A program made the position numbers and the translations under genes. The notes under the pieces were generated by a model. The model worked only from the letters and a program-made list of their open reading frames with translations, was not told the DNA's origin and did no database searches. Below are positions 1 to 64,000 of a stretch of 64,000 nt of DNA, piece after piece. The stretch comes from Verrucomicrobia bacterium LW23 (GTDB taxonomy: Bacteria; Verrucomicrobiota; Verrucomicrobiia; Methylacidiphilales; UBA1321), in contig QAZA01000039.1 of the NCBI GenBank assembly GCA_003054695.1, positions 124,001 to 188,000 of the forward strand, in the 5' to 3' direction. Positions within the stretch are counted from its first letter, which is position 1. The number at the start of each line of letters is the position of its first letter.

Positions 1-721
1 AAGGTTGGGCGCGCGTCAATTGGGGCGGCGATTCCTCATCATACGCCGGATTTCGGCGCTGCGCCCTTTTATTTTAGGTAAATATCAGGCGACGCGAGGG
101 CTGGGGCAGGGTGCAGCAACAGTAAGGCTTACGCAACATGTTGATACAACGCATCTCGCATTCCGCCGTGTATCGGCGCGAAAGTCGCAACCGGATGGGA
201 CGACCCACTTTGCTGATATTCCCTCAAACGCTGGCATGCTACGTGCTTGTTAGAACGAGGCGAGCAAACCGGAACACCCCTCGCGGCGAAAGCGGCGAAC
301 ACAACAACCCGCACTACCGGCCGGCCCTTACGCGAAATGCGCATCCTGATCAGGACGCGCCAGCGCGTCGCCGTCCCCGCTTACCGGCGGCACTTCTCGC
401 CTCCTGCTCCCCCACTTTACCAGCCTACACTCCTCGCCCCGGCGCGAGGCGTACTTCTGCGGCGCAAAGGCATCCCATTGAATTTGAACCCCTTACACAC
501 TTGGTGGAACCCCTGCCTCGCGGCCGTGCAGGCCTCGTTGCCCCATCACCATGCACGCGGCTGCGGGCCGCGCACGGCACTACACAGTGCCCGCCGCACC
601 GGCGTTCCGGTTGCGCCATCGTCTTGCAGCAACAACGTCAGCGGCAGGGGCTCGGCACCCTGTCCGGCCGCCGCGCCCGTCGCGGACTGCATTGCCGCCG
701 AAGCCTAACCGTTGCCATTCA
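1..721. other. No recognisable gene
   Basis: The first 721 bases contain several short open frames on both strands, but none has a recognisable motif, a convincing ribosome binding site or composition like the neighbouring genes. No tRNA-like cloverleaf was seen. It may hold the promoter of the DUF4388 gene that starts at 722, or the tail of a feature outside the window. Confidence 0.5.
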
Positions 722-1408
722 ATGTCCGACTTTAAGGGTAACTTCTCGGAAATAAACCTGGCCGAAGTGCTGCGCATGCTGGTCAGCACCAAGCAAAACG
801 GCCTGCTCCGCATCTATCACGGCGACGAAGAGGGCCTGCTGGCGGTGGAGCGCGGCGTGGTTGTCAACGCGGCCACGGCCACCCAGCAGGGGCGGCACGC
901 TCTCTACCAGTTTATTGTATGGCGCGACGCCAACTTCCGCTTCGAGGCGCAAAACATTCCGCCCAACGCGGCGCGCGATCTGGCCGCCTACCCGGCCATC
1001 CAGCTCATTGACGGCATCGCCCGCAAAATTGACGAGCTGGCCGCGCTGCAACAAGCCGTGCCCACGCTCGACTCGGTGCTGTATTACACGGGCGGCGAGG
1101 CCCTCGGCGACGTGGAAGCCACGCCGAGTGAGCTGGGCCTGCTTATCCTGGCCAACGGCCACAATACCGTGGAGCAAATTGCCCGCCGCGCGAATCTGAA
1201 CCCGCTGGAGGTCGCCAAAAGCCTTGCCAAATTCCGCCTGGCCGGCGTGCTGGAACTCGTCTCCGTACCCAACCGCGACTCCGGCCCCATCGACTCCCCC
1301 TTCGCCCATCCGCCTCCCCAACCCGCCGCCCCCGCGCCGGAGCCTCCCCCCGCCGCCCCGCACCACGGCGAAGCGCCTCGTTACTGGCGCGGCAAGCGGA
1401 TTAATTAG
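722..1408 (+). CDS. DUF4388 domain protein
   Basis: A 228-residue cytoplasmic protein. The N-terminal ~90 residues (MSDFKGNFSEINLAEVLRML, then a 'TGLLRI'-like strand LLRIYHGDEEG and an RGVVVNA turn) match the DUF4388 / PatA-N type domain often seen beside two-component and gliding-motility regulators. The middle (about 110-190) is a helical segment that may be a winged-helix-like region (ELGLLILANGHNTVEQIARR). The last 35 residues are Pro/Ala rich. The ATG at 722 is chosen because the upstream frame has no family similarity and the domain begins right there. Role unknown; family context suggests a signalling accessory protein. It stands alone, convergent with purK. Confidence 0.8.
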   Translation: MSDFKGNFSEINLAEVLRMLVSTKQNGLLRIYHGDEEGLLAVERGVVVNAATATQQGRHALYQFIVWRDANFRFEAQNIPPNAARDLAAYPAIQLIDGIARKIDELAALQQAVPTLDSVLYYTGGEALGDVEATPSELGLLILANGHNTVEQIARRANLNPLEVAKSLAKFRLAGVLELVSVPNRDSGPIDSPFAHPPPQPAAPAPEPPPAAPHHGEAPRYWRGKRIN

Positions 1409-1827
1409 CGGGATTCAAGCACGGCTGCAGAGGCTTTCGATTGATAGCCATTAGACTCGTTAATGAGCGGGAACGTAGACAAGGGCGTATCGTCGATTGA
1501 TATTCCCGTATATCGTAACCTTCGTTCCCCCCTTTATCCCTCGTCCTTTGTGTCTTTGTGCCTTGGTGGTGAATCCCCTCTTCCCGCCCAGAGCAATTCT
1601 GCGGGGAGAAAGCATCACTGGCGTTGTGTGACCACTACGGAATTGCTCGTGCTGTGCAATTTTCCACTCAACCACGTGTAAAGTCGTTGCGCGGCGTTCA
1701 TTTAGGCGAGGCGTGCAAATGGTTGCTTTGCGTTGCTATTCTATCTTGTTAGGCAGACACTTTCCCGAGCCCATCTGGGCCTTCGCACCATCCGTATGCC
1801 CTCTACCTGGCATCGCCTGCGTAAACC
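1409..1827. other. Intergenic gap with one repeat half-site
   Basis: This 419-base gap between two convergent genes has no convincing gene. It contains one half-site of the dispersed 'ctttgtgtctttgtgccttggtggtgaa' type repeat (about 1545-1578). No second arm was found nearby. Confidence 0.6.
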
Positions 1828-2970
1828 TCAGCCCAGCAACACCTTCTGGGCGCGGCGATCCAGCTCCTGGGCGCGCTCGGCGCTTTCGGCCAGGATGGTG
1901 TAGTGGCCCATTTTGCGGCCGGGGCGGGGCTCAGATTTTCCGTAGAGGTGCAGCTTCAGCCCCGGCACGGCCAGCAGCGCGGGCCAGTCGGGGTTGCCGC
2001 GCGCCCACAAGTCGCCCAGCAGGTTGCGCATAATGACCGGGCTGAGCAGCCTGGAATCGCCCAGCGGCAGGCCGCACACGGCGCGCAACTGCTGGCCAAA
2101 CTGGGAGGTCACGCATGCGTCGAAGCTGAAGTGGCCGGAGTTGTGCGGGCGCGGCGCGAGCTCGTTGACGAGCAGTTCGCCATCGCTGGTCAGAAAGAAC
2201 TCCACGGCCAGAAGTCCCACAAGATCAAAGCTTTGCGCAATGGCGCGGGCAATCTCGGCGGCGCGCGCGGTTACCTCCGGAGGCAGCGGCGCGGGCACCA
2301 GCGTGGTGGCCAGGATGTGATTCTCGTGCGTGTTGATTCCGATGGGGAAGACGCTCGACTCCCCGCGCCAGGTGCGGGCCACAATGGCGCTCAGCTCCGC
2401 CTCAAAGGTAATCCACTTCTCCAGCACGCCGGTGGGCGCGCCGTGTTTGCCCCAGTAAAACGCGGCGGCGGCGGCGTCCGGAATCTCCCGGATCTTCTGC
2501 TGCCCGCGCCCGTCGTAGCCAAAGTCGGCCGTTTTGAGGACGCACGGTACGCCCAGTTCCGCCACGGCGGCGGCGAGGGACTCGGCGCTGTCCACCACGC
2601 GGAAAGGCGCGACCGGGTAGCCCGCTTTGGAGAGAAATTCCTTCTCCCGCCGGCGGTTTTGGGTGGTGTGCAGCACGTTGCGGCCCGGGCGCAACATCAC
2701 GCGGTCCTCCAGGGCATCCAGCGCGGTTACGGGGATGTTTTCGAACTCATAGGTCACGACCTCCACGTTTTGCGCAAAGGCGCGCAGCGCATCCAGGTCC
2801 GTGTAGGGGCGGTTGATTTCGACGTCCGAAATCTGGCCGCTGGGGCTGTCCGGCGTGGGCTCGTAGGTGTGCACGCGGTAGCCCATTTTGCGCGCCGCGA
2901 TGGTAAACATGCGCCCCAGCTGGCCGCCGCCAAGGAGGCCGATGGTAGCCCCGGGAAGTACGCGTTTCAT
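1828..2970 (-). CDS. purK: N5-carboxyaminoimidazole ribonucleotide synthase
   Basis: A 380-residue ATP-grasp enzyme of de novo purine synthesis that makes N5-CAIR from AIR, bicarbonate and ATP. The N terminus has the PurK nucleotide-like motif [20 protein letters not shown]. The ATP-grasp core includes [20 protein letters not shown] and [11 protein letters not shown]. The metal-binding C-terminal half has [28 protein letters not shown] with the expected E and N residues. Its ATG overlaps the purE stop by four bases (ATGA at 2967-2970), a classic sign of translational coupling with the enzyme that uses its product. Length is normal for the family. Confidence 0.97.
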
Positions 2971-3560
2971 TTCGCGGCTCCCTCGGCGGGGGTGGAGACG
3001 GCAGGCGCCGGGGAGAGCGAGGCGGTCGGCATCGGCTCCAGCCCCACGCTGTCGTCCAGCACCTTTTGCGTTTGCGCGGCGCGGAAGGCATCCAGCCGCA
3101 TGGCCAGGGCCGGGTCGTTCAGCGCCAGGATAGCCACCGCCAGCAGCGCCGCGTTCTTCGCCCCCGGTGCGCCGATAGCCAGCGTGCCTACGGGGATCCC
3201 CGCCGGCATCTGCGCGATGGAGAGCAGCGAATCCACCCCGCTAAGCGCCTTGCTCAGCACCGGCACGCCCAGCACGGGCAGGGGAGTAAGCGCAGCCGCC
3301 ATGCCCGGCAAATGCGCCGCGCCGCCCGCGCCGGCGATAATGACGCGAATCCCGCGCTCGCGCGCCGTCTTGGCGTACGTAAACAGCTTGTCCGGAGTAC
3401 GATGCGCGCTGACAATCTCCGACTCAAACGGCACCCCAAACTCGCGCAGTAGCTGTGCCGCCTCCCCCATCACACTCCAGTCCGACGAGCTCCCCATAAT
3501 CACGCCGACGAGCGGTGCAGGGGTTGAATCAGAGGCTGAGGGAATTGAGGAAGTAGACAT
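2967..3560 (-). CDS. purE: N5-CAIR mutase (PurE catalytic subunit)
   Basis: Converts N5-CAIR to CAIR in purine synthesis. Family motifs are intact: [13 protein letters not shown], the HRTPD loop, and the [14 protein letters not shown] substrate loop. The usual core is about 160 residues. Starting at the ATG at 3560 gives 197, with a short Ser-rich N-terminal tail and a ~35-residue C-terminal Pro/Ala tail. A TTG 45 bases upstream is also possible. First gene of a two-gene operon with purK. Confidence 0.95.
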
Positions 3561-3635
3561 GGAAATGGAAAGCGTTATTGACGTGCAACGGCGCTGCGGT
3601 GTCAAGATTTACCAGCAACGAAGGTAGCCGTTCAG

Positions 3636-3760
3636 TTCCCCCCCTTTTCTGAAACTTGGTGCCTTTGTGCCTTGGGGATTAATCCCCGTTGCTCCCCTCA
3701 TTCCTGCAAGCTCCTTGCTGAAATTTTGACCACCAAGTCACCAGGACACCAAATTTCACA
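3636..3760. repeat. Imperfect inverted repeat, 'cacaaag' family
   Basis: The gap between purE and the AAA+ protease gene carries one arm reading 'cttggtgcctttgtgccttgg' in outline and an opposing arm around 3728-3755 reading 'gaccaccaagtcaccaggac'. It belongs to the same dispersed family seen at about 10.3, 11.9, 15.7 and 49.4 kb, but with more decay. It lies upstream of the divergent-looking purE start and downstream of the protease stop. Confidence 0.6.
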
Positions 3761-3795
3761 GGGAAAGGACTCAGCGGTTCTCAGAGCTTCAAGTG

Positions 3796-6700
3796 CTACG
3801 CCGGCTCCTTCAGCAAATCCCGCAGCTGGTCGCCGTCCAGAGACTCATAGTGCATCAAATGGCGTGCGATTCTGTCCAGCTGCAGCCAGTGCGCGCGCAG
3901 AAGCTCCGTGCAGCGCGCTTCGCAGGAGGCCACGATTTCGCGCACGCGCGGGAGGGCCTGCTCGGCCAGCATTCCGGCCGCTGCCGCATCGGCGGGGAAG
4001 GCGCTCGCGGCGAGGGGACCGAAGCTGTCGTCGAAGCCGTATTGCGTGACGGCGCGCCAGGCCAGGCGGGTGGCTAAGTCTAAATCCGTCGCCGCGCCGG
4101 TATTGAGGGCGGTGTCGGCTACGGCAATGCGCAGTTTTTCCGCCTCTCTGCCCGCCAGGCACACCACGATTTCGTCCAGCAGGCGGCGGCGCGTCCAGCC
4201 GTGGGGCGGGCGCTCCAGGTTGTTGGTGCCGACGAATCCCAGCGTGCCCCAGGCGTTGGGGGCGATCGTCACGTAGTCAATCTCGTCGTTGGGGAAGAGC
4301 AGCACGCGGGCAAGTGTGTGGCCGGCCTCGTGGTAGGCCACGGATTCCGTCGGCGCAAACTCGCCGGGCTGCGCGGGGGCGCCGCCGGGTATCTCCTGCG
4401 AGTTGAGGCCGTAGCGCACGGCCAGGCACGATTCCTCGAGATCGGCCAGCAGCACGGTGGAGTCGCCGCGGCGCGCGGAGCGGTAGCAGGCTTCGCGCGC
4501 GATGCGGTCCAGTTCGGCAAACGTCAGGCCGCCAGTGCGGGCCACAATTTTGCCGATGCGGCTGAACACCTGCTCCTCGCACGGCAGCAGGCGCAGAATG
4601 TCCTCGAGCATCACGCGGCGGTCAGCGGCGCCGGGCAGGCTTAGCGGGATGAGCTCGTCGAAACGGCCGGCGCGCAGCAGGGCGGGGTCCAGCTCGTTGG
4701 GCGGCACACTGCTGGTGGCGACGACGAGCGCGGGCGTTTCGGTGTGGGCCAGGTCGTCGATGGCCGCCATGATTTGCTGGAGCAGGCGCCGTGCCATGGG
4801 GTCCGGCCGCGAGTCGCCGCGCATTTTGCGGGCAAGCGCGTCGATGTCGTCCACAAACACAAGGGCCGGGCATTGCGCCGCCGCCTGGGCAAACGTGGCC
4901 CGCGCGCGCTCCTCCGCCTCGGCGCCGGCACGCGGATCAAGCTCCGCCGCAGAGAGATACAGCAACGGCACGTGCGCGCTGCCGGCCAGTGCGCGGCCCA
5001 GGAATGTCTTGCCGGAGCCCGCCGGGCCGTGCAGCAGGTAGCCGCTGGGCGGGCGCACGCCAAAAGGCTGCAGCATTTGGCGGGAGCGCAGGAACTCCAG
5101 CGCGCTGCGCAGCTGCTCTCGGGCGGAGGTAAGGCCGTACACGGCGTCAAAGCCGCGCGGTTCGGGCTCCAGCCGGCGTACTGCTACCCGCGAGTCGCCC
5201 GCGCCGGAGCCGTTGCCGCCTCCCTTGCCAGGATGCGTCTCGCGAAAATGCACGGGCTCGAGCGTCACGCGCAGGTCCTCGTGCACATAGCGGCAGGAGA
5301 AACCGAAGGTAAGCTGCACGCGGTTGCGAATTTGCCGCGTCATAATGCGTTCGTGCAGAAGATCTTCCAGCACGGCGTGGAGCTTTTTGCCTTCGTCCTC
5401 TCCCAGCATCGCCTGGTTGCCGTTTGCGGCGTCCTTCTCCACCAGAATGCCCCCTTTTGTCCCCGCGTTGGCGGCAAGCGTAGGCAGCAGGCTGCGCAGC
5501 GAGCGGCGCTCCGTGTAGAGGAGAAAGGCTGTCTCAGGAAAGCGGCGCCGCAGCTGCGTCAGAGTCGTCAGAGCGCGCTCGGTGCCGGAGATGCGGTGGC
5601 GCGGCTGGCCGTGGTCCAGATCCAGCATGACCAGCGCGGGCTTGTGGAAGGCGACGAGGTCCTCCACCGGATCATCCACCGCGGCGCGCTGGATGGTAAG
5701 GCGGAACTTGGGGAAGGCGCGTTGCAGCAGCGACTCCATCCGGTCATGGTCGTCCACCAGCACAATCGGGATCTCCAGCGAGGAGCGGCAGGAGCTGAGG
5801 TACGCGGCACCTTCGCTGCCGGCTTCGAGCGTGAGCGAGAAGCTGGGCGGGGCGTAGGCGCGAAGGTCGGCGCTTTGCTTAAGCGCCTCTTCCAGAAGCA
5901 GATCCGCCAGGCGCGAGCTTTCCGTGGCCAGGCGGCGCGGGGTGAGATCGGGCAGCAGGGAAAGCAGAATCAGAAACTGCGCGGCCGGGGCAACGGTAAT
6001 GGGCGGCAGCGGCCGGGTCGTCTCGCCCTCCTCCAGCGGGCCGGAGAAGCTCATGGCCAGCAGGTCCAGGTAATCGCGCGCGTTCAGCTGATTGAAGACA
6101 ACCGCGCCGCCCTTGCGCAGGCGGGAGACGAACTCCGGCGAAAGCGCGGGGGAGGAGTTGCGAAGCGCGGCGTCCGTGCGGCGGCGCGCGGTGGCCAGTA
6201 GGTCAAAGACTTCGTCCGGGCGGAACGAGCTGCCGCGCAGGATGCCGGCGGCCGAGCGCGACGAGTAGATATCGGCGCCCAGGTTGGTGGTAAAGACAAA
6301 CCAGCATTGCGTCAGGTCAATCTCCGCCTGCGTGTATTCGTCTCGCGCCGTGCCGCTCTCCAGCAGGCTTAGCAGCGACTGGATAACCGTTTCGCCCGCC
6401 TTTTCTATTTCGTCGAAGATGAGGACGTGGCGCGGGTTGGCGCGCATCAGCTCACTCAGCCGCCCCTCGTGCGCGCTTTTATAGGATCTCTGTAAGCCGA
6501 AGAGGGCGAATTTCAGCGCTTCTTCATCGCTCGTTTCCATCGCAAACGTGTAGGAAGCGAACGGCACCTTTTCCACGCGCGAGAGCGCCCGCGCAAACTC
6601 GCCGGCCAGCAACGTTTTGCCGACGCCCGGCGGGCCAAGAAAGGTGAAGATGCCGCGCGGCCCTTTTTTGCGGGCCAGGCGCAGTGTGGCGCGGTAAAAA

Positions 6701-7545
6701 TTGGCCAGCATCTCCACCGCGGCGCGCTGGCCGATCACGCGCCCCTCCAGCTCGCGCATCAGTTCGCCGGCCTTGCGGCTGTCGTCCAGCAGCGCCTCCA
6801 GCATGTTGACGGGAGCGGCGGGCTGAGCTTTGGGAGCGGCGGGCGGGGGGGCAGAGGGGGACGGAGAGGCGGCGGAGGAGGCGCCTGGCGCATCCAGCTC
6901 GGGCATGGGGGCCGGGGCGCTGAAGCCATCCGTTTGCGGTGAGGGCGGGGCATCCGGCGAGATGAGCGGGGGCAGCGGCGCTTCGTCCAGGGGATCGAGC
7001 GGTACGTCGAGGGAAGGCGGCAGCGGGTCGGGGTCCGTAAGCGGTGCGCTGGTTGTGGAGGCGGCCGCTGCCGCCGGGTAGGCCGGCACAAAGGCGGTGG
7101 CGTGTGCGCCGGCAACAGCGCTGACACCCGCGCCGGCCAGCGCGGGCTCCACGGTGCAGGGCGCCGCGGGCAGTCGCGCGGCCTCGCGGGTGGGAATGGA
7201 GGCGAGCAGCGCGACGTAGAGGGCCTGCAGGGGCGGCATGTCGACGGCCGGGGATGCGCTTTCCGCCAGCGCGCGCGCCAGGGCCGGGGAGTGCACCAGG
7301 TTCTCTTTGCGCGCACGGCGCGGGGAGACGACTCCTGCGGCGATGTGCAGGTCGATCAGCTCCCGGGGCGCCTCGATGGAGCACAGCGCGGCTTGCAGGT
7401 CGGGATCCGCCCAGCGCCCCGGCGGGTACTCGCGCGCCAGCCCCAGCATTGCCGCCAGCACGTGCGGACAATCCAGCCTGGGGCGGCCCGAAGCGATAGC
7501 GCAACGGGCAGCCAGAAGGAGGATTTCGTCAGTCATCGCTTGCAT
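3796..7545 (-). CDS. Clp-like AAA+ / receiver-like / FtsH-type AAA+ M41 protease fusion
   Basis: A 1249-residue protein with no transmembrane segment, numbered from the ATG at 7545 (7536 is equally possible). Residues 1-120 resemble a Clp N-domain repeat. A Pro/Ala linker runs from about 120 to 245. A ClpA/B D2-like AAA+ module follows, with Walker A GPPGVGKT (304-311), Walker B VLIFDEIEKA (374-383) and a Clp C-terminal helical domain to about 575. Residues 590-740 look like a receiver: VLVDDHD, LVMLDLD (Asp642), LLYTE, VEKD. A second AAA+ of FtsH type has GPAGSGKT (840-847) and VFVDDIDA, where the usual DE is DD, plus an RAGRFDE arginine-finger region. The C terminus is a peptidase M41 domain with HEAGH (1072-1076) and TGAATDLDLAT supplying the third zinc ligand. 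Likely a cytosolic ATP-dependent protease whose activity could be modulated by the receiver-like domain; that is inference. FtsH normally has two membrane helices and one AAA+ ring, so this architecture is very unusual. Confidence 0.88.
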   Translation of the reverse strand: MQAMTDEILLLAARCAIASGRPRLDCPHVLAAMLGLAREYPPGRWADPDLQAALCSIEAPRELIDLHIAAGVVSPRRARKENLVHSPALARALAESASPAVDMPPLQALYVALLASIPTREAARLPAAPCTVEPALAGAGVSAVAGAHATAFVPAYPAAAAASTTSAPLTDPDPLPPSLDVPLDPLDEAPLPPLISPDAPPSPQTDGFSAPAPMPELDAPGASSAASPSPSAPPPAAPKAQPAAPVNMLEALLDDSRKAGELMRELEGRVIGQRAAVEMLANFYRATLRLARKKGPRGIFTFLGPPGVGKTLLAGEFARALSRVEKVPFASYTFAMETSDEEALKFALFGLQRSYKSAHEGRLSELMRANPRHVLIFDEIEKAGETVIQSLLSLLESGTARDEYTQAEIDLTQCWFVFTTNLGADIYSSRSAAGILRGSSFRPDEVFDLLATARRRTDAALRNSSPALSPEFVSRLRKGGAVVFNQLNARDYLDLLAMSFSGPLEEGETTRPLPPITVAPAAQFLILLSLLPDLTPRRLATESSRLADLLLEEALKQSADLRAYAPPSFSLTLEAGSEGAAYLSSCRSSLEIPIVLVDDHDRMESLLQRAFPKFRLTIQRAAVDDPVEDLVAFHKPALVMLDLDHGQPRHRISGTERALTTLTQLRRRFPETAFLLYTERRSLRSLLPTLAANAGTKGGILVEKDAANGNQAMLGEDEGKKLHAVLEDLLHERIMTRQIRNRVQLTFGFSCRYVHEDLRVTLEPVHFRETHPGKGGGNGSGAGDSRVAVRRLEPEPRGFDAVYGLTSAREQLRSALEFLRSRQMLQPFGVRPPSGYLLHGPAGSGKTFLGRALAGSAHVPLLYLSAAELDPRAGAEAEERARATFAQAAAQCPALVFVDDIDALARKMRGDSRPDPMARRLLQQIMAAIDDLAHTETPALVVATSSVPPNELDPALLRAGRFDELIPLSLPGAADRRVMLEDILRLLPCEEQVFSRIGKIVARTGGLTFAELDRIAREACYRSARRGDSTVLLADLEESCLAVRYGLNSQEIPGGAPAQPGEFAPTESVAYHEAGHTLARVLLFPNDEIDYVTIAPNAWGTLGFVGTNNLERPPHGWTRRRLLDEIVVCLAGREAEKLRIAVADTALNTGAATDLDLATRLAWRAVTQYGFDDSFGPLAASAFPADAAAAGMLAEQALPRVREIVASCEARCTELLRAHWLQLDRIARHLMHYESLDGDQLRDLLKEPA

Positions 7546-8083
7546 GGCGGCGGCGGGAGAAGGGGAGGGCGTGCGTACGTGCGTACGGCGGGCGGCGAGG
7601 GAGAGTGCGCAAGGGCGAAACCGGCATGCAACCGCCCGCCGCGCCACATCATCGTTACAAAAACGGCGATGCGGCGCAAAGGGCAAGATTATTTTTGCAA
7701 GTTTCGGCTGGCAATCCGTAATCGATCAGGCGTTTTGCGTAGCGCCCCCGCGTTTTGACGTCCTTCATCCCCTAAACTGTCAGCGAAATAAGCCGTTGAG
7801 CAACTGAAGATTGCGCTGCAAGATACAACCGCGATCTAAGCGAAGCCCATTTAAGCTGCCGCGGGGTTTGGTCTCCAAGAACGCCGGAGCCTGACGATTT
7901 CGCGACAAGCTATCTGGAAAATGCTCTACACTGGAATTGGTCTAAACAAGGCAAGGCCTTCCGAAGCGCGAACGGCGCTTCGGAAGGCCTTGCCTTGTGT
8001 ACACCACTACGTTAACCGCCCTTGCGCTAATTGCCGGAGGCGTGGCTCTTTCCGATTCCGCATCCAATCTGGGCGAATGGGCC
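7546..8083. other. Long intergenic gap with a perfect stem-loop
   Basis: About 540 bases between two minus-strand genes. No supported gene. The only clear structure is the perfect inverted repeat at 7947-7997, listed separately. The rest would hold the promoter of the AAA+ protease gene. Confidence 0.55.
7947..7997. repeat. Perfect 23-bp inverted repeat (stem-loop)
   Basis: Arms 7947-7969 and 7975-7997 are exact reverse complements, built around 'aaggccttccgaagcgc', with a five-base loop. It lies downstream of the RCC1-repeat gene on the minus strand, so it could end that transcript, but no clear T tract follows on either strand. A REP-like palindrome or transcript-stabilising hairpin is equally possible. 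Confidence 0.8.
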
Positions 8084-9880
8084 TTACTTCTTCTCCTCGC
8101 CCGCAGGGGCGGGGGAAGGGGCCGGCGCTGGCGCCGGGGCGGGGGCTTTGGGAGCGGGCGGGGCGGGCTTGGGCGCGGTGGCCTGCAGCAGCTTGGGCGG
8201 AGCGGGAATGAGCGCGAGGCCGCCGTTGGAGCTTACGGCGACGAGCAGGGGCTTGGCATTGCTGAGGCCGGTGACGGTGAGCTGTTGCTGGGAGTTATCG
8301 CCGCAGCCGATGACGCGGTTGGGCATCAGCGCCAGGGAGGAGTCGCCGCCGGCTGCGATGCCGCGTACGTCCTTGGTTTCGGGGGGGAAGGCGCATTGCT
8401 TGGCGCCGTTGTCGCCCCAGGCTACCACGACGCCGTTGGAGCGCAGGGCCACGCTGTGGTTGTTGCCGCAGTCCAGCGCAATAATGTCGCGGGCGGTGGC
8501 GGGCACGTTGAGCTGGTTGCGGGAGTTATCGCCCCAGCCAACGATTTTGCCTTCGGCGGTGAGCGCCAGGCTGTGGCTGCCGCCGGCGGCGATGGCCACG
8601 ACAAACTCCAGGCCGTTGGGTACGGTGCATTGCCCCATGTCGTCGGCGCCCCAGGCGTACACTTTACCTTCGGCGGTAAGGGCCAGGGTGTGGCGCCCGC
8701 CGGCCGAGACGGCGACGACGTTGGTGAGGTTGTCGGGAGGGGTGCAGCGTCCGTCGCCGCTGTTGCCCCAGCAGTACACGGTGCCGCCTTTGCGCAGTAC
8801 GATGGAGTGCATGTCGCCCACGGAGACTTCTTGGGCGTCGGTGATGGTTTGCGGCACGGTGGCCATGGATTCGTTGCCCCAGGTCGTCAGGGTGCCGTCC
8901 TGGTGCACGGCAACGCCGTGGGCGCGGCCGATGCCGGCCGAAACGACGCGCAGGAGCTCCTCGGGCGACTTGAGGGTGCCCCAGCCCACGACGGTCAGGT
9001 TTTCGGTGCGCAGGCGTTCGGCGCCTTCGGCGATGCGGGCGCGCATGTCGCGCATTTTGCGGGCGCGCTCCTTCTGGATGGCAGCGCGGCGGTTCTGTAC
9101 GTCGACGGGGAAAATGTCGATGTTATCGGGCAGCATCTCCCAACGCACGCGGGAGGCGCCGAACTCGCTGGTGACCACAATGGAGTCTTCGTCGATGCGC
9201 GAGACGTAGATGCGCTCGTACTTCTTGCCGTCGCGCGTGGCAAAGTTAAACAGCTTGCGGTCCGCGGGGCCGCTGGAGGCGGGAGCGGAGTCGCCGCCAT
9301 TGGTCGGCACACTGGGCGGGGCGCCGGCGGATGTGGCGCTGCCGCCACTGACGATGGCCTCGTACTCGGCGGCGGTAAGCCATTTGCCGGATATCTTGCG
9401 GTCGCCCGTGTCGTAGCGGTCCATATCGGCCTTAAGGGCGGCCAGGGGCTTGGAGACGTAGGCGCTGAGGGCGGGGTAGACGCGCAGCGTATCCTGCAGG
9501 CGCTTGTACTCGGTGCGCGCGCGGGTAATGTCCGCGGGCTTTTGCAGGGTGGGCAGGTTGGTGGACCGATACTCCACCAGCACCAGCACGCTGCCCATGT
9601 TCAACACTTCCTGCGTGCCATCAACAAACTGCACGGGCTGGTTCACGCCCACCCGCTGGCCCAGCGCCTTGAATTCGCGCGGCTTGGGCTCCACCCCCAC
9701 AGCTTTGGAGTACAGCACCACACCTGCGGCGTCGCGGGCGGACTGGGCCATGGCGGTGAGCGGACCGGCGCCCGGTATCACCGGCGTCAGCGCCAGCAGC
9801 ATGGCGGCAGCCAGGGCGCCACGGTAAAGGAAACCACGGGTGGACGTGCGGACGACAGGGGATACGTACGGATGGAACAT
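8084..9880 (-). CDS. Secreted RCC1-repeat protein with SHD1-like domain
   Basis: A 598-residue exported protein. From the ATG at 9880 the N terminus is basic and then hydrophobic (GALAAAMLLALTPVIPG), a signal peptide likely cut near AMAQSA. Around residues 265-330 is an SLA1-homology-like segment (FATRDGKKYERIYVSRI...SRVRWEMLP), found in many planctomycete and verrucomicrobial secreted proteins. The C-terminal half has about six RCC1-type beta-propeller blades with repeated AVSAGGRHTLALTAEGKVYAWG and GDNSxxQ patterns. It ends in an Ala/Pro-rich tail (APAPAPAPSP). RCC1 propellers bind protein partners; no catalytic residue is seen. Function unknown, probably periplasmic or surface. Confidence 0.85.
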   Translation of the reverse strand: MFHPYVSPVVRTSTRGFLYRGALAAAMLLALTPVIPGAGPLTAMAQSARDAAGVVLYSKAVGVEPKPREFKALGQRVGVNQPVQFVDGTQEVLNMGSVLVLVEYRSTNLPTLQKPADITRARTEYKRLQDTLRVYPALSAYVSKPLAALKADMDRYDTGDRKISGKWLTAAEYEAIVSGGSATSAGAPPSVPTNGGDSAPASSGPADRKLFNFATRDGKKYERIYVSRIDEDSIVVTSEFGASRVRWEMLPDNIDIFPVDVQNRRAAIQKERARKMRDMRARIAEGAERLRTENLTVVGWGTLKSPEELLRVVSAGIGRAHGVAVHQDGTLTTWGNESMATVPQTITDAQEVSVGDMHSIVLRKGGTVYCWGNSGDGRCTPPDNLTNVVAVSAGGRHTLALTAEGKVYAWGADDMGQCTVPNGLEFVVAIAAGGSHSLALTAEGKIVGWGDNSRNQLNVPATARDIIALDCGNNHSVALRSNGVVVAWGDNGAKQCAFPPETKDVRGIAAGGDSSLALMPNRVIGCGDNSQQQLTVTGLSNAKPLLVAVSSNGGLALIPAPPKLLQATAPKPAPPAPKAPAPAPAPAPSPAPAGEEKK

Positions 9881-10274
9881 AGCGAGTGTGGCGTTGAAAG
9901 TCGTGCGTGTGAGCGCGTATGCGCGTGTAGCGTGAGATCGGGTCCGCCGCCGCGCCTTGCGGCGGCCGGGAGGTGGATGTGTCGCAGAGTCATCACACCC
10001 GGCTTTTCTTTTTTGGGGCGCTCCCTCCGGCTCTTTCCGCCGGGGCACGCCTGCATTTCTACTTTTACATCATTGATTGTTTCTTCCCAACACAAAAATT
10101 GAAAGTCCTACGGGATAAAAGTGTAACCTGAAACAGTGCGGATTGTGAAGGGAGAATAACCGAATAGAGGACGACATGTGCCATCCTTTAACATCCAAGC
10201 CCGGCAACACTTCGTTGCCCAATCCGGCAACGAGAGCGGTTAAAGCATAGCTGTCTACACTCACCGCTTCCCCT

Positions 10275-10390
10275 CCGCCCCTTTATGACTTCATGTCTTT
10301 GTGGTTAAAATTCCCCCCATCCGCCATCCTGCGGAGATGGGAACAGGGGGATTGTTTAACCACAAAGGCACGAAGTCACAAAGGGGCGGA
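10275..10390. repeat. Dispersed inverted repeat, family A
   Basis: Left arm 10275-10318 and right arm 10347-10390 are near-exact reverse complements, with the core word 'aaccacaaaggcacgaagtc' in the right arm. The ~28-base spacer is unrelated to other copies. The same arm pair recurs at 11926-12058, 15712-15838 and 49415-49530, always in intergenic DNA. Confidence 0.85.
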
Positions 10391-10458
10391 TTAGTACGAA
10401 TGAGGGCCCGATAATTGGTCTTATCATGGCATTTGCTAAGAGGAGGATAAGATTCACC

Positions 10459-10526
10459 CGCTCCCCTTTCGTCCCCTCCGTAAATTGCGTGTGGTTCGTG
10501 TGGTTCGTGGTTAAAAATCCCCCATC
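10459..10526. repeat. Dispersed repeat half-site, family B
   Basis: A single copy of the second flavour, whose core reads 'cctccgtaaattgcgtgtgg' followed by tandem 'tggttcgtg' words. Related copies lie at 45455-45520 (opposite orientation), 45720-45770 and 52676-52735. It ends about 65 bases before the chosen start of the exonuclease gene and may form part of its leader. Confidence 0.75.
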
Positions 10527-10590
10527 CCTCGTCTCCCCCCGCACACTCATATCCTTCGACAAACCCTTTTTTGTGTGGCAGCATGGCCTT

Positions 10591-11910
10591 GTGACTGTTC
10601 AAGATTTGCTGCGCCAGACCCTGATGGATGGCGCTACCGCCGCCGTTGTTGTCCTTTGCCAGGTGTCCCGCATCCGCGAGAATTCCACGCGCACCGGCAA
10701 GCCGTACCTGGAGCTGGAGATTGCCGACAGTACCGGCAGGGAGCGCTTCCGCCTGTGGGAGGACTCGCAGGCGTATGACTTTGCCGAAGACCTGCAGGAC
10801 GGGGACTGCGTGCGCCTGGACGGCGTCTTCTCCCGCAACCACTTTGGCCTAAACGTGGAGCGCCTGCACATTCGCATGCTGGAAGGCACGGAGGTTACCG
10901 AGCTGTTTGCCGGCCCGCCCGAGCGCCGCGCCGCCCTTCAGCGCGACTGGGACTTTGTGAACGCGCAGGCCGCCGCCCTGGCCGATCCCCGCCTGCGCAT
11001 GCTGTGCCAGACCTTTCTGACGCAATACCAGGAGAAATTCCGCCGGGCCGCCGCCGCCCGCTCCGTGCATCACGCCCGCCGCGGCGGCCTGCTGGAGCAT
11101 ACCGCCCAAATGATGCGGGCGGCCGCCGCCCTGGAGGGCGCCTACCCCACCGTCAACTGGGACCTGGTGAAGACCGGCGTCCTCTTTCACGACAGCGGCA
11201 AAATGTGGGAGCTGGACTACACCGCGCAAGGCTTCACCTGCCCCATCACACCCATGGGCGAGATGCTCGGCCACATCACCCTGGGCATTGAGCTGGTAAA
11301 CCGGCTGTGGCGCCAGGTGGAGAACGACCCCGTCTTTGGCCCCGGCCGCAAACCGTCGCGGGAAAGCGTGCGCGAGCACCTGATGCACATGATCGGCAGC
11401 CACCACGGTACCCGCGAGTTCGGCGCCACCGTAACGCCCCGCACGCCGGAGGCCTGGATGCTGCACTACATCGATAACATCGACGCGAAGTTTGAGATGA
11501 TGAGCCAGACCTACAAGGAAAAGCCGCTCGTCGCCCCCCAGGTCTACGACTTCCGCCGCCCTTTGGAGGAACGGGCCATCGAACCCCTGGCGAAATGGTC
11601 CGAATCCCACGCACCCGCCACCGTCGCCGCCGTAGCAGCAAGCCCCGCCTCGGAGGCGCCCCTGACGACGGAGCCGGAACCAGCGCCGACCCCGGCCCAG
11701 GCAGCGCCGGCCCACGCGGCCAAAGGCGCCAGAAACGCAAAGACAACCTCCCGCCCGACCAGCCCGACCTCCCCCTCCTCTGACGCAGCCGCCGCGGCAA
11801 CATCCGCCACCCCCAACGGCAAAGCCCCCACCCCGTCCTTCAAGGATCTTCTGCTGGAGCACGCCTGGGTGGACAAAGACGCCGACGAGGATGACGAGGA
11901 CGAGCGGTAA
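10591..11910 (+). CDS. YhaM-like 3'-5' exoribonuclease (OB-fold plus HD domain)
   Basis: An N-terminal OB-fold nucleic-acid-binding domain (VVVLCQVSRIRENSTRTGKP) is followed by an HD phosphohydrolase domain with HHARRGGLLEHT, FHDSGKMWEL and IGSHHG metal-ligand motifs, the order seen in YhaM/CBF1 exoribonucleases acting on RNA and single-stranded DNA ends. The last ~110 residues are an Ala/Pro/Thr linker and an acidic tail (DKDADEDDEDER) not typical of YhaM. The frame is open 165 bases further upstream, but that part is repeat DNA. The GTG at 10591, just before VQDLLRQ, is preferred; ATG at 10624 is possible. Monocistronic, upstream of tyrA. Confidence 0.88.
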   Translation: MTVQDLLRQTLMDGATAAVVVLCQVSRIRENSTRTGKPYLELEIADSTGRERFRLWEDSQAYDFAEDLQDGDCVRLDGVFSRNHFGLNVERLHIRMLEGTEVTELFAGPPERRAALQRDWDFVNAQAAALADPRLRMLCQTFLTQYQEKFRRAAAARSVHHARRGGLLEHTAQMMRAAAALEGAYPTVNWDLVKTGVLFHDSGKMWELDYTAQGFTCPITPMGEMLGHITLGIELVNRLWRQVENDPVFGPGRKPSRESVREHLMHMIGSHHGTREFGATVTPRTPEAWMLHYIDNIDAKFEMMSQTYKEKPLVAPQVYDFRRPLEERAIEPLAKWSESHAPATVAAVAASPASEAPLTTEPEPAPTPAQAAPAHAAKGARNAKTTSRPTSPTSPSSDAAAAATSATPNGKAPTPSFKDLLLEHAWVDKDADEDDEDER

Positions 11911-11925
11911 GCGCGCCGGGGAGTA

Positions 11926-12058
11926 ATTCCCGCTCTGCCTCCGACCTTTGTGTCTTCGTGACTTGGCGGTGAATAATTCCCCTGTACCCTGCAATCGGAG
12001 TAAAGCCGGGGATTATTTAACCACAAAGGCACGAAGACACAAAGGGGCGGAAAGCAGA
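11926..12058. repeat. Dispersed inverted repeat, family A
   Basis: Two opposing arms. The left reads 'cctttgtgtcttcgtgactt' and the right 'aaccacaaaggcacgaagac', together covering most of the gap between the exonuclease and tyrA. Homology with the 10.3 and 49.4 kb copies extends beyond the arms on the right (ggggcggaaagc). Confidence 0.85.
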
Positions 12059-12208
12059 GATGGATGGTGCGACTTGGTCTTGCGCCTGCACGTAATTCGC
12101 ATGACTCGCGGAGGTGAGCGCACCGGGCTAAATCTTACCCTGCCCTCCTCTCTCCAAACTCCGGCCTTGCCTTTCCGCGCCGGTTGCCCTTGTTTGGGAG
12201 ACTGCATC

Positions 12209-13129
12209 ATGTTTTATCGAAAGGTTGCCATACTGGGGCCGGGCCTGCTCGGCGGATCGCTGGCGCTTGCGCTGAGTGAGCGCGGGCTTGCCGGGGAGAT
12301 CTGCATGTACGGCCGCTCCGAGCGCTCCCTGGCGCCGGTGCGCGAGCGCGGGCTTCCCTTCACCCTTACCACCGACCCGGCCGCGGCTGTGGAGGAGGCG
12401 GAAGTGGTGGTGCTGTGCGTGCCGATCGGCGCCATGGGCGCCCTGGCCCGCGCCATCCTGCCCAGCCTCAGCCCCTTTGCCCTGGTTACCGATGTCGGCA
12501 GCGTCAAAAAGCCGGTAGTCGACGAAGTGGGCGCCATCCTGGCCGGCTCCGCCCTGTGGGTAGGCAGCCACCCCATGGCCGGCAGCGAGCAAAGCGGCTT
12601 TGCGGCGGCCCACGCCCGGCTGTTTCAGGGCGCCGTCACCATCCTCACGCCCGAGAGCGGCGCGGAGGCGCAGGCGAGCTCGGAACCCGACGCCGGCATA
12701 ACCAGGCCCGTACGCCCCGCCACCCCGCACGGCACCGTGGAAGCCGCACGCATGCTGTGGGAGGCCGTCGGCTCGCGCACCCTGATGCTCGACCCCGCCA
12801 CGCACGACCGCCTCGTCGCGGAGATCAGCCACCTGCCCCATCTCATCGCCGCCGCCCTGGCCACCCTGCCGGCGGACGAAAGCCTGCAGCTCGTCGGCAA
12901 CGGCTTCCGCGACACCACACGCATCGCCAGCGGTCCGGCCGACATGTGGACGGAGATCCTGCAAGTCAACCGCACCGCCATCCTCGCCGCCCTCGACACG
13001 TTCATCGCCACCCTCACCCAAACGCGCACCGCCCTGCAAAACAACGACGCCGCAGCGATGAAGTCCCTCCTCGTCGAAGCCAACCACATGCGCGCAAGGC
13101 TGGGCCCGCCCACCCCGCGCTCGGGGTAA
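12209..13129 (+). CDS. tyrA: Prephenate dehydrogenase
   Basis: A 306-residue NAD(P)-dependent enzyme that oxidatively decarboxylates prephenate (or arogenate) in tyrosine synthesis. It shows the Rossmann motif AILGPGLLGGSLALAL, the DVGSVK turn, the substrate-site GSHPMAGSEQSGF, and the helical dimerisation domain with SHLPHLIAAAL and FRDTTRIA. No ACT or chorismate mutase domain is fused. The ATG at 12209 places the Rossmann motif near the N terminus as usual. Upstream DNA is repeat sequence, so an independent promoter between 12060 and 12200 is likely. Confidence 0.95.
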   Translation: MFYRKVAILGPGLLGGSLALALSERGLAGEICMYGRSERSLAPVRERGLPFTLTTDPAAAVEEAEVVVLCVPIGAMGALARAILPSLSPFALVTDVGSVKKPVVDEVGAILAGSALWVGSHPMAGSEQSGFAAAHARLFQGAVTILTPESGAEAQASSEPDAGITRPVRPATPHGTVEAARMLWEAVGSRTLMLDPATHDRLVAEISHLPHLIAAALATLPADESLQLVGNGFRDTTRIASGPADMWTEILQVNRTAILAALDTFIATLTQTRTALQNNDAAAMKSLLVEANHMRARLGPPTPRSG

Positions 13130-13230
13130 GGGATTTCCCTCCAAGACTCCAGGGCCGCGCCTCCGGCGCTCAATTCAGCGCAAGGGACGACACGCCCTCC
13201 AACGCGATAGTACCCGCGCGGCTTGCTTAC

Positions 13231-13268
13231 AAAAAAAGACCCCCGGAGGGCTGAGGTCCCTCCGGGGG
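13231..13268 (-). terminator. Rho-independent terminator of the GT2 gene
   Basis: An 11-bp GC stem (arm 13240-13250 with 'cccccggaggg', arm 13258-13268) lies next to seven A residues at 13231-13237, which are a U tract when read on the minus strand. It sits about 170 bases downstream of the minus-strand glycosyltransferase stop. Confidence 0.85.
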
Positions 13269-13370
13269 CGAACTGACTACCTGGCTTTGCGTTTTACTGC
13301 GGGTTCTGCGCTTGCGTTCGCAGAGGGATTCGGGAAGGCGGGTGGGCGGCGCATCTGATGCAGCCGGCTT

Positions 13371-13432
13371 CCGTTCCACCTCCCCGGCGACGGCCCCCCG
13401 AAGGGGCCGTCAGCAACAGGGGTCCAGCGCCC
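13371..13432 (-). repeat. 3'-end repeat shared with 53.7 kb
   Basis: Read on the minus strand, this segment just after the GT2 stop codon contains a 9-bp hairpin (gacggcccc, arms 13389-13397 and 13403-13411) with flanks 'ggacccctgttgctgacggc' and 'ggccgtcgccgggg'. Nearly the same ~55 bases occur on the plus strand at about 53698-53752, also directly after a stop codon. Confidence 0.8.
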
Positions 13433-13439
13433 GCGCTGG

Positions 13440-15476
13440 CTAGCCGCGCTCCGGGGTTTCCGGGGAGCGCAGGAGGCTGAGCTCGCGGGTGGCGCTGGCG
13501 GCGTGGGAGTGGGGGCGGACGCCGGTGGCGACTTGCTCGATGCGCTCCAGGGCAAGCTGGGCGATGGGCATGGCGGCGGCGGCCTGGGCTTCTTCCACGG
13601 CGGTGTCGATGCCTTCCTCGATGGCGCGGCGCTCCTGCACTTCGCGCTCGCTCATCACGGCCAGCAGCGGGGCGGTGCCGTAGAGAAGGCCCTGGATCAT
13701 CATGCCGATGCTCATGAGGATGAGCAGGGTGCCGGAGACGGAGGAGAAGATCAGCAGGCCGGCGGCAATCATCGTCAGGCCCAGGATCAGCTCGCACTGC
13801 GCCGCGTTAAGGGCGGCCAGGCCGGAGGGCAGGGCCTTGAACTTGTTGGTGCGCAGCCAGGGGATCTTGTCGGAGATGACGCCGATGACGGACGCCACGG
13901 CCATGGTGTGGGCCAGGGCGCTGCTGGCAATCAGGCCGCCAATGGCGTCGCGAAGGCTCACCTTCATCACCGTCAGGTAGGTCACCAGGGTCAGGCCCAG
14001 TTTGGCCAGGCCCATCAGCGTGCCTGCCAGGATGATGGCTGAGGGGATGTTCAGCGCCTCGTGGTGGATGACCATGGAGAGCATCACCGCCAGGGTAACG
14101 GGCGTCATGATGACGGAGATACCGTTAGTGAAGGACGACATGCCGTGGTTAAGGTGGTGCACCTTCTGCAGGGGCGTCAACTCGGTAGGCGTGCCCCAGC
14201 CCTTGGGGAAAAACATGAAGAGGTGGTGCTTGAACTCCTGCACGGGGCCGGCGATCCAGCGGAAGCGTTGCTTTTTGTAGCCGGTAAACGTCTCGGGGAT
14301 GATGCCGAAGCCGTAGGCCTCCGTGGTGTAGACGCTGCTGTAGCCCTTGGCGTGGATGCGGATGGAGAGCTCGGAGTCTTCCGTCTGGCACCACTCGGCC
14401 CAGCCGCCCGCTTCTTCCAGCGCCTTGCGGCGGATCAGGCACATGGTGCCGACCGTCAGGGCCGCGTCGCGCTCGTTAAGGGAGGGCATGATCGTCTCAA
14501 AAAACAGCTTGTACTCCCAGTAGCACATGCGCTGGTAGGCGCTGTCCTGCCAGTCGCGGTAATCGTGCGGGGTCTGGACGAAGCCCATCTTCGGGTCGTC
14601 AAAGTGGCCCATCAGGTCCTTGAGGAAGTCGGTGCGGGGGTGGTAGTCGGCGTCGATGACGGCCAGCACTTCGACGTCGGGCGTCAGGAAGTTCTTGTTG
14701 GCGTAGTTCATCGCACCGGCCTTCGCGCCTTTGATGCCTTCGACGTGGATGAAGATAAACTTCTCGCCCAGCTTTTTGGCGTGAGCCTCCAGGGGGCGCC
14801 ACAGGGCTTCGTCCTTGGTGTTGTTGTCGATGATCATCACCTGGTAGTTGGGATAATCCATCTGATTGAGCTTATCCATCGTCGCCATCACAATCTCGGG
14901 CGGCTCGGAGTAGCAGGGGAGCTGGAACAGCACCTTGGGGAAGTGGCGCTTGGCGTTCAGGTCAATCGGGCAACGGCCACGGGGGCGAAGCCACTGGCGG
15001 CGGATGAGCACTTCCCACGTCTCCAGAGCCTGAAAGGCGCTGAGCGGCAGCGTAATGGCCAGCATGGGAAAGCCCAGGAACATAAAGAATTTGGTGGTCA
15101 GGCTCACCTTCAGCATCACCACAAACCAGGTACCCCAGATGACGCTCATCATCACCATCATACCATTGGTGATAAGCAGGCACTGGCCGCTGGGCATAAA
15201 GCGGCGCATGGGGTAAGCGGTGGCCAGCAGCAGGACGATCTGCGCGGCTACCATAATGGAAATCGACAGCGAGTCACCCGTCACCAGCCAGGTATCGCCC
15301 GACATGACCCAGGTGCCGATAACCGCAAAGGCGGTAACACCCAGGTAGGAGGCAACACGGCCCGTAGGCTTGCTGTCGGAGAAAAGCTTGTCGTACATGA
15401 CAAGCACGGCAGAGGCAACGAAGGCAAGAGCGCTGAACAGCAGCGCATTCGTCGCAAGTTCGTACAAGTAACGCAT
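13440..15476 (-). CDS. Processive family 2 glycosyltransferase (cellulose-synthase-like)
   Basis: A 678-residue inner-membrane enzyme. Two to four N-terminal membrane helices are followed by a cytosolic GT-A domain with DNNTKDEAL, the DAD motif (VIDADYHPRTDFL), TEDSELSIR (general base) and QRFRW, the QxxRW acceptor motif. A second block of membrane helices covers about 420-620 and a charged tail ends near ERG. These are hallmarks of processive beta-glycan synthases that polymerise and export a polysaccharide. No PilZ domain is visible. The ATG at 15476 starts directly at the first membrane segment. The nearby flippase and receivers suggest exopolysaccharide production, but the glycan cannot be predicted. 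Confidence 0.9.
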   Translation of the reverse strand: MRYLYELATNALLFSALAFVASAVLVMYDKLFSDSKPTGRVASYLGVTAFAVIGTWVMSGDTWLVTGDSLSISIMVAAQIVLLLATAYPMRRFMPSGQCLLITNGMMVMMSVIWGTWFVVMLKVSLTTKFFMFLGFPMLAITLPLSAFQALETWEVLIRRQWLRPRGRCPIDLNAKRHFPKVLFQLPCYSEPPEIVMATMDKLNQMDYPNYQVMIIDNNTKDEALWRPLEAHAKKLGEKFIFIHVEGIKGAKAGAMNYANKNFLTPDVEVLAVIDADYHPRTDFLKDLMGHFDDPKMGFVQTPHDYRDWQDSAYQRMCYWEYKLFFETIMPSLNERDAALTVGTMCLIRRKALEEAGGWAEWCQTEDSELSIRIHAKGYSSVYTTEAYGFGIIPETFTGYKKQRFRWIAGPVQEFKHHLFMFFPKGWGTPTELTPLQKVHHLNHGMSSFTNGISVIMTPVTLAVMLSMVIHHEALNIPSAIILAGTLMGLAKLGLTLVTYLTVMKVSLRDAIGGLIASSALAHTMAVASVIGVISDKIPWLRTNKFKALPSGLAALNAAQCELILGLTMIAAGLLIFSSVSGTLLILMSIGMMIQGLLYGTAPLLAVMSEREVQERRAIEEGIDTAVEEAQAAAAMPIAQLALERIEQVATGVRPHSHAASATRELSLLRSPETPERG

Positions 15477-15711
15477 GGAAGGCAGGTAGGTAGGTAACCC
15501 GCAGCGGCTGGAGCCTTCACCCCTCAGTCCCGGTCTCCCGACCGGGATCTGGCGAAGGCACCATTGCAGGTTGCCTAACACAGACGCTGGCCGCCTGGCC
15601 ATGCTTCAGAAATTCTTGCGGGAGCTCGCAAAAAGGTGCGAAAAAGAAAGAGCTGTTACCAACATTGGCATTGTTGATGCGACAAACCGGGTGGGTAAGC
15701 CCCGTTTCCCC

Positions 15712-15838
15712 TCACCTCCCCCCTTTGTGTCTTGGTGCCTTGGTGGTGAAAAATCCCCTTCTGTGAATCCCAAATCATGGGGCCGGGGATATTCACCACC
15801 AAGGCACAAAGACACCAAGAGGAGGTGAGGGGAAACGG
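15712..15838. repeat. Dispersed inverted repeat, family A
   Basis: Opposing arms built on 'ctttgtgtcttggtgccttg' and 'caccaaggcacaaagacacc' flank a ~40-base spacer. Extended arm homology includes 'ctcacctcccc' against 'ggaggtgagg', so the palindrome is longer than the core words. Confidence 0.85.
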
Positions 15839-15933
15839 GGAATGTACGGGAAGGCAGTCGAGTGTTATAGGGTACTAGTGCATCGGCAAAGATCTATTTT
15901 GGGATTAGACATATATGGACAGGGAGTTTCCGA

Positions 15934-16157
15934 GAACCTCGAAGAGGTTCTATAACCTAGCCCAGGGTTCCCCGAGCGAAGCGAGAGAACCCTGGGTAAG
16001 CGGCAGTATCAGATCAACCCCAACGCGGGTTGTATCCATCTGCGTCGCAAAGGGATGCGACCCGCGTTAGGGTCGTTCGATTTCGCGCCTTTACCCAGGG
16101 TTCTCTCGCTTCGCTCGGGGAACCCTGGGCTAGGTTATACAACCTCGTTGAGGTTGT
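15934..16157. repeat. Composite palindromic element
   Basis: Outer arms 15934-15999 and 16091-16157 are near-exact reverse complements around 'acccagggttctctcgcttc'. Inside them lies a second palindrome (16012-16078) with 'caaccccaacgcgggttgta' and 'gacccgcgttagggtcgt'. The inner unit has a diverged copy on its own at 49286-49354. The outer-arm style ('cccaggg...ccctggg') recurs with different sequence at 44335-44572. Confidence 0.85.
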
Positions 16158-16220
16158 CAGAGCCTTGCAAACATCTGTTCTTGAACCGCCATAATCCTCA
16201 AATAGATCCTTGCCTCAACA

Positions 16221-16643
16221 CTAGCTCTTCTCGGTCGTCTCTTTCACCCGATCCATCAGGTTCTTCTTGGCTGGCACGCCGAAGAGTTCCGCAACCTTTT
16301 TGCTGATGTTTTGGAGGGGGAAAGGCTTGGGGATGAGGGCGTCGAAACCGGCAGTGCGGGCTTCGTGCGTCAGGCGCGTGTCGAACAGGCCGCTTATGAG
16401 GATGTACTTGCCTTGCGGGAAGTTCTCCCCAATGCGCTGCTTAAGCTGGATGCCGGTGAGGCCGGGCAGGTTGTAGTCCAGCAAAAAGACGACGCGGTCC
16501 TCGCTGGGCTTGAGCTGGCTGATGGCGGATTCGGCGTCAAGAAAGCAGGTGACCTCGTAGTTGACGCTCAACCAGTCCCGCAGGAGGTGGTTGGCCGCTA
16601 CGTTGTCTTCCACAATCACGATCTTTTTGGGAGCATCCGCCAT
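16221..16643 (-). CDS. Single-domain response regulator
   Basis: 140 residues, a CheY-like receiver with no output domain. Conserved positions are present: acidic pair E12-D13 (IVIVEDN), phosphoacceptor D56 (FLLDYNLPG), S84 (LISG) and K106 (IPKPF). The ATG at 16643 is chosen because the receiver fold starts immediately. It follows another receiver on the same strand 108 bases upstream, so the two may be co-transcribed. No histidine kinase lies in the window, so the partner is unknown. Confidence 0.92.
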   Translation of the reverse strand: MADAPKKIVIVEDNVAANHLLRDWLSVNYEVTCFLDAESAISQLKPSEDRVVFLLDYNLPGLTGIQLKQRIGENFPQGKYILISGLFDTRLTHEARTAGFDALIPKPFPLQNISKKVAELFGVPAKKNLMDRVKETTEKS

Positions 16644-16751
16644 AGGTGTGGGTGAGAAATTGTGTAGGAGGTCCTCGAAAAAAGGGGGGAGGTGCGGCAC
16701 GCGGGGGTCGCGCAGGGCGTTACAATCCCTGCCCGAGGCATTACGGTGGCG

Positions 16752-17132
16752 TCACTTTGCCATAATTTCAACAATATTATATTCGAGGATCGAAAAATCG
16801 AAAGGTTTCATCAGCAAGGCATCGAAGCCGACTTCCAGCACTGTTTCGGCAAGCTGGCGGTCGATATTGCCGCTGATGAGCATGAATTTGGCCTGCGGGT
16901 ACAGGGGGTGAAACTCGCGGAAGAGGTCGATGCCGTTCTGGCCGTCGTGCAGCAGGTAGTCGATAATAAACAAATCCACCTTGCCGAGACAGGAGGCAGC
17001 GGCCTGCAGATTGCTGGCGCTGGAAAAGGGCTGGACCTTGTTGCGGGGCGACAACTGGTCCACAAGGGCGGAGAGGGTCAGCTCCTCATCCTCAATGATG
17101 ACAATGCTGAGGCCTTGGACGGTTGATGGCAT
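16752..17132 (-). CDS. Single-domain response regulator
   Basis: 126 residues, receiver domain only. E14-D15 (IIEDE), phosphoacceptor D58 in LFIIDYLLHDGQNG, S87 (LISGN) and K109 (MKPFD) are all present. It resembles its downstream neighbour in layout (…LISG…FDALxxKPF) but is clearly diverged, as expected of an old tandem duplication. It diverges from the flippase-like gene, with about 110 bases between their starts. Confidence 0.92.
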   Translation of the reverse strand: MPSTVQGLSIVIIEDEELTLSALVDQLSPRNKVQPFSSASNLQAAASCLGKVDLFIIDYLLHDGQNGIDLFREFHPLYPQAKFMLISGNIDRQLAETVLEVGFDALLMKPFDFSILEYNIVEIMAK

Positions 17133-17244
17133 TCTGACTGTTATAGGGCCAGGGGCAGCGTGAATCAAGCACGGACGCAATTTTCCGCTGGTAAGGCGCA
17201 TCGCGGTCGACTAAATGGTATCGGCGCCTCCTGCCATCCCGTTC

Positions 17245-18594
17245 ATGAGTGACTTTATCGATACCGATGTTGTTGAGGCCGAGCTGGCCGAGTCGCGGGA
17301 TCGAAAGCAAAAGCTGATCGCCGCCGTCCAGGCCGGCATCCTCCTTACCATCGCCAACTTTGCGGCGGCGCTGGGCCACTTTGTCTTTCAGATTTACTGC
17401 AAGCCCCGCCTGCACACGGGCGAGTTTGCCCTGTTTAACACCACCCTGGTACTGGTGCAGCTGCTCACCGTACCCCTGGCCGCCGGCAGCCAGGCCTTTA
17501 CCCACTTTATCTCCCGCCACCACGGCAACGATAACCACGAGGAGCTGGCCAACCTAAAGGAGTGGTGCCACAGGATGTTGCGGCGCTGGACCTTCTGGCT
17601 GTGCGTGGCCGCGATCTTTCTCACCCACCCGCTCACCGTCTACTTCCAGTTCTCCCGCGAATCCATGACGGCTATTGCCATGGGCTGCGTGCCACTGACG
17701 CTGTGGAGCGTGCTGGGCACCGTGCTGCTGGCCGGGCAAAGCCGCTTTGGCCTGCTGGCGGGGCTGACGTTTGGCACCATGGTGGTGCGGTTTATCGCCG
17801 GCGCGGTGCTCATCTACCTGTTCCCCTACGCGGAGGCGGCCGCAAGCGCCTCGCTGGTGGCGGGCGTGGTGCTGGCGCTGCCGGTGCTGCTCTCCCCTAA
17901 ACCGCGGCCGCACAACATGCTGCAAAACCCGTGGACGCCAGAGTTCTCCCGCTACCTGGCGGCCGCGCTGTGCGTGGGCATCGCCACGTTTATCTTCACG
18001 CAGGCCGACCTACTGGTGGCCCAGCGCGCCTCGGTGGGCATCCGCATGCTGCCGGGTTACGAGCCCACGCCGGAAATCATCGCCATTATCGCCAAACGCC
18101 GGGCGGAGGAGCTGGACTCCTACACCGCGGCGGGGTTGCTGGGCCGCGCCATCCTGATGGCCGCCACGCCCATCCTTGTCGTCTACTTTACCAAACGGGC
18201 GCAAACCGGCGCCGGCGCCCTCAACGCACGCGCGCTGCTGCTGATTTACTTTGCGATGATCATCGTCGGCGCCGTCGCCCTGATGATTCTCAAGCAGCCG
18301 CTGGCCCACTTCTTCGGCCGTACCGATCCGATTATGCTGCACCGCGTGCAGGTGTTTGCCGTCGCCATGATCCCCATCGGCATCCTGCAGGGCATCGGCT
18401 ACTACCTGCTGGCGACCGGCCGCCTCACAATGTGCTACATCTTTGGCGGCCTCGGCGTCGCCTACCTGCTCATCCTCAGCACCTGGGGCACCGACCTCGT
18501 CATCCTGCAATCCCTGATGTACGGGGCCGCACTCGGCGCCATCCTCGTCCTCTGCATGGTCTCGCTCATCCGCTTCTCCTGGGCCACGAAGTAG
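17245..18594 (+). CDS. Polysaccharide flippase-like membrane protein (MATE/MurJ-Wzx superfamily)
   Basis: A 449-residue protein with about 12 predicted membrane helices, evenly spaced, beginning with QAGILLTIANFAAALGHFVFQIY. The pattern and the charged loop RHHGNDNHEELANLKEWCHR fit the oligosaccharidyl-lipid flippase superfamily. I saw no residue that decides between Wzx, MurJ or MATE. ATG 17245 is chosen; a codon at 17215 is also open. Its position next to receivers and near a processive GT2 supports a role in surface polysaccharide export. Confidence 0.75.
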   Translation: MSDFIDTDVVEAELAESRDRKQKLIAAVQAGILLTIANFAAALGHFVFQIYCKPRLHTGEFALFNTTLVLVQLLTVPLAAGSQAFTHFISRHHGNDNHEELANLKEWCHRMLRRWTFWLCVAAIFLTHPLTVYFQFSRESMTAIAMGCVPLTLWSVLGTVLLAGQSRFGLLAGLTFGTMVVRFIAGAVLIYLFPYAEAAASASLVAGVVLALPVLLSPKPRPHNMLQNPWTPEFSRYLAAALCVGIATFIFTQADLLVAQRASVGIRMLPGYEPTPEIIAIIAKRRAEELDSYTAAGLLGRAILMAATPILVVYFTKRAQTGAGALNARALLLIYFAMIIVGAVALMILKQPLAHFFGRTDPIMLHRVQVFAVAMIPIGILQGIGYYLLATGRLTMCYIFGGLGVAYLLILSTWGTDLVILQSLMYGAALGAILVLCMVSLIRFSWATK

Positions 18595-18745
18595 ATTGGA
18601 GTGGGATGAAACCAGTTCCGGACGTGGGCCACCGTAGTTAAACCACGCAATGGGTGAGGGGAACCTGCTGTGGGAAGGCTTGTTGTCCCATCGCCATCAT
18701 CATCCATCCTGTGCCCAGTGCCACCTCCCACTGAGCCCGTAAGCG

Positions 18746-19843
18746 TTATTGCAGGTAGGTGGAGAACAGATCGGTATCCGGCGTTGTCGGCAGCGTCAGC
18801 TCCTTGGCGCGCTCGATGCCGCTGAGGACGAGGCGCACGACGCCGTCCTGGTGCTCCAGCTTGCCGGTAAAGGTTACGCGCTTGTCGATAAAGGGGAGCA
18901 GATCGCTCGGCACCAGGTTCCAGTCCTTGCTCACCACAATACACAGGGGCGAGGAAAAATTGCTGGCCTCCGGCCGGAACAAGTGGCTGCGGATGAGCAT
19001 CAGATCGCGCAGCGCCGCCTCGGCGGATTCCGGCCGTAGCGCGGGGTCCTTGTGCAAAAAGCGGTGCACCCAGTGGCAGATGGCCGGGTCCAGGTCCGGC
19101 CGCAGGGTGCGCAGTTGCGGGGGGTCCTGGTACAGGTGCGCGACGAGCACCTCCTCCATGGGCAGGGAGGCGAACGCGGGGGCGGCGGTGAGCGCGTGGT
19201 AAAAGACGTGGCCGAGCGAGTAGAGGTCGGCGCGGTGGTCGATGCGCTGCATCTGGATGAGCTCCGGCGCACTATAATAGATGGAGCCCATGTTGGCGCT
19301 CTCCTGGATCACCTCGCTGACGTCCGTATTGGGCTGGAACTTGCTGAGGCCAAAGTCCAGGATCTTGAGCTGCAGCATGTTAGCAACGCTCCGCGAGACC
19401 ATGAGGTTGCTTGACTTCAGATCCAGGTGCAGGATGCCGTGGATGTGTGCCGTGGCCATGCCCGCCAGCGCCTGCTGGGCCAGCTGATAAAAGTCCTCCA
19501 CCGGCAGCGGGCCGCCCACAAGCCACTCCTCCAGCTCCTGGCCCTGCACCAGCTCCATAATAAAGAACACGCCCTCTTCGTCGCGCCCGAAGTCGTACAG
19601 CGTGACGATGTTAGGGTGGGTGACCTTGGCCAGGGACTGCGCCTCGTTCCACGCGGCCTCGCCGTGCTTTTTATTGTAGCTTACCTCCGGCAACAGGCGC
19701 TTGACGGCGACGGGGCGCTGCAGCTCTTCGTCCCACCCGCTGTAGACGATACCGAGGCCGCCATGGCCGAGCGGCTCGCGGGCCCAGTAACGGCCGCGAA
19801 TCAACTGGCTGGTATGGCGACGAATTAACTCGGAGTCGAGCAT
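18746..19843 (-). CDS. Serine/threonine protein kinase (non-RD type)
   Basis: A 365-residue soluble kinase. Gly-rich loop GHGGLGIVYSG (26-36), lysine K48 (VAVKRLL), catalytic loop HLDLKSSN with Asp141, DFG at 163-165 and SAPEL in the activation segment are present. The usual HRD arginine is Leu (HLD), a non-RD kinase. Such kinases usually do not rely on activation-loop phosphorylation. The last ~100 residues (from about 265) are a separate domain of unknown type with the segment FIDKRVTFTGKLEHQDGVVR. No transmembrane helix. Convergent with the flippase gene. Confidence 0.9.
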   Translation of the reverse strand: MLDSELIRRHTSQLIRGRYWAREPLGHGGLGIVYSGWDEELQRPVAVKRLLPEVSYNKKHGEAAWNEAQSLAKVTHPNIVTLYDFGRDEEGVFFIMELVQGQELEEWLVGGPLPVEDFYQLAQQALAGMATAHIHGILHLDLKSSNLMVSRSVANMLQLKILDFGLSKFQPNTDVSEVIQESANMGSIYYSAPELIQMQRIDHRADLYSLGHVFYHALTAAPAFASLPMEEVLVAHLYQDPPQLRTLRPDLDPAICHWVHRFLHKDPALRPESAEAALRDLMLIRSHLFRPEASNFSSPLCIVVSKDWNLVPSDLLPFIDKRVTFTGKLEHQDGVVRLVLSGIERAKELTLPTTPDTDLFSTYLQ

Positions 19844-19909
19844 ACGAAAACGCCAGCGTAAGCTGGACCCTGGGGGAAAAAGCGATCGCGCGGGAGCGGA
19901 CCGGGCGGG

Positions 19910-20047
19910 TTAGGGGAGGAAGGGGGTGGTGGTGAGTGCGAGGGTATTTTGCGATTGCCGGGCCATGTTCTCAAGCCAAAAGGGCGATAAAAATGGGGCT
20001 CGAAACCAGGCCCGGGCGAACGGTTTTGCTTGTGCTTTCTTACTCAT
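19910..20047 (-). CDS. Small basic protein (45 aa), hypothetical
   Basis: A 45-codon frame, MSKKAQAKPFARAWFRAPFL… ending TTTPFLP, preceded by a perfect GGAGG six bases before ATG. That is stronger initiation signal than most genes here have. It lies 66 bases upstream of the kinase on the same strand and could share its transcript. No known family recognised. Short length keeps confidence low. Confidence 0.38.
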   Translation of the reverse strand: MSKKAQAKPFARAWFRAPFLSPFWLENMARQSQNTLALTTTPFLP

Positions 20048-20420
20048 GGACGCCTCCAAAAGGCCGCCCGTCCTTCGGCTAATATTTGTACTTTGTACCG
20101 TCCGGTTGGAACGAAGCCTGCCTTGGGAAGGGTTTGCAGGACAGGCGTTCATTCCCCGTGAATCTGGAACAAATATTCGCGCAAAATGAGCAAAAAGATA
20201 CAGACGATTATCGCAATCGCTCTCGGAAATCGGGGTTTGTCGTGGTTGAAAGTGTTGGCCGGGAAGCGACGCGCCTCTTTTTTTGCGAATCTGGCACGCG
20301 AATTCATATTTCGCAAATGGACATTTATGATGCCGTCTTCGAGCCAAACCGAATCAACATGAACTTTGCTCATAAACCACATGAGAAGAATGCAGCCCCT
20401 TAATCGCCGGATCGCCACTT
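20048..20420. other. AT-richer gap without a supported gene
   Basis: This stretch is visibly more AT-rich than its surroundings. A 57-codon plus-strand frame begins at 20186 (MSKKIQTIIAIALG…) but lacks a ribosome binding site. No repeat or RNA gene was recognised. Confidence 0.45.
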
Positions 20421-20422
20421 AG

Positions 20423-20438
20423 TGGCACAGCCTCTGCC
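20423..20438 (+). promoter_or_regulatory. Putative sigma-54 (RpoN) promoter
   Basis: TGGCACAGCCTCTGCC matches the -24/-12 consensus TGGCAC-N5-TTGCA with exact GG-to-GC spacing and one mismatch in each conserved T/A position. It lies about 160 bases upstream of the nitrate-binding protein start. Sigma-54 control of nitrogen uptake is common. No activator site was identified. Confidence 0.5.
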
Positions 20439-20596
20439 TATTTAATGGCACTGGATAAAACGCAACATATTCGCAACCGAACCTTCATCGCGCCGCCTTT
20501 TTCCTCTGATTTTCCCACCCCATCATCTCTCCGCCCGTTGCTCCACGTCTCTATCCGCCCCGCAAGCTCACCTTTCCCCCACACATTCCGCTTCCC

Positions 20597-21946
20597 ATGA
20601 ATAGCACTCATCCCACCCGCACCTCCGCTTCCGCCGCCGCACCCGCCCCTGTCACCCCACCCAGCGCCGCAGTTGCGGCTGCTTCCGCCGGCCCTGGCCT
20701 CAGCCGCCGCGGCTTTATGCAGCGCGCCGGCCTCCTTACCGCGGGTGTGCTGCTGGGCGGCCTGCCCAAAGGCTGGGTGGGCGCCGCCTACGCCAGCGAC
20801 GCGCCCGAGACGGCGGACATGAAGATTGGCATGATCGCGCTGACCGACTGTTCGCCCATCATTATTGCGCACGAGAAGGGCCTGTTCAAAAAGTACGGCA
20901 TCAACTCCACAGTGGCCAAAGGCGCCAGCTGGGCGGCTATCCGCGACTCTCTGCAAACGGGCGACCTGCAGGCCACGCACATGCTCATTGGCATGCCCAT
21001 CGCCAGCACCATGGGCCTGCTCGGCTCCCCCAAGCGCCCGATGATTATCCCGTGGCTGCTCAACCGCAACGGCCAGGCCATCTCCCTCAAAGCCGAGCTT
21101 ATTGGCAAGGTGGACGGCAAGAAGCCTCAGGGCCTGAAGGACATCGCATTGGCCGCCAAGGCCGCCGGCAACCCCATGACCTTCGCCATGACCTTCCCCC
21201 CCGGCACGCACGCCATGTGGATGCGTTACTGGCTGGCCACCGCCGGGCTCAATCCCGACGCGGACGTGAATCTCATCACCATCCCGCCCGCGCAGATGGC
21301 GGCCAACATGAAGGTGGGCAAGATGGACGGCTTCTGCGTCGGCGAGCCCTGGAACGCCCGCGTCGTCGCCGAAAAGTACGGCTTTACCGCGCTGACCACC
21401 CAGGACCTGTGGAAGGATCACCCCGAGAAGGTGCTGGCCTTCAGCGCCGACTTTGCCGAAAAGAACCCGAAGACGGTGAAAGCCGCCCTCAAGGCCATCC
21501 ACGAAGCCAGCGTGTGGCTTGACGACCTCAAAAACCGCCCCGAACAGGCCGCCATTGTCTCCGCGACGACCTACATCAGCTGTCCCAAGGAGCTGATCGA
21601 AGGCCGCCTGCTGGGCAACTACGACTACGGCGACGGACGCACCGGCTTCGACCCGAACTACATGATCTTCCACGACCGCAACTGCAACTACCCGCAGAAG
21701 AAGTACTGCACCTGGTGGCTCTCGCAGTTCCGCCGCTGGGGCATGGTAACCGGCGCGCCCGACTACGAAGGCGTGGCCAAACAGGTGATGCGCCCCGACA
21801 TTTATGAGGAAGCGATGAAGGAAATCGGCTACGCCCACGGCGGCGCCGACGACAAGCCCGAGACGCTCTTTGACGGCAAAACCTTCGACCCCGCCAAGCC
21901 CGAGGAGTACGCCGCCAGCTTCGAGATCAAGAACATCAAGGGCTGA
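20597..21946 (+). CDS. nrtA: Nitrate/nitrite ABC transporter substrate-binding protein
   Basis: A 449-residue NrtA/NasF-family protein that captures nitrate outside the inner membrane. The N terminus carries a Tat signal, SRRGFMQRAGLLTAG (twin Arg at 37-38), after a 35-residue Ala/Pro extension. The mature part has the family segments IGMIALTDCSPIIIAHEKG, FPPGTHAMWMRYWLATAG, KMDGFCVGEPWNARVV and FHDRNCNYPQKKYCTWWL. Length matches the cyanobacterial NrtA family. It is the first gene of a six-gene operon that ends with nitrite reductase, and a possible sigma-54 promoter precedes it. Confidence 0.95.
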   Translation: MNSTHPTRTSASAAAPAPVTPPSAAVAAASAGPGLSRRGFMQRAGLLTAGVLLGGLPKGWVGAAYASDAPETADMKIGMIALTDCSPIIIAHEKGLFKKYGINSTVAKGASWAAIRDSLQTGDLQATHMLIGMPIASTMGLLGSPKRPMIIPWLLNRNGQAISLKAELIGKVDGKKPQGLKDIALAAKAAGNPMTFAMTFPPGTHAMWMRYWLATAGLNPDADVNLITIPPAQMAANMKVGKMDGFCVGEPWNARVVAEKYGFTALTTQDLWKDHPEKVLAFSADFAEKNPKTVKAALKAIHEASVWLDDLKNRPEQAAIVSATTYISCPKELIEGRLLGNYDYGDGRTGFDPNYMIFHDRNCNYPQKKYCTWWLSQFRRWGMVTGAPDYEGVAKQVMRPDIYEEAMKEIGYAHGGADDKPETLFDGKTFDPAKPEEYAASFEIKNIKG

Positions 21947-22212
21947 TCGCGCCAGGCACGCACGCACCCACGCAAGCAACGCGCGTTCCTTCCGTCGCCT
22001 GCTTCCTATCGCAACCCAATTCAACCAAACCTCGACACACAACCGTCCAAACACAGGACACAGGCAGACATACCAAACCGCAGCCCAGGGGCGGGTGCCG
22101 ACCAACGCCCGCCCCTCAATGCGGACACTTTCCGCAGTACGCAATACCCCGTCGTTCCACCCCGCCCCGACCGCCTCCGCCCACTCCCCGCCTCCAACAC
22201 CTTCGTCCCGCC

Positions 22213-23007
22213 ATGAAAAAACAACCGCTCTTTCCCTACGACTGGATCGTCCTGCCGATACTCGGCACCGCAGTCGTCATCCTCTTCTGGGTTATCCTCT
22301 CCTCTACCGTCTCCAAGGATCTGCCCGATCCCGCCAAAACGTGGGAGGAAAGCCGCCTCTACATTTTTGAGCCGTTTGCGGACCGCGGCATGCAGGACAA
22401 GGGCATCCTCAGCCTGCTGGGCCTCTCGCTCCTCACCGTTGCCAAGGGCTACTTCCTGGCCCTGCTCATCGGCGTGCCGCTTGGCTTCGCGCTCGGCCTC
22501 TCCGACGCCTTTGCCAAAATGTTTGACCCGATTATTCAGGTGCTGCGCCCCGTGTCCCCTCTGGCCTGGCTGCCGCTTGGCGTCATCCTATTCTTCGGCA
22601 CCGGCAAGGACGCCAACCCCTGGGGCGCCCTCTTTACCATCGCCCTGTGCTCCATGTGGCCCACCGTGCTCAACACCGCCGTGGGTGTGCGCGCCGTGCC
22701 GCAGGATTACCTGAACGTAGCCCGCGTGCTGAAGCTGAGCAAGTGGAAGACGCTCTGGAAGATCCTGGTGCCCGCCACCCTGCCCTACATGTTCACCGGC
22801 TTCCGCATCAGCCTCGGCATCGCCTGGCTGGCTATCGTGGCCGCGGAGATGCTCACCGGCACGGCCGGCGTCGGCGGCTTCCTGTGGAGCGAATACAACG
22901 CGGGCAACAACTCCCGCATCATCCTCTGCATCGCCGCGATCGGACTGGTAGGGTTTGTGCTGGATAAACTCATGGGCCTGGCCGAGGCGCAGTTCAAGAC
23001 CGCCTGA
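22213..23007 (+). CDS. nrtB: Nitrate ABC transporter permease
   Basis: 264 residues with six or so membrane helices and the BPD_transp_1 signature. Examples are LLTVAKGYFLALLIGVPLGF, the SPLAWLPLGVILFFGTG loop, and the EAA-type cytosolic loop (RVLKLSKWKTLWKILVPATLPYMF) that contacts the ATPase. Forms the membrane channel for nitrate with the two downstream ATPases. It follows nrtA after a 266-base gap that holds no gene, only simple C-rich sequence. Confidence 0.94.
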   Translation: MKKQPLFPYDWIVLPILGTAVVILFWVILSSTVSKDLPDPAKTWEESRLYIFEPFADRGMQDKGILSLLGLSLLTVAKGYFLALLIGVPLGFALGLSDAFAKMFDPIIQVLRPVSPLAWLPLGVILFFGTGKDANPWGALFTIALCSMWPTVLNTAVGVRAVPQDYLNVARVLKLSKWKTLWKILVPATLPYMFTGFRISLGIAWLAIVAAEMLTGTAGVGGFLWSEYNAGNNSRIILCIAAIGLVGFVLDKLMGLAEAQFKTA

Positions 23008-23069
23008 CGCACCAAGCCCGCCCCTCCGCTCGCTTACCCCCGACGCAACCCACAAACCCGCCCCCCTCC

Positions 23070-23981
23070 ATGTCCTTCCTGCAAATTCAGAACGCCACCA
23101 AAAGCTTCGGTTCCGGCACCTCCCGGCACACGGTGCTTCGGGATATCAACCTCACCGTGGAAAAAGGCGAGTTTGTGGCCATCGTCGGATACTCCGGCTC
23201 CGGCAAAACCACCCTCATCAACATGCTGGCCGGCCTCGGCCGGCCAGACTGCGGCAGCGTCACCATCAACGGCACGGAAATAACCGAGCCCGGCCCGGAC
23301 CGCGGCATTGTCTTCCAGAACTACTCGCTGCTGCCCTGGATGACCGTGTTTGAGAACATCTATCTCGCTGTCGATCAAATATTTCCCAACTGGACCGCCC
23401 AGCGCAAAAAGGAGGAAACCGAGCGCAATATCGCCCTGGTTAACCTCACCCGCGCCCGCGACAAAAAGCCTGGCGAACTCTCCGGCGGCATGCGCCAGCG
23501 CGTCTCCGTGGCCCGAGCCCTGGCGATGGACCCGCAGGTGCTGCTCCTCGACGAGCCGCTGGGCGCCCTGGACGCGCTGACCCGCGGCACCCTGCAAACC
23601 GAAATCGAAGACATCTGGCGCCGCAGCAAAAAGACAGTCGTGCTTATTACCAACGACGTCGAAGAAGGCATCGTGCTGGCGGACCGCATCATTCCCCTGA
23701 GCAAAGGCCCGGACGCCACGCTCGGGCCCGCCGTCAAAGTCGAACTGCCCCGCCCTCGCGACCGCAAGGCGCTGGCACACGACGAAACGTTCAAGTCCAT
23801 CAAGCTGAAGGTGTTGGACTACCTGCTGGGCGAAGGCGCGCGCACCAAAACCACCGTAACGCGCACTCTTATTCTGCCCGACATCGAGCCCGAAGACATC
23901 ACCCACCAGCCCATTTCATGGAGCCTCAGCAGCCGCCCCAAACGCAAAAAGGAAATGCACGAAACAAAGATCGAGATCTGA
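23070..23981 (+). CDS. Nitrate ABC transporter ATP-binding protein 1
   Basis: 303 residues, one ABC ATPase domain: Walker A GYSGSGKTT, Q-loop FQNYSLLPWM, signature ELSGGMRQR, Walker B VLLLDEPLGALD and the switch region (LITNDVEEG, where H is N). Cyanobacterial NrtC has a C-terminal binding-protein-like domain; here only a ~40-residue basic tail follows the ATPase core, so the symbol nrtC is not applied. The H-to-N change at the switch histidine is notable; the partner ATPase keeps the His. Located 62 bases after the permease. Confidence 0.92.
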   Translation: MSFLQIQNATKSFGSGTSRHTVLRDINLTVEKGEFVAIVGYSGSGKTTLINMLAGLGRPDCGSVTINGTEITEPGPDRGIVFQNYSLLPWMTVFENIYLAVDQIFPNWTAQRKKEETERNIALVNLTRARDKKPGELSGGMRQRVSVARALAMDPQVLLLDEPLGALDALTRGTLQTEIEDIWRRSKKTVVLITNDVEEGIVLADRIIPLSKGPDATLGPAVKVELPRPRDRKALAHDETFKSIKLKVLDYLLGEGARTKTTVTRTLILPDIEPEDITHQPISWSLSSRPKRKKEMHETKIEI

Positions 23982-23998
23982 TGCCAGCTACCTCTCAT

Positions 23999-24039
23999 CC
24001 CAGAGACATTGCATGTCTCTGGGACACGGAATGTCCCTG
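23999..24039. repeat. Two overlapping GGGACA/TGTCCC palindromes
   Basis: Arms 23999-24009 and 24013-24023 form a perfect 11-bp hairpin (cccagagacat / atgtctctggg). The last three bases begin a second palindrome, gggaca (24021-24026) and tgtccc (24032-24037). It lies between the two nrt ATPase genes. Related palindromes occur at 26877-26895, 27065-27087 and 40060-40073. Confidence 0.8.
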
Positions 24040-24105
24040 CCCTGCTCTGCCTCCCGCGTTGCCTTTTCCCTTTTCCCCCCAACACTTTAGCTACCCCCCG
24101 CCGCC

Positions 24106-24978
24106 ATGAGTGACTTCCTCATTATCACCGACCTCGCCAAACGCTTCCCCTCGCCCAAAGGGCCGGTTGCGGTGGTTAAGGACTTCAACCTCTCCATTAA
24201 AAAGGGCGAGTTTATCACCCTCATCGGCCACTCCGGCTGCGGCAAAAGCACCGTGCTGGCCATGGTGGCCGGCCTCAGCGATGCCTCCGAAGGCAATATC
24301 ATCATGGCCGGCAAGGAGCTCTCCGGCGCCGGCCCGGACCGCGGCGTCGTCTTCCAGTCGCCCTGCCTGCTGCCGTGGATGACCGCCAAACAAAACGTCA
24401 TGCTCGGCGTCGACCAGGTGTACTACACCGCCAGCTCCATCGAGCGCAACCAGATCGCCGAGTACTACCTCAGCAAAGTGGGCCTGGGCGACGCCATGCA
24501 CAAATATCCCGCCGAGCTCTCCCAGGGCATGCGCCAGCGCTGCGGTATCGCACGCGCCTTCGCGTTGAACCCGAAGATGTTACTGCTGGACGAACCCTTC
24601 GGCATGCTCGACTCGCTCACCAAATTCGAGCTGCAGGAAGTGCTGCTGGACCTGTGGCGCAAAGACCGCAAAACCGCCCTCATGGTCACCCACGACGTCG
24701 ACGAAGCCATCTTCCTCTCCGACCGCGTGGTGATGATGACCGACGGCCCCGAAGCAAACGTTGGCGAGATTGTCGAAGTCCACTTCCCCCGCCCCAGAAA
24801 CCGTAAGCAGATCATGGAAGATCCTGAGTACTATAGACTTAAGGACGAACTCATCGGCTTCCTGGAAGAACGCGCACACAAAAAGCACCACGACTCCATA
24901 GCGCCCACCACCCCTGCAGCGCCTGCCGCCGACACCGAAGGCCCGGCTGCCCCGCTGCAGACGACAGTAACCACATAA
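24106..24978 (+). CDS. nrtD: Nitrate ABC transporter ATP-binding protein 2
   Basis: 290 residues. Walker [11 protein letters not shown]-loop [10 protein letters not shown], signature [16 protein letters not shown], Walker [13 protein letters not shown] and switch VTHDVDEA with His intact. The family motif [11 protein letters not shown] matches NrtD. A Thr/Ala/Pro tail of about 35 residues follows. Two different ATPases likely form a heterodimer, as in NrtABCD. Confidence 0.93.
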
Positions 24979-25059
24979 CGGCGCCGCTCCCAAGCCCCGC
25001 ACGTCTCTTTCGATATCACAAAAACGCCCTGATTGCTCAACATTCCTGGTCACACATCC

Positions 25060-26871
25060 ATGAGCATAGTCATCCCCACTCTCCCGGACTCCGCACCGTT
25101 TACCGCCGAGCAACGCGCCTGGCTTAACGGCTACCTTGCGGGGCTCCTTGCCGCGCAAACCCAGCGAAACGGCTCCGCCCCCGCCCTTAACGGCACGTCC
25201 GCCCCCGCCGCCGCGCCCAAAAAGCGCCTGCTCTTTCTCTTTGGTACGCAAACCGGTACGGCCGAAGCGCTTGCGCACAAGCTCTCCAAGGTGGCCGCGA
25301 CCCGTGGCTTCGCGCCGGAGGTCAAAGGCCTCGACGCGTACGAGAAGATCAACTGGTCCGAAGAAAAGCGCATTGCTGTAGTCACAAGTACTTATGGCGA
25401 TGGCGACATGCCCGACAACGCCCAGGGCTTTTGGAATCACTTCAAAACCGACGCTGCGCCCAAACTGAACGGTGTCACCTACAGCGTCCTCGCCATTGGC
25501 GACACCAACTACCCGGACTTTTGCAAAGCCGGCAAGGACATCGACGCCCGCCTGGAGCAGCTCGGCGCCACCCGCGCCCACCCGCGCACAGACTGCGACG
25601 TCGACTACGAGGCCCCCGCCCAAACCTGGCTCGACGGCGCCCTCAGCGCCCTCGCCGGCCCCGAGGGCTCTGCCGCGTCGGACTCCATCGCCCCCGCCGT
25701 CGTCGCGCCTGCGGAAGCGGCACCCGACACGGCCATCGCCAAGCCCTGGTCCAAAACCAATCCCTTCCCCGCCAGGCTCATCACCAACCGCCTCCTCTCC
25801 GGCTCCGGCGCCATCAAGGAGACTCGCCACTTCGAGATCTCCCTTGCCGGCAGCGGTTTAGCGTACGAAGTCGGCGATGCCCTCGGCGTCGTCCCCACCA
25901 ACTGCCCGGAGCTGGCCGCCGAGATCATCAAGACAATCGGCTGCACGGGCGAGGAGCCCGTCACTGTCCCCGGCGCCGCCGCTCCCATCCCCTTGCTGGA
26001 CGCCCTGATCAAAAGCCTCGATATCACAAAACCGTCGCCCGACTTCATCAAATACATCGCGACAACCAGCAAGAACGCCGAAATTACCACCCTGCTTGAG
26101 CCCGGGAATTCCGACGCCCTGCGCAAGTTCCTCTACGGCAAGGACATCCTCGATCTGCTTCTGCTCTGCCCCGGCATCCCCTGGACAGCCGCGGGTTTTG
26201 CGGCGCAGCTCAAAAAGATCGCACCCCGCCTCTACTCCATCAGCAGCAGCATCAAGGCCAACCCGGAGCAAGTGCATCTCACCGTCTCAGTCGTCCGCTA
26301 CACCACCAACGGCCGCGTGCATAAAGGCATCTGCTCCACGTACCTGGCCGACCGCGCCGCCGAGCCCGCCACGGTCCCCGTCTTCATCCAGACGTCGCAC
26401 GGCTTCCGCCTGCCCGCCGACCCGAAGACCCCCATCATCATGGTCGGCCCCGGCACCGGCGTGGCGCCGTTCCGCGCCTTTTTGCAGGAGCGCCGTGCGA
26501 TCCAGGCCCCCGGCAGCAACTGGCTGATTTTTGGCGAGCAAAAGATTGCCAACGATTTCTACTATCGCGAAGAACTCGAGGATCTCGCGCAAACCGGTTA
26601 CCTGCACAAACTTACAACGGCATTCTCTCGCGATCAGGAAGCCAAGATCTACGTCCAGAATCGCATGATCGAAGAAGGCGCCGAGATCTGGAAGTGGCTG
26701 CAGGAAGGCGCCCACTTTTACGTGTGCGGCGACGCAAGCCGTATGGCCAAGGATGTCGACGCTGCGCTTCACGAGATCGCGCGCACCCACGGCGGGATGA
26801 GCGAGGATGAATCCAAAGCCTATATCCAAAGCCTTAAGACCGCAAAGCGTTATCAGCGAGACGTTTACTAA
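25060..26871 (+). CDS. CysJ-type NADPH diflavin reductase
   Basis: 603 residues. An N-terminal flavodoxin domain binds FMN (FGTQTGTAEALAHKL, SSTYGDGDMPDNA-like loop VTSTYGDGDMPDNA). The FAD-binding domain has RLYSISSS near residue 389. The NADPH domain has GPGTGVAPFRAFLQER near 463, VCGDASRMAKDV, and the terminal YQRDVY typical of CysJ. The family moves electrons NADPH > FAD > FMN > siroheme reductase. Here it sits 61 bases before a NirA-type enzyme in a nitrate operon, not beside cysI, so it may supply electrons for nitrite reduction in place of ferredoxin. The ATG at 25060 is preferred over an upstream TTG. Confidence 0.93.
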   Translation: MSIVIPTLPDSAPFTAEQRAWLNGYLAGLLAAQTQRNGSAPALNGTSAPAAAPKKRLLFLFGTQTGTAEALAHKLSKVAATRGFAPEVKGLDAYEKINWSEEKRIAVVTSTYGDGDMPDNAQGFWNHFKTDAAPKLNGVTYSVLAIGDTNYPDFCKAGKDIDARLEQLGATRAHPRTDCDVDYEAPAQTWLDGALSALAGPEGSAASDSIAPAVVAPAEAAPDTAIAKPWSKTNPFPARLITNRLLSGSGAIKETRHFEISLAGSGLAYEVGDALGVVPTNCPELAAEIIKTIGCTGEEPVTVPGAAAPIPLLDALIKSLDITKPSPDFIKYIATTSKNAEITTLLEPGNSDALRKFLYGKDILDLLLLCPGIPWTAAGFAAQLKKIAPRLYSISSSIKANPEQVHLTVSVVRYTTNGRVHKGICSTYLADRAAEPATVPVFIQTSHGFRLPADPKTPIIMVGPGTGVAPFRAFLQERRAIQAPGSNWLIFGEQKIANDFYYREELEDLAQTGYLHKLTTAFSRDQEAKIYVQNRMIEEGAEIWKWLQEGAHFYVCGDASRMAKDVDAALHEIARTHGGMSEDESKAYIQSLKTAKRYQRDVY

Positions 26872-26876
26872 CACTC

Positions 26877-26895
26877 AGGGACGCGCCGTGTCCCT
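26877..26895. repeat. GGGAC/GTCCC mini-palindrome
   Basis: Six-base arms agggac (26877-26882) and gtccct (26890-26895), starting six bases after the diflavin reductase stop codon. Short, but it matches the arms of the palindromes at 24021 and 27065. Confidence 0.55.
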
Positions 26896-26932
26896 CCCGC
26901 AACTCTCGGCAAACCTCACCACTCACGCCGCC

Positions 26933-28732
26933 ATGTCCACAGCAACCACCATCGAAGAAATCCAGGGCCAGCCGCTTAACCCGGTGCAGAAGAACTACTT
27001 GCAGGGCTTCTTTGCCGGCGTAAGCGCGCGTGGCATCTCCTTCGCCGATTTCATCGACACCTCGGCAGGGACATCGCATGTCCCTGCTACCACCGCAACC
27101 CCGGCGCCTGTGGACGACACGCCCCTCATCGCCGAGGAGCGCTACAAGCGCGAGGAGCACCCGCTCGACAGCTACTACCGCATTGTGGAGCACGCGCGGC
27201 TGAACAAGGCACCGGACAAGGAGGACACCTTCCGCTTTAAGTGGAACGGGCTGTTCTACTTAACGCCGGTTAAAGACGCCTTTATGGCGCGCCTTCGCAT
27301 CCCTGGCGGCCAGCTCCGCACCTTCCAGCTGCGCGAGCTCGCCAACATTGCGCGCGAGATTACCAGCGGCTACGTGCAGATCACCACGCGTGCCAATTTC
27401 CAGCTCCGCCTCATCCAGTCCAAGGACATGCCGACGTTCCTGCGCCGTGTGCAAAGCGTTGGGCTGCACACACGTGGAGCGGGCGCAGACAACATCCGCA
27501 ACCTTACCGCCAACCCCACGGCCGGCGTCGATCCCCACGAGCTGATCGACACGCTGCCCTATTGCCACGAGATCGGCCAGTTCATCCTGTCGCACCGCGA
27601 GTTTTATGACCTGCCCCGCAAGTTTAACATTGCGCTGGATGGCGGCGGCCTGATCGGCACTGTGGAGGACACCAACGACATCGGCTTGCGCGCTGTGATG
27701 GTGGACGAAAGCGACGCCGCCAGGGCGGCCGGCATTGCACCCGGCGTCTACTTCCGCGTGGCCTTGGGCGGCGCCACCGGCCACAAGGCTTTTGCGCGCG
27801 ATGTTGGCGTGCTGGTGCACCCCGATCAGGTGCTGGCGACGACCATCGCTCTGATCCGCGTCTACATCGCCAACGGCAACCGCGGCGATCGTAAGAAGGC
27901 CAGGCTCAAGCACTTACTCGATTCGTGGACGCTCGACCAGTATCTTGCCGAAACCGAGAAGCTGCTGCCCGCGCCTCTGCTGCGCGATCCGCTGGACGCG
28001 GAAGGAAAGTCGGCCATCTCGACTCCCTCGACGCTGCCGGAAACCGCGCATTCGCACGTCGGCGTTTTTCCGCAGAAACAGCGTGGCCTCAACTACATGG
28101 GCGTGGCCATCCCCGTTGGGCAGATCACCCCCAAACAAATGACGCACCTCGCCGATATTGCCGACAACTACGGCAGCGGCGAGGTGCGCCTGACGGTGTG
28201 GCAAAACCTGGTCATCCCCAACATCCCCGACGCGTTTGTGGAGACGGTGAAGAAGCGCCTCGTATCCATAGGGTTACATTGGAAGCAGTCGAACCTGAGC
28301 AGCGGTTTTATCGCCTGCACGGGCAACGCCTACTGCAAGTTTTCGTCCAGCAATACCAAGGGGCACGCGCTGGCGGCCATCAAGTACCTGGAGCACCGCA
28401 TCACGCTGGACCAACCCATCAACATCCACCTTACCGGCTGCCCCAACTCATGCGCGCAGCACTACATGGGCGATATCGGCCTGCTGGGCACCAAGGTGAA
28501 GAACTCCGTGAGCGGCGAGGGCTACCATATCTTTATCGGCGGCGGCTTTGGCGGAAACAAGGCGGTGGGGCGGCAAATCTTCCAGGGCATTGCGTCTGAG
28601 GAACTTGCGGAGATTCTGGAGAAAATCCTGAAGGGCTACCTGCGGCACCGCAAGGAGGGCGAAACGTTCCAAAGCTTTACCAACCGCCATGAGATCGGCC
28701 AGCTGCAGGCGATCGTGACGAACAACGAGTAA
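26933..28732 (+). CDS. nirA: Assimilatory nitrite reductase (siroheme, 4Fe-4S; NirA type)
   Basis: 599 residues, two ferredoxin-like half domains plus two siroheme domains. The 4Fe-4S/siroheme cysteines are in ACTGNAYCKF (about residue 460) and TGCPNSCAQHYMGDIG (about 500-507). Nitrite-reductase-like segments include RFKWNGLFYLTP, DNIRNLTANPTAG and FNIALDGGG. Operon context (nitrate transporter) favours nitrite over sulfite as substrate, though sulfite cannot be excluded from sequence. The ATG at 26933 follows a mini-palindrome. A perfect 10-bp palindrome is embedded in frame near residue 45-52 (AGTSHVPA), in a low-complexity stretch before the catalytic core. Confidence 0.92.
   Translation: MSTATTIEEIQGQPLNPVQKNYLQGFFAGVSARGISFADFIDTSAGTSHVPATTATPAPVDDTPLIAEERYKREEHPLDSYYRIVEHARLNKAPDKEDTFRFKWNGLFYLTPVKDAFMARLRIPGGQLRTFQLRELANIAREITSGYVQITTRANFQLRLIQSKDMPTFLRRVQSVGLHTRGAGADNIRNLTANPTAGVDPHELIDTLPYCHEIGQFILSHREFYDLPRKFNIALDGGGLIGTVEDTNDIGLRAVMVDESDAARAAGIAPGVYFRVALGGATGHKAFARDVGVLVHPDQVLATTIALIRVYIANGNRGDRKKARLKHLLDSWTLDQYLAETEKLLPAPLLRDPLDAEGKSAISTPSTLPETAHSHVGVFPQKQRGLNYMGVAIPVGQITPKQMTHLADIADNYGSGEVRLTVWQNLVIPNIPDAFVETVKKRLVSIGLHWKQSNLSSGFIACTGNAYCKFSSSNTKGHALAAIKYLEHRITLDQPINIHLTGCPNSCAQHYMGDIGLLGTKVKNSVSGEGYHIFIGGGFGGNKAVGRQIFQGIASEELAEILEKILKGYLRHRKEGETFQSFTNRHEIGQLQAIVTNNE
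27065..27087. repeat. GGGACA/TGTCCC palindrome inside nirA coding sequence
   Basis: Arms 27065-27074 (gcagggacat) and 27078-27087 (atgtccctgc) are perfect with a three-base loop. It is read in frame as AGTSHVPA. The same arm sequence appears outside genes at 23999-24039, so this looks like a palindrome inserted into a tolerant part of the protein. Confidence 0.8.
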
Positions 28733-28750
28733 AGTGGAGAACACTCGACG

Positions 28751-28797
28751 CGGCGCAAGTGGTTGACCAGCAGAGACATGACTGATCGCTTGCGCCG
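28751..28797. terminator. Possible bidirectional terminator
   Basis: Nine-base arms cggcgcaag (28751-28759) and cttgcgccg (28789-28797) lie between the convergent nirA and hypothetical membrane genes. The loop is about 29 bases and T tracts are weak, so this is tentative. Confidence 0.35.
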
Positions 28798-28798
28798 T

Positions 28799-29338
28799 TT
28801 AGTTCTGCGCGGATTTGATGATGGAAAGCCGCTGTTCCGTCATGTACGCGCGCTCCTTCTCTTCGTCAATGTACACCCGTAAGTCATTGCCGTTAGGGGA
28901 GATGCCGCGATAAAGCTTGAAGCTTCGCCATTTGGAAGGCAACACACCCGAGAACGCCACCCCGCCCTTTTCCAGCGTGGAGTCGGCTGCGCCGGCGTAA
29001 CTGCAGCCGTTGGCGCTTGCCAGCTCTCGCAGCGCTGCGAGGTCCCCTTTGGCGGCAAACATCAGGTAAAAGTTACCGCAGCTGACGATGCGTAACTGCT
29101 GGTAACCCAGCTTTACGCCGCGGGGCGGATATTTGCCAAAGCGCTCGACAAATGTTGTAGTAACAATGGAAGGATCTGCCGACTTCTGGAACGTGGCCAG
29201 AATGTTGCCGCCTCTGCCAATATCCTGAAGAAACCAGATGTCGTTGCTATTTGCATGCAAACAGGCATAGCCAATAGTACCAAGCACCAGCGTTACTACA
29301 AAAATATAGAGGAGATTGATGAGAGGAGATTTGGACAT
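28799..29338 (-). CDS. Hypothetical membrane-anchored protein
   Basis: 179 residues with one N-terminal membrane helix (INLLYIFVVTLVLGTIGYACL) and a ~150-residue domain that should face outward. No known family recognised. A GKYPPRGVKLGYQQ segment and LYRGISPNGNDLRVYIDEEK at the end look like a folded domain rather than low complexity, and composition is like neighbouring genes. Convergent with nirA; no operon partner. Confidence 0.7.
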   Translation of the reverse strand: MSKSPLINLLYIFVVTLVLGTIGYACLHANSNDIWFLQDIGRGGNILATFQKSADPSIVTTTFVERFGKYPPRGVKLGYQQLRIVSCGNFYLMFAAKGDLAALRELASANGCSYAGAADSTLEKGGVAFSGVLPSKWRSFKLYRGISPNGNDLRVYIDEEKERAYMTEQRLSIIKSAQN

Positions 29339-29614
29339 AGCGTTCTACGTGAAGTTGCGCTTCCGAATCTAATTACTGGCAATACCTGTAACGGGCTGCA
29401 ACGTAATGTAGCCAACTCCATTAATGATAGAGGACCTTGCCATGGCAATGTGTGGCGGCGCCGAGGACGCTTTCGCAGGCTGCCTGAGAAATGCGCGCTT
29501 TGCAACACAATATTGATACATTGCTATACCTTTTGTGGCGTAGCATGATAAGCATGTGCCAATGCGTTAACGCTTTGGATGTTAGCGTTGCTAACTATCC
29601 GGCGCTTCCATTAT

Positions 29615-31408
29615 TCACGGCTCAAACACTTGTTCCAACTGTTCGTCGCGGATAATGTCGCCTTGCTGGATGCGGCATAGCTTGGAGTATAAGCCGTTGA
29701 GTGCCAACAACTCATCGTGGGTGCCCAGCTCGGCGATCGCCCCGATGCGGATGACGGCGATCTGGTCCGCGTTGCGGATGGTGGAGAGGCGGTGCGCGAT
29801 GATGAGTGAGGTGCGGCCGGCCAGCAGGTGGTCCAGCGCGTCCTGGATCAGGCGCTCCGTGGCGGTGTCGACGCTCGCGGTCGCTTCGTCCAGGATGAGC
29901 ACGGGCGGGTTTTTGAGCAGGGCGCGGGCGATGGAGACGCGCTGTTTCTCGCCTATGGAGAGCTTGACGCCGCGCTCGCCGACGCGCGTATCGTAGCCGT
30001 CGGGCCAGGTGGCGACAAAATCGTGCGCGTGGGCGGCGCGGGTGGCGGCTTCGATTTCGGCCATCGTGGCATCTCTTTTGCCAAAACGTAAATTATCCAG
30101 CAAAGTTCCATTAAAGAGAAAGCTCTCTTGTGTGACGACGCCGATGTGGCTGCGCAGATCCTGCAGCGCCGGCTCGCGTATGTCTCTGCCGTCCAACAGG
30201 ATGGAGCCGCCCGTCATCTCGTAAAAGCGCGGGAGCAAGGAGGCGATGGTCGTCTTGCCGGCGCCGGACGGGCCTACGAGCGCGAGCGATGTGCCGGCGG
30301 GGATGCGGAAGCTGACGCCCTGCAGGATGGGCTGGTCCGGCCGGTAGTGAAAGGAGACCTTGCGGTACTCCACCTCGCCGGTCACGTTGCTGAGAGGGGG
30401 TGCGTCCTTCGGCGCAATTTCCTGCGGCGCAGTGATTTGCAACGGGGCGTAGCGCTCGCGGGTGGCGTCCATGATCTCGAACACGCGCCCGCCGGCGGCG
30501 CGGCCGGCCTGGAAGAGCTGGTTGAGCTGATGCAGTCGGCGGATGGGCTCATAAAACATGCTGGTGTACAGCAGAAACGTTACCAGGTTGCCCGGGGAGA
30601 AACGGCCCGATGCAACATCCTGCCCGCCAATGAGTAACACAAGCAGGAAGCCGAGCGAGCCGATGAACGACATGCCGGGGGAATAGATGGCCCAGGCGCG
30701 CATGACGGAAAGGGTGGTGCGGCGGACTTCGTTGGACTGATGCGCAAAGCGTTCGGCCTCAGCGTCTTCGCGCGCGTAGCTTTTGATCTGGCGGATGCCT
30801 TGCAGGTTGTCGTGGAGAAGGGAGTTCATCGACGACGCTGCTTCGCGGGAGGCTTTGTAGCGCTTGTGGGCGGTGATGGTGAAGAGCCAGGCTCCCAGGG
30901 CCATAAAGACGATGGGGACAAGCATCCAGGCGAAAAGGCCGGGGCTGATCCAGCACAGAACGACGCCAACGCCAACGATTTGCAGCACGGCCACGACGCC
31001 CTGCTCAATGCCGTCGATGAGCATACGCTCCAGTGACGTTACGTCGTCTGTTACGCGTGTCATCAGGTCGCCCGTCGCGCGGTTGTCGTACCAGTGCAGG
31101 GGCAGGCGCTGGAGGCTCTCGTAGAGGTCCTGGCGGAGGTCGACGATGACGTTCTGCTCAAACGTATTATTGAGCAGGATGCGCAGGCTGTTAAAGAGAT
31201 CGCTGAGCAGAAAAGATGCTGCAACAACAATGACATACGGCATCAGGTTGCCCGCCGTTTCCGGTTTGCTTGCGGCGTCCACCAACAGGCCGGTGGCCTT
31301 GGGGAAGACCATAGCGGCGAGGGTGGTGAGGATGGCGCAGGCGAGGGTGCCCGCGGCAAAAGCCGGGTAGCGACCCGCGTAAACCCATACGCGTAGAAAC
31401 ATCTGCAT
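29615..31408 (-). CDS. ABC transporter, fused permease and ATPase (MsbA/lipid-exporter type)
   Basis: 597 residues. Six membrane helices in the first ~320 residues (ABC_membrane type 1), then an ATPase domain with Walker A GPSGAGKTT, signature LSIGEKQR, Walker B VLILDEATASVD and switch IIAHRLSTIRNADQI. A half transporter, so probably works as a homodimer. Substrate not decidable: lipid, peptide or drug are all possible. Start ATG at 31408 gives a normal N terminus. Upstream it diverges from the rhodanese gene. Confidence 0.93.
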   Translation of the reverse strand: MQMFLRVWVYAGRYPAFAAGTLACAILTTLAAMVFPKATGLLVDAASKPETAGNLMPYVIVVAASFLLSDLFNSLRILLNNTFEQNVIVDLRQDLYESLQRLPLHWYDNRATGDLMTRVTDDVTSLERMLIDGIEQGVVAVLQIVGVGVVLCWISPGLFAWMLVPIVFMALGAWLFTITAHKRYKASREAASSMNSLLHDNLQGIRQIKSYAREDAEAERFAHQSNEVRRTTLSVMRAWAIYSPGMSFIGSLGFLLVLLIGGQDVASGRFSPGNLVTFLLYTSMFYEPIRRLHQLNQLFQAGRAAGGRVFEIMDATRERYAPLQITAPQEIAPKDAPPLSNVTGEVEYRKVSFHYRPDQPILQGVSFRIPAGTSLALVGPSGAGKTTIASLLPRFYEMTGGSILLDGRDIREPALQDLRSHIGVVTQESFLFNGTLLDNLRFGKRDATMAEIEAATRAAHAHDFVATWPDGYDTRVGERGVKLSIGEKQRVSIARALLKNPPVLILDEATASVDTATERLIQDALDHLLAGRTSLIIAHRLSTIRNADQIAVIRIGAIAELGTHDELLALNGLYSKLCRIQQGDIIRDEQLEQVFEP

Positions 31409-31671
31409 GATAAGAACTTAGGAGAGAGGGACGGAGTGTATGACGGTGCGCGCAGCACGACCGGGGGTGGGGTTGAGGCGTTGCTGCGAACTCTCAGGCT
31501 AAGGCTTGTTGACGCCGGGCGCAAGCGACTTAATGAGGCTAAATATAGACGCCTGCCTACAATAAGCGTGGTTAATGGTGTATTGCGCCCGACTCTCCTC
31601 GAAAAATTGGGTCAATCCCACCTTGGATACGGCTTGCCTCCCGGCAGAAAACGGTAATACTGGACACTCTT

Positions 31672-31989
31672 ATGATACTTTCGGTCCAGGAACTGGCGCA
31701 ATTGCAGGCGCAGGGGGGCAAGCTGCGGCTGATCGATGTACGCGAAGCCGACGAGTGGCAGATCTGCCGTATTCCGGGCGCGGAACTTATTCCGCTGAGC
31801 CAGTTTGACAAGGTGGCGCCGGAAAAGCTGGAGGAGGACGAGAAGATCGTGCTCTACTGCCACCACGGCATGCGCTCGGCGCGGGCACAGCGCTTTTTGC
31901 AGGCGCGCGGCTACACCCAGGTCATTAACCTGACGGGGGGGATTGACGCGTGGTCGCTGCAGGTGGACCCGAAAACGCCGAGGTACTAG
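31672..31989 (+). CDS. Rhodanese-like domain protein
   Basis: 105 residues, a single rhodanese fold. The active-site loop CHHGMRSA carries the catalytic Cys, and IDVREADEWQICRIPGA is the family CH2A-type region. Probably transfers sulfane sulfur to a thiol acceptor. It lies 154 bases upstream of the pta gene on the same strand and may share its transcript. A complete small single-domain member (GlpE/PspE-like length). Confidence 0.92.
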   Translation: MILSVQELAQLQAQGGKLRLIDVREADEWQICRIPGAELIPLSQFDKVAPEKLEEDEKIVLYCHHGMRSARAQRFLQARGYTQVINLTGGIDAWSLQVDPKTPRY

Positions 31990-32143
31990 CTTTTATTGGA
32001 GATTGCGCCAAACCGCTGATATCAGCCGCTTTACAACTTATCGAATCCCATTTCCGCGCGCTTCGGCGCCATTTTCCTTCACCCCAAGCCTTTTTCTACG
32101 CTACGATTCGCCCGGGGACAGGTTGCGGGCGAGGAACGATATT

Positions 32144-33196
32144 ATGAAATTTATTCGCCATCTTTTCGAGAAGCTTCAGCAGTATCCCAAGCGCATTATC
32201 TTTCCCGAGGGAACGGAGCCGGCGATTCTGATGGCGGCATCCGAGTACGTGCAGTGCAAGCTGGGTGTGGCGATTGTGCTGGGGGACAAGGCCCAGATTG
32301 AGAAGGTGGCCGCGGATAAAGGCATCCCGCTCAACAGGATACACATTATCGACCCGAGCAAGGGCGACGACTTGCAGCTGTTCATGAAGAAGCTGGAGTC
32401 GATGCCCCGCTACAAAGGCATTAACGAGGCGGACGCGCTCAAGATCGTCACGCATCCTAACTACTTCGCCAGCATGATGTTGCATGGCGGCCAGGTGGAC
32501 GGGCTGGTGGGCGGCTACACGTCGGCGTCCGGCAGCATTTTGCGCCCGCTTTTCCAGATCATCAAGCCGCTCCCGGGCGTCAAGACGATCTCCAGCTGCA
32601 TGATTTTGCAGGTGCCCGCCTGCGAGCTGGGCGACAACGGGCTGTTTTACTTTGCGGACTGCGGCGTTATCCCCAACCCCACCGTCGAGCAGCTGGCCAA
32701 CATTGCAGTGGAGACCGCGAAGCTGAACCGCCAGCTTACCGGCGAGGCGCCCCGCGTGGCCATGCTCTCCTACTCCACCAAAGGCAGCGCCAAAACGCAG
32801 GATACCGAGAAGATTGCCGCAGCCACCTCCCTGGCGCGGCAGTATTTTATCGATCACGACCTGGATGTGGAGATTGACGGCGAGCTGCAGGTGGATGCCG
32901 CGCTGGTGAAGGAAGTGGCGGAGATCAAGGCCAAGGAAAGCCCGGTGGCAGGGCGCGCTAACGTGTTGATATTCCCCGACTTGAACAGCGGCAATATTGC
33001 GATGAAGCTGGTGCACCGGCTGACCAACGCCAAAGCATTTGGCCAGATTTTGCTGGGGCTGGACCGCCCGGCAGCCGATCTTTCGCGCGGCGCGTCCGTG
33101 GACGAGATCGTGGGGATTGCGGCGATTATCGGCATGCGGGCGGTGCACTACCGGCAGCTTTATCCGGAGCAGGGGGCTCGTTACCTTAAGGCATAG
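32144..33196 (+). CDS. pta: Phosphate acetyltransferase, catalytic domain only
   Basis: 350 residues covering the PTA_PTB domain alone: RIIFPEGTEPAILMAASEY, MMLHGGQVDGLVGGYTS, FADCGVIPNPTVEQLA, VAMLSYSTKGSAKT and NVLIFPDLNSGNIAMKL. Interconverts acetyl-CoA and acetyl phosphate. A GAGG ribosome-binding-like sequence lies 10 bases before ATG 32144. The regulatory N-terminal half of long Pta is encoded by the next gene instead. No ackA in the window. Confidence 0.94.
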   Translation: MKFIRHLFEKLQQYPKRIIFPEGTEPAILMAASEYVQCKLGVAIVLGDKAQIEKVAADKGIPLNRIHIIDPSKGDDLQLFMKKLESMPRYKGINEADALKIVTHPNYFASMMLHGGQVDGLVGGYTSASGSILRPLFQIIKPLPGVKTISSCMILQVPACELGDNGLFYFADCGVIPNPTVEQLANIAVETAKLNRQLTGEAPRVAMLSYSTKGSAKTQDTEKIAAATSLARQYFIDHDLDVEIDGELQVDAALVKEVAEIKAKESPVAGRANVLIFPDLNSGNIAMKLVHRLTNAKAFGQILLGLDRPAADLSRGASVDEIVGIAAIIGMRAVHYRQLYPEQGARYLKA

Positions 33197-33295
33197 CGGC
33201 CAATCAGCGCCTAGCTAAACGGCACGCCTGCAAAGCTTTACATCGCCTGGTCCGCTCCCCCCCCCCGCAAACAACCGCACTTTCTCCTGCATGAC

Positions 33296-34609
33296 ATGAA
33301 CGAAACGCCCGCCCCGAACGATCCGATGGCCGCAGCCGCCGCAACCGGCGCACCGGAGGGATTAGCCGAAAGCGCCGCGCACGTGGCCAAACCGGCCGGC
33401 CCGACGGAAGTGGGTGTTCACGATCTGCGCAACTTTATTACACCGCGTATTTTTGTCGCCGCCACCCGCATGGATGATGGCAAGACGACAACGTGCGTGG
33501 GCCTGTTTGCGGCGCTGCAGCGCTACTTTGCCAACATCGGCTACATCAAGCCGGTGGGGCAGCGTTTTGTGGCGGTGGAGGGCGAGAAGATTGATGAGGA
33601 TAGCGTGCTTATCAACGAGACCTATCGCGTGCGCTCGCCGCTTAAAGCGATGAGCCCCATTGCTGTAGAGCCCGATTTTACACGAAAGTACATCGCCGGC
33701 GGTAACCGCGACGACCTGCACCGGCGCGTGCAGTACGCCTTTGACGAAGCGAGCTGGGAGAAGGATTACATCATTATTGAGGGCACGGGCCACGCGGGCG
33801 TGGGCAGTGTGTTCGATCTCTCTAACGCATTGGTGGCCAAGCTTTTGCATAGCAAGGTGGTGATTGTCAGCCAGGGCGGTATCGGCAAGCCTATCGACGA
33901 GATCTCGCTGAACCTGGCGCTCTTTGAGAAGCATGGTGTGGAGGTCATCGGCGCCATCCTCAACAAGGTGATCCCCGAAAAGATGGAAGCGCACACCGAG
34001 TTTGCCGAGAAAGGCCTGGCGCGCATGGGCCTGCCGCTGCTGGGCGTAGTGCCGCTGCACCAGGAGTTGCGGAAGCCGACACTGAACCAGGTGTGTCATC
34101 AGATTCGCGGCGAGTTTCTCGCGGGTTCGGACCTGAAGCGCCGGCGCGTGTCCAAGGTCATCATCGGCGCGATGGCCCCCCCCCGCGTAATCCGGCACCT
34201 TCAGCCGGGCGCCGTTGTCATTACGCCGGGCGATCGCGACGACCTGGTGCACACGCTGCTGCAGGTGGAGACGGCCCAGCCCGGCTCGCTCTCCGGCGTC
34301 ATTTTGACGGGGGAGCTGAGCCTGCCGCCAAGCCTGGTGGACATGCTGCAGACCGCGACGCTGCCGATCATCAACAGCAAGTACGACATTTACGCTATCG
34401 CCAGCGCCATCAACCACATGCAGGTGAAGACGGAAGTGGGCGATCGCGACAAGATTCAACTGATCCAGGAGCTGATCTTCAAGAACGTCAAGGTCGAGAC
34501 GATCATTCGCCAGACAGGCGGCATCGTGCGCGGCGGTCCGCAGGAACCTGCCGCCCAGGCCGATGCGGATGCGGAGATCGGCGGGCTGCCGGAAGTCGTG
34601 ACGCTTTAG
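33296..34609 (+). CDS. P-loop/DRTGG protein equivalent to the Pta N-terminal domain
   Basis: 437 residues. An N-terminal dethiobiotin-synthetase-like P-loop NTPase (FVAATRMDDGKTTTCVG near residue 57; IIIEGTGHAGVGSVFDLSNA) is followed by a DRTGG domain (about 240-360; PGAVVITPGDRDDLVHTLL, GVILTGELSLPP). In long enterobacterial Pta these domains precede the catalytic domain and sense NADH and pyruvate. Here they are a separate gene 99 bases downstream of the catalytic gene. A regulatory subunit is the natural reading. The ATG at 33296 follows a C-rich run. Confidence 0.88.
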   Translation: MNETPAPNDPMAAAAATGAPEGLAESAAHVAKPAGPTEVGVHDLRNFITPRIFVAATRMDDGKTTTCVGLFAALQRYFANIGYIKPVGQRFVAVEGEKIDEDSVLINETYRVRSPLKAMSPIAVEPDFTRKYIAGGNRDDLHRRVQYAFDEASWEKDYIIIEGTGHAGVGSVFDLSNALVAKLLHSKVVIVSQGGIGKPIDEISLNLALFEKHGVEVIGAILNKVIPEKMEAHTEFAEKGLARMGLPLLGVVPLHQELRKPTLNQVCHQIRGEFLAGSDLKRRRVSKVIIGAMAPPRVIRHLQPGAVVITPGDRDDLVHTLLQVETAQPGSLSGVILTGELSLPPSLVDMLQTATLPIINSKYDIYAIASAINHMQVKTEVGDRDKIQLIQELIFKNVKVETIIRQTGGIVRGGPQEPAAQADADAEIGGLPEVVTL

Positions 34610-34732
34610 CGCGCTTATGCAGTGCGCGCGGCCCGTCAAACCTCTCTTCCCTCAATCAAAACGGCTGTCACGAGATGAGCTCGATGGGCTCGATGCGTCA
34701 GCCGTATACACAAGTACTTGGCCTGCAGGCGC

Positions 34733-34987
34733 TTAGCTGCTGCCGCCCTCGTAAATGTTCTCGTAGTCGCCGCCGTAGGGGGCATAAACCTTCTGGTTCA
34801 CCTTGTCGAACACGGCAATACAAGTCTGGTAGAGGCCGGGGACGTAGGTGCCGTCGGGGAGGGTTACGCCGATACAGACGGCGTTGAGGTACATGACCAT
34901 CAGGACGAGAACCAGAGAGTATTCAACGAGATTCTGCCCCGAGCGCCGCTTTTTGCGACGATGCAGGTGGGAAAGTGGATGGTTCAT
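34733..34987 (-). CDS. Flp-like type IVb pilin / pseudopilin
   Basis: 84 residues: basic leader (LHRRKKRRSG), then GQNLVEYSLVLVLMVMYL, which is the G/xxxxE-hydrophobic pattern of class III signal peptides cut by a prepilin peptidase. The short C-terminal head (GTYVPGLYQTCIAVF…YEGGSS) is small. No tad or pil assembly gene is in the window, so it depends on machinery elsewhere. Convergent with the Pta regulatory gene. Confidence 0.7.
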   Translation of the reverse strand: MNHPLSHLHRRKKRRSGQNLVEYSLVLVLMVMYLNAVCIGVTLPDGTYVPGLYQTCIAVFDKVNQKVYAPYGGDYENIYEGGSS

Positions 34988-35230
34988 GGGGTTTTTCCAG
35001 TGCTTAAGTAAAAATAGAAGAACGCGACGACGGACGCAAGAAAAAATGTCAATGCCTTCAAAGCGGACATTTCAGTGTCGTCCGCCGGACACAATTGACT
35101 TATTCATCCGGTTAAGTATTACAACGCACATTGCGTACCACCTTGCAAAAAAGAGGGAGCATAAGCCTCATCGGAATCGTTCCGGCTTCGGCTTGTAACC
35201 GCGGCGTGGGCGGCGGCGTCTGCTACCCTT

Positions 35231-35896
35231 ATGCACACTCGCTCCTTTGCACTTGCTGTTACTGCTATCGTTACTTCCGCTCTGCTTGCCGTGGTGCTAG
35301 CGCCCGTGGAGGCTCATGCCCGCAGTCGTTCTCGTGGAGGGAGTTACAGCGGGTCCGGAGGCCGCTCGGGCACCTGGCAGCGTAATGTGGAGGCCGGCGG
35401 AGGCACCCGAAGCTCCGGTACCACGTGGCAAAACAGCCGTGGTCAGGGCTCGCGCAACAGTACGTGGACGGCCGACAAGGAGGCGGGCTCGGTAACGCGT
35501 AACAGCAACACCACCACGGCGGGTGGCAAAACCAGCAGCAGCTCCACGACATACAGCGCGGACGGCAACGGAAATGTGGGCAGCTCAGGCACTTATACAG
35601 GGCCTAACGGCGGCTCCGCCACCACTCAGGGCAGCAGCACTCGCACGGAGAGCGGGCGCACCAGCAGCGGCAGTTATTCTACAAGCACCGGTAAATCAGG
35701 TGCTTACACCTCCACCACCCAGCGGACGGAGGGCGGGTACACGCGTAATGCTTCCGCCACGGGTTCCGGCGGAAACTCGGCCAACAAGGATGTGACGGTA
35801 ACGTCCGAGGGAAACTCCGCCACGCGTACGGTAACGACGACCGGATCGGGTGGCAAAACCAGCACGCGTTCCGGCACGGTTATCGTCAATCCGTAA
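35231..35896 (+). CDS. Secreted Ser/Thr/Gly-rich protein, hypothetical
   Basis: 221 residues. Signal peptide SFALAVTAIVTSALLAVVLAP with likely cleavage after AHA. The mature protein is almost entirely Ser, Thr, Gly and Asn with recurring short motifs (GxxTSSGS, TSTRSGT, TxTTGSGGKTS) and few hydrophobic residues. It could be an adhesive or surface-coat protein or a disordered linker protein. No enzyme motif. Stand-alone gene that converges with the ketoacyl synthase gene. Confidence 0.75.
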   Translation: MHTRSFALAVTAIVTSALLAVVLAPVEAHARSRSRGGSYSGSGGRSGTWQRNVEAGGGTRSSGTTWQNSRGQGSRNSTWTADKEAGSVTRNSNTTTAGGKTSSSSTTYSADGNGNVGSSGTYTGPNGGSATTQGSSTRTESGRTSSGSYSTSTGKSGAYTSTTQRTEGGYTRNASATGSGGNSANKDVTVTSEGNSATRTVTTTGSGGKTSTRSGTVIVNP

Positions 35897-35956
35897 CGAC
35901 GGGTGAAGGTAAACGCCTGGGCGCGTGCGGGTTGTGACAGCGCGCGCCTCGCTGGA

Positions 35957-37234
35957 TTACCGCAGAGCCGCCAGCGCGATGGAAACGTTGGCCCCGCCGA
36001 AGCCGCTGCTGTTGCTGAGGATGACGCCGGGCGCGTAGTCCAGGATGGATGCCTTGATCGGGATGCGCAGCCCTTCGCAGGCCGGGTCGGGATTCTCCAG
36101 GTTGGCGGCGCCCGGAATGAACCGCTCATGCAACGCAAGTGAACAGAATGCAGCCTCCATCACCCCCGCCATGGAGAGCGGATGCCCCGTCAACGCCTTG
36201 GTGCTGCTGACCCACGGAGTGGCACCGGCCTTCGTAAACACGGCGTTGAGGGCGTGCGCCTCGCTGCGGTCGCCGGGCGGCGTGCTTGTTGCATGCGCGT
36301 TAACATAGTCCACATCGCCCGGCTTCAGCCCGGCGGAGGCGAGGGCCTTTTCCATCGCCAGGCGCAGGCCTTCGCCCTGGGGGTGCGAGATGGCGACATT
36401 ATAGCCGTCGGAGGCCTGGCCCCAGCCGGTCATTTCGCCGTAAATCTTGGCGCCTCTGCGGGTTGCTTCGGCTTCTTCTTCCAAAATCAGCACCGTGGCG
36501 CCGCCGCTGCTCACAAAGCCGTCGCGGGAGACGTCGAACGGGCGCGAGGCGGTCATCGGGTCGTCGCGGTGGGTCAGCGCGCGCATGCTGTCGAAGGGAA
36601 GCACGCTTTCGGCGTTAAGGTCTTCAGCGCCAACAATAATCATGCGCTTTTGCCGGCCCAGCACAATCTCGTCAAAGCCGTAGCCCATGGCGTGGCTGCT
36701 GCTTGCGCAAGCCGTTACAAATCCGCAACTTGCGCCGGAGATACGGAACGAGGTGGTGAGGTTGAAATTCAGCGTGCCGGCGATCGACCGCACGATGCCC
36801 ATCGGGTCTCCGCGGCCGCCCCGCTTGGCATGCAGCTGGGCGATGTGGTGGCCCATCAGCGAGGCAGAGCCTGCGGAGGCGCAGAACATGCCGGTATCGC
36901 CATTGGTGATGTCGTCCGGGCTTAGGCCGGAATCCGCAAGTGCTTGCTGCACAGCGCAATGCGCGTACATGACGTGTGGAGCCATGCCGCGCAGCGTCTC
37001 CGGCTTGATCGTGTATCGCGCCGGGTATTTCCAGTCCGCTACGCTGTGCGAGGGGGTGGAGAACTCCTTGACGGTACCGGCGACTTTGACGCGAAGGTCC
37101 GGGTTATCAAAAAAAGTCACCCGCTCCAGGCCGGGGCGCAGGTTGCGCAGGCTGTCGCTTACTTCCTCTGACGAATTGCCGATGCTGCAGATGAAACCTA
37201 ATCCTGTAATAAAAACGCGACGGCGGGACGACAT
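35957..37234 (-). CDS. Beta-ketoacyl-ACP synthase (FabF-type)
   Basis: 425 residues with an intact Cys-His-His triad: TACASSSHA, NAHATSTPPGD and TGHPLSMAG. Other family segments are RPFDVSRDGFVSSGGA and SNSSGFGGANVSI. Condenses malonyl-ACP with acyl-ACP. ATG 37234 starts just before the first strand (RRVFITGLGF). The ACP gene is 148 bases upstream on the same strand, so the pair may form a dedicated chain-building unit. Sequence alone cannot separate primary fatty acid synthesis from a secondary role such as polyene or lipid modification. Confidence 0.93.
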   Translation of the reverse strand: MSSRRRVFITGLGFICSIGNSSEEVSDSLRNLRPGLERVTFFDNPDLRVKVAGTVKEFSTPSHSVADWKYPARYTIKPETLRGMAPHVMYAHCAVQQALADSGLSPDDITNGDTGMFCASAGSASLMGHHIAQLHAKRGGRGDPMGIVRSIAGTLNFNLTTSFRISGASCGFVTACASSSHAMGYGFDEIVLGRQKRMIIVGAEDLNAESVLPFDSMRALTHRDDPMTASRPFDVSRDGFVSSGGATVLILEEEAEATRRGAKIYGEMTGWGQASDGYNVAISHPQGEGLRLAMEKALASAGLKPGDVDYVNAHATSTPPGDRSEAHALNAVFTKAGATPWVSSTKALTGHPLSMAGVMEAAFCSLALHERFIPGAANLENPDPACEGLRIPIKASILDYAPGVILSNSSGFGGANVSIALAALR

Positions 37235-37382
37235 GGGATGATGCGGAAAAGTGCGGAAATCTTCAGCCAAAAGAAGTTGCTGCTAAATCAAGCACCGCGG
37301 CTGACGGCGGCGTTACGAAGCACCGCACCGCGCCGCCGGTGTACATCATACACCGTGCGGCGCGGCCCGGATTCAGGGAAAA

Positions 37383-37760
37383 TCAGGCGGCGCCGCTGGC
37401 GGAGGCCTTGAGCTTGGGGCCGAGACGGTTATCGGCAAAGTCCATGAGCTGGCCGATGGTTTTGATCTCCTGCATTTCCGTCGCTTCTATTTGCACATCA
37501 AACACATCCTCCATAAAGAAGACGAGTTCCATCATGCTGAGCGAGTCCATGCCTACGTCGGCGACAATCTGCATGTCGGGAGTAATCGCCAGGGAGTGGT
37601 CGGTTTTATACTGCGAGGTAGAGGGGAGGTAATGCCGGATGGCGTGCACGACAAGCCTGTCCAGCGCTTCGCGTTTGCCGGTTTCCAAGTACTCCTGGAG
37701 CGCTTCGCGGCTACCTTCGGGAAAGCCGTTCACTTTGTCCAGTTGGGCTTCGATGCTCAT
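37383..37760 (-). CDS. Acyl carrier protein, long form
   Basis: 125 residues, against about 78 in AcpP. The 4'-phosphopantetheine site is the Ser in GMDSLSMMEL. The C-terminal helix is as usual (DVQIEATEMQEIKTIGQLMDF). About 40 extra N-terminal residues (DKVNGFPEGSREALQEYLETGK) precede the ACP fold. It lies upstream of the ketoacyl synthase and is probably its partner. ATG 37760 is chosen; the frame upstream is Pro/Ala-rich and unlikely to be coding. Confidence 0.9.
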   Translation of the reverse strand: MSIEAQLDKVNGFPEGSREALQEYLETGKREALDRLVVHAIRHYLPSTSQYKTDHSLAITPDMQIVADVGMDSLSMMELVFFMEDVFDVQIEATEMQEIKTIGQLMDFADNRLGPKLKASASGAA

Positions 37761-38031
37761 AGGGGATGGTGTCGATAGGTGACCCGGCGCCGTGCCGGTA
37801 AGGGGAAAAACGTTCGTGCGTGCAATCTTGCAACGCGCGCCGGCGCCAGGGGCCAGGCACGCGCATCCCGGCCCGCCCGGGGAGTCGGGCACGTCGGGGC
37901 GAAGGGACTACGCACAATGCGGCAGGATGCGCCCGCTGTAAATCGAAAATACGCGGGGCGGGCGGCTCTTTCGCACTTTTTCGCCCGTCACAGGCACGCC
38001 ACGGGCTCGGGGCCGGGGGCCGGAGGGCGCT

Positions 38032-38481
38032 TTACGGCTGCGCGCGATGCAGGTGGCGTGTGCAGGCGCGCAAACGGGCGGCAATATCCTCCTTGGGCCC
38101 GTCGATAATCCGCTTAAGGCACAGGCCTACCGGGAAGATCGTAATGCCTTGCAGGTGAAAGCCATACGAGCTTTCCGCGTGGTGCGGATCCTCGTCGCTC
38201 CACACCCCTTTGCCGTAGTTTTTCTCCAGCACGGTTACCACGTACGCGGCGTATTGCAGCGCGGTATCCACCAGGCCGGTTTCGTCGCCGGACGCGGCGT
38301 ACCTGTCGTGGAGTTTGCCCAGCAGTTGCTCCAGCTTGTCGAAGGACTCGACGCTGTAGTTGAGCGTAACGCCCTGGGTGGCGGCGGCGGAGACGGCCCG
38401 GCCGGAGTAGCGCCACTGCATCCACCACATTTTCCAGGAGGTTGCGGATTCGGCGGCCTTTGCCGCTTTTGCGGTTGCCAT
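38032..38481 (-). CDS. Conserved-looking hypothetical protein
   Basis: 149 residues, soluble, with a predicted mixed fold: a Trp-rich N terminus (SWKMWWMQWRYSGR), a helix ALQYAAYVVTVLEKNYGKGVW and GITIFPVGLCLKRIIDG. No family recognised with confidence. The ATG at 38481 removes an implausible N-terminal stretch. It lies upstream of the ACP gene on the same strand with a 270-base gap, so an operon link is possible but not shown. Confidence 0.65.
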   Translation of the reverse strand: MATAKAAKAAESATSWKMWWMQWRYSGRAVSAAATQGVTLNYSVESFDKLEQLLGKLHDRYAASGDETGLVDTALQYAAYVVTVLEKNYGKGVWSDEDPHHAESSYGFHLQGITIFPVGLCLKRIIDGPKEDIAARLRACTRHLHRAQP

Positions 38482-38687
38482 ATGCGCGGTTTGTTGAAGG
38501 TTGAGGAGTGCGTGCGTGCGATCGTTACGACCGGATAAACCGGAGAACTCAGCAGGAGTTGCTGGACAACTCTGTAATATAAACAAATTTGTAAGCTGAA
38601 AGCGAACAAGATTGTATTAACGCCGCACTTTTTTACGATTCCCGCTTCTGCTTCGCCCCCTGCCTCCACTAGCCTAACTACCCTTGC

Positions 38688-39224
38688 ATGAATACCCTTG
38701 TCCTCAGCACCAGTCTGCGACCCGCAAGCAACAGCCGCATCATGGCCCGCTATGCGCAACATCTTCTCAATCAACGCTCTGCGGAAACGGAAGTCGCCTT
38801 CCTGGATCTTCGCGATCACCCCGCGCTGCCGATGTGTGACGGGGGCGACTGCTATAGCCATCCGGAGGTCGCGGCCATCCGCCCGCTGTTTGCCAGGGCC
38901 GACGCGATCATTGTGGCGGCGCCTGTCTACACCTTCTACCTCAGCGCGGCGGCCAAAAATGTGGTGGAGCTTACCGGGGGCGCCTGGGAGGACAAGACGG
39001 TGGCGTTCCTGTGCGCGGCGGGCGGTGCCAGCAGCTACATGTCGGTTATGTCGTTTGCCAACAGCCTGATGCTGGATTTTCGCTGCGTAATTGTACCGCG
39101 CTTTGTGTATGCAACGGGCAAAGACTTTGCGCAAGATGCTGTGGCGGATGAGGATGTGAAGGAGCGCATTGAGCAGTTAGTGGGCGCCACACTGCGTCTG
39201 GCCCGCGCGGCAAAGGCGGCGTAG
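38688..39224 (+). CDS. NAD(P)H-dependent FMN reductase-like flavoprotein
   Basis: 178 residues with the flavodoxin-like fold of the FMN_red family: LVLSTSLRPASNSRIMAR (phosphate-binding SxRxxSxS-like loop), IIVAAPVYTFYLSAAAKNVV (the APxYxxxxSAxxKN signature) and LCAAGGASSYMSV. Likely reduces FMN, quinones or another small acceptor with NAD(P)H. It starts 79 bases before the vWA gene ends' neighbour region; no operon partner is certain, but the downstream vWA gene is on the same strand with an 80-base gap. Confidence 0.88.
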   Translation: MNTLVLSTSLRPASNSRIMARYAQHLLNQRSAETEVAFLDLRDHPALPMCDGGDCYSHPEVAAIRPLFARADAIIVAAPVYTFYLSAAAKNVVELTGGAWEDKTVAFLCAAGGASSYMSVMSFANSLMLDFRCVIVPRFVYATGKDFAQDAVADEDVKERIEQLVGATLRLARAAKAA

Positions 39225-39303
39225 CCCAGTCCGGCTTTGCCCCTGCGCGATTTACCGCGCGCGCGGCTTGCGGGGGGCGGGGCAATGCGCGTAAGATATT
39301 GCG

Positions 39304-41508
39304 ATGCGGCTGCTTGAGCCAACGATGCTGGCGTGGATGTCCCTGGGCCTTGTGGCGCTGGTGCTTTATCTCTTTCGACGCAAGCCGCGGCGTGTGGCCG
39401 TTAGCACGCTTATCTTTTTTAAGGCGCTGGCGCGCGAGCACCAGGAGGCCAGCTGGCTGCGTAAGCTCAAGCGGCTGTTGTCTTTACTGCTGACGCTGCT
39501 GATCATCGTCGCGGGCTCGCTGGCGCTGGCGCGCGCCGTGCTGAGTATCGGCTCCGGGCAGGTGGAAGGCGTTGTCATTCTGGTGGACAGATCGGCCTCG
39601 ATGGCGGCGAAGGACAGCATGGGGCGCTCGCGGCTTGCGGAGGCGCTGGAGCGTATTCGTCAGCGCGTCGCCTCGCTTCCCTCCACGGTGGAGGTCTCGG
39701 TGATTGCCTATGATGAGCGGCCGGAGATTATGCTGCCGCTTACGTTCGATCGCCGCCTGCTGCCGCGCACGCTGGACGCGCTGAGTGTGAGGCCGATGGA
39801 GGGGCGGCCGGGCCCGGCGCTGGACCTGGCGCGCGAAGTGGCGAACCTGCGACCGCAATGCGCCATTTGGCATTACACGGATCGCTCGGCGGAAGCCGTT
39901 GAGGCTGAGGTGAATCCGAAGCTGGCGGGGGGCGCGGGCGCGAAGGCCGCAGCCCCTCCATCGCCCGTGCCTGCCTCGCCTGGCCCTGCCTCGCCTGTGC
40001 CCGGCGCGACGGCTGGGCCGACCATCGACACAGGTGCGCCGCCGGAGCTGGCCGCGGGGGGGACGCAAGTCCCTGGAGCTCAGGGCTCTGGAACCAATGC
40101 GGCGCCCGCCGCGGCGCCAACCGCGACGGCAGCGCCGGCTGTCTCACCCGCCGCCATAGCGCGCGATCCTCGCTTTTTTGTGCACGAGAACGTGGCGCTG
40201 TCCGGCGCGGTAAATGTGGGTATCACGGCCTTCCAGCTTCGCAAGCCGCCGCTGCAACAAGGTCGGTATGAACTGTTTGCGGAGGTTCTCGCCTCCGCGC
40301 CTGCCGGCACGTCGCAGGTGGAGGCCAAGCTTGATCTGGTCTCCAACCGTCGCCTTATTTCCACGCGCCGCCTTACCCTCAAACCGGGCGTGCCGGAGAA
40401 GTTTGTGATGCCGCTGCCCGTTACCGCCGATGCCGGCACGCTGCTGGAGGCACAGGTAAGCTGCGAGGGCGATGCGCTGGCTCTGGATGGCTATGCCTTT
40501 GCCCGCATCCCGCCCTCCAAACCGTTGGAGGTGCTATGGATTACGCCGGATGCCAGCCCGTTTACGTCGCTTGCGCTCAGCTCCCTCTCCACCACGGAGC
40601 GCGAGCTGCGCGTTCTGCAAGGCACGCCCGCTACCTGGCCGCCGCGCCGGCCTGTGGATGTGGTGATTTTTGACGGCTGGGTGCCTGAGAAATGGCCCGA
40701 GACGCCTGGCCAGGCCGCTATCGTTATCAATCCGCCGGGCTCCAGTGGCCCTGTGCGTGTGCAGCCGCTGGACAAAGGCGCGTTTGTCGACGCCGTGCGT
40801 GTGACGCGCGAGAAGCACCCGGTGCTGCACGGTGTGGCGTCGGGCCGTATCTCGCTTACCCAAAGCGCGGTGGTGGACGCCTCGGGATCGCTGGAGCCCT
40901 TGTGGCAGGCGCCGGCGGGCCCGTTGCTGGCCGCGGGGGAGTGGAATGGGCAACGCATTGTCATTTTGGGCTTTAACGCGGAGCGTAGCGAGCGCCTTCC
41001 ATTGATGGCCAGCTGGCCGCTGCTTCTCGGCAATGCCATTTACTGGGCCGCGCAGCCGCGCCTGGACGCGGTGGCGCTGTCGCAGTTCCGCAGCGGCGAC
41101 GTTGTCCGCGCCAGCGGTACGGAGGTGACCTGGACGCTCCCCGACAACCGTCGCGCCACCGCGCCCATTCGCGGCCAGGTGCTGGAGCTCGATCGCCTGG
41201 GCTGGTGGGAGACCTCCACGCCGGAGAACGCGGGGGCACCCTCTTCGGCCACGCCTGGCGCTTCTATATCGGCCGGCACACTCGCGCCTGGCTCCCCGGC
41301 GGCCGCCGTCAACTCGGGCTCCTCCTCGCTGCTCAGCCGCCGCGCCACGCTGCTCTCCCAGCCCTTGCCCGGCGAGGTCGCTGCGCCGCCTTCCGTCACG
41401 TGGGTTCCCGCGTTGTTGCGGGGCGATCTTGTTCCCGCGATGTTAGCGCTTCTCGTTCTGGTGCTTATCGCCGAGAGCTGGCTGTTTCACCGCCACTCGG
41501 TGCATTAG
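39304..41508 (+). CDS. BatA-type membrane protein with von Willebrand A domain
   Basis: 734 residues. The N terminus (LLEPTMLAWMSLGLVALVLYLF, RRKPRRVAVSTLIFF) is the aerotolerance-regulator BatA domain with two membrane helices. A vWA domain follows (about 88-215) with MIDAS DRSASM. An Ala/Pro/Thr linker (about 215-285) separates it from an exported-looking region, and a final helix (LVPAMLALLVLVLIAESWLF) anchors the C terminus. Resembles operon proteins of MoxR/Bat systems, but no MoxR ATPase lies adjacent. A GGGAC palindrome (40060-40073) lies in the linker region. Confidence 0.85.
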   Translation: MRLLEPTMLAWMSLGLVALVLYLFRRKPRRVAVSTLIFFKALAREHQEASWLRKLKRLLSLLLTLLIIVAGSLALARAVLSIGSGQVEGVVILVDRSASMAAKDSMGRSRLAEALERIRQRVASLPSTVEVSVIAYDERPEIMLPLTFDRRLLPRTLDALSVRPMEGRPGPALDLAREVANLRPQCAIWHYTDRSAEAVEAEVNPKLAGGAGAKAAAPPSPVPASPGPASPVPGATAGPTIDTGAPPELAAGGTQVPGAQGSGTNAAPAAAPTATAAPAVSPAAIARDPRFFVHENVALSGAVNVGITAFQLRKPPLQQGRYELFAEVLASAPAGTSQVEAKLDLVSNRRLISTRRLTLKPGVPEKFVMPLPVTADAGTLLEAQVSCEGDALALDGYAFARIPPSKPLEVLWITPDASPFTSLALSSLSTTERELRVLQGTPATWPPRRPVDVVIFDGWVPEKWPETPGQAAIVINPPGSSGPVRVQPLDKGAFVDAVRVTREKHPVLHGVASGRISLTQSAVVDASGSLEPLWQAPAGPLLAAGEWNGQRIVILGFNAERSERLPLMASWPLLLGNAIYWAAQPRLDAVALSQFRSGDVVRASGTEVTWTLPDNRRATAPIRGQVLELDRLGWWETSTPENAGAPSSATPGASISAGTLAPGSPAAAVNSGSSSLLSRRATLLSQPLPGEVAAPPSVTWVPALLRGDLVPAMLALLVLVLIAESWLFHRHSVH
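40060..40073. repeat. GGGAC/GTCCC mini-palindrome inside vWA gene
   Basis: Arms gggac (40060-40064) and gtccc (40069-40073), loop gcaa, read in frame as GGTQVPG within the low-complexity linker. Short, but it matches the family seen at 24.0, 26.9 and 27.1 kb. Confidence 0.5.
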
Positions 41509-42112
41509 AGAGTGTCGACAGTCCCCTCCGTAACTCCCTTTAAACTGAATTTTAACCACGGATAACACGGATTGCACGGAGGGGATGGGATGTAGCGATC
41601 CTGTCGGGAGATTCGAGTTCGAGTGTCGACAGTCTCCGGTGCGGCCCTGGGCTGCACGATGCCTGGCGCCTTGCGCGCTCCGGAACACATCGCGTTGCGT
41701 ATATCTCAAGGCGAACGCCGCCGACTCCCTCGCGGCCCGGCGCGTTCTTGCATTGACAACGCGGGGCTTTCCTTGAAAGCTCGCACCCATACGCCCATGC
41801 ATCGCCGCCTGCGGTGGGCTGCGCTGCTTGGCGCACCGCAATGTCCCCCTGCATGCACGGGTACGCGGCGCCTGGCGGCGGCCGACAGGGGTGCGGATTC
41901 CGGAAAAAATCCGTGCTCCGCCATTTCCCTAATCTTTTTCCTTCTCCCTCTCCAACCATCCCCTAACCGCCACCCTTTGCCTTAGCCAAGCCTACCCGAG
42001 CCCAGCCAAGCCAATACACAAGCGCCTCCCCCCAGCCACGCACCGCGCGTGGCGCCCTGGAGGCCGCCGGCACGCCTCGCGCATGCATGCACGTTCCCAG
42101 GAAATCTCGTGG
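41509..42112. other. Intergenic region with direct repeat
   Basis: 604 bases with no supported gene. It contains the direct repeat pair at 41510-41523 and 41621-41634 and a single degraded 'aaccacggataacacggatt' half-site around 41553-41572. The remainder upstream of the fusion gene shows no clear motif. Confidence 0.6.
41510..41634. repeat. 14-bp direct repeats flanking a small element
   Basis: The sequence gagtgtcgacagtc occurs at 41510-41523, right after the vWA gene stop, and again at 41621-41634. The 97 bases between them include the 'ttaaccacggataacacgga' repeat word. This could be a duplication generated by insertion of a small element. Confidence 0.6.
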
Positions 42113-44326
42113 ATGAAAACCGTCCTCTTTGTCTGTACCGGTAACATCTGTCGCAGCCCCATGGCCCACGGCCTGTTTCAGGAGCTCGTCAAGGGCGCCG
42201 ATTTCGAGGTGATCTCGGCCGGTATTGGCGCGATGACCGGGCAGCATCCCAGCCCGCACTCGGTCGACGCCATGGACGAAATCGGCCTGGACATCAGCAT
42301 GCTGCGCAGCAAGCCCATCACTGCGGAGATGGTGCGCCGCGCGGACTACATTTTTGTTATGACCTACGGGCATCTGGACAGCATGCTGCTTCTCTTCCCC
42401 TACGCGGCGGAGAAGACGTTCCTGCTGCGCGAGTTTGAGACGCATCTGCCCGCCATGGAGCGCGAGGTGAGCGACCCAATCGGTCAGTCGCTGGACACCT
42501 ACCGCTATTGCCGCGACCAGATCCGCGAGGCGCTGCCGGGCATTCTGGAGCACATTATTGGCAGCGGCCAGGCGCTGGAGCAGGCGCGCGGCGGCCAGGG
42601 GCGATCCGGCGCGCTGGCTCGTATCTCCATCGCGGCGGACCACTCCGGCGTGGAGCTCAAGCAGGGCCTTATTCAATACCTGGCCGGCGCCGGCTACGCG
42701 GGCGACGACTTTGGCACCTACACCACCGTGCCGGTGGACGCCACCGACTACGCCCTGCGCGCCGCCCAAACCGTCAGCCAGGGCGAGGCCGATTACGCCA
42801 TCCTCATTTGCCGCACCGGCATGGCCATGGCTGTGGCCGCCAATAAACTCCCTGGCGTGCGTGCCGTTACTGTATATAGTACAGACATGGCACGGCAGGC
42901 CCGCGAACTGCTCGACGCCAATGTACTGTGCCTGCCCGCGCGCGACATGAAGGTGCGCCGTGCAAAAGAAATCCTCGAAACCTGGCTGCGCACAGCCTAT
43001 CATGAATCCTCGCCCTACGACGGGCTTTTTGACACCATGGACACGCACACACGCCCCGATACCGACGCCTCCGCCTCTTCCTCCACCCGCCCCAGCCTGC
43101 AGGAGTCTGATCCGCAGATCTTCAAGCTCATTCAGGAGGAGAACGACCGTCAGCGCGATAACATCGAACTTATTGCGAGCGAGAACTTTACCAGCCGCGC
43201 CGTGATGGAGGCCCAGGGGTCCTGCTTTACCAACAAATACGCCGAGGGCTACCCCGGCAAGCGCTGGTACGGCGGCTGCGAGTATGCTGACGGCGTGGAG
43301 CAACTGGCGATCGACCGCGCGAAGGAACTTTTTGGCGCCGAGTACGCCAACGTGCAGCCGCACAGCGGCAGCCAGGCTAACATGGCCGTCTATTTTGCGC
43401 TTATCAAGCCCGGCGACACCATCCTGACGATGGACCTGAGCCACGGCGGCCACCTTACCCACGGCCATCAGGCCAACTTCTCCGGCAAGCTTTTTAACGT
43501 GGTGCACTACGGCGTAAGCCCCGAGACGGAAGTGCTGGATTACGACGCGATTGCCAAGCAGGCGCTCGAAGTCCGCCCCCGCATGATTACCGCCGGCGCC
43601 AGCGCGTACTCCCGCGTCATCGACTGGGCGCGCCTGCGCCAGATTGCGGATTCCGTCGGCGCGTATCTCTTTGTGGATATGGCCCATATCGCCGGCCTCG
43701 TGGCCGCGGGCGTGCATCCCACGCCTCTGCCCCACGCGCACGTCGTCACCACCACCACGCACAAAACGCTCCGCGGCCCCCGCGCCGGCCTGATTTTGAG
43801 CGCCACGCAGGAGTTCGCCAAGGCCATCGACGCGCAGGTCTTCCCCGGCTGCCAGGGCGGCCCGCTCATGCACGTCATCGCCGCAAAGGCGGTCTGTCTG
43901 GCGGAGGCGCTGCGCCCCGAGTTTAAGGCCTACCAGCAACAGGTAGCCAACAACGCCAAGGCGCTTGCCGAAGGCATGAAGCACCACGGCTTCCGCATCG
44001 TCTCCGGCGGCACCGAAAACCACCTGATGCTTGTGGACCTGCAGCCCAAGGGCCTGACGGGCAAGGACGTGCAGATCCTCCTCGACTCCGTGGGCATTAC
44101 CGTCAACAAGAACGCGATTCCCTTCGACAAGCAGTCCCCCTTCAAGGCCGGCGGTATCCGCCTCGGCACCCCTGCGGTAACCACGCGCGGCATGAAGGAA
44201 GACGAGATGTTCGACATCGCCTCGCTCATCAACAAGGCCATCATCGGCAAGGACGACCCCGCGACCCTGGACCAGGTCCGCGCCGCCGTCCGCGAGATGA
44301 CCGCGCGCTTTGGGCTGCCTTACTAG
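42113..44326 (+). CDS. glyA: Fusion: LMW protein tyrosine phosphatase / RpiB-like / serine hydroxymethyltransferase
   Basis: 737 residues in one uninterrupted frame. Residues 1-150 are a low-molecular-weight tyrosine phosphatase: P-loop CTGNICRS (Cys8, Arg14) and SDPIG with the general acid Asp121. Residues 170-297 match ribose-5-phosphate isomerase B ([42 protein letters not shown]) with the nucleophile-position Cys233, but the usual CGTG is CRTG and the RpiB His near 265 is Leu. Residues 328-737 are a full serine hydroxymethyltransferase: [30 protein letters not shown] with PLP lysine K551. SHMT makes glycine and methylene-THF from serine. The ATG at 43037 could give free SHMT but has no ribosome binding site. 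Regulation by phosphatase or sugar-phosphate binding is only inference. Confidence 0.93.
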
Positions 44327-44334
44327 AGCGGTCT

Positions 44335-44575
44335 CAGTACGCGTGTAGGCACGGCAGCCTCTGAAGCGCCACAGGCGCGAAAGCCTATAGCTCAGGGCGT
44401 AAGCCCTGGGTACGGATGAAAATCAGTAGCGTTCTGTAGGAGCGCAACGTGATCAGGTAAAGCTGTTGCGTCCCTACAGGACGCGATCACTTTGCGACTT
44501 ACCCAGGGCTTACGCCCTGGGCTATAGGCTTTCGCGCCTGTGGCGCTTCGGAGCGCTGCCGTGCCGTACTGAAAA
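44335..44575. repeat. Composite inverted repeat downstream of the fusion gene
   Basis: Outer arms about 44335-44412 and 44499-44572 are near-exact reverse complements, including 'gcgcgaaagcctatag' and 'cagggcgtaagccctggg'. Inside is a second hairpin with 'ctgtaggagcgcaa' opposite 'ttgcgtccctacag'. Almost the whole 330-base gap is this element plus the terminator. Confidence 0.88.
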
Positions 44576-44601
44576 AGCTCTGATTGTAAAGTGTAGCGTA
44601 C

Positions 44602-44642
44602 AAGCCGGTTGCCACGTTACGTGGCAACCGGCTTTCTGTTTT
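44602..44642 (+). terminator. Rho-independent terminator of the SHMT fusion gene
   Basis: A perfect 14-bp stem (arms 44602-44615 and 44621-44634, aagccggttgccac) with a five-base loop is followed by tctgtttt on the plus strand. It ends plus-strand transcription after the composite repeat. Confidence 0.75.
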
Positions 44643-44658
44643 CAGTTTGCCTGGCAGC

Positions 44659-45399
44659 CTACACGGCCTCGCGGCGATGGAGTTCGGCGATCTGCTCGCC
44701 GGTCAGCGCGACGTCGTACACGGCCAGGCCGCCGAGGAGGCCGGTGTACCAGTTGCCGATGAGGCCGCTGCGATCGACCGCCGCCACGGTGAAATCTGAT
44801 CCGCCGGGGCCGCCGTTGTTGATGGCACAGGGCCAGAAGTAGGGGTTAAGGCCGGGCCGTTCGTCCCACCGGCCATCCAGGTAGGCGCGGGCCCAGATGC
44901 CGTCGAACGTAAAGGCGGCGTGGTGCCACTGGCCCAGGGCAACGGGGGAGGCGCCGATAGCGGCCTCCATGCAGTATTTGTAGCCGGGGCTGGGCGCGCC
45001 GGTGCTGCTGAGGTGGCCGCACACCTGCTGGTTGCTGTCCCAGATTTTAAGGTTGAGGAACAGGCAGTACTGGCGGCTTTTGTGGGTCTCGTTCCACATA
45101 CCGGCCACTGCCTCGCACTCACCGTTCGATTTTTGCGTGCGCTTAACCCAGGCTACCACAGTAACGCGCGCATTTGGGCCGTGCAGGTTCAGCTCCGGGC
45201 AGTCCTCGCGGCGGATGCGCAGCCACTGGCCCTCTTTGATCTCCGCGGCGAAGGGGCCGCACCCTTTGACGCCGCCCTCCACGCGGGCAATCGGCCCGGC
45301 CTGCTCGATAAGGGAGTACGCGTAGCGCCCCGATGACTGACGCGGTTCGCCCGCCGGTTCCTGAAACGTCCAGCGGCAAAGTGGCTGTGGGATGTCCAT
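44659..45399 (-). CDS. LamG/concanavalin A-like domain protein
   Basis: 246 residues, a jelly-roll LamG-like fold: RVTVVAWVKR, LGQWHHAAFTFDGIWARAYLDGRWDE and LGGLAVYDVALTGEQIAELH are the characteristic strands and terminal motif of LamG_3 domains. No signal peptide is visible, which is odd since most LamG proteins are exported, so it may act in the cytoplasm or be exported in another way. ATG 45399 chosen; 45414 also possible. Many cysteines (C39, C61-type) could form disulfides if exported. Confidence 0.78.
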   Translation of the reverse strand: MDIPQPLCRWTFQEPAGEPRQSSGRYAYSLIEQAGPIARVEGGVKGCGPFAAEIKEGQWLRIRREDCPELNLHGPNARVTVVAWVKRTQKSNGECEAVAGMWNETHKSRQYCLFLNLKIWDSNQQVCGHLSSTGAPSPGYKYCMEAAIGASPVALGQWHHAAFTFDGIWARAYLDGRWDERPGLNPYFWPCAINNGGPGGSDFTVAAVDRSGLIGNWYTGLLGGLAVYDVALTGEQIAELHRREAV

Positions 45400-45414
45400 G
45401 GCGCATGTGTACAT

Positions 45415-45833
45415 GGTGTAGGTTGCATTCGCAACGATATTTGGGCGGGAGGGGGAGAGTGTTTAACCACGAAGCACACGAAGCACACGAAATTTCGGAG
45501 GGGACGAAAGGGGGAGCGAGAGAGATACAGCAGAAATGGCGACAGGATTCCCCCATCCCCCCTTGGCGGCTTTTTCCCCTTTAGCGTGAAATAATCTGTT
45601 ATTTCCGAGTCTGTGGGGAACGGAGCAGAGTTTATCACGCTAAGGGGGACAAAGCCGCTAAGGGGTATGGGGAGTCCCCTCGTCCTGTCCCCATTGGCGA
45701 TATCCCTCCCCCGCTCCCCTTTCGTCCCCTCCGTAAATTCCGTGTGCTTCGTGGTTAAATCCTACCCTTTTCCCCTCTGCCTGCAGCCGGGCGGTGCTTT
45801 TGCCTTTTCTGTCGCGTTGCGGCGCGATACAAC
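45415..45833. other. Nested inverted-repeat region
   Basis: This 419-base gap between divergent genes is filled by repeats: family B arms at the outside and a third family in the middle, described below. Promoters of both flanking genes must lie in the narrow flanks. Confidence 0.65.
45455..45770. repeat. Nested palindrome: family B arms around family C arms
   Basis: Outer arms are 'aaccacgaagcacacgaagc' style at 45463-45525 and its reverse complement at 45712-45765 ('cctccgtaaattccgtgtgc'). Between them 45556-45590 reads 'ccccttggcggctttttccc' and its near-reverse-complement 'aagccgctaagggg' with 'cacgctaagggggacaaagc' covers 45632-45665. So one palindrome has been inserted within, or assembled inside, another. 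Confidence 0.8.
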
Positions 45834-48800
45834 ATGTCGACCATGCTGAAGAACTCGCGCTGGGTGCTGCTTTTGTGTTGTGCGCTGACGCTGCTGCTTC
45901 AGCTTTACCTGTGCTTCTTTTTTAACGAGGGCGACCTGCTGCCCTCGCGGGGCGACCACAACCCGGCCACTATCTTCAAGTGGCGCTTTGACTTCCCGCC
46001 CGAAGGCTTTTTTAGCCGCGACTACTGGCTGGGCAATGGCAACCTGCCCGTGGGGCTGGATCCCCTCTCCCTGATGGCGTGGCTTCCCACGCACTTCTTC
46101 TTTAGCTGCAGCTTTGGCGTATGGGCGGTGGCGCTCATTTTGGGCGTGTACCGCCTGTGCCGGGAGGTGGGGCTGCGCCGCGAGGTAGCCGCCCTTGCGG
46201 GCCTGTTTCTGGCCTGGCAGGGCGATTACCTGGGCTTTGTGCGTCCGGGCCACTACGGTAATGCGCCGCAGTGGGCGCTGGTGCCGTGGATGTTTTGGCT
46301 GGCCCTGCGCGCCATCCGTTCGGAGCCCGATCGGGCGGGCTTCCTGGGCCTCTCCTGGCGCAGCTGGTATGCGGCCGCGCTGTGCGGCGGCGCGGCAGGC
46401 GCCATCGTCTCGCTGGCGGTGGATCGCGGCAGCCTTTTTACCGTGCTGCTGGCCGCCATGCTGGGCTGGGAGGCGCTGCGCCGCAATCGCGCGGGCGAAG
46501 CCGGGCAATGCTGGCAGCCCCTGAAGGCGCTGGTGGTGATTGTGGTGGTGTCCGTGCTGATTGCCGCGCCGATGATGGCCTCCACCTGGAAGCTCAGCGG
46601 CTCCGACTCCATCCTGGGCGACAGCGACGACCCCGCCTCGCGCTATGCCTGGGCCACCACCTACTCGTTCCCGCCGGAGGAGGTGATTACCTACGTGGTG
46701 CCGGGCTTTATGGGCTGGGCCACCGCGCACCCCGGCGGGCCGTACTGGGGGCGCATCGGCCGGGTGGATTCGCTTCAATCCGGGCAAGAGATCCCCAACT
46801 TCTCGCTGGGCACGGCGGTTATCGGCACCATCCCGTTTGCGTTTGCCATGCTGGGCTTCTTTCTGCTGTGGCTGCGGCGCGATCGCAACGGCAACGCGGC
46901 CATGCGACGCGATCTGGATGTCGCCGACCCGCGCGCCGTGCACCTTGCGTGGTTTTTTGCCGTGGCGGCGATTGTGACGCTGCTGCTCTCCATGGGCAAG
47001 TACACGCCGCTGCACGGGCTGTACTATCAGCTGCCGTATCAGGAAAACTGGCGCAATCCCATCAAGTTTCTGGCGCCGTTTAACTTTTGCGTCGTGTTTG
47101 TGGCGGCGATTGGGCTGCAGTGGGTGGCCGCCCTCATCGCGCGTCGCAATGCGCTGCCGCTGCCGGCGCCGGAGTCCGACCCGGGCGAGATGCTGCGCGA
47201 GCACAACCAGCGGATGCACGAGCAGGACGAGGCGAAAGCCGCCCCCGGCACCGCCGCGCCAAAGCGGCGCGAGCTGGAGCCCGATTCGCGGGACTCGGAG
47301 GTTATCGCGGCGATCAAGAGCTATTTTCTGGAGGCCCAGCCGGTGATGCGTTTTGCGATGGGCCTGACGGGTGCCCTTGTGGCGCTGTTTGTGGCTTTTT
47401 TGCTGCCCGGCTCGGTGGCGCTCTCCGGCCTGCTGGGGGCGGAGGGCTACTCCCCGGAGGCGATTGTGGCCGCACTGGCCAACGTGCGCGCCACGCTGCT
47501 GATGGCCGGCGTGCAGGCGGCGGTGATGCTTTCCGCGCTGCATATCGGCCTCTACCCGGAGCGGTGGCGCGGGCTGGAGATCACCAATCCGTCCATCCGG
47601 CAGGGGCTGGAGTGGTCCCTGGCGCCGGCCAACCGCGTCGCGGCGTGCCTGATGCTGGCGGGTGTGGCGGGTATGTTTCAAATGGCCTGGGTGCTGCAGC
47701 AAAACATTCAGGGCAGCACATGGAAGGAGCTCGTCGACACCAACGGCATGGTGGAGCTCTCGAAGAAAGATCCTGTCGTCCACCGCGTGGCCATTTTGGG
47801 CGGCGATAACATGGGCCTGCGTACGGATCTGCTGAACTACATGTTTCCCTCGCACGGCGTGGCGACGGCTGATACCGCGGCCGTTTCCCGCACCCCGCGC
47901 GATTACGCGGCGTATAACGAGGCGATCAAGGAGAACCCGGTGCGCCATTACTTCCTGGCCGGCGTCAAGTACGTATTTGGCCAGCGGGAGGCGCTGGACG
48001 CGCTGATGGGCTCGGACATGTTTCAGCAGCAGAACAAGATTGTGGGATCGCCCTACACCTTTGGCCTGCCGCAGGGCCCGGGCCTGAATCCCCTGCTGTA
48101 CCATGCCGTTGCGCTGGAGGACTTTATGGCCAAGGTGACGCTGGTGCCCGGCATCGAAGTGTACGAACAGGAGCCCGTGCTGCTGGCCCGGCTCGTCGAC
48201 GCGCGGTGGAACCCGCGCAGCACGGCGTTGATGCTGAATCGCGAAGCTGCGCGCCTGCCCCAGGAAATGCTGCAGAGCATGCGCCGCGTCCCCGTGCTAA
48301 TCCCCGGGCAAACGCCCCCGCCCCCGCCGTCCATCGCCATGCCGCGCGGGACAAAGCCGAAAGCGGCCCCGACAGCGCCCGCCACCGGTGCACCCACGCC
48401 CGCGACCGCGCCCGAGATCCCAGGCGCGACAAACCCAGGCGCGACAAACGCGACCGACACAAGCGTGCCACAGGCGGAGAAGCCGGCGGAATCGCCCGCC
48501 GCACCCGCGGCGACAAACGAGCCGATAGCCCCGCATGCGGAGACGAACGGCGCGCCGGTGCCGGATCTCTCCTCCACCAACGCGCCCGCCCAGGGGGGCG
48601 GCGGGGGACATGGCGAGAGCAATGACTTCTCGCCCACAGTCCCCGCCTCCGCACCCACCACGCTGCCGCGGCCTGCCGCCACTCCGGGCAGCCTCCTGCC
48701 CGCGCCGCCTCCGCCGCCTCCGGCCAGTGCGGCGCCGGCCGGCACCAACGCGCCGTCGCCGGGCACTGGCTCCCTTACCGCAACCGGCGCCACCAACGCG

Positions 48801-49256
48801 CCCGCCCCGCCCGCGGACACGACACCGCGCCTGGGCGACAGGACAGGCGCCGGCAAGGCAAAGCTGCTGCGCTTTGACCAGCACGTTACCGCCTTTGAAG
48901 CCGAAACGACCGCGCCCACCCTTGCCGTGGTTAACGACCACTTTGAGGACGAGTGGAAGGCCACCGTCAACGGCCAGCCCGTCACCATCGTGCGCGTCAA
49001 CGCCATCATGATCGGCATCCCGCTGCCCGCCGGCAAGGCAACCGTGGAGCTGCGGTACGCCCCCAACGCCACGCCCGTGTGGCTTGGCCTCGGCGCCTGG
49101 ATGGCCCTGCTTGCCGGCGGCGCCGCCGTTCTCCTTGCCGCCGGGCTGCGCCCCTACCGCTCCGCCCCGAGCGGGCCCGGGGCGGCGTCGGAGAGCGTAG
49201 CGTCCGGCACGCTGGCCGCGTCCTCCAAAGTCGCAAAGAAGCAGAAGCGGCGCTGA
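45834..49256 (+). CDS. YfhO-like polytopic membrane protein
   Basis: 1140 residues. Roughly 12 membrane helices in the first ~600 residues, starting at VLLLCCALTLLLQLYLCFFF, with the segment FLAPFNFCVVFVAAIGLQWVAALI and large outward loops. The C-terminal domain (about 1010-1110; VVNDHFEDEWKATVNGQPVTIVRVNAIMIGIPLPAGKATVELRYAP, shown in part) is the beta domain typical of YfhO/GT-C-like proteins, followed by a last helix. Family members are implicated in sugar transfer to envelope polymers. A 190-residue Pro/Ala/Thr insert (about 815-1005) with repeated TNAP motifs interrupts the protein. Donor and acceptor unknown. Confidence 0.75.
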   Translation: MSTMLKNSRWVLLLCCALTLLLQLYLCFFFNEGDLLPSRGDHNPATIFKWRFDFPPEGFFSRDYWLGNGNLPVGLDPLSLMAWLPTHFFFSCSFGVWAVALILGVYRLCREVGLRREVAALAGLFLAWQGDYLGFVRPGHYGNAPQWALVPWMFWLALRAIRSEPDRAGFLGLSWRSWYAAALCGGAAGAIVSLAVDRGSLFTVLLAAMLGWEALRRNRAGEAGQCWQPLKALVVIVVVSVLIAAPMMASTWKLSGSDSILGDSDDPASRYAWATTYSFPPEEVITYVVPGFMGWATAHPGGPYWGRIGRVDSLQSGQEIPNFSLGTAVIGTIPFAFAMLGFFLLWLRRDRNGNAAMRRDLDVADPRAVHLAWFFAVAAIVTLLLSMGKYTPLHGLYYQLPYQENWRNPIKFLAPFNFCVVFVAAIGLQWVAALIARRNALPLPAPESDPGEMLREHNQRMHEQDEAKAAPGTAAPKRRELEPDSRDSEVIAAIKSYFLEAQPVMRFAMGLTGALVALFVAFLLPGSVALSGLLGAEGYSPEAIVAALANVRATLLMAGVQAAVMLSALHIGLYPERWRGLEITNPSIRQGLEWSLAPANRVAACLMLAGVAGMFQMAWVLQQNIQGSTWKELVDTNGMVELSKKDPVVHRVAILGGDNMGLRTDLLNYMFPSHGVATADTAAVSRTPRDYAAYNEAIKENPVRHYFLAGVKYVFGQREALDALMGSDMFQQQNKIVGSPYTFGLPQGPGLNPLLYHAVALEDFMAKVTLVPGIEVYEQEPVLLARLVDARWNPRSTALMLNREAARLPQEMLQSMRRVPVLIPGQTPPPPPSIAMPRGTKPKAAPTAPATGAPTPATAPEIPGATNPGATNATDTSVPQAEKPAESPAAPAATNEPIAPHAETNGAPVPDLSSTNAPAQGGGGGHGESNDFSPTVPASAPTTLPRPAATPGSLLPAPPPPPPASAAPAGTNAPSPGTGSLTATGATNAPAPPADTTPRLGDRTGAGKAKLLRFDQHVTAFEAETTAPTLAVVNDHFEDEWKATVNGQPVTIVRVNAIMIGIPLPAGKATVELRYAPNATPVWLGLGAWMALLAGGAAVLLAAGLRPYRSAPSGPGAASESVASGTLAASSKVAKKQKRR

Positions 49257-49285
49257 GAGTGCCGGCCTTCCTCCCTCCCCGGAGC

Positions 49286-49354
49286 GTACGACCCCGACGC
49301 GGGGCGTATCCCACTGTTGCGCAAAGGGATACAGCCTGCGTTGGGGCTGTTCGG
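49286..49354. repeat. Solo copy of the inner palindrome of the 16.0-kb element
   Basis: The palindrome 'cgaccccgacgcggggcgta' with its opposite arm 'tacagcctgcgttggggctg' matches the inner unit at 16012-16078 with about 80 percent identity by eye, including the central 'gcgcaaagggat' spacer. It lies right after the YfhO-like gene. Confidence 0.75.
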
Positions 49355-49414
49355 AGGGCGGGCGACGCTTTGCCCGGATATCTAGTGTACTGAATCAGAC
49401 GTAGATATCGTAAG

Positions 49415-49530
49415 TTCCGTTTCGCCCCTTTGTGTCTTCGTGTCTTTGTGGTTAATGTTCCCCCTCCTCTCTGCTTCTCTGCGAAAATGGGAATGGGGAT
49501 TAATTAACCACAAAGACACGAAGACCGGCA
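49415..49530. repeat. Dispersed inverted repeat, family A
   Basis: Arms 'cgcccctttgtgtcttcgtg' (left) and 'aaccacaaagacacgaagac' (right) with a ~50-base unique spacer. The best-conserved family A copy in the window, between the YfhO-like and PAP2 genes. Confidence 0.85.
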
Positions 49531-49631
49531 GCGGCCTGCTTTGTCGGGGCGAGCGGGCATTGCTTTTCCGGAAGCCTCTGGTAGCGTGGTGGGGCTTGCG
49601 CTGTGTGGTTTGACATCTCGCACCCTCGCGC

Positions 49632-50519
49632 GTGTCCTTTCCTATGCTTACCTCATCCCCCGCCAGTACCGCTGCCGATTCCGTTGCTGCCGACATCCCC
49701 GCCGCCGCCGCCGCGGTGCCCAACGCCGGATCGGGTGGAGCGCTTCGCCATACGGCCCGGCGCCGTTGGCGGCCGCGCACGGCGTGGATTCTGACTCTGC
49801 GGCCGTCGCTGTTCTTTGCGGTACTGGGCGCTACGCTGGTGCTTATCGCGTTTCAGCTAGACGACTGGGTGTTTGCCCACCTTTACAAAAACAATCCGCT
49901 TTACCCCGACACCACCGCTTCGGACGCCGAAATCGCCGCAAACACGTTGCATCGCGACCACCTGATGGAGCTGGTGAGCCTTTACGGCGACTGGTGGGGC
50001 CTGATGGTTGGCTGCGCGCTGGTGCTTGCCGTTACCTGCACGGTGCGCTTCCCCCGCTGGCGCACCGTGGCGCGCGTGGTGGCGGCCATGATGCTGACCT
50101 CCACACTGGCCGGGGCTGCGAGCAACGGCGTGCGGCTTATCTCGTGCCGTGCGCGCCCCACCAGCCAGGTGGAGCCCGGATTCTATCCGCTTTACAATGG
50201 CAAGGAGCGGGCGATTTTTCGCCACGCATACAGCAGTTTCCCCAGCGGCCATGCGGCGACGGCGGCCGGGCTGTTTACGCTCGCGCTCATCCTCAACTGG
50301 CGGCTGGGGCTGCTGATGTTTGCCGTGCCGCTTATCGTGTCGTGGTCGCGCCTGTATTTTGGGGTGCATCATCTTTCAGATGTTGTTGCCTCCCAGGTGG
50401 TTGCCTTTTTTGTAGCGGCGTGGGTGTGGACGTATGCGATGCCGTGGCTGCGTGCTCGCTACACGTTGTGGTGGTGCGGTCGCAAACCGCTGCAGGCGCA
50501 GCGGCTGCCTTCGGGATGA
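49632..50519 (+). CDS. PAP2-superfamily membrane phosphatase
   Basis: 295 residues with five to six membrane helices. The three PAP2 motifs are present: an RxxxxxxRP-type first motif (RLISCRARP), SSFPSGHA, and SRLYFGVHHLSDV (SRxxxxxHxxxD). Catalytic His in the PSGH and SRxxxxxH motifs are intact. Likely dephosphorylates a lipid pyrophosphate or phosphatidate at the membrane (undecaprenyl pyrophosphate and phosphatidate are common substrates). A ~50-residue Ala-rich N-terminal tail precedes the first helix. ATG 49632 or 49644. Confidence 0.9.
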   Translation: MSFPMLTSSPASTAADSVAADIPAAAAAVPNAGSGGALRHTARRRWRPRTAWILTLRPSLFFAVLGATLVLIAFQLDDWVFAHLYKNNPLYPDTTASDAEIAANTLHRDHLMELVSLYGDWWGLMVGCALVLAVTCTVRFPRWRTVARVVAAMMLTSTLAGAASNGVRLISCRARPTSQVEPGFYPLYNGKERAIFRHAYSSFPSGHAATAAGLFTLALILNWRLGLLMFAVPLIVSWSRLYFGVHHLSDVVASQVVAFFVAAWVWTYAMPWLRARYTLWWCGRKPLQAQRLPSG

Positions 50520-50690
50520 TTTAAGTGTCGCATGGGATGTGCCTTTCTGTATAATACCTGCTACGCCGCGTTATGGTTTTGTTCGCTAAACCATAAGTTT
50601 CGCTCATTTGCTGTTGCCAAAGGCGTGGGGACCCCATAAATCTGGTGCCAGATACCCCGCCGCGCCGTGCGGCACAACTCTTCTCACTCT

Positions 50691-52010
50691 ATGTTGTTAC
50701 GGATTTCCCCCACCATGGCCCTCCGTTTTGCGGCGGTGACGATGGCGCTTGTCCTGGCACTGACGGCCGCGGCGCTGCCACTGCATGCGCAGGATATCGC
50801 GACGGTGAACGATACGGCCCGCATCCTCGGTGGTATGCAGCCCACGCAGGGTTCCGCGGCCGCCTCGGTGGCCTCCAGCCCCGGCTTCGCTGCGCACGCG
50901 CGCGATATGGAATCGGCCTGGGCCAAGCTGGAGTCCGGCCGCCTCGCGCCCATGCGCGCCTGGTCCTCCGCCAATCTGCCGGGGCGCGGCTCCAGCCGGC
51001 CCATCTACTACCCCTTCAGCGGCGCGGATTTCCTGCATCTCTATACCTACTACCCGTCCTCCTCCACCTATGTAATGTGCGGTCTGGAGCCCGTGGGCTC
51101 CGTGCCTGCGCTGGCGGGGCTGCCTGCGGACCAACTGGCGGGCGGCCTGGCGCAGGTGCGCGGCTCCCTTAACTCGCTGCTGCGTTACTCCTACTTTATG
51201 ACCAAGGAGATGCGCTCGGACTTTGGCGGCAACCGCTTTGGCGGCGTCACCCCCGTGCTGCTCCTCATGCTGGCGCGCAACGGCTGCACCATTACGGACC
51301 TGAGCTACGTGTACCTGGGCGCCAACGGCGCGGTGGGCCCAAGCGCGCGCGGCAAAGGCAATGGCGTGCGCATCGTGTTTCGCGGCCGCGGCGGCACGCA
51401 GGAGCTGCTGTACTTCAGCTACAATCTCTCCGACGGCGGCGCAACGTCGTACATTAACCTGATGCGCGCGCGCGGCCAGGGCCAGACCTACCTGAAGGCG
51501 GCCAGCTACCTGATGCACGGCGGCGGCTTCACGCGCATTCGCGACGGCATTTTGGCCAACAGCTACACCATTTTGCAGGACGACTCGGGTATCCCGCTGC
51601 GTTACTTTACTGCAAAGCCGGTGTGGAAGCTGCAGTTTTTTGGCAACTACACCAAACCCATCCCGTTGTTTGCCAACTACTACCAGGATGACCTGCGCAG
51701 CGTCTACACCTCCGGCACCGCCGGCCCGATCCGCGAACTGACGTTTGGCATCGGCTACTTTTTCTGGGGCAACCAAAGCAACCTGATGCTGGCCACCAAG
51801 ACGGGCAACGCCCCCTCCTATGTGCCGGCTTCTCCTGCGGCCCCCGCCTCGCAAAAGCCGGCCAAGCCTGGGCAGGCGCCCGCCGCCACCACGCAGCAGC
51901 CGCCCGCAAAGCCCGGCTTCCAGCTCTTTCGCCTGCAGCCCGACGAGCCGGAGCCCGCTCCGCCCACCGCCAAGCCCAAGCGCCGCGTGCGGGATATGGA
52001 CCTGGAGTAG
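50691..52010 (+). CDS. Exported hypothetical protein
   Basis: 439 residues with a signal peptide (FAAVTMALVLALTAAALPLHA, cleaved near AQD). The mature part alternates beta-rich segments (LYTYYPSSSTYVMCGLEPVG, VRIVFRGRGGTQELLYFSY, LTFGIGYFFWGNQSNLMLA) with no motif that I recognise. A Pro/Ala/Lys-rich tail covers the last ~60 residues. It is 22 bases upstream of folK and likely co-transcribed with it, but a functional link is not evident. Confidence 0.75.
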   Translation: MLLRISPTMALRFAAVTMALVLALTAAALPLHAQDIATVNDTARILGGMQPTQGSAAASVASSPGFAAHARDMESAWAKLESGRLAPMRAWSSANLPGRGSSRPIYYPFSGADFLHLYTYYPSSSTYVMCGLEPVGSVPALAGLPADQLAGGLAQVRGSLNSLLRYSYFMTKEMRSDFGGNRFGGVTPVLLLMLARNGCTITDLSYVYLGANGAVGPSARGKGNGVRIVFRGRGGTQELLYFSYNLSDGGATSYINLMRARGQGQTYLKAASYLMHGGGFTRIRDGILANSYTILQDDSGIPLRYFTAKPVWKLQFFGNYTKPIPLFANYYQDDLRSVYTSGTAGPIRELTFGIGYFFWGNQSNLMLATKTGNAPSYVPASPAAPASQKPAKPGQAPAATTQQPPAKPGFQLFRLQPDEPEPAPPTAKPKRRVRDMDLE

Positions 52011-52032
52011 AGGGGAACCGACGGCAACAGGC

Positions 52033-52587
52033 ATGTCGCAGGCTCTCTCCAAGGCTCATTCGACTCGCCGCGTTGGCATTGCCCTCGGCAGCAACCTGGG
52101 GGATCGCGGCGCGCTGATTGAACAGGGCTTTGCGTTTTTGCGCGCGCTGGCGGAGGGAAGCAGCGCGCCGCATTTGCATTTCCTCGCTTCACCCGTCTGG
52201 CTTACCGAGCCGGTGGACTGCCCGCCGGGCTCGCCCCCTTTTCTCAACGCGGTGGCGGAAATCGCAACCTCCCTCAGCGCCAACGACTTACTGGCTGCCC
52301 TGCAGGGCTTTGAGCGCGACCTGGGCCGGCCCGAGGTGCGCCCCGTCAACGCACCCCGCCCGCTCGATCTCGACATCCTCTACTACGGCGGCGAGCGGAT
52401 TGCCACCGAGCGCCTTACCGTCCCCCACCCGCGCATCGCGCATCGCCTCTTCGTCCTCGTCCCCCTGGCCGCCATCCGGCCGGAGCTTGTGCTTCCCGGG
52501 CATACGCAGCCCGTGCAAGCGCTTTGCGATCAGCTGGTTGCGATAACCGCGCCGGAGCATCTGCCGCGTCGCCTCGAGGCCTGGTAA
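52033..52587 (+). CDS. folK: HPPK (2-amino-4-hydroxy-6-hydroxymethyldihydropteridine pyrophosphokinase)
   Basis: 184 residues, folate pathway. It uses ATP to pyrophosphorylate hydroxymethyl-dihydropterin before DHPS. Motifs: VGIALGSNLGDR near the N terminus, VRPVNAPRPLDLDILYYGG (the R-x-x-x-x-P-R-x-x-DLDIL signature) and VPHPRIAHRLFVLVPLA. ATG at 52033, just before the motif. Length normal. Confidence 0.95.
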   Translation: MSQALSKAHSTRRVGIALGSNLGDRGALIEQGFAFLRALAEGSSAPHLHFLASPVWLTEPVDCPPGSPPFLNAVAEIATSLSANDLLAALQGFERDLGRPEVRPVNAPRPLDLDILYYGGERIATERLTVPHPRIAHRLFVLVPLAAIRPELVLPGHTQPVQALCDQLVAITAPEHLPRRLEAW

Positions 52588-52925
52588 CCCCAGGGCCAAA
52601 TCATCGCCCGGCGGCCATCGGCCTCCTTCGCCGCACTGGATTTCCGCACGCTGCGCGCCACACATAACACCCCCGATCCCTTTCGTCCCCTCTGCAATCT
52701 CGTGTGCTTCGTGTGTTTTGTGGTTAAACCTCTCCTCTTGCCCGTTACCTCTCGCCGGGCAAAGATTGCCGGTAATAATATTCGCAGTTTTCGCTATCGT
52801 TCGTACTTGCTGCAATCGTGCAGGTTTGATTAGGTAAAAGGTATCAGGTTCTGCGTAAAAACCTGTTCGCTCCCCCTCATCCTGCGGAAAACGCCGCCCG
52901 TTTGTTGCCTGTCTGGATTGCTTCT
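52588..52925. other. Intergenic region with one family B half-site
   Basis: 338 bases. A single family B half-site lies at about 52676-52735 ('gtgtgcttcgtgtgttttgt' core). No gene. The remainder ahead of the PhyH gene probably holds its promoter. Confidence 0.6.
52676..52735. repeat. Dispersed repeat half-site, family B
   Basis: A copy of the 'cctttcgtcccctctgcaat…cgtgtgcttcgtg' repeat also seen at 10459-10526 and 45712-45765, in the same orientation relative to the following gene as the copy at 10.4 kb. Confidence 0.7.
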
Positions 52926-53693
52926 ATGAAACTTTCTGTTGCCCAAAGAAGAGAGTTGCACGAAAACGGCTTCATTGTCGTGCCCGGCGTTATCCCGCCC
53001 ATTATGCTGCGCAATGCGTTGCGCGCCATCAACCAGTCCATTGGCGAGGGCATGAACCGCGAGGATATGCCCAAGTTCCGCGCCAGCACGTACTGTCCGG
53101 AGCTTACCGCCACGGCGGTGATTACCGACCTGCTGCACCGCACCCCCGCCTGGTCGCTCTCCGAAAGCGCCATCGGGCCGCTGGAGCTGCACCGGCACGG
53201 GCAGGTGAATTTGCGGTTCCCCACCGTCATGGATCCGCCCCCGGCGCCCATCCCGCAGATCGATGGCATTCACAGCCCGCACAACGGCGTGCCCAAGGGG
53301 GAGCTGTTTAACTTTACGGCCTCGCTGGGCGTGTTTCTCAGCGATATCCCGGACGTCAACATGGGCAACTACACCGTGTGGCCCGGCTCGCACCACATTT
53401 TTGCGGAGTACCTGCGCGAGATGGGCCCGCGGACGCTGCTCAACGGCTTTCCCGTGCTGGAACTGCCTGCGCCGTACCAGGTTACGCTGAAGGCGGGCGA
53501 CATCGTGCTCTCCCACTACCTGATGGCGCACGGCACCGCGCCGAATATATCGCCCCACATCCGCTACGCGGCGTTCTTCCGCCTTTATCGCGAGGAGCAC
53601 CACAAGATCAAGTGGGATAGTGTAACCGACACACTGTGCGGCTGGGACGGCGTTAAGGAAGCGCTGGGCATGGGCACCGGCGCGCTCTTTTAA
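52926..53693 (+). CDS. Phytanoyl-CoA dioxygenase (PhyH)-like protein
   Basis: 255 residues, double-stranded beta-helix fold of Fe(II)/2-oxoglutarate oxygenases. N-terminal LHENGFIVVPGVIP is typical. Ligands: family members usually have H-x-D; here the position reads PQIDG, so the His is Gln111 while Asp113 is present. The distal His is H202 (LMAHGTAPN) with Arg213 for 2-oxoglutarate. WPGSHH is intact. If the His-to-Gln change is real, iron binding would be weakened, so it may be non-catalytic or use a variant triad. It runs without an obvious partner. Confidence 0.85.
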   Translation: MKLSVAQRRELHENGFIVVPGVIPPIMLRNALRAINQSIGEGMNREDMPKFRASTYCPELTATAVITDLLHRTPAWSLSESAIGPLELHRHGQVNLRFPTVMDPPPAPIPQIDGIHSPHNGVPKGELFNFTASLGVFLSDIPDVNMGNYTVWPGSHHIFAEYLREMGPRTLLNGFPVLELPAPYQVTLKAGDIVLSHYLMAHGTAPNISPHIRYAAFFRLYREEHHKIKWDSVTDTLCGWDGVKEALGMGTGALF

Positions 53694-53697
53694 TCAG

Positions 53698-53752
53698 CGC
53701 GGGGCGCCGGACCCCTGGTGCTGACGGCCCTTCGGGGGCCGTCGCTGGGGTA
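53698..53752 (+). repeat. 3'-end repeat shared with 13.4 kb
   Basis: Starts four bases after the PhyH stop codon. 'agcgcggggcgccggacccc' and the hairpin gacggccc/gggccgtc (53723-53730, 53736-53743) match the minus-strand copy at 13371-13432. Probably a REP-like 3'-end element that may also act as a transcription terminator. Confidence 0.8.
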
Positions 53753-53922
53753 GGGGAGGGGATAGAGTAGGATCGCGCCGGACCCGCAAAAAAGACACGG
53801 GCGCGAGGCGCGTAATGTGCTATTGTATGCGCGGAAAGCAGGCCGATAGCCCCCATCGGCGGCTTCTCCGCGCCGGCGCCATCTCGCTTCGACCGCCCGC
53901 ACGCCCCGCCATGCTCTGTGCT

Positions 53923-55026
53923 ATGACGACCCGCTTACGCCTTTCCCCCTGGTTTCTCGCCATTGCGGTGCCGCTGATGCTCGGTGCCGCCGCCCTGCCC
54001 ACCCCGTGCCATGCCCAGCTTCGCCCGCGTGAGCGCCCGCCACAGCTGCCCGCCTCGCCGGAGATTCCCTCCGCCAACCTGGCCGCCGCCGCCGCGTACA
54101 GCAAGGAGAAGAAAGGCAAAGCGTTCCTGGTCATCCAAAACGGTAAGGTGCTCAAAGAGGAGTATGACGCCGCCGGCCCCGACGCGCGCCGCAGCGTGCT
54201 CAGCGGCACCAAAGCGATCTGGGTGCTGGCCATGCTGAACATGGTGGACGAGAACCTGATGACCCTGGACGAACGGGCCGCGGAAACCATCACCGAGTGG
54301 GCGGATGATCCCGAGAAGTCGCAAATTACGATACGCCAGCTGCTTACGTTTGTCAGCGGTTTGCCGGTAGCCGGCAGCCTGCACCGCATCTCCACCGAGG
54401 ACCGCTTTAAAGGCGCCCTTGAGCTCAAGCTCATTGGCCCCCCCGGCACCCGCTTTGCCTACGGCCCGGCGCACCTGTGCATTTTGTACGAGGTGATGCG
54501 CCGCAAACTGCGCAAACGCCTCACTAGTCCGTGGGACTATATGGTGGCCAAAGTGGCGCGGCCGATGGACTTGCCCGTGACGAACGAGCGCCCGGACAAG
54601 TCCGGCCAGCCCCTGCTGGCGTCGGGCTTCAAGTTCAGCCCCAGGGACTGGGCGCGTGTGGGTCAGATGCTGCTGAACCAGGGCTACTACCGCAACAAGC
54701 CGATTGTCTCGCGGCAATCCTTCAGCCAGATTTTTATCCCCACCACGCCCAACCCCAGCTTTGGCATGGAGCTGTGGCTTAACCGCAACGCAAGTTCCTC
54801 CGCCCGAGAGCTTAATGTGGAGGACGTGCTGGATAAGGATCTGGAAGACCAGCGCTGGGGTAACGCCTGTCTCTCCCGCTATGCCCCGGCCGATATGTTT
54901 GTTTCGCTGGGCTCCGGCGGCCAGCGCCTGTACGTGGTACCGAGCCGCAACCTTATTGTCGTGCGCATGGGCGCAGGCGGCAGCTTTTCAGATCCGTACT
55001 TCCTTAAACTGTTGTTCAAGAAGTAG
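53923..55026 (+). CDS. Exported serine beta-lactamase-like hydrolase (class C / penicillin-binding-like)
   Basis: 367 residues with a signal peptide (WFLAIAVPLMLGAAALP, cut near CHAQ). Ser94-Gly-Thr-Lys97 (SGTKAIW) is the S-x-x-K nucleophile motif. The second motif reads YGP (180-182) where class C enzymes have Y-x-N, and the KTG-like strand is GSGGQRLYVVPSRN. Such substitutions are common among beta-lactamase-family esterases and D-amino-peptidases, so antibiotic resistance should not be assumed. ATG 53923 is chosen; 53815 is open. Confidence 0.86.
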   Translation: MTTRLRLSPWFLAIAVPLMLGAAALPTPCHAQLRPRERPPQLPASPEIPSANLAAAAAYSKEKKGKAFLVIQNGKVLKEEYDAAGPDARRSVLSGTKAIWVLAMLNMVDENLMTLDERAAETITEWADDPEKSQITIRQLLTFVSGLPVAGSLHRISTEDRFKGALELKLIGPPGTRFAYGPAHLCILYEVMRRKLRKRLTSPWDYMVAKVARPMDLPVTNERPDKSGQPLLASGFKFSPRDWARVGQMLLNQGYYRNKPIVSRQSFSQIFIPTTPNPSFGMELWLNRNASSSARELNVEDVLDKDLEDQRWGNACLSRYAPADMFVSLGSGGQRLYVVPSRNLIVVRMGAGGSFSDPYFLKLLFKK

Positions 55027-55061
55027 TTGCGGGAAGGTGGCGGGCGGCGGTGCATTACTGC

Positions 55062-56654
55062 TTACGGGCCAGCCGCGTTCCGCCGCTCCAGCAGCTTCCA
55101 CCAGTAGTTCTCGTCAATCTGCGTATAGTGGGCTTCGATGTGGGCGGCGTAGTGGGTAAGCAGGATTTCGGAGGTGGGATGAGCCGTGCTTACTTTGGGG
55201 ATCAGGATATAGCGCGCATCCTGAAGGTACCTGGCCGGGGACGGGGCCGCCCAGGTCGAGAAGTTGATGGCATAGTCCATAAACGGGCTGCCGCCAACCG
55301 GGCGGGACATGAGCGCAAAGTGCAGCGGCGATGTAAAGTCCATCACCACAAAGCTTTGCTGGGCAATGTTATGTTTGCGCGCTATCTCAAGCCCGGCGTT
55401 GACCTGCCCGACAAAGCCACCCGTGTTGAATTTCTGATCCACACGATAGGAGGCAAGCCGCGGGCTGTCGAAGGTGCGCGACAGATCGCATATCCCCGAA
55501 AAGTCCCACACGGAACAGATGGTGACCCGGGCGACGTAAAGCGTAACAAACACAACGCCAAGCAGATGCATCAGCCGCCACGTGATCGGACTCGACGCGC
55601 CTTCCATCTGCCCCGCCGCCTTGTGCGTTAGGCGCACAACCAGCAGCGCCGCCAGCAGCACCAGCGAGGGGAAATCGGGATAGCTACCCCATACGGCGTT
55701 GGAGAAGACGATGACCACCGACACGCCAATCATCAGCAGCGCCACGGCCAGCTCGGCCATCAGATCCCGGCCGTCCGCCACATGCCGCAGCGAGTGAATG
55801 CCCAGCCCGGCGATGAACAGGCAGGCCAGCATCCACCAGACCATCTCGTTGTAGAGCGGCGCGATCTTGTCGGAGAGCAACACCCAGTAGCGCGACTTGG
55901 CCTCGGCGGTGGTGGCCAGGTCGCTCATCATGGCGGGGATATCAAAGCCAATGGCGGCCAGGAACGGCAGGCTGGCAAGGGCTCCTCCCCCCAGCGTCCA
56001 GCCGACCAGCATCCAGCGCCTGCCCTCCAGGGCATAGATAGCGACAAGCAGCGGTACCACCACACCGAAAAAGCTGATTTTGAGGAAGATAAGCGTGGCG
56101 GCCAGCATCCCTAGCATGGCGGAGGCGATGCGCCGGCCGGCGAGCGAAAGCATGTCTGCCGGGCAGAGCAGCACGGCGGCAAACAGAGAAAACAGAGCGT
56201 AGCCGTGCCGGTTGTAGGCCAGTGCGTACGTCGTATCCTCCACGGGAAGCCGAATGGCAAACGGCGCCACAAAGGTAATGGCTACCAGCAGGCAGATCCA
56301 GAAGCACCAGAACGGCGAGACCCGATCCTTAAGCAAGAACCAGCCGGCCCCTGCCAGGGCGGGAAACATCAGCGCATTCATGTACGCATAGGCCTCCAGA
56401 TTCGGCCCAAAGAGGAGGAACCCCGTACCCACAAACAGGGGCATAACGGGGCCCAGCGACATGTAATAGTCCGCATGCGGCCGCAGCCCGCAGTAGGTGC
56501 GCCAGCCGGCGTCTATCTGTATGCAGAAATCATTGGCCGCTATCGTCTGCGGCACTACGCCGGCAAGCACTAGGTGCAGGGGGACGAGGACCGCCAGGGC
56601 CGCCAGGGCGCACCCGTAGAAGCGGGCGGGACTCATGCTCGTCAACAACGCCAT
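55062..56654 (-). CDS. Polytopic membrane protein, possible GT-C-like
   Basis: 530 residues with about 11-12 membrane helices and one outward C-terminal region of ~150 residues (IARKHNIAQQSFVVMDFTSPLHFALMS, shown in part). Acidic residues early in loop one (AANDFCIQIDAGW) recall the DxD-type loop of GT-C mannosyltransferases, but this is not a proof. No family certain. It is 36 bases downstream of the membrane regulator gene on the same strand. Confidence 0.7.
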   Translation of the reverse strand: MALLTSMSPARFYGCALAALAVLVPLHLVLAGVVPQTIAANDFCIQIDAGWRTYCGLRPHADYYMSLGPVMPLFVGTGFLLFGPNLEAYAYMNALMFPALAGAGWFLLKDRVSPFWCFWICLLVAITFVAPFAIRLPVEDTTYALAYNRHGYALFSLFAAVLLCPADMLSLAGRRIASAMLGMLAATLIFLKISFFGVVVPLLVAIYALEGRRWMLVGWTLGGGALASLPFLAAIGFDIPAMMSDLATTAEAKSRYWVLLSDKIAPLYNEMVWWMLACLFIAGLGIHSLRHVADGRDLMAELAVALLMIGVSVVIVFSNAVWGSYPDFPSLVLLAALLVVRLTHKAAGQMEGASSPITWRLMHLLGVVFVTLYVARVTICSVWDFSGICDLSRTFDSPRLASYRVDQKFNTGGFVGQVNAGLEIARKHNIAQQSFVVMDFTSPLHFALMSRPVGGSPFMDYAINFSTWAAPSPARYLQDARYILIPKVSTAHPTSEILLTHYAAHIEAHYTQIDENYWWKLLERRNAAGP

Positions 56655-56690
56655 GGCTCGTGTAGATCCGTCGACGCGGGCCGGGCCGGC

Positions 56691-58082
56691 CTATTGGCTC
56701 AGCTCCTGCACGGTTTGGCGCAGGGCGGCTTCGCGACCGGCGAGGTCGGCGGGGAGGGGGCGGGTCGTCTCGCTGCCGGGGCTAAGCAGCGTAGCGGGGC
56801 GGATGATGCGGATGACGTTTTCGGCTTCGTCCAGCCACACGCGGTAGCGCACGTCGGCGTCGGGGCGGGAGGCCAGCCACGCCTCAAATTCCTTGTTGGT
56901 TTTGAGGGGTTTGACGCGCACCTCGCGCAAGGCCGGGGCGCGGACATCGGAGCGACTGCCGCGAATCGGCTTTTCGTCAAACAGGCCAATTTCGATGGAG
57001 CCGAGCACGGGATCCCCCCCGCCCATGGCCAGGCGCGCCATCACCAGCGCCACGCAGGCAAAGCCGACGGTGAGCCACGGCCAGAGCCAGGAGGGGCTGC
57101 GGCTGTACTCATTCTCCAGTTCCTCCTGAGCTCGCAGGTTGGCTGCTGTTTTGCGAAAGCCGATGGCATGCAGCGTGGTCGCCACAGGGCGTCGAATGCG
57201 CGCCCACAGCGTCGTGGGCCGGCGCCGACGCCCGCCTCCACCACCGCTGCCACGGGTAAGACCAAAGCTCTCCGCGCCGCCGTAAGTGCCTGCGCTCAAG
57301 GCGGATGCCCCCGCGCTAGCGCCTGCCCCCGCCAGCTCCAGCTCGCTTTCGGAATCCGCTCCTGCTCCTCTGGCGCTCGTTTCGCGCCCGGTTAGCTCCA
57401 CGGAGTTGGCCGCGTCGTAATTCCGGACCGCCGCTTTGACATTGCGGACTTTGTTGACCTGTTGCCTGGGCGCAAAGAGCTCCGCAAAACCGGCGGACTC
57501 CGCTGAGTCAGTGCTTTCGGCGACTTCGGACGCCTGCTGGTGCTCTCCATTCTGGAGCGTGGCGTCCTCTCTGTTAACAAGATGTTGATGCTGAGGAACT
57601 TGCTGCTGCTGTTGCTGCTGAGCGCCGCGCGCGTCGGCTTCGGACATTCGCTCGCCGCGTCGCCTGGCAAAGGGATTGGGCCGCACGGCGCGCGATCCGG
57701 ATGCCGCTCCGTACATCGCCGCATCCGCGGCCGGCGCTGTACCCATGGCCGGCATGGCGGCAGCTACGGACGTACCTCGCCGAAAATGCAGGCGCACGGC
57801 GGACGAAAGCTCGCCCGCGCGGTGCGAGGGCAGGGTAAAGAGCGCCGCCGCATCCGTGGCGCAGGCCATGTCCGCGGCGTCGGCCTGGCCTGTAACGTCC
57901 ACGGCAGCGTGCAGCGCGGGGGCGGTGTTGCGCAGGGCGCCGAGCGTCTCGGCAAGCATCGCAAACTCCTCGCGGCGCTCATCGCTGGACGAGACCTCGG
58001 TGCGCAAAGCCGCTTCTTCCGCGGGCGCGGCATCGCCGGCCAGGGACTTCATGGCTAGTGCTTGAAATTCTTCGTCCAACAT
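56691..58082 (-). CDS. Putative membrane anti-sigma-type protein
   Basis: 463 residues. The N-terminal ~60 residues (MLDEEFQALAMKSLAGDAAP, then AALRTEVSSSDERREEFAML) have the pattern of small cytosolic anti-sigma domains, without the zinc-binding HxxxCxxC. A long low-complexity region follows, including a Gln run (GAQQQQQQQVP) and Gly/Arg-rich DNA/RNA-like linker. A single helix near 320 (WLWPWLTVGFACVALVMARL) leads to a ~100-residue outer domain. It lies 308 bases downstream of the sigma factor gene on the same strand, which supports the role; no direct evidence. Confidence 0.6.
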   Translation of the reverse strand: MLDEEFQALAMKSLAGDAAPAEEAALRTEVSSSDERREEFAMLAETLGALRNTAPALHAAVDVTGQADAADMACATDAAALFTLPSHRAGELSSAVRLHFRRGTSVAAAMPAMGTAPAADAAMYGAASGSRAVRPNPFARRRGERMSEADARGAQQQQQQQVPQHQHLVNREDATLQNGEHQQASEVAESTDSAESAGFAELFAPRQQVNKVRNVKAAVRNYDAANSVELTGRETSARGAGADSESELELAGAGASAGASALSAGTYGGAESFGLTRGSGGGGGRRRRPTTLWARIRRPVATTLHAIGFRKTAANLRAQEELENEYSRSPSWLWPWLTVGFACVALVMARLAMGGGDPVLGSIEIGLFDEKPIRGSRSDVRAPALREVRVKPLKTNKEFEAWLASRPDADVRYRVWLDEAENVIRIIRPATLLSPGSETTRPLPADLAGREAALRQTVQELSQ

Positions 58083-58390
58083 CGCTGCGTATCCTTCCTC
58101 TTCTTCTGCTGTCTCAGACGTGGTTGCCCAAGTGCTCGTTCCTTGTCATGCGATCGCCGTGCCGCGGCGCGGAATGTCCTTGCATCCACGTTACGTCGAT
58201 AGCGAAACCATTGCCACTGAATCTTTTGCGTACAAGCCGGCCGCCCGTTTCCGGGGGTGGTGCGCCGTGCCTTGTGTGCGGGGATTTGTAGCGTTCATCG
58301 GTCCCTTGTGCGGAACCTTGATGGTTTTCTTATCGCGTAAGTGCCTGCGGGTCCATCACTTTTTACGGATCACCCATAAAAAGCCTTACT
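58083..58390. other. Gap with no recognised feature
   Basis: 308 bases between the sigma factor gene and the membrane regulator, both on the minus strand. I see no gene, hairpin or repeat. It is long for an operon gap, so the regulator may have its own promoter, possibly recognised by the same sigma factor. Confidence 0.5.
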
Positions 58391-59008
58391 CTATGTTCGC
58401 AAATAGGGCAGCAGTTCTTGCAGAAGCCGGGGGTTTTTTTCAATTTTTGCGCGTATTTTCTTCAAACCGCGCGCCAGGTTCACACCAACTGTACCGATGG
58501 GGATGCCGTGTCGCTCGGACAGCTCCTTGTAGGGCACGTTGGCCAGAATAAACTCGTGGATCAGCTTGCACGTCGTGGGGTCGATCTCCGCCATCGCCTC
58601 GCGCAGCAGGGCGGAAAGCTCGGCAATCTCCAGCGGCGTCAGGCGGGCCAGCACCGGCTCCGCGGGCTCAAAGCCGCCCTGCTCCTCCTCGCGCAGGTGG
58701 TCCAGGCTTTCCACGCGGTCCTGCCCGCGCTTGTCGGCCAGCTTGCGCCGGCGCTCCGAAATGGCGCGGCGCGTGGAAATAGTGACGGCCAGCGCGCGCA
58801 GGTGATCCCAGCTTTCCACGTCGTGAATGCGCGGCACCAGCTGCGTAAGCGCCGCAATGGCAATATCTTCCGCCTCCGATGGCGTGAGCGCGGCGGAGGG
58901 ATGGCGCGCCGCGGCGATCGCACATGGGTAAAGGCGCCGAAAGGCCTCATCCCACGCGCGCTCATCGCCCTGCTGAAGGCTGCGCAAAAGCTCCGCGTCA
59001 CTCGACAT
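58391..59008 (-). CDS. RNA polymerase sigma factor, ECF family
   Basis: 205 residues. Region 2 is MSSDAELLRSLQQGDERAWD…EAEDIAIAALTQLV (the -10 recognition helix) and region 4 is the HTH NVPYKELSERHGIPIGTVGV with LARGLKKIRAKI. Between lies a charged linker. The ATG at 59008 gives the standard length; the frame extends further upstream in Arg-rich non-coding sequence. Likely regulates genes including the adjacent membrane regulator. Confidence 0.9.
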   Translation of the reverse strand: MSSDAELLRSLQQGDERAWDEAFRRLYPCAIAAARHPSAALTPSEAEDIAIAALTQLVPRIHDVESWDHLRALAVTISTRRAISERRRKLADKRGQDRVESLDHLREEEQGGFEPAEPVLARLTPLEIAELSALLREAMAEIDPTTCKLIHEFILANVPYKELSERHGIPIGTVGVNLARGLKKIRAKIEKNPRLLQELLPYLRT

Positions 59009-59180
59009 ACCGTGCAGCATGCAGCAATCCCCGCCACATTCCAAGCAGCCAGCATGCCGCCACACACACTTTTTTACAGCCGCGCGGGCGAAACGCGCGC
59101 AAGTCGCTGCAAAGGAGGAGCTTGCCCCCAGGCGCAACCGGTGCGGCATGGCTCGGACAGCCAGGGCTGAGAGAGCGGCC

Positions 59181-60275
59181 TTACCCCTTGGCCAGGGATC
59201 CGTCCTTCTCCATCTCCGTCAGCTGTTCTTCCAGGGCGGAGGTCATCAGCGCTTCGGTCATCTCGTCTATGTCGCCTTCCATGACTTCCGTGAGGTTGTA
59301 AAGGGTGAGATTGACGCGGTGGTCCGTGACGCGGTTTTGGGGGAAGTTGTAGGTGCGGATCTTCTCGTTGCGACCGCCGCCGCCGATCTGGTTGCGGCGG
59401 TTGGCGGCGTACTGCGCGTTTTCGTCCTCCTGCTTTTTCTCCAGCAGGCGGCTGCGCAGAATGCTGAGGGCGCGCTCCTTGTTCTTGAGCTGGCTGCGGC
59501 CGTCCTGGCATCGCACAATCAGGCCGGTGGGGATGTGCAAAATCTGCACGGCGCTGTCCGTGGTGTTGACGCCCTGGCCGCCCGGGCCGCCCGCGCGGCA
59601 CACTTCAATGCGCAGGTCGTCGTTTTTGATGACCAGGTCCACCTCCTTGGCCTCCGGCAGCACGGCCACGGTGGCGGTGCTGGTGTGGATGCGGCCCTGC
59701 GCCTCCGTGGCAGGCACGCGCTGCACGCGGTGCACGCCGCTCTCGTAGCGCATTTTTTTGAAGACGTCCTGGCCCGAGATCAGCAAAATCACTTCCTTGA
59801 GCCCGCCCAGTTCGCCCGGGCTGGCGTCCATGGTCTCCACCTTCCAGCCCTCGCGCTCGGCGTAGCGGGTGTACATGCGGCACAGGTCGGCGGCAAACAG
59901 GCCGGCCTCGCTGCCGCCGGTGCCGCCGCGGATTTCCAGCATGGTGTTGCGGGAGTCGTTCTCGTCGGGCGGCACGATGGTGAAGCGGGCCTCCTGCGTG
60001 GCTTTCTCCAGCAGCGGGGTCAGGCGCGCCAGCTCTTCTTCGGCCATGGCGGACATTTCAGGGTCCTTGGAGGAGAGGAGTTCTTCGGCCTCGGCCTTCT
60101 CGGCCGTCAGCTTTTCCCAGTTGGCAAACTTGGCAAGGGCCTCCTTGGTGCGGGCGTGCTCGCGGGTGACTTCCTGGGCGCGTTTCTGGTCGTTAAACAG
60201 GTCGGGATTCTCCAGCTCTTTTTCCAGCTCGGCAAACCGACGGCGAAAACGCTCGATGTGGGGTTTCAGGTCCAT
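59181..60275 (-). CDS. prfA: Peptide chain release factor 1
   Basis: 364 residues. The GGQ motif is present (CRAGGPGGQGVNTTDSAV) and the stop-codon recognition tripeptide is PAT (VQRVPATEAQGR), which marks RF1 (UAA/UAG) rather than RF2. Other family segments: RDTMLEIRGGTGGSEA-like NTMLEIRGGTGGSEAGLFA. It lies 181 bases downstream of rpmE, the usual bacterial arrangement. Confidence 0.98.
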   Translation of the reverse strand: MDLKPHIERFRRRFAELEKELENPDLFNDQKRAQEVTREHARTKEALAKFANWEKLTAEKAEAEELLSSKDPEMSAMAEEELARLTPLLEKATQEARFTIVPPDENDSRNTMLEIRGGTGGSEAGLFAADLCRMYTRYAEREGWKVETMDASPGELGGLKEVILLISGQDVFKKMRYESGVHRVQRVPATEAQGRIHTSTATVAVLPEAKEVDLVIKNDDLRIEVCRAGGPGGQGVNTTDSAVQILHIPTGLIVRCQDGRSQLKNKERALSILRSRLLEKKQEDENAQYAANRRNQIGGGGRNEKIRTYNFPQNRVTDHRVNLTLYNLTEVMEGDIDEMTEALMTSALEEQLTEMEKDGSLAKG

Positions 60276-60456
60276 AACGTTAATTCAGTATCGGGTTGGG
60301 GGAATCAGAAGAAGTTGGTGAAGAAAGGGTTACAGAGAAAGTCGAGAGACCGCCGCCGGCGGTAAAGCGCGGCGCGGATGAAAAAACGACAAAAGGGCGA
60401 CCCGGGCCGCGCGTGGTGGCGGCACAGATCACCCTTAGGCGATAACTGCTCGAAAT

Positions 60457-60684
60457 CTACTTGCCCTTTTTGGCACCGACCAGGCGGGTCGTGCCGAAGC
60501 GGCGGGAGAACTTCTCCACGCGGCCCGCGGTGTCGACAAACTTTTGCTGGCCCGTAAAGAACGGGTGGCAGGCGGCGCAAATACCGATGCGCAGGTTTTC
60601 CCGGGTAGAACCGGTCTGGTAGACGTGACCGCACGCGCAGGTAATCGTCGTGGGGTTATAGTCGGGATGGGTGTTCGCTTTCAT
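60457..60684 (-). CDS. rpmE: 50S ribosomal protein L31
   Basis: 75 residues. Zinc-binding cysteines are kept (TCACGHVY and CAACHPFFTG), so this is the zinc (C+) form. PFFTGQQKFVDTAGRVEKF is the family signature. ATG at 60684; an extra eight residues upstream are possible but weaker. Confidence 0.97.
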   Translation of the reverse strand: MKANTHPDYNPTTITCACGHVYQTGSTRENLRIGICAACHPFFTGQQKFVDTAGRVEKFSRRFGTTRLVGAKKGK

Positions 60685-60858
60685 GGTCGTCGTGTCGGTC
60701 GAAGTCAAAAAATGGAAGGTACACTATAGGCGCGGCGTTGTATCGGGTGCAAGATGTTTTTTAAGGAAAAATGCATAAAGGGGAGGGAAGGGGGGCAGCG
60801 CTTGCCATTCTTTCGCCATTGACCGCCAGCCGGGGACCGGCACAATGAGGGGCAACCT

Positions 60859-61878
60859 ATGAAAGTCGCCGTCTTCGACACGCATAAGTACGAGCGCGCC
60901 ACGCTTACGGCGCAGAATGAAGGCACAGGGCACGAACTCGTGTTCTTTGAGGAAAAACTCAAGCCCGGAACCGCCGTGCTGGCCACCGGTTGCCAGGCCG
61001 TTACGGCGTTTGTGAACGATCGCCTGACGCGGGAAACCATTGCCACGCTGCACGGGCTGGGCGTCAGAATCATCGCCATGCGATGCGCCGGCTACAACAA
61101 CGTGGACCTGGAGGCGGCGGCCGACCTGGACATGCCCGTGGTGCGCGTGCCGGAGTACTCCCCCTACGCGGTGGCGGAGCACGCGGTAACCCTGCTGATG
61201 GCGCTGAACCGCAAGATCACCCGCGCCTGCAGCCGCGTGCACGACAACAACTTCTCCCTGGACGGCCTGGTGGGCTTTGACGTGCACGGCAAAACGGTAG
61301 GCGTGCTGGGCACAGGCAAGATCGGCCTGTGTTTTGCCCGCATCATGAAGGGCTTCGGCACGCGCATTCTTGCATACGATGCCTTTCCACGCCAACAGCT
61401 TGCGGATGAAATTGGCTTTGAGTACGCGCCGCTGGACAAAGTGCTGGCCCAGTCGGACATCGTCTCCCTCCACGTGCCGCTGCTGCCCGATACTCTGCAC
61501 CTTATTGATGAAGCGGCCATCGCCAAGATGAAGCATGGCGCCTACCTCATTAACACCAGCCGCGGCCCGCTTGTGGACGCAAAGGCGCTGATAGGCGGCC
61601 TGAAAACCGGACAAATCGGCGCCGCCGGCCTGGACGTGTACGAGGAAGAAGAGCACCTCTTCTTCCGCGACCTGAGCGACAAGATTTTGCAGGACGACGT
61701 GCTGGCTCGGTTGCTCTCCTTTACCAACGTCATCGTCACCAGCCACCAGGCGTTCCTCACCATCGACGCCCTCAACAACATCGCCTCCACCACCTGGGCC
61801 AATCTCGCCGCTTTTGAAAGAGGCGAGCCCCTCAAGAACGAGGTGCTGGACGTAAAGAAGAAGCGGGCATCGGCGTAG
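60859..61878 (+). CDS. ldhA: D-2-hydroxyacid dehydrogenase (D-lactate dehydrogenase type)
   Basis: 339 residues. Rossmann GVLGTGKIG, the catalytic Arg in NTSRGPLVD, Glu in LDVYEEEE and His in VTSHQAFLT. RCAGYNNVDL matches the D-LDH (LdhA) subfamily closely. Reduces pyruvate to D-lactate with NADH in fermentation. Divergent from rpmE, with an ATG just downstream of a short gap. Confidence 0.93.
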   Translation: MKVAVFDTHKYERATLTAQNEGTGHELVFFEEKLKPGTAVLATGCQAVTAFVNDRLTRETIATLHGLGVRIIAMRCAGYNNVDLEAAADLDMPVVRVPEYSPYAVAEHAVTLLMALNRKITRACSRVHDNNFSLDGLVGFDVHGKTVGVLGTGKIGLCFARIMKGFGTRILAYDAFPRQQLADEIGFEYAPLDKVLAQSDIVSLHVPLLPDTLHLIDEAAIAKMKHGAYLINTSRGPLVDAKALIGGLKTGQIGAAGLDVYEEEEHLFFRDLSDKILQDDVLARLLSFTNVIVTSHQAFLTIDALNNIASTTWANLAAFERGEPLKNEVLDVKKKRASA

Positions 61879-61989
61879 GGTGCGCCGGACGCGGAATACG
61901 GGGAGGGCACTGACGACGCGAAGCGCCGTGACACGCAGCACACATCATTCGCGTTGCTTATCCCCGAATTTCCGCTACTATGCGGGAAA

Positions 61990-63765
61990 ATGCAGTCTCG
62001 GTCCTCCATCCCGTGCGCCCAGGTCGCACCAGCACCGGCACCCGCTCCGGCGGGGGCGCTTGGCCTTGCGCTCGCTCTTGCCCTCGCCCTTGCCGGCCTG
62101 CTTGCCCCGGACACTGCCCGCGCGCAGGATCTGGACGACGAGCCGGCGGCGCAGCAACGCGGGGGAGGGATGGACTCCGACGCGCCGCTCGGGCCGCCCA
62201 CGCCACCGGCCGAGTGGCATCGCAAGGAGAGCGTGGACCGCCAGTTTATGGTGGAGAGCCAGGACACCCGCGCCAATCTGCTGCTGATGGAAGCGGCGGA
62301 GGAGTTCCATGGCAAAGCACAGGCTTTTCTGGATCTGCCCAAGCCCTGGCGCCACCGCGTGTACATCCAGGCCAACAAAATCGACGACATCTCCGAGTAC
62401 CGCCCGGCGGTTATCGCGGCGGGGCTCAGCCGCGGCTTGCTGCAGTTTAAGGTGGCCATGTGGTACCCGGCGCCGCAGGCCAAGGAGGAGCTGCTGCGCG
62501 CCCTGGCCACCATCTTTATTTACGAGAAGCTGCTCTCCGCCCGCAGCACCTGGCAGCAGGGCGAGGTGCTGCCGCCCCTGCCCCTGTGGCTGACGGAGGG
62601 CGTGCTGCAAAATCTCCTCGATGGCTCTCACCGCCAGTTTTACCAGATCGTCAACCACGGCTACAGCAACAGCCGCGCGCCAAAGCTGGAGACGATCGCC
62701 GCCTGGACGAGCCTGAGCGACGACCCCGTTTACCGCATCTGGCAGCAGGCGTTCAGCTACTACCTGGTCAACATGATCCACAAGGGGCACATGCAAGGCA
62801 CCCTGCCGGACTGGCTGGCGGCCGGCGCCAATCTCTCGCCGGCCGCCGCACCGCCCAGCACGGCGACCACGCCGACGCTGGCCCCAGCCCCGGCAACTCC
62901 CCCCGCCGCGCCGGAGGGGGAGGCCGCACCTGCCCCCGCTCTGGCTCCGCCCGCCGCGCCTCCCTCTGGCGCGCCCTACCCGCGCCTGGCCTCCGAGCAG
63001 GAGTGGGAGAAGCTGCTCATCAAAGCCGACGACCTGAGCAAGGAGATCGTCTACACGTTTGAGGAGACCGCCTACGCGCTTGCCCTGGCGGAGAATATGG
63101 ACCTGGAAGACATGGTACCCATCCCCGGCGCCGCGCCCGACCCCGCCCGCCTGGCCGCCGCCGAGCAGGCCCAAAAGGAGGCCGCAAAGGCCGCATCCGC
63201 GCCGTCCGTACCCACGGCCGTCATCAACCCCAAAACCGGCAAAGTCTACGCGTTGCCGGAGGGCATGCGCCCCATCACCTCCATGCCCGGCAAAGGCAAG
63301 CACAAAAAGGACGACGGCATCCCCAGGGAGAAGAAGACCATCAGCGTGCGCATCGATTCCCTCGCCTCGCGCCGCGGCCACCCGGGCCTGCCCAAAGCGC
63401 TCAACGGCAAGATCGCCGAGCTGACCAGCCTGGAACTTCGCGCCCATTTTGCGTGGCGCCCCGTCATCGCCATCTACCGCCAGGCGCTGATTAACCTGGC
63501 GCACGAGAACGCCAGGCCCTCGTACGAGAGCCTCATTACCAGCGCCAACAACGCCCGCAAACAGCTCACCGCCTTTCGCGACAAAGTGAGCGATTACATG
63601 AACTGGTACATCGTGCGCGGCCCCGTCAGCTCCGCCGAGGTCGCCGGCGAAACGTTCGCCGACTACGTGCACATGCGCCAGCAGCTGGAGAAAGAAGAAA
63701 AGACCTCCCCCGAACCAACGCGCCGCATGATCCGCCGCCTGCTGGGGCCGAATGCCAAGTGGTAG
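61990..63765 (+). CDS. Exported protein, possible degenerate peptidase-MA-like fold
   Basis: 591 residues with a hydrophobic Ala/Leu-rich leader (GALGLALALALALAGLLAP, cut near ARAQDL). A region near 190-215 reads PLPLWLTEGVLQNLL, like the WLxEG strand of gluzincin-like peptidases, but the upstream position where HExxH would be is RALATIFIYEKLL, so no zinc site is visible. A Pro/Ala linker (about 285-330) and a basic C-terminal half follow (SIPS…LRAHFAWRPVIAIYRQALINL). Function unknown. Confidence 0.72.
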   Translation: MQSRSSIPCAQVAPAPAPAPAGALGLALALALALAGLLAPDTARAQDLDDEPAAQQRGGGMDSDAPLGPPTPPAEWHRKESVDRQFMVESQDTRANLLLMEAAEEFHGKAQAFLDLPKPWRHRVYIQANKIDDISEYRPAVIAAGLSRGLLQFKVAMWYPAPQAKEELLRALATIFIYEKLLSARSTWQQGEVLPPLPLWLTEGVLQNLLDGSHRQFYQIVNHGYSNSRAPKLETIAAWTSLSDDPVYRIWQQAFSYYLVNMIHKGHMQGTLPDWLAAGANLSPAAAPPSTATTPTLAPAPATPPAAPEGEAAPAPALAPPAAPPSGAPYPRLASEQEWEKLLIKADDLSKEIVYTFEETAYALALAENMDLEDMVPIPGAAPDPARLAAAEQAQKEAAKAASAPSVPTAVINPKTGKVYALPEGMRPITSMPGKGKHKKDDGIPREKKTISVRIDSLASRRGHPGLPKALNGKIAELTSLELRAHFAWRPVIAIYRQALINLAHENARPSYESLITSANNARKQLTAFRDKVSDYMNWYIVRGPVSSAEVAGETFADYVHMRQQLEKEEKTSPEPTRRMIRRLLGPNAKW

Positions 63766-63878
63766 GGGACGGCAGAAAGAGACGAAGTTTCCAGCACGGC
63801 GCTTATCGCCTTAACGCCTTATCGCTTTACATTACCCAGGCTCATCGTAAAGACGAATAAGAACTACCCATTACCACA

Positions 63879-64000
63879 ATGAGAGAGCCCTCCATGAGGC
63901 GGCTGGCGTGGATCTGCATCGGCGCCGTTTTCCTGGGCTGCGTGGCATTGGCCTACGCCATTCCGCATCGCTACCCTGTCCCGACCGATGTCGCGCTGAT
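63879..64000 (+). CDS. Start of an exported protein (truncated by window edge)
   Basis: The open frame starts at ATG 63879 (or the ATG at 63894) and runs off the window end. The first ~25 residues are a signal peptide or membrane anchor (RRLAWICIGAVFLGCVALAYA). Only about 40 residues are visible, so the family is not determined. Confidence 0.5.
   Translation, partial: MREPSMRRLAWICIGAVFLGCVALAYAIPHRYPVPTDVAL

Follow-up and report, generated by a model that had tools for sequence, protein, structure and literature searches.

A predicted soluble protease that joins Clp-type and FtsH-type AAA+ modules, a receiver domain and an M41 peptidase domain in a single chain

What kind of machine is encoded when two AAA+ modules of different types, a receiver domain and a zinc peptidase domain share one open reading frame, and which of the two rings does the work? 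AAA+ proteases are usually classed as one motor plus one peptidase, as in FtsH, Lon, ClpXP, ClpAP, HslUV and the proteasome. We addressed this question for a gene in a stretch of genomic DNA of 64,000 nucleotides, referred to here as the window. The gene lies on the minus strand at positions 3796 to 7545, from an ATG at 7545 to the stop codon at 3796-3798, and both its open frame and its homologues indicate that it is complete, encoding a predicted double-AAA+ M41 protease of 1249 amino acids with an internal receiver. A TTG at 7686 is an alternative start codon, which would add 47 residues. The host genome also encodes a separate canonical FtsH, as well as ClpP genes. Seven neighbours were scanned (DUF4388, PurK, PurE, RCC1, HD, prephenate dehydrogenase and glycosyltransferase genes), and purE, purK, the RCC1-repeat gene, the HD/OB-domain gene and the others give no clue to function.

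The preliminary description of this locus proposed a single chain with a Clp-N-like segment, a ClpA/B-like AAA+, a receiver and an FtsH-type AAA+ followed by an M41 peptidase. From the first AAA+ module onwards, this order is borne out by Pfam, by profile matches and by two AlphaFold models, for which the window sequence and alignments with 40 relatives served as input. Pfam detects AAA_2 at residues 297-477 (E 9e-22), AAA at 836-968 (7.6e-34) and Peptidase_M41 at 1067-1243 (4.7e-26; 92 bits against a cut-off of 29.9). The first module, AAA1 (residues 248-585; positions 5791 to 6804, minus strand, as are all features below), is a ClpB/ClpC D2-type AAA+ with its small domain, as indicated by its motif residues, by an NCBIfam ClpB/ClpA D2 match at about residues 253-437, and by the agreement of its model with ClpC1 and the ClpB D2 ring (VIA Z of about 23, rmsd 3.3-3.4 over about 300 residues). 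The second, AAA2 (residues 797-1040; positions 4426 to 5157), is of the FtsH type by its motifs as well as its Pfam, NCBIfam and PDB matches, and leads into the M41 zinc peptidase domain (residues 1060-1249; positions 3799 to 4368). Together, these two parts (797-1249) match Thermotoga maritima FtsH with a VIA Z of 30.6 and an rmsd of 4.4 over 407 residues, and the C-terminal 450 residues match the sequence of the same protein (2ce7) with an E value of 6.7e-59. The NCBIfam FtsH match over residues 773-1241 reaches 241.4 bits, which is far under the equivalog cut-off of 600 for TIGR01241, and no NCBIfam model matches the whole architecture. The zinc-binding and catalytic motif HEAGH is intact, as had been proposed, at residues 1072-1076 (positions 4318 to 4332), and the third zinc-ligand Asp is present at D1154. 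The Clp-N-like segment, by contrast, found no support: residues 1-125 (positions 7171 to 7545) are modelled as helical with low confidence and gave no Pfam or PDB sequence match, and Clp_N appeared only as a sub-threshold match of 12 bits in one relative, L031. A Pro/Ala-rich linker (residues 126-245; positions 6811 to 7170), which is predicted to be disordered with pLDDT under 50 for most of its length, connects this region to AAA1.

FtsH is normally anchored in the membrane. We compared the Kyte-Doolittle hydropathy of the window protein, as a mean over 19 residues, with that of the region before the AAA+ module in 32 canonical FtsHs. The maximum is 0.71 in the stretch between the receiver and AAA2 and 1.46 at the N-terminus, whereas the canonical FtsHs all reach at least 2.29; the highest value of the whole chain, 1.81, falls within the small domain of AAA1. 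The segment that joins the receiver to AAA2 (residues 743-796; positions 5158 to 5319) is modelled as two beta strands and a linker, with no membrane helix. A membrane anchor on the window protein is therefore ruled out by this comparison, and the protein, as anticipated, is soluble and without a membrane helix, as far as its sequence predicts.

The architecture is not confined to this gene. A scan of 84,980 species genomes yielded 40 proteins that carry both AAA+ modules within a single frame, which together with the window protein and its orthologue L058 in genome G091 (38% identity over residues 217-1247) make up a family of 42. The ATPase residues of AAA1 do not vary among the 42 proteins, and each of the 41 members that reach that region carries the zinc motif; the M41 motif is found in every one of the 40 scanned relatives except L024, whose sequence ends before it. 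The hosts of the 40 are mostly rumen and gut Clostridia, with one Acholeplasmatales MAG and two members in Rheinheimera that sit close together on one contig. That this protein is unique to its organism or phylum finds no support. Closer to the host, the fused form occurs in two of 116 genomes (the host and its relatives), namely the host and G091, and 57 more genomes sampled around G091 gave no further case; its frequency across the phylum is thus known from these two samples. A tree of the AAA2 and M41 parts fits a single origin of the fused type (one label change, support 78), with a long branch for the window protein (2.43 changes per column), and the scatter of the family over several phyla suggests horizontal transfer between them. 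Carriage on mobile elements was considered and rejected: among the plasmid and phage matches listed by tblastn, all were to the FtsH region and covered at most 37% of the query, and the matches in IMG/VR to a receiver-plus-FtsH profile span the AAA2/M41 part. Literature searches found no description of the architecture, and the double-AAA+ M41 family is apparently undescribed so far; we regard the window protein as a variant of the AAA+ protease within this scattered family.

We then considered the domain between the two rings. In both AlphaFold models, residues 590-740 (positions 5326 to 5778) adopt a (beta/alpha)5 receiver fold, with pLDDT of about 70-90 across the block. The five residues of the receiver signature, including the phosphoacceptor position claimed for Asp642, are all present and fall at the expected places of the predicted fold, D598/D599 after beta-1, D642 (codon at positions 5620 to 5622) at the end of beta-3, T678 at the end of beta-4 and K704 just past beta-5. 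The window receiver alone scores 19.5 bits (E 0.001) against Pfam Response_reg, under the cut-off of 30.2, while that of L058 scores 30.8 bits, over it. Furthermore, a receiver profile built from 32 family members gave 104 PDB sequence matches at E<=1 (best E 1.6e-5), and among those listed nearly all are named response regulators, including CpxR, PhoP, YycF, RssB, NtrC and CheY. The receiver fold predicted for this block is thus solid on the grounds of model topology and profile matches. The phosphorylation site, however, is less well kept than the fold. An Asp occupies the D642 position in 38 of the 42 proteins, but both acidic residues are found only in the window protein and L058, and the T and K only in the window protein, although the K704 column is weak owing to a gap there in most relatives; the complete five-residue site is consequently present in the window protein only. 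Phosphorylation of Asp642 is therefore plausible in the window protein, judging from its residues, but is not a family-wide trait, since most relatives keep the Asp without the acidic pair, T/S and Lys. In addition, the loss of the domain in three relatives (L011, L022 and L036) indicates that it is dispensable in some members. The phosphorylation input of the preliminary description thus retains its basis in this protein but not as a trait of the class, and its "new class of regulated protease" exceeds the evidence, chiefly because the site is not conserved and regulation by the receiver is something that we infer.

Gene neighbourhoods offer candidate partners. In 12 of 41 loci, the gene is immediately preceded by a YbjN gene (family HMM; Pfam PF10722), and YbjN-like proteins are considered similar to secretion chaperones, so that a role as adaptor is possible. 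At the window gene, the family HMM gave no YbjN match within the 64-kb window, the single YbjN gene of the host genome being located outside it, and no kinase gene adjoins the gene. Some other relatives have Ser/Thr kinase or PP2C genes at their loci, and some adjoin genes for a Card1-like nuclease or an ADP-ribosylglycohydrolase.

Which ring works can be approached from the motif residues. AAA1 of the window protein is intact (K310, D378/E379, N421, R475, R537 and the pore residue Tyr355). AAA2 still has the Walker A lysine K846, D899 and its two Arg fingers, but its Walker-B Glu is replaced by Asp900 and its sensor-1 Asn by Ser946, positions at which Glu and Asn are retained in L058 and the other family members. 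Its pore motif reads P-R-A-G against W-V-G in L058. These changes are expected to weaken both ATP hydrolysis and the grip on substrate. The two AAA+ rings of the preliminary description are thus both there as modules, but their equal working finds no support in the substituted AAA2. Across the family, the AAA1 pore loop is deleted in 12 members, all of which (12/12) keep the AAA2 loop, while the AAA2 loop is shortened in 14 members, all of which (14/14) keep an aromatic AAA1 loop; no member lacks both. This exclusivity (Fisher p = 0.006 for the 38 proteins of the tree) is not significant once corrected for kinship, and it is not proof, since the tree shows only two independent losses of the AAA1 loop. 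The pattern is nevertheless what would be expected if each machine worked with a single gripping ring, and a ring that has lost its aromatic pore residues is already known from D1 of Cdc48/p97 (PMC7226402).

Taken together, we favour, with a probability of roughly 60%, the reading that the window protein is a cytosolic, self-contained AAA+ protease in which the Clp-type ring pulls, the FtsH-type ring serves mainly as a conduit, and the receiver acts as a control or docking element. It would most likely be hexameric, its two AAA+ rings stacked upon an M41 protease ring. Substrate would enter from the side of the N-domain and be threaded by AAA1, the Clp D2-type ring and probably the main ATP-driven puller; AAA2 would guide the unfolded chain to the M41 chamber, probably contributing little power, and M41 would cut the threaded chain. 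As the receiver lies between the two rings in the chain, it would sit at the waist, in a position to respond to their coupling or to set it, and it may exert control either by a shift in ring coupling upon phosphorylation of Asp642 or by docking an adaptor. Several observations weigh against this reading: the pore-loop pattern loses significance after kinship correction, the acidic pair, T/S and Lys are missing from most relatives and the receiver itself from a few, neither a YbjN nor a kinase gene adjoins the window gene, and the long branch could signal decay instead of specialisation. If it is right, a family of soluble proteins found in several phyla, with Clp and FtsH rings in series on an M41 chamber, would be a natural experiment on which ring works, and the receiver at the waist might link a phosphorelay directly to proteolysis, no separate adaptor being needed.

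The part played by the receiver could be read in two other ways. At slightly under even odds, it is never phosphorylated and serves as a pseudo-receiver between the rings, either as a rigid spacer or as a platform on which adaptors dock, with control left to partner proteins such as the YbjN-like ones in Clostridia. The conservation of the Asp without the acidic pair, T/S and Lys, the loss of the domain in some members and the YbjN genes at 12/41 loci all point this way, but the window protein has all five residues at their expected places in the fold, and an Asp kept in 38/42 is beyond the needs of a bare spacer. A bolder reading, in which a two-component signal acts straight on the protease and phosphorylation of Asp642 determines whether the Clp-type motor ring is coupled to the FtsH-type ring and its peptidase, strikes us as unlikely; if true, it would make this a single-chain, double-ring protease gated by phosphorylation, within a family in which either ring can become the gripping motor.

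As for the rings, it is doubtful that both hydrolyse ATP and pull together, with D900 and S946 tolerated. The retained K846, D899 and Arg fingers of AAA2 would allow this, and in some P-loop enzymes Asp is a partial substitute for the Walker-B Glu, but AAA2 of the window protein is altered in three separate motifs, all of them intact in its orthologue L058. The altered motifs, the long branch and a fused form in just two of the 116 sampled genomes (host included) would also suit a decaying gene, a once-active protease turning into a non-proteolytic unfoldase or a pseudogene; we consider this rather improbable, as the frame is open over 1249 codons and the catalytic residues of AAA1 and M41 are all intact. 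Still a little less probable is an effector role in an anti-phage or conflict system, with the protease unleashed by a trigger. The patchy distribution of the family and the Card1-like nuclease, ADP-ribosylglycohydrolase, kinase or PP2C genes beside some relatives speak for it, but PADLOC matches (IetA, TRIP13 and others) cover the AAA+ modules only and not M41, and the window gene has purE, purK and an RCC1-repeat gene as neighbours. Finally, an assembly or frame artefact that joined separate Clp, receiver and FtsH genes has practically no chance of being correct and is refuted by 41 other proteins with AAA1 and AAA2 in a single frame, 40 of which carry the M41 motif while the remaining one ends before it, and by the receiver Asp that lies between the two AAA+ modules in 38/42. 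The two objections that the preliminary description itself anticipated, a block 590-740 that is no receiver and a frame created by an assembly error, are both answered.

The window protein differs from each known system that it resembles. Its C-terminal 450 residues are built like FtsH, with an FtsH-type AAA+ directly before M41, the HEAGH motif and the third-ligand Asp; unlike FtsH, it has no transmembrane helices, a Clp-type AAA+ and a receiver precede this part, and it stays under the FtsH family cut-off (241 vs 600 bits). AAA1 resembles the D2 ring and small domain of ClpB, ClpC and ClpA, with Walker, sensor and Arg-finger residues intact, but the window protein lacks a D1 ring and a confirmed Clp_N, its second AAA+ is FtsH-type, and it carries its own M41 protease in cis. 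The FtsH ternary systems described by Kaur et al. in 2020 also combine two AAA+ modules in one protein, the second being FtsH-type (PMC7159879). In those systems, however, both modules are FtsH-type, the first is inactive, and MoxR and vWA genes accompany them, whereas the window protein has an intact first AAA+ of the Clp D2 type, and the seven scanned neighbours of its gene include neither a MoxR nor a vWA gene. Control of AAA+ proteolysis by a receiver is itself known in trans, since RssB, which is among the PDB matches of the family receiver profile, delivers sigmaS to ClpXP, its receiver controlling substrate access (PMC7226468). RssB is a separate adaptor, whereas the receiver of the window protein is built into the chain between the two rings.

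Comparison of the two AAA+ modules in the family alignment of 42 proteins revealed that the pore-loop losses are mutually exclusive. The loop of AAA1, the Clp D2-type module, is absent in 12 of the proteins, and that of AAA2, the FtsH-type module, is shortened in 14, while none combines both changes (0/42), a pattern that reflects only two independent AAA1 losses on the tree and is not significant after correction for kinship.

We then inspected the genes neighbouring the family relatives. At two loci, a Ser/Thr kinase gene directly follows the family gene (L004:10908-14041 and L031:10918-13960), and at L004 a gene for a PP2C-type phosphatase comes next. In two clostridial loci, the family gene adjoins a Card1-like nuclease gene (L013:11099-12319 and L033:6269-7513; Pfam Card1_endonuc). 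The Rheinheimera locus (L017:3933-14735) carries the family gene in two copies, with a gene for an ADP-ribosylglycohydrolase and another open frame lying between them; the upstream gene there appears radical-SAM-like from its sequence.

In the window, a long inverted repeat (7949-7997; arms of about 22 bp, short loop), possibly a terminator, occupies the gap separating the RCC1-repeat gene from the protease gene. The protease gene and a DUF4388 (PATAN-like) gene (722-1405, + strand) are 2.4 kb apart; domains of this type are frequently found with response regulators.

Finally, a second, distinct M41 protein of 1467 aa is encoded at another relative's locus (L025:964-5367, + strand), upstream of the family gene and separated from it by 15 bp. 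Its domain order is a first AAA+ with AAA_lid_6, then AAA and M41. The presence of this different double-AAA+ M41 protein beside a family member suggests that more than one type of such protein has arisen.
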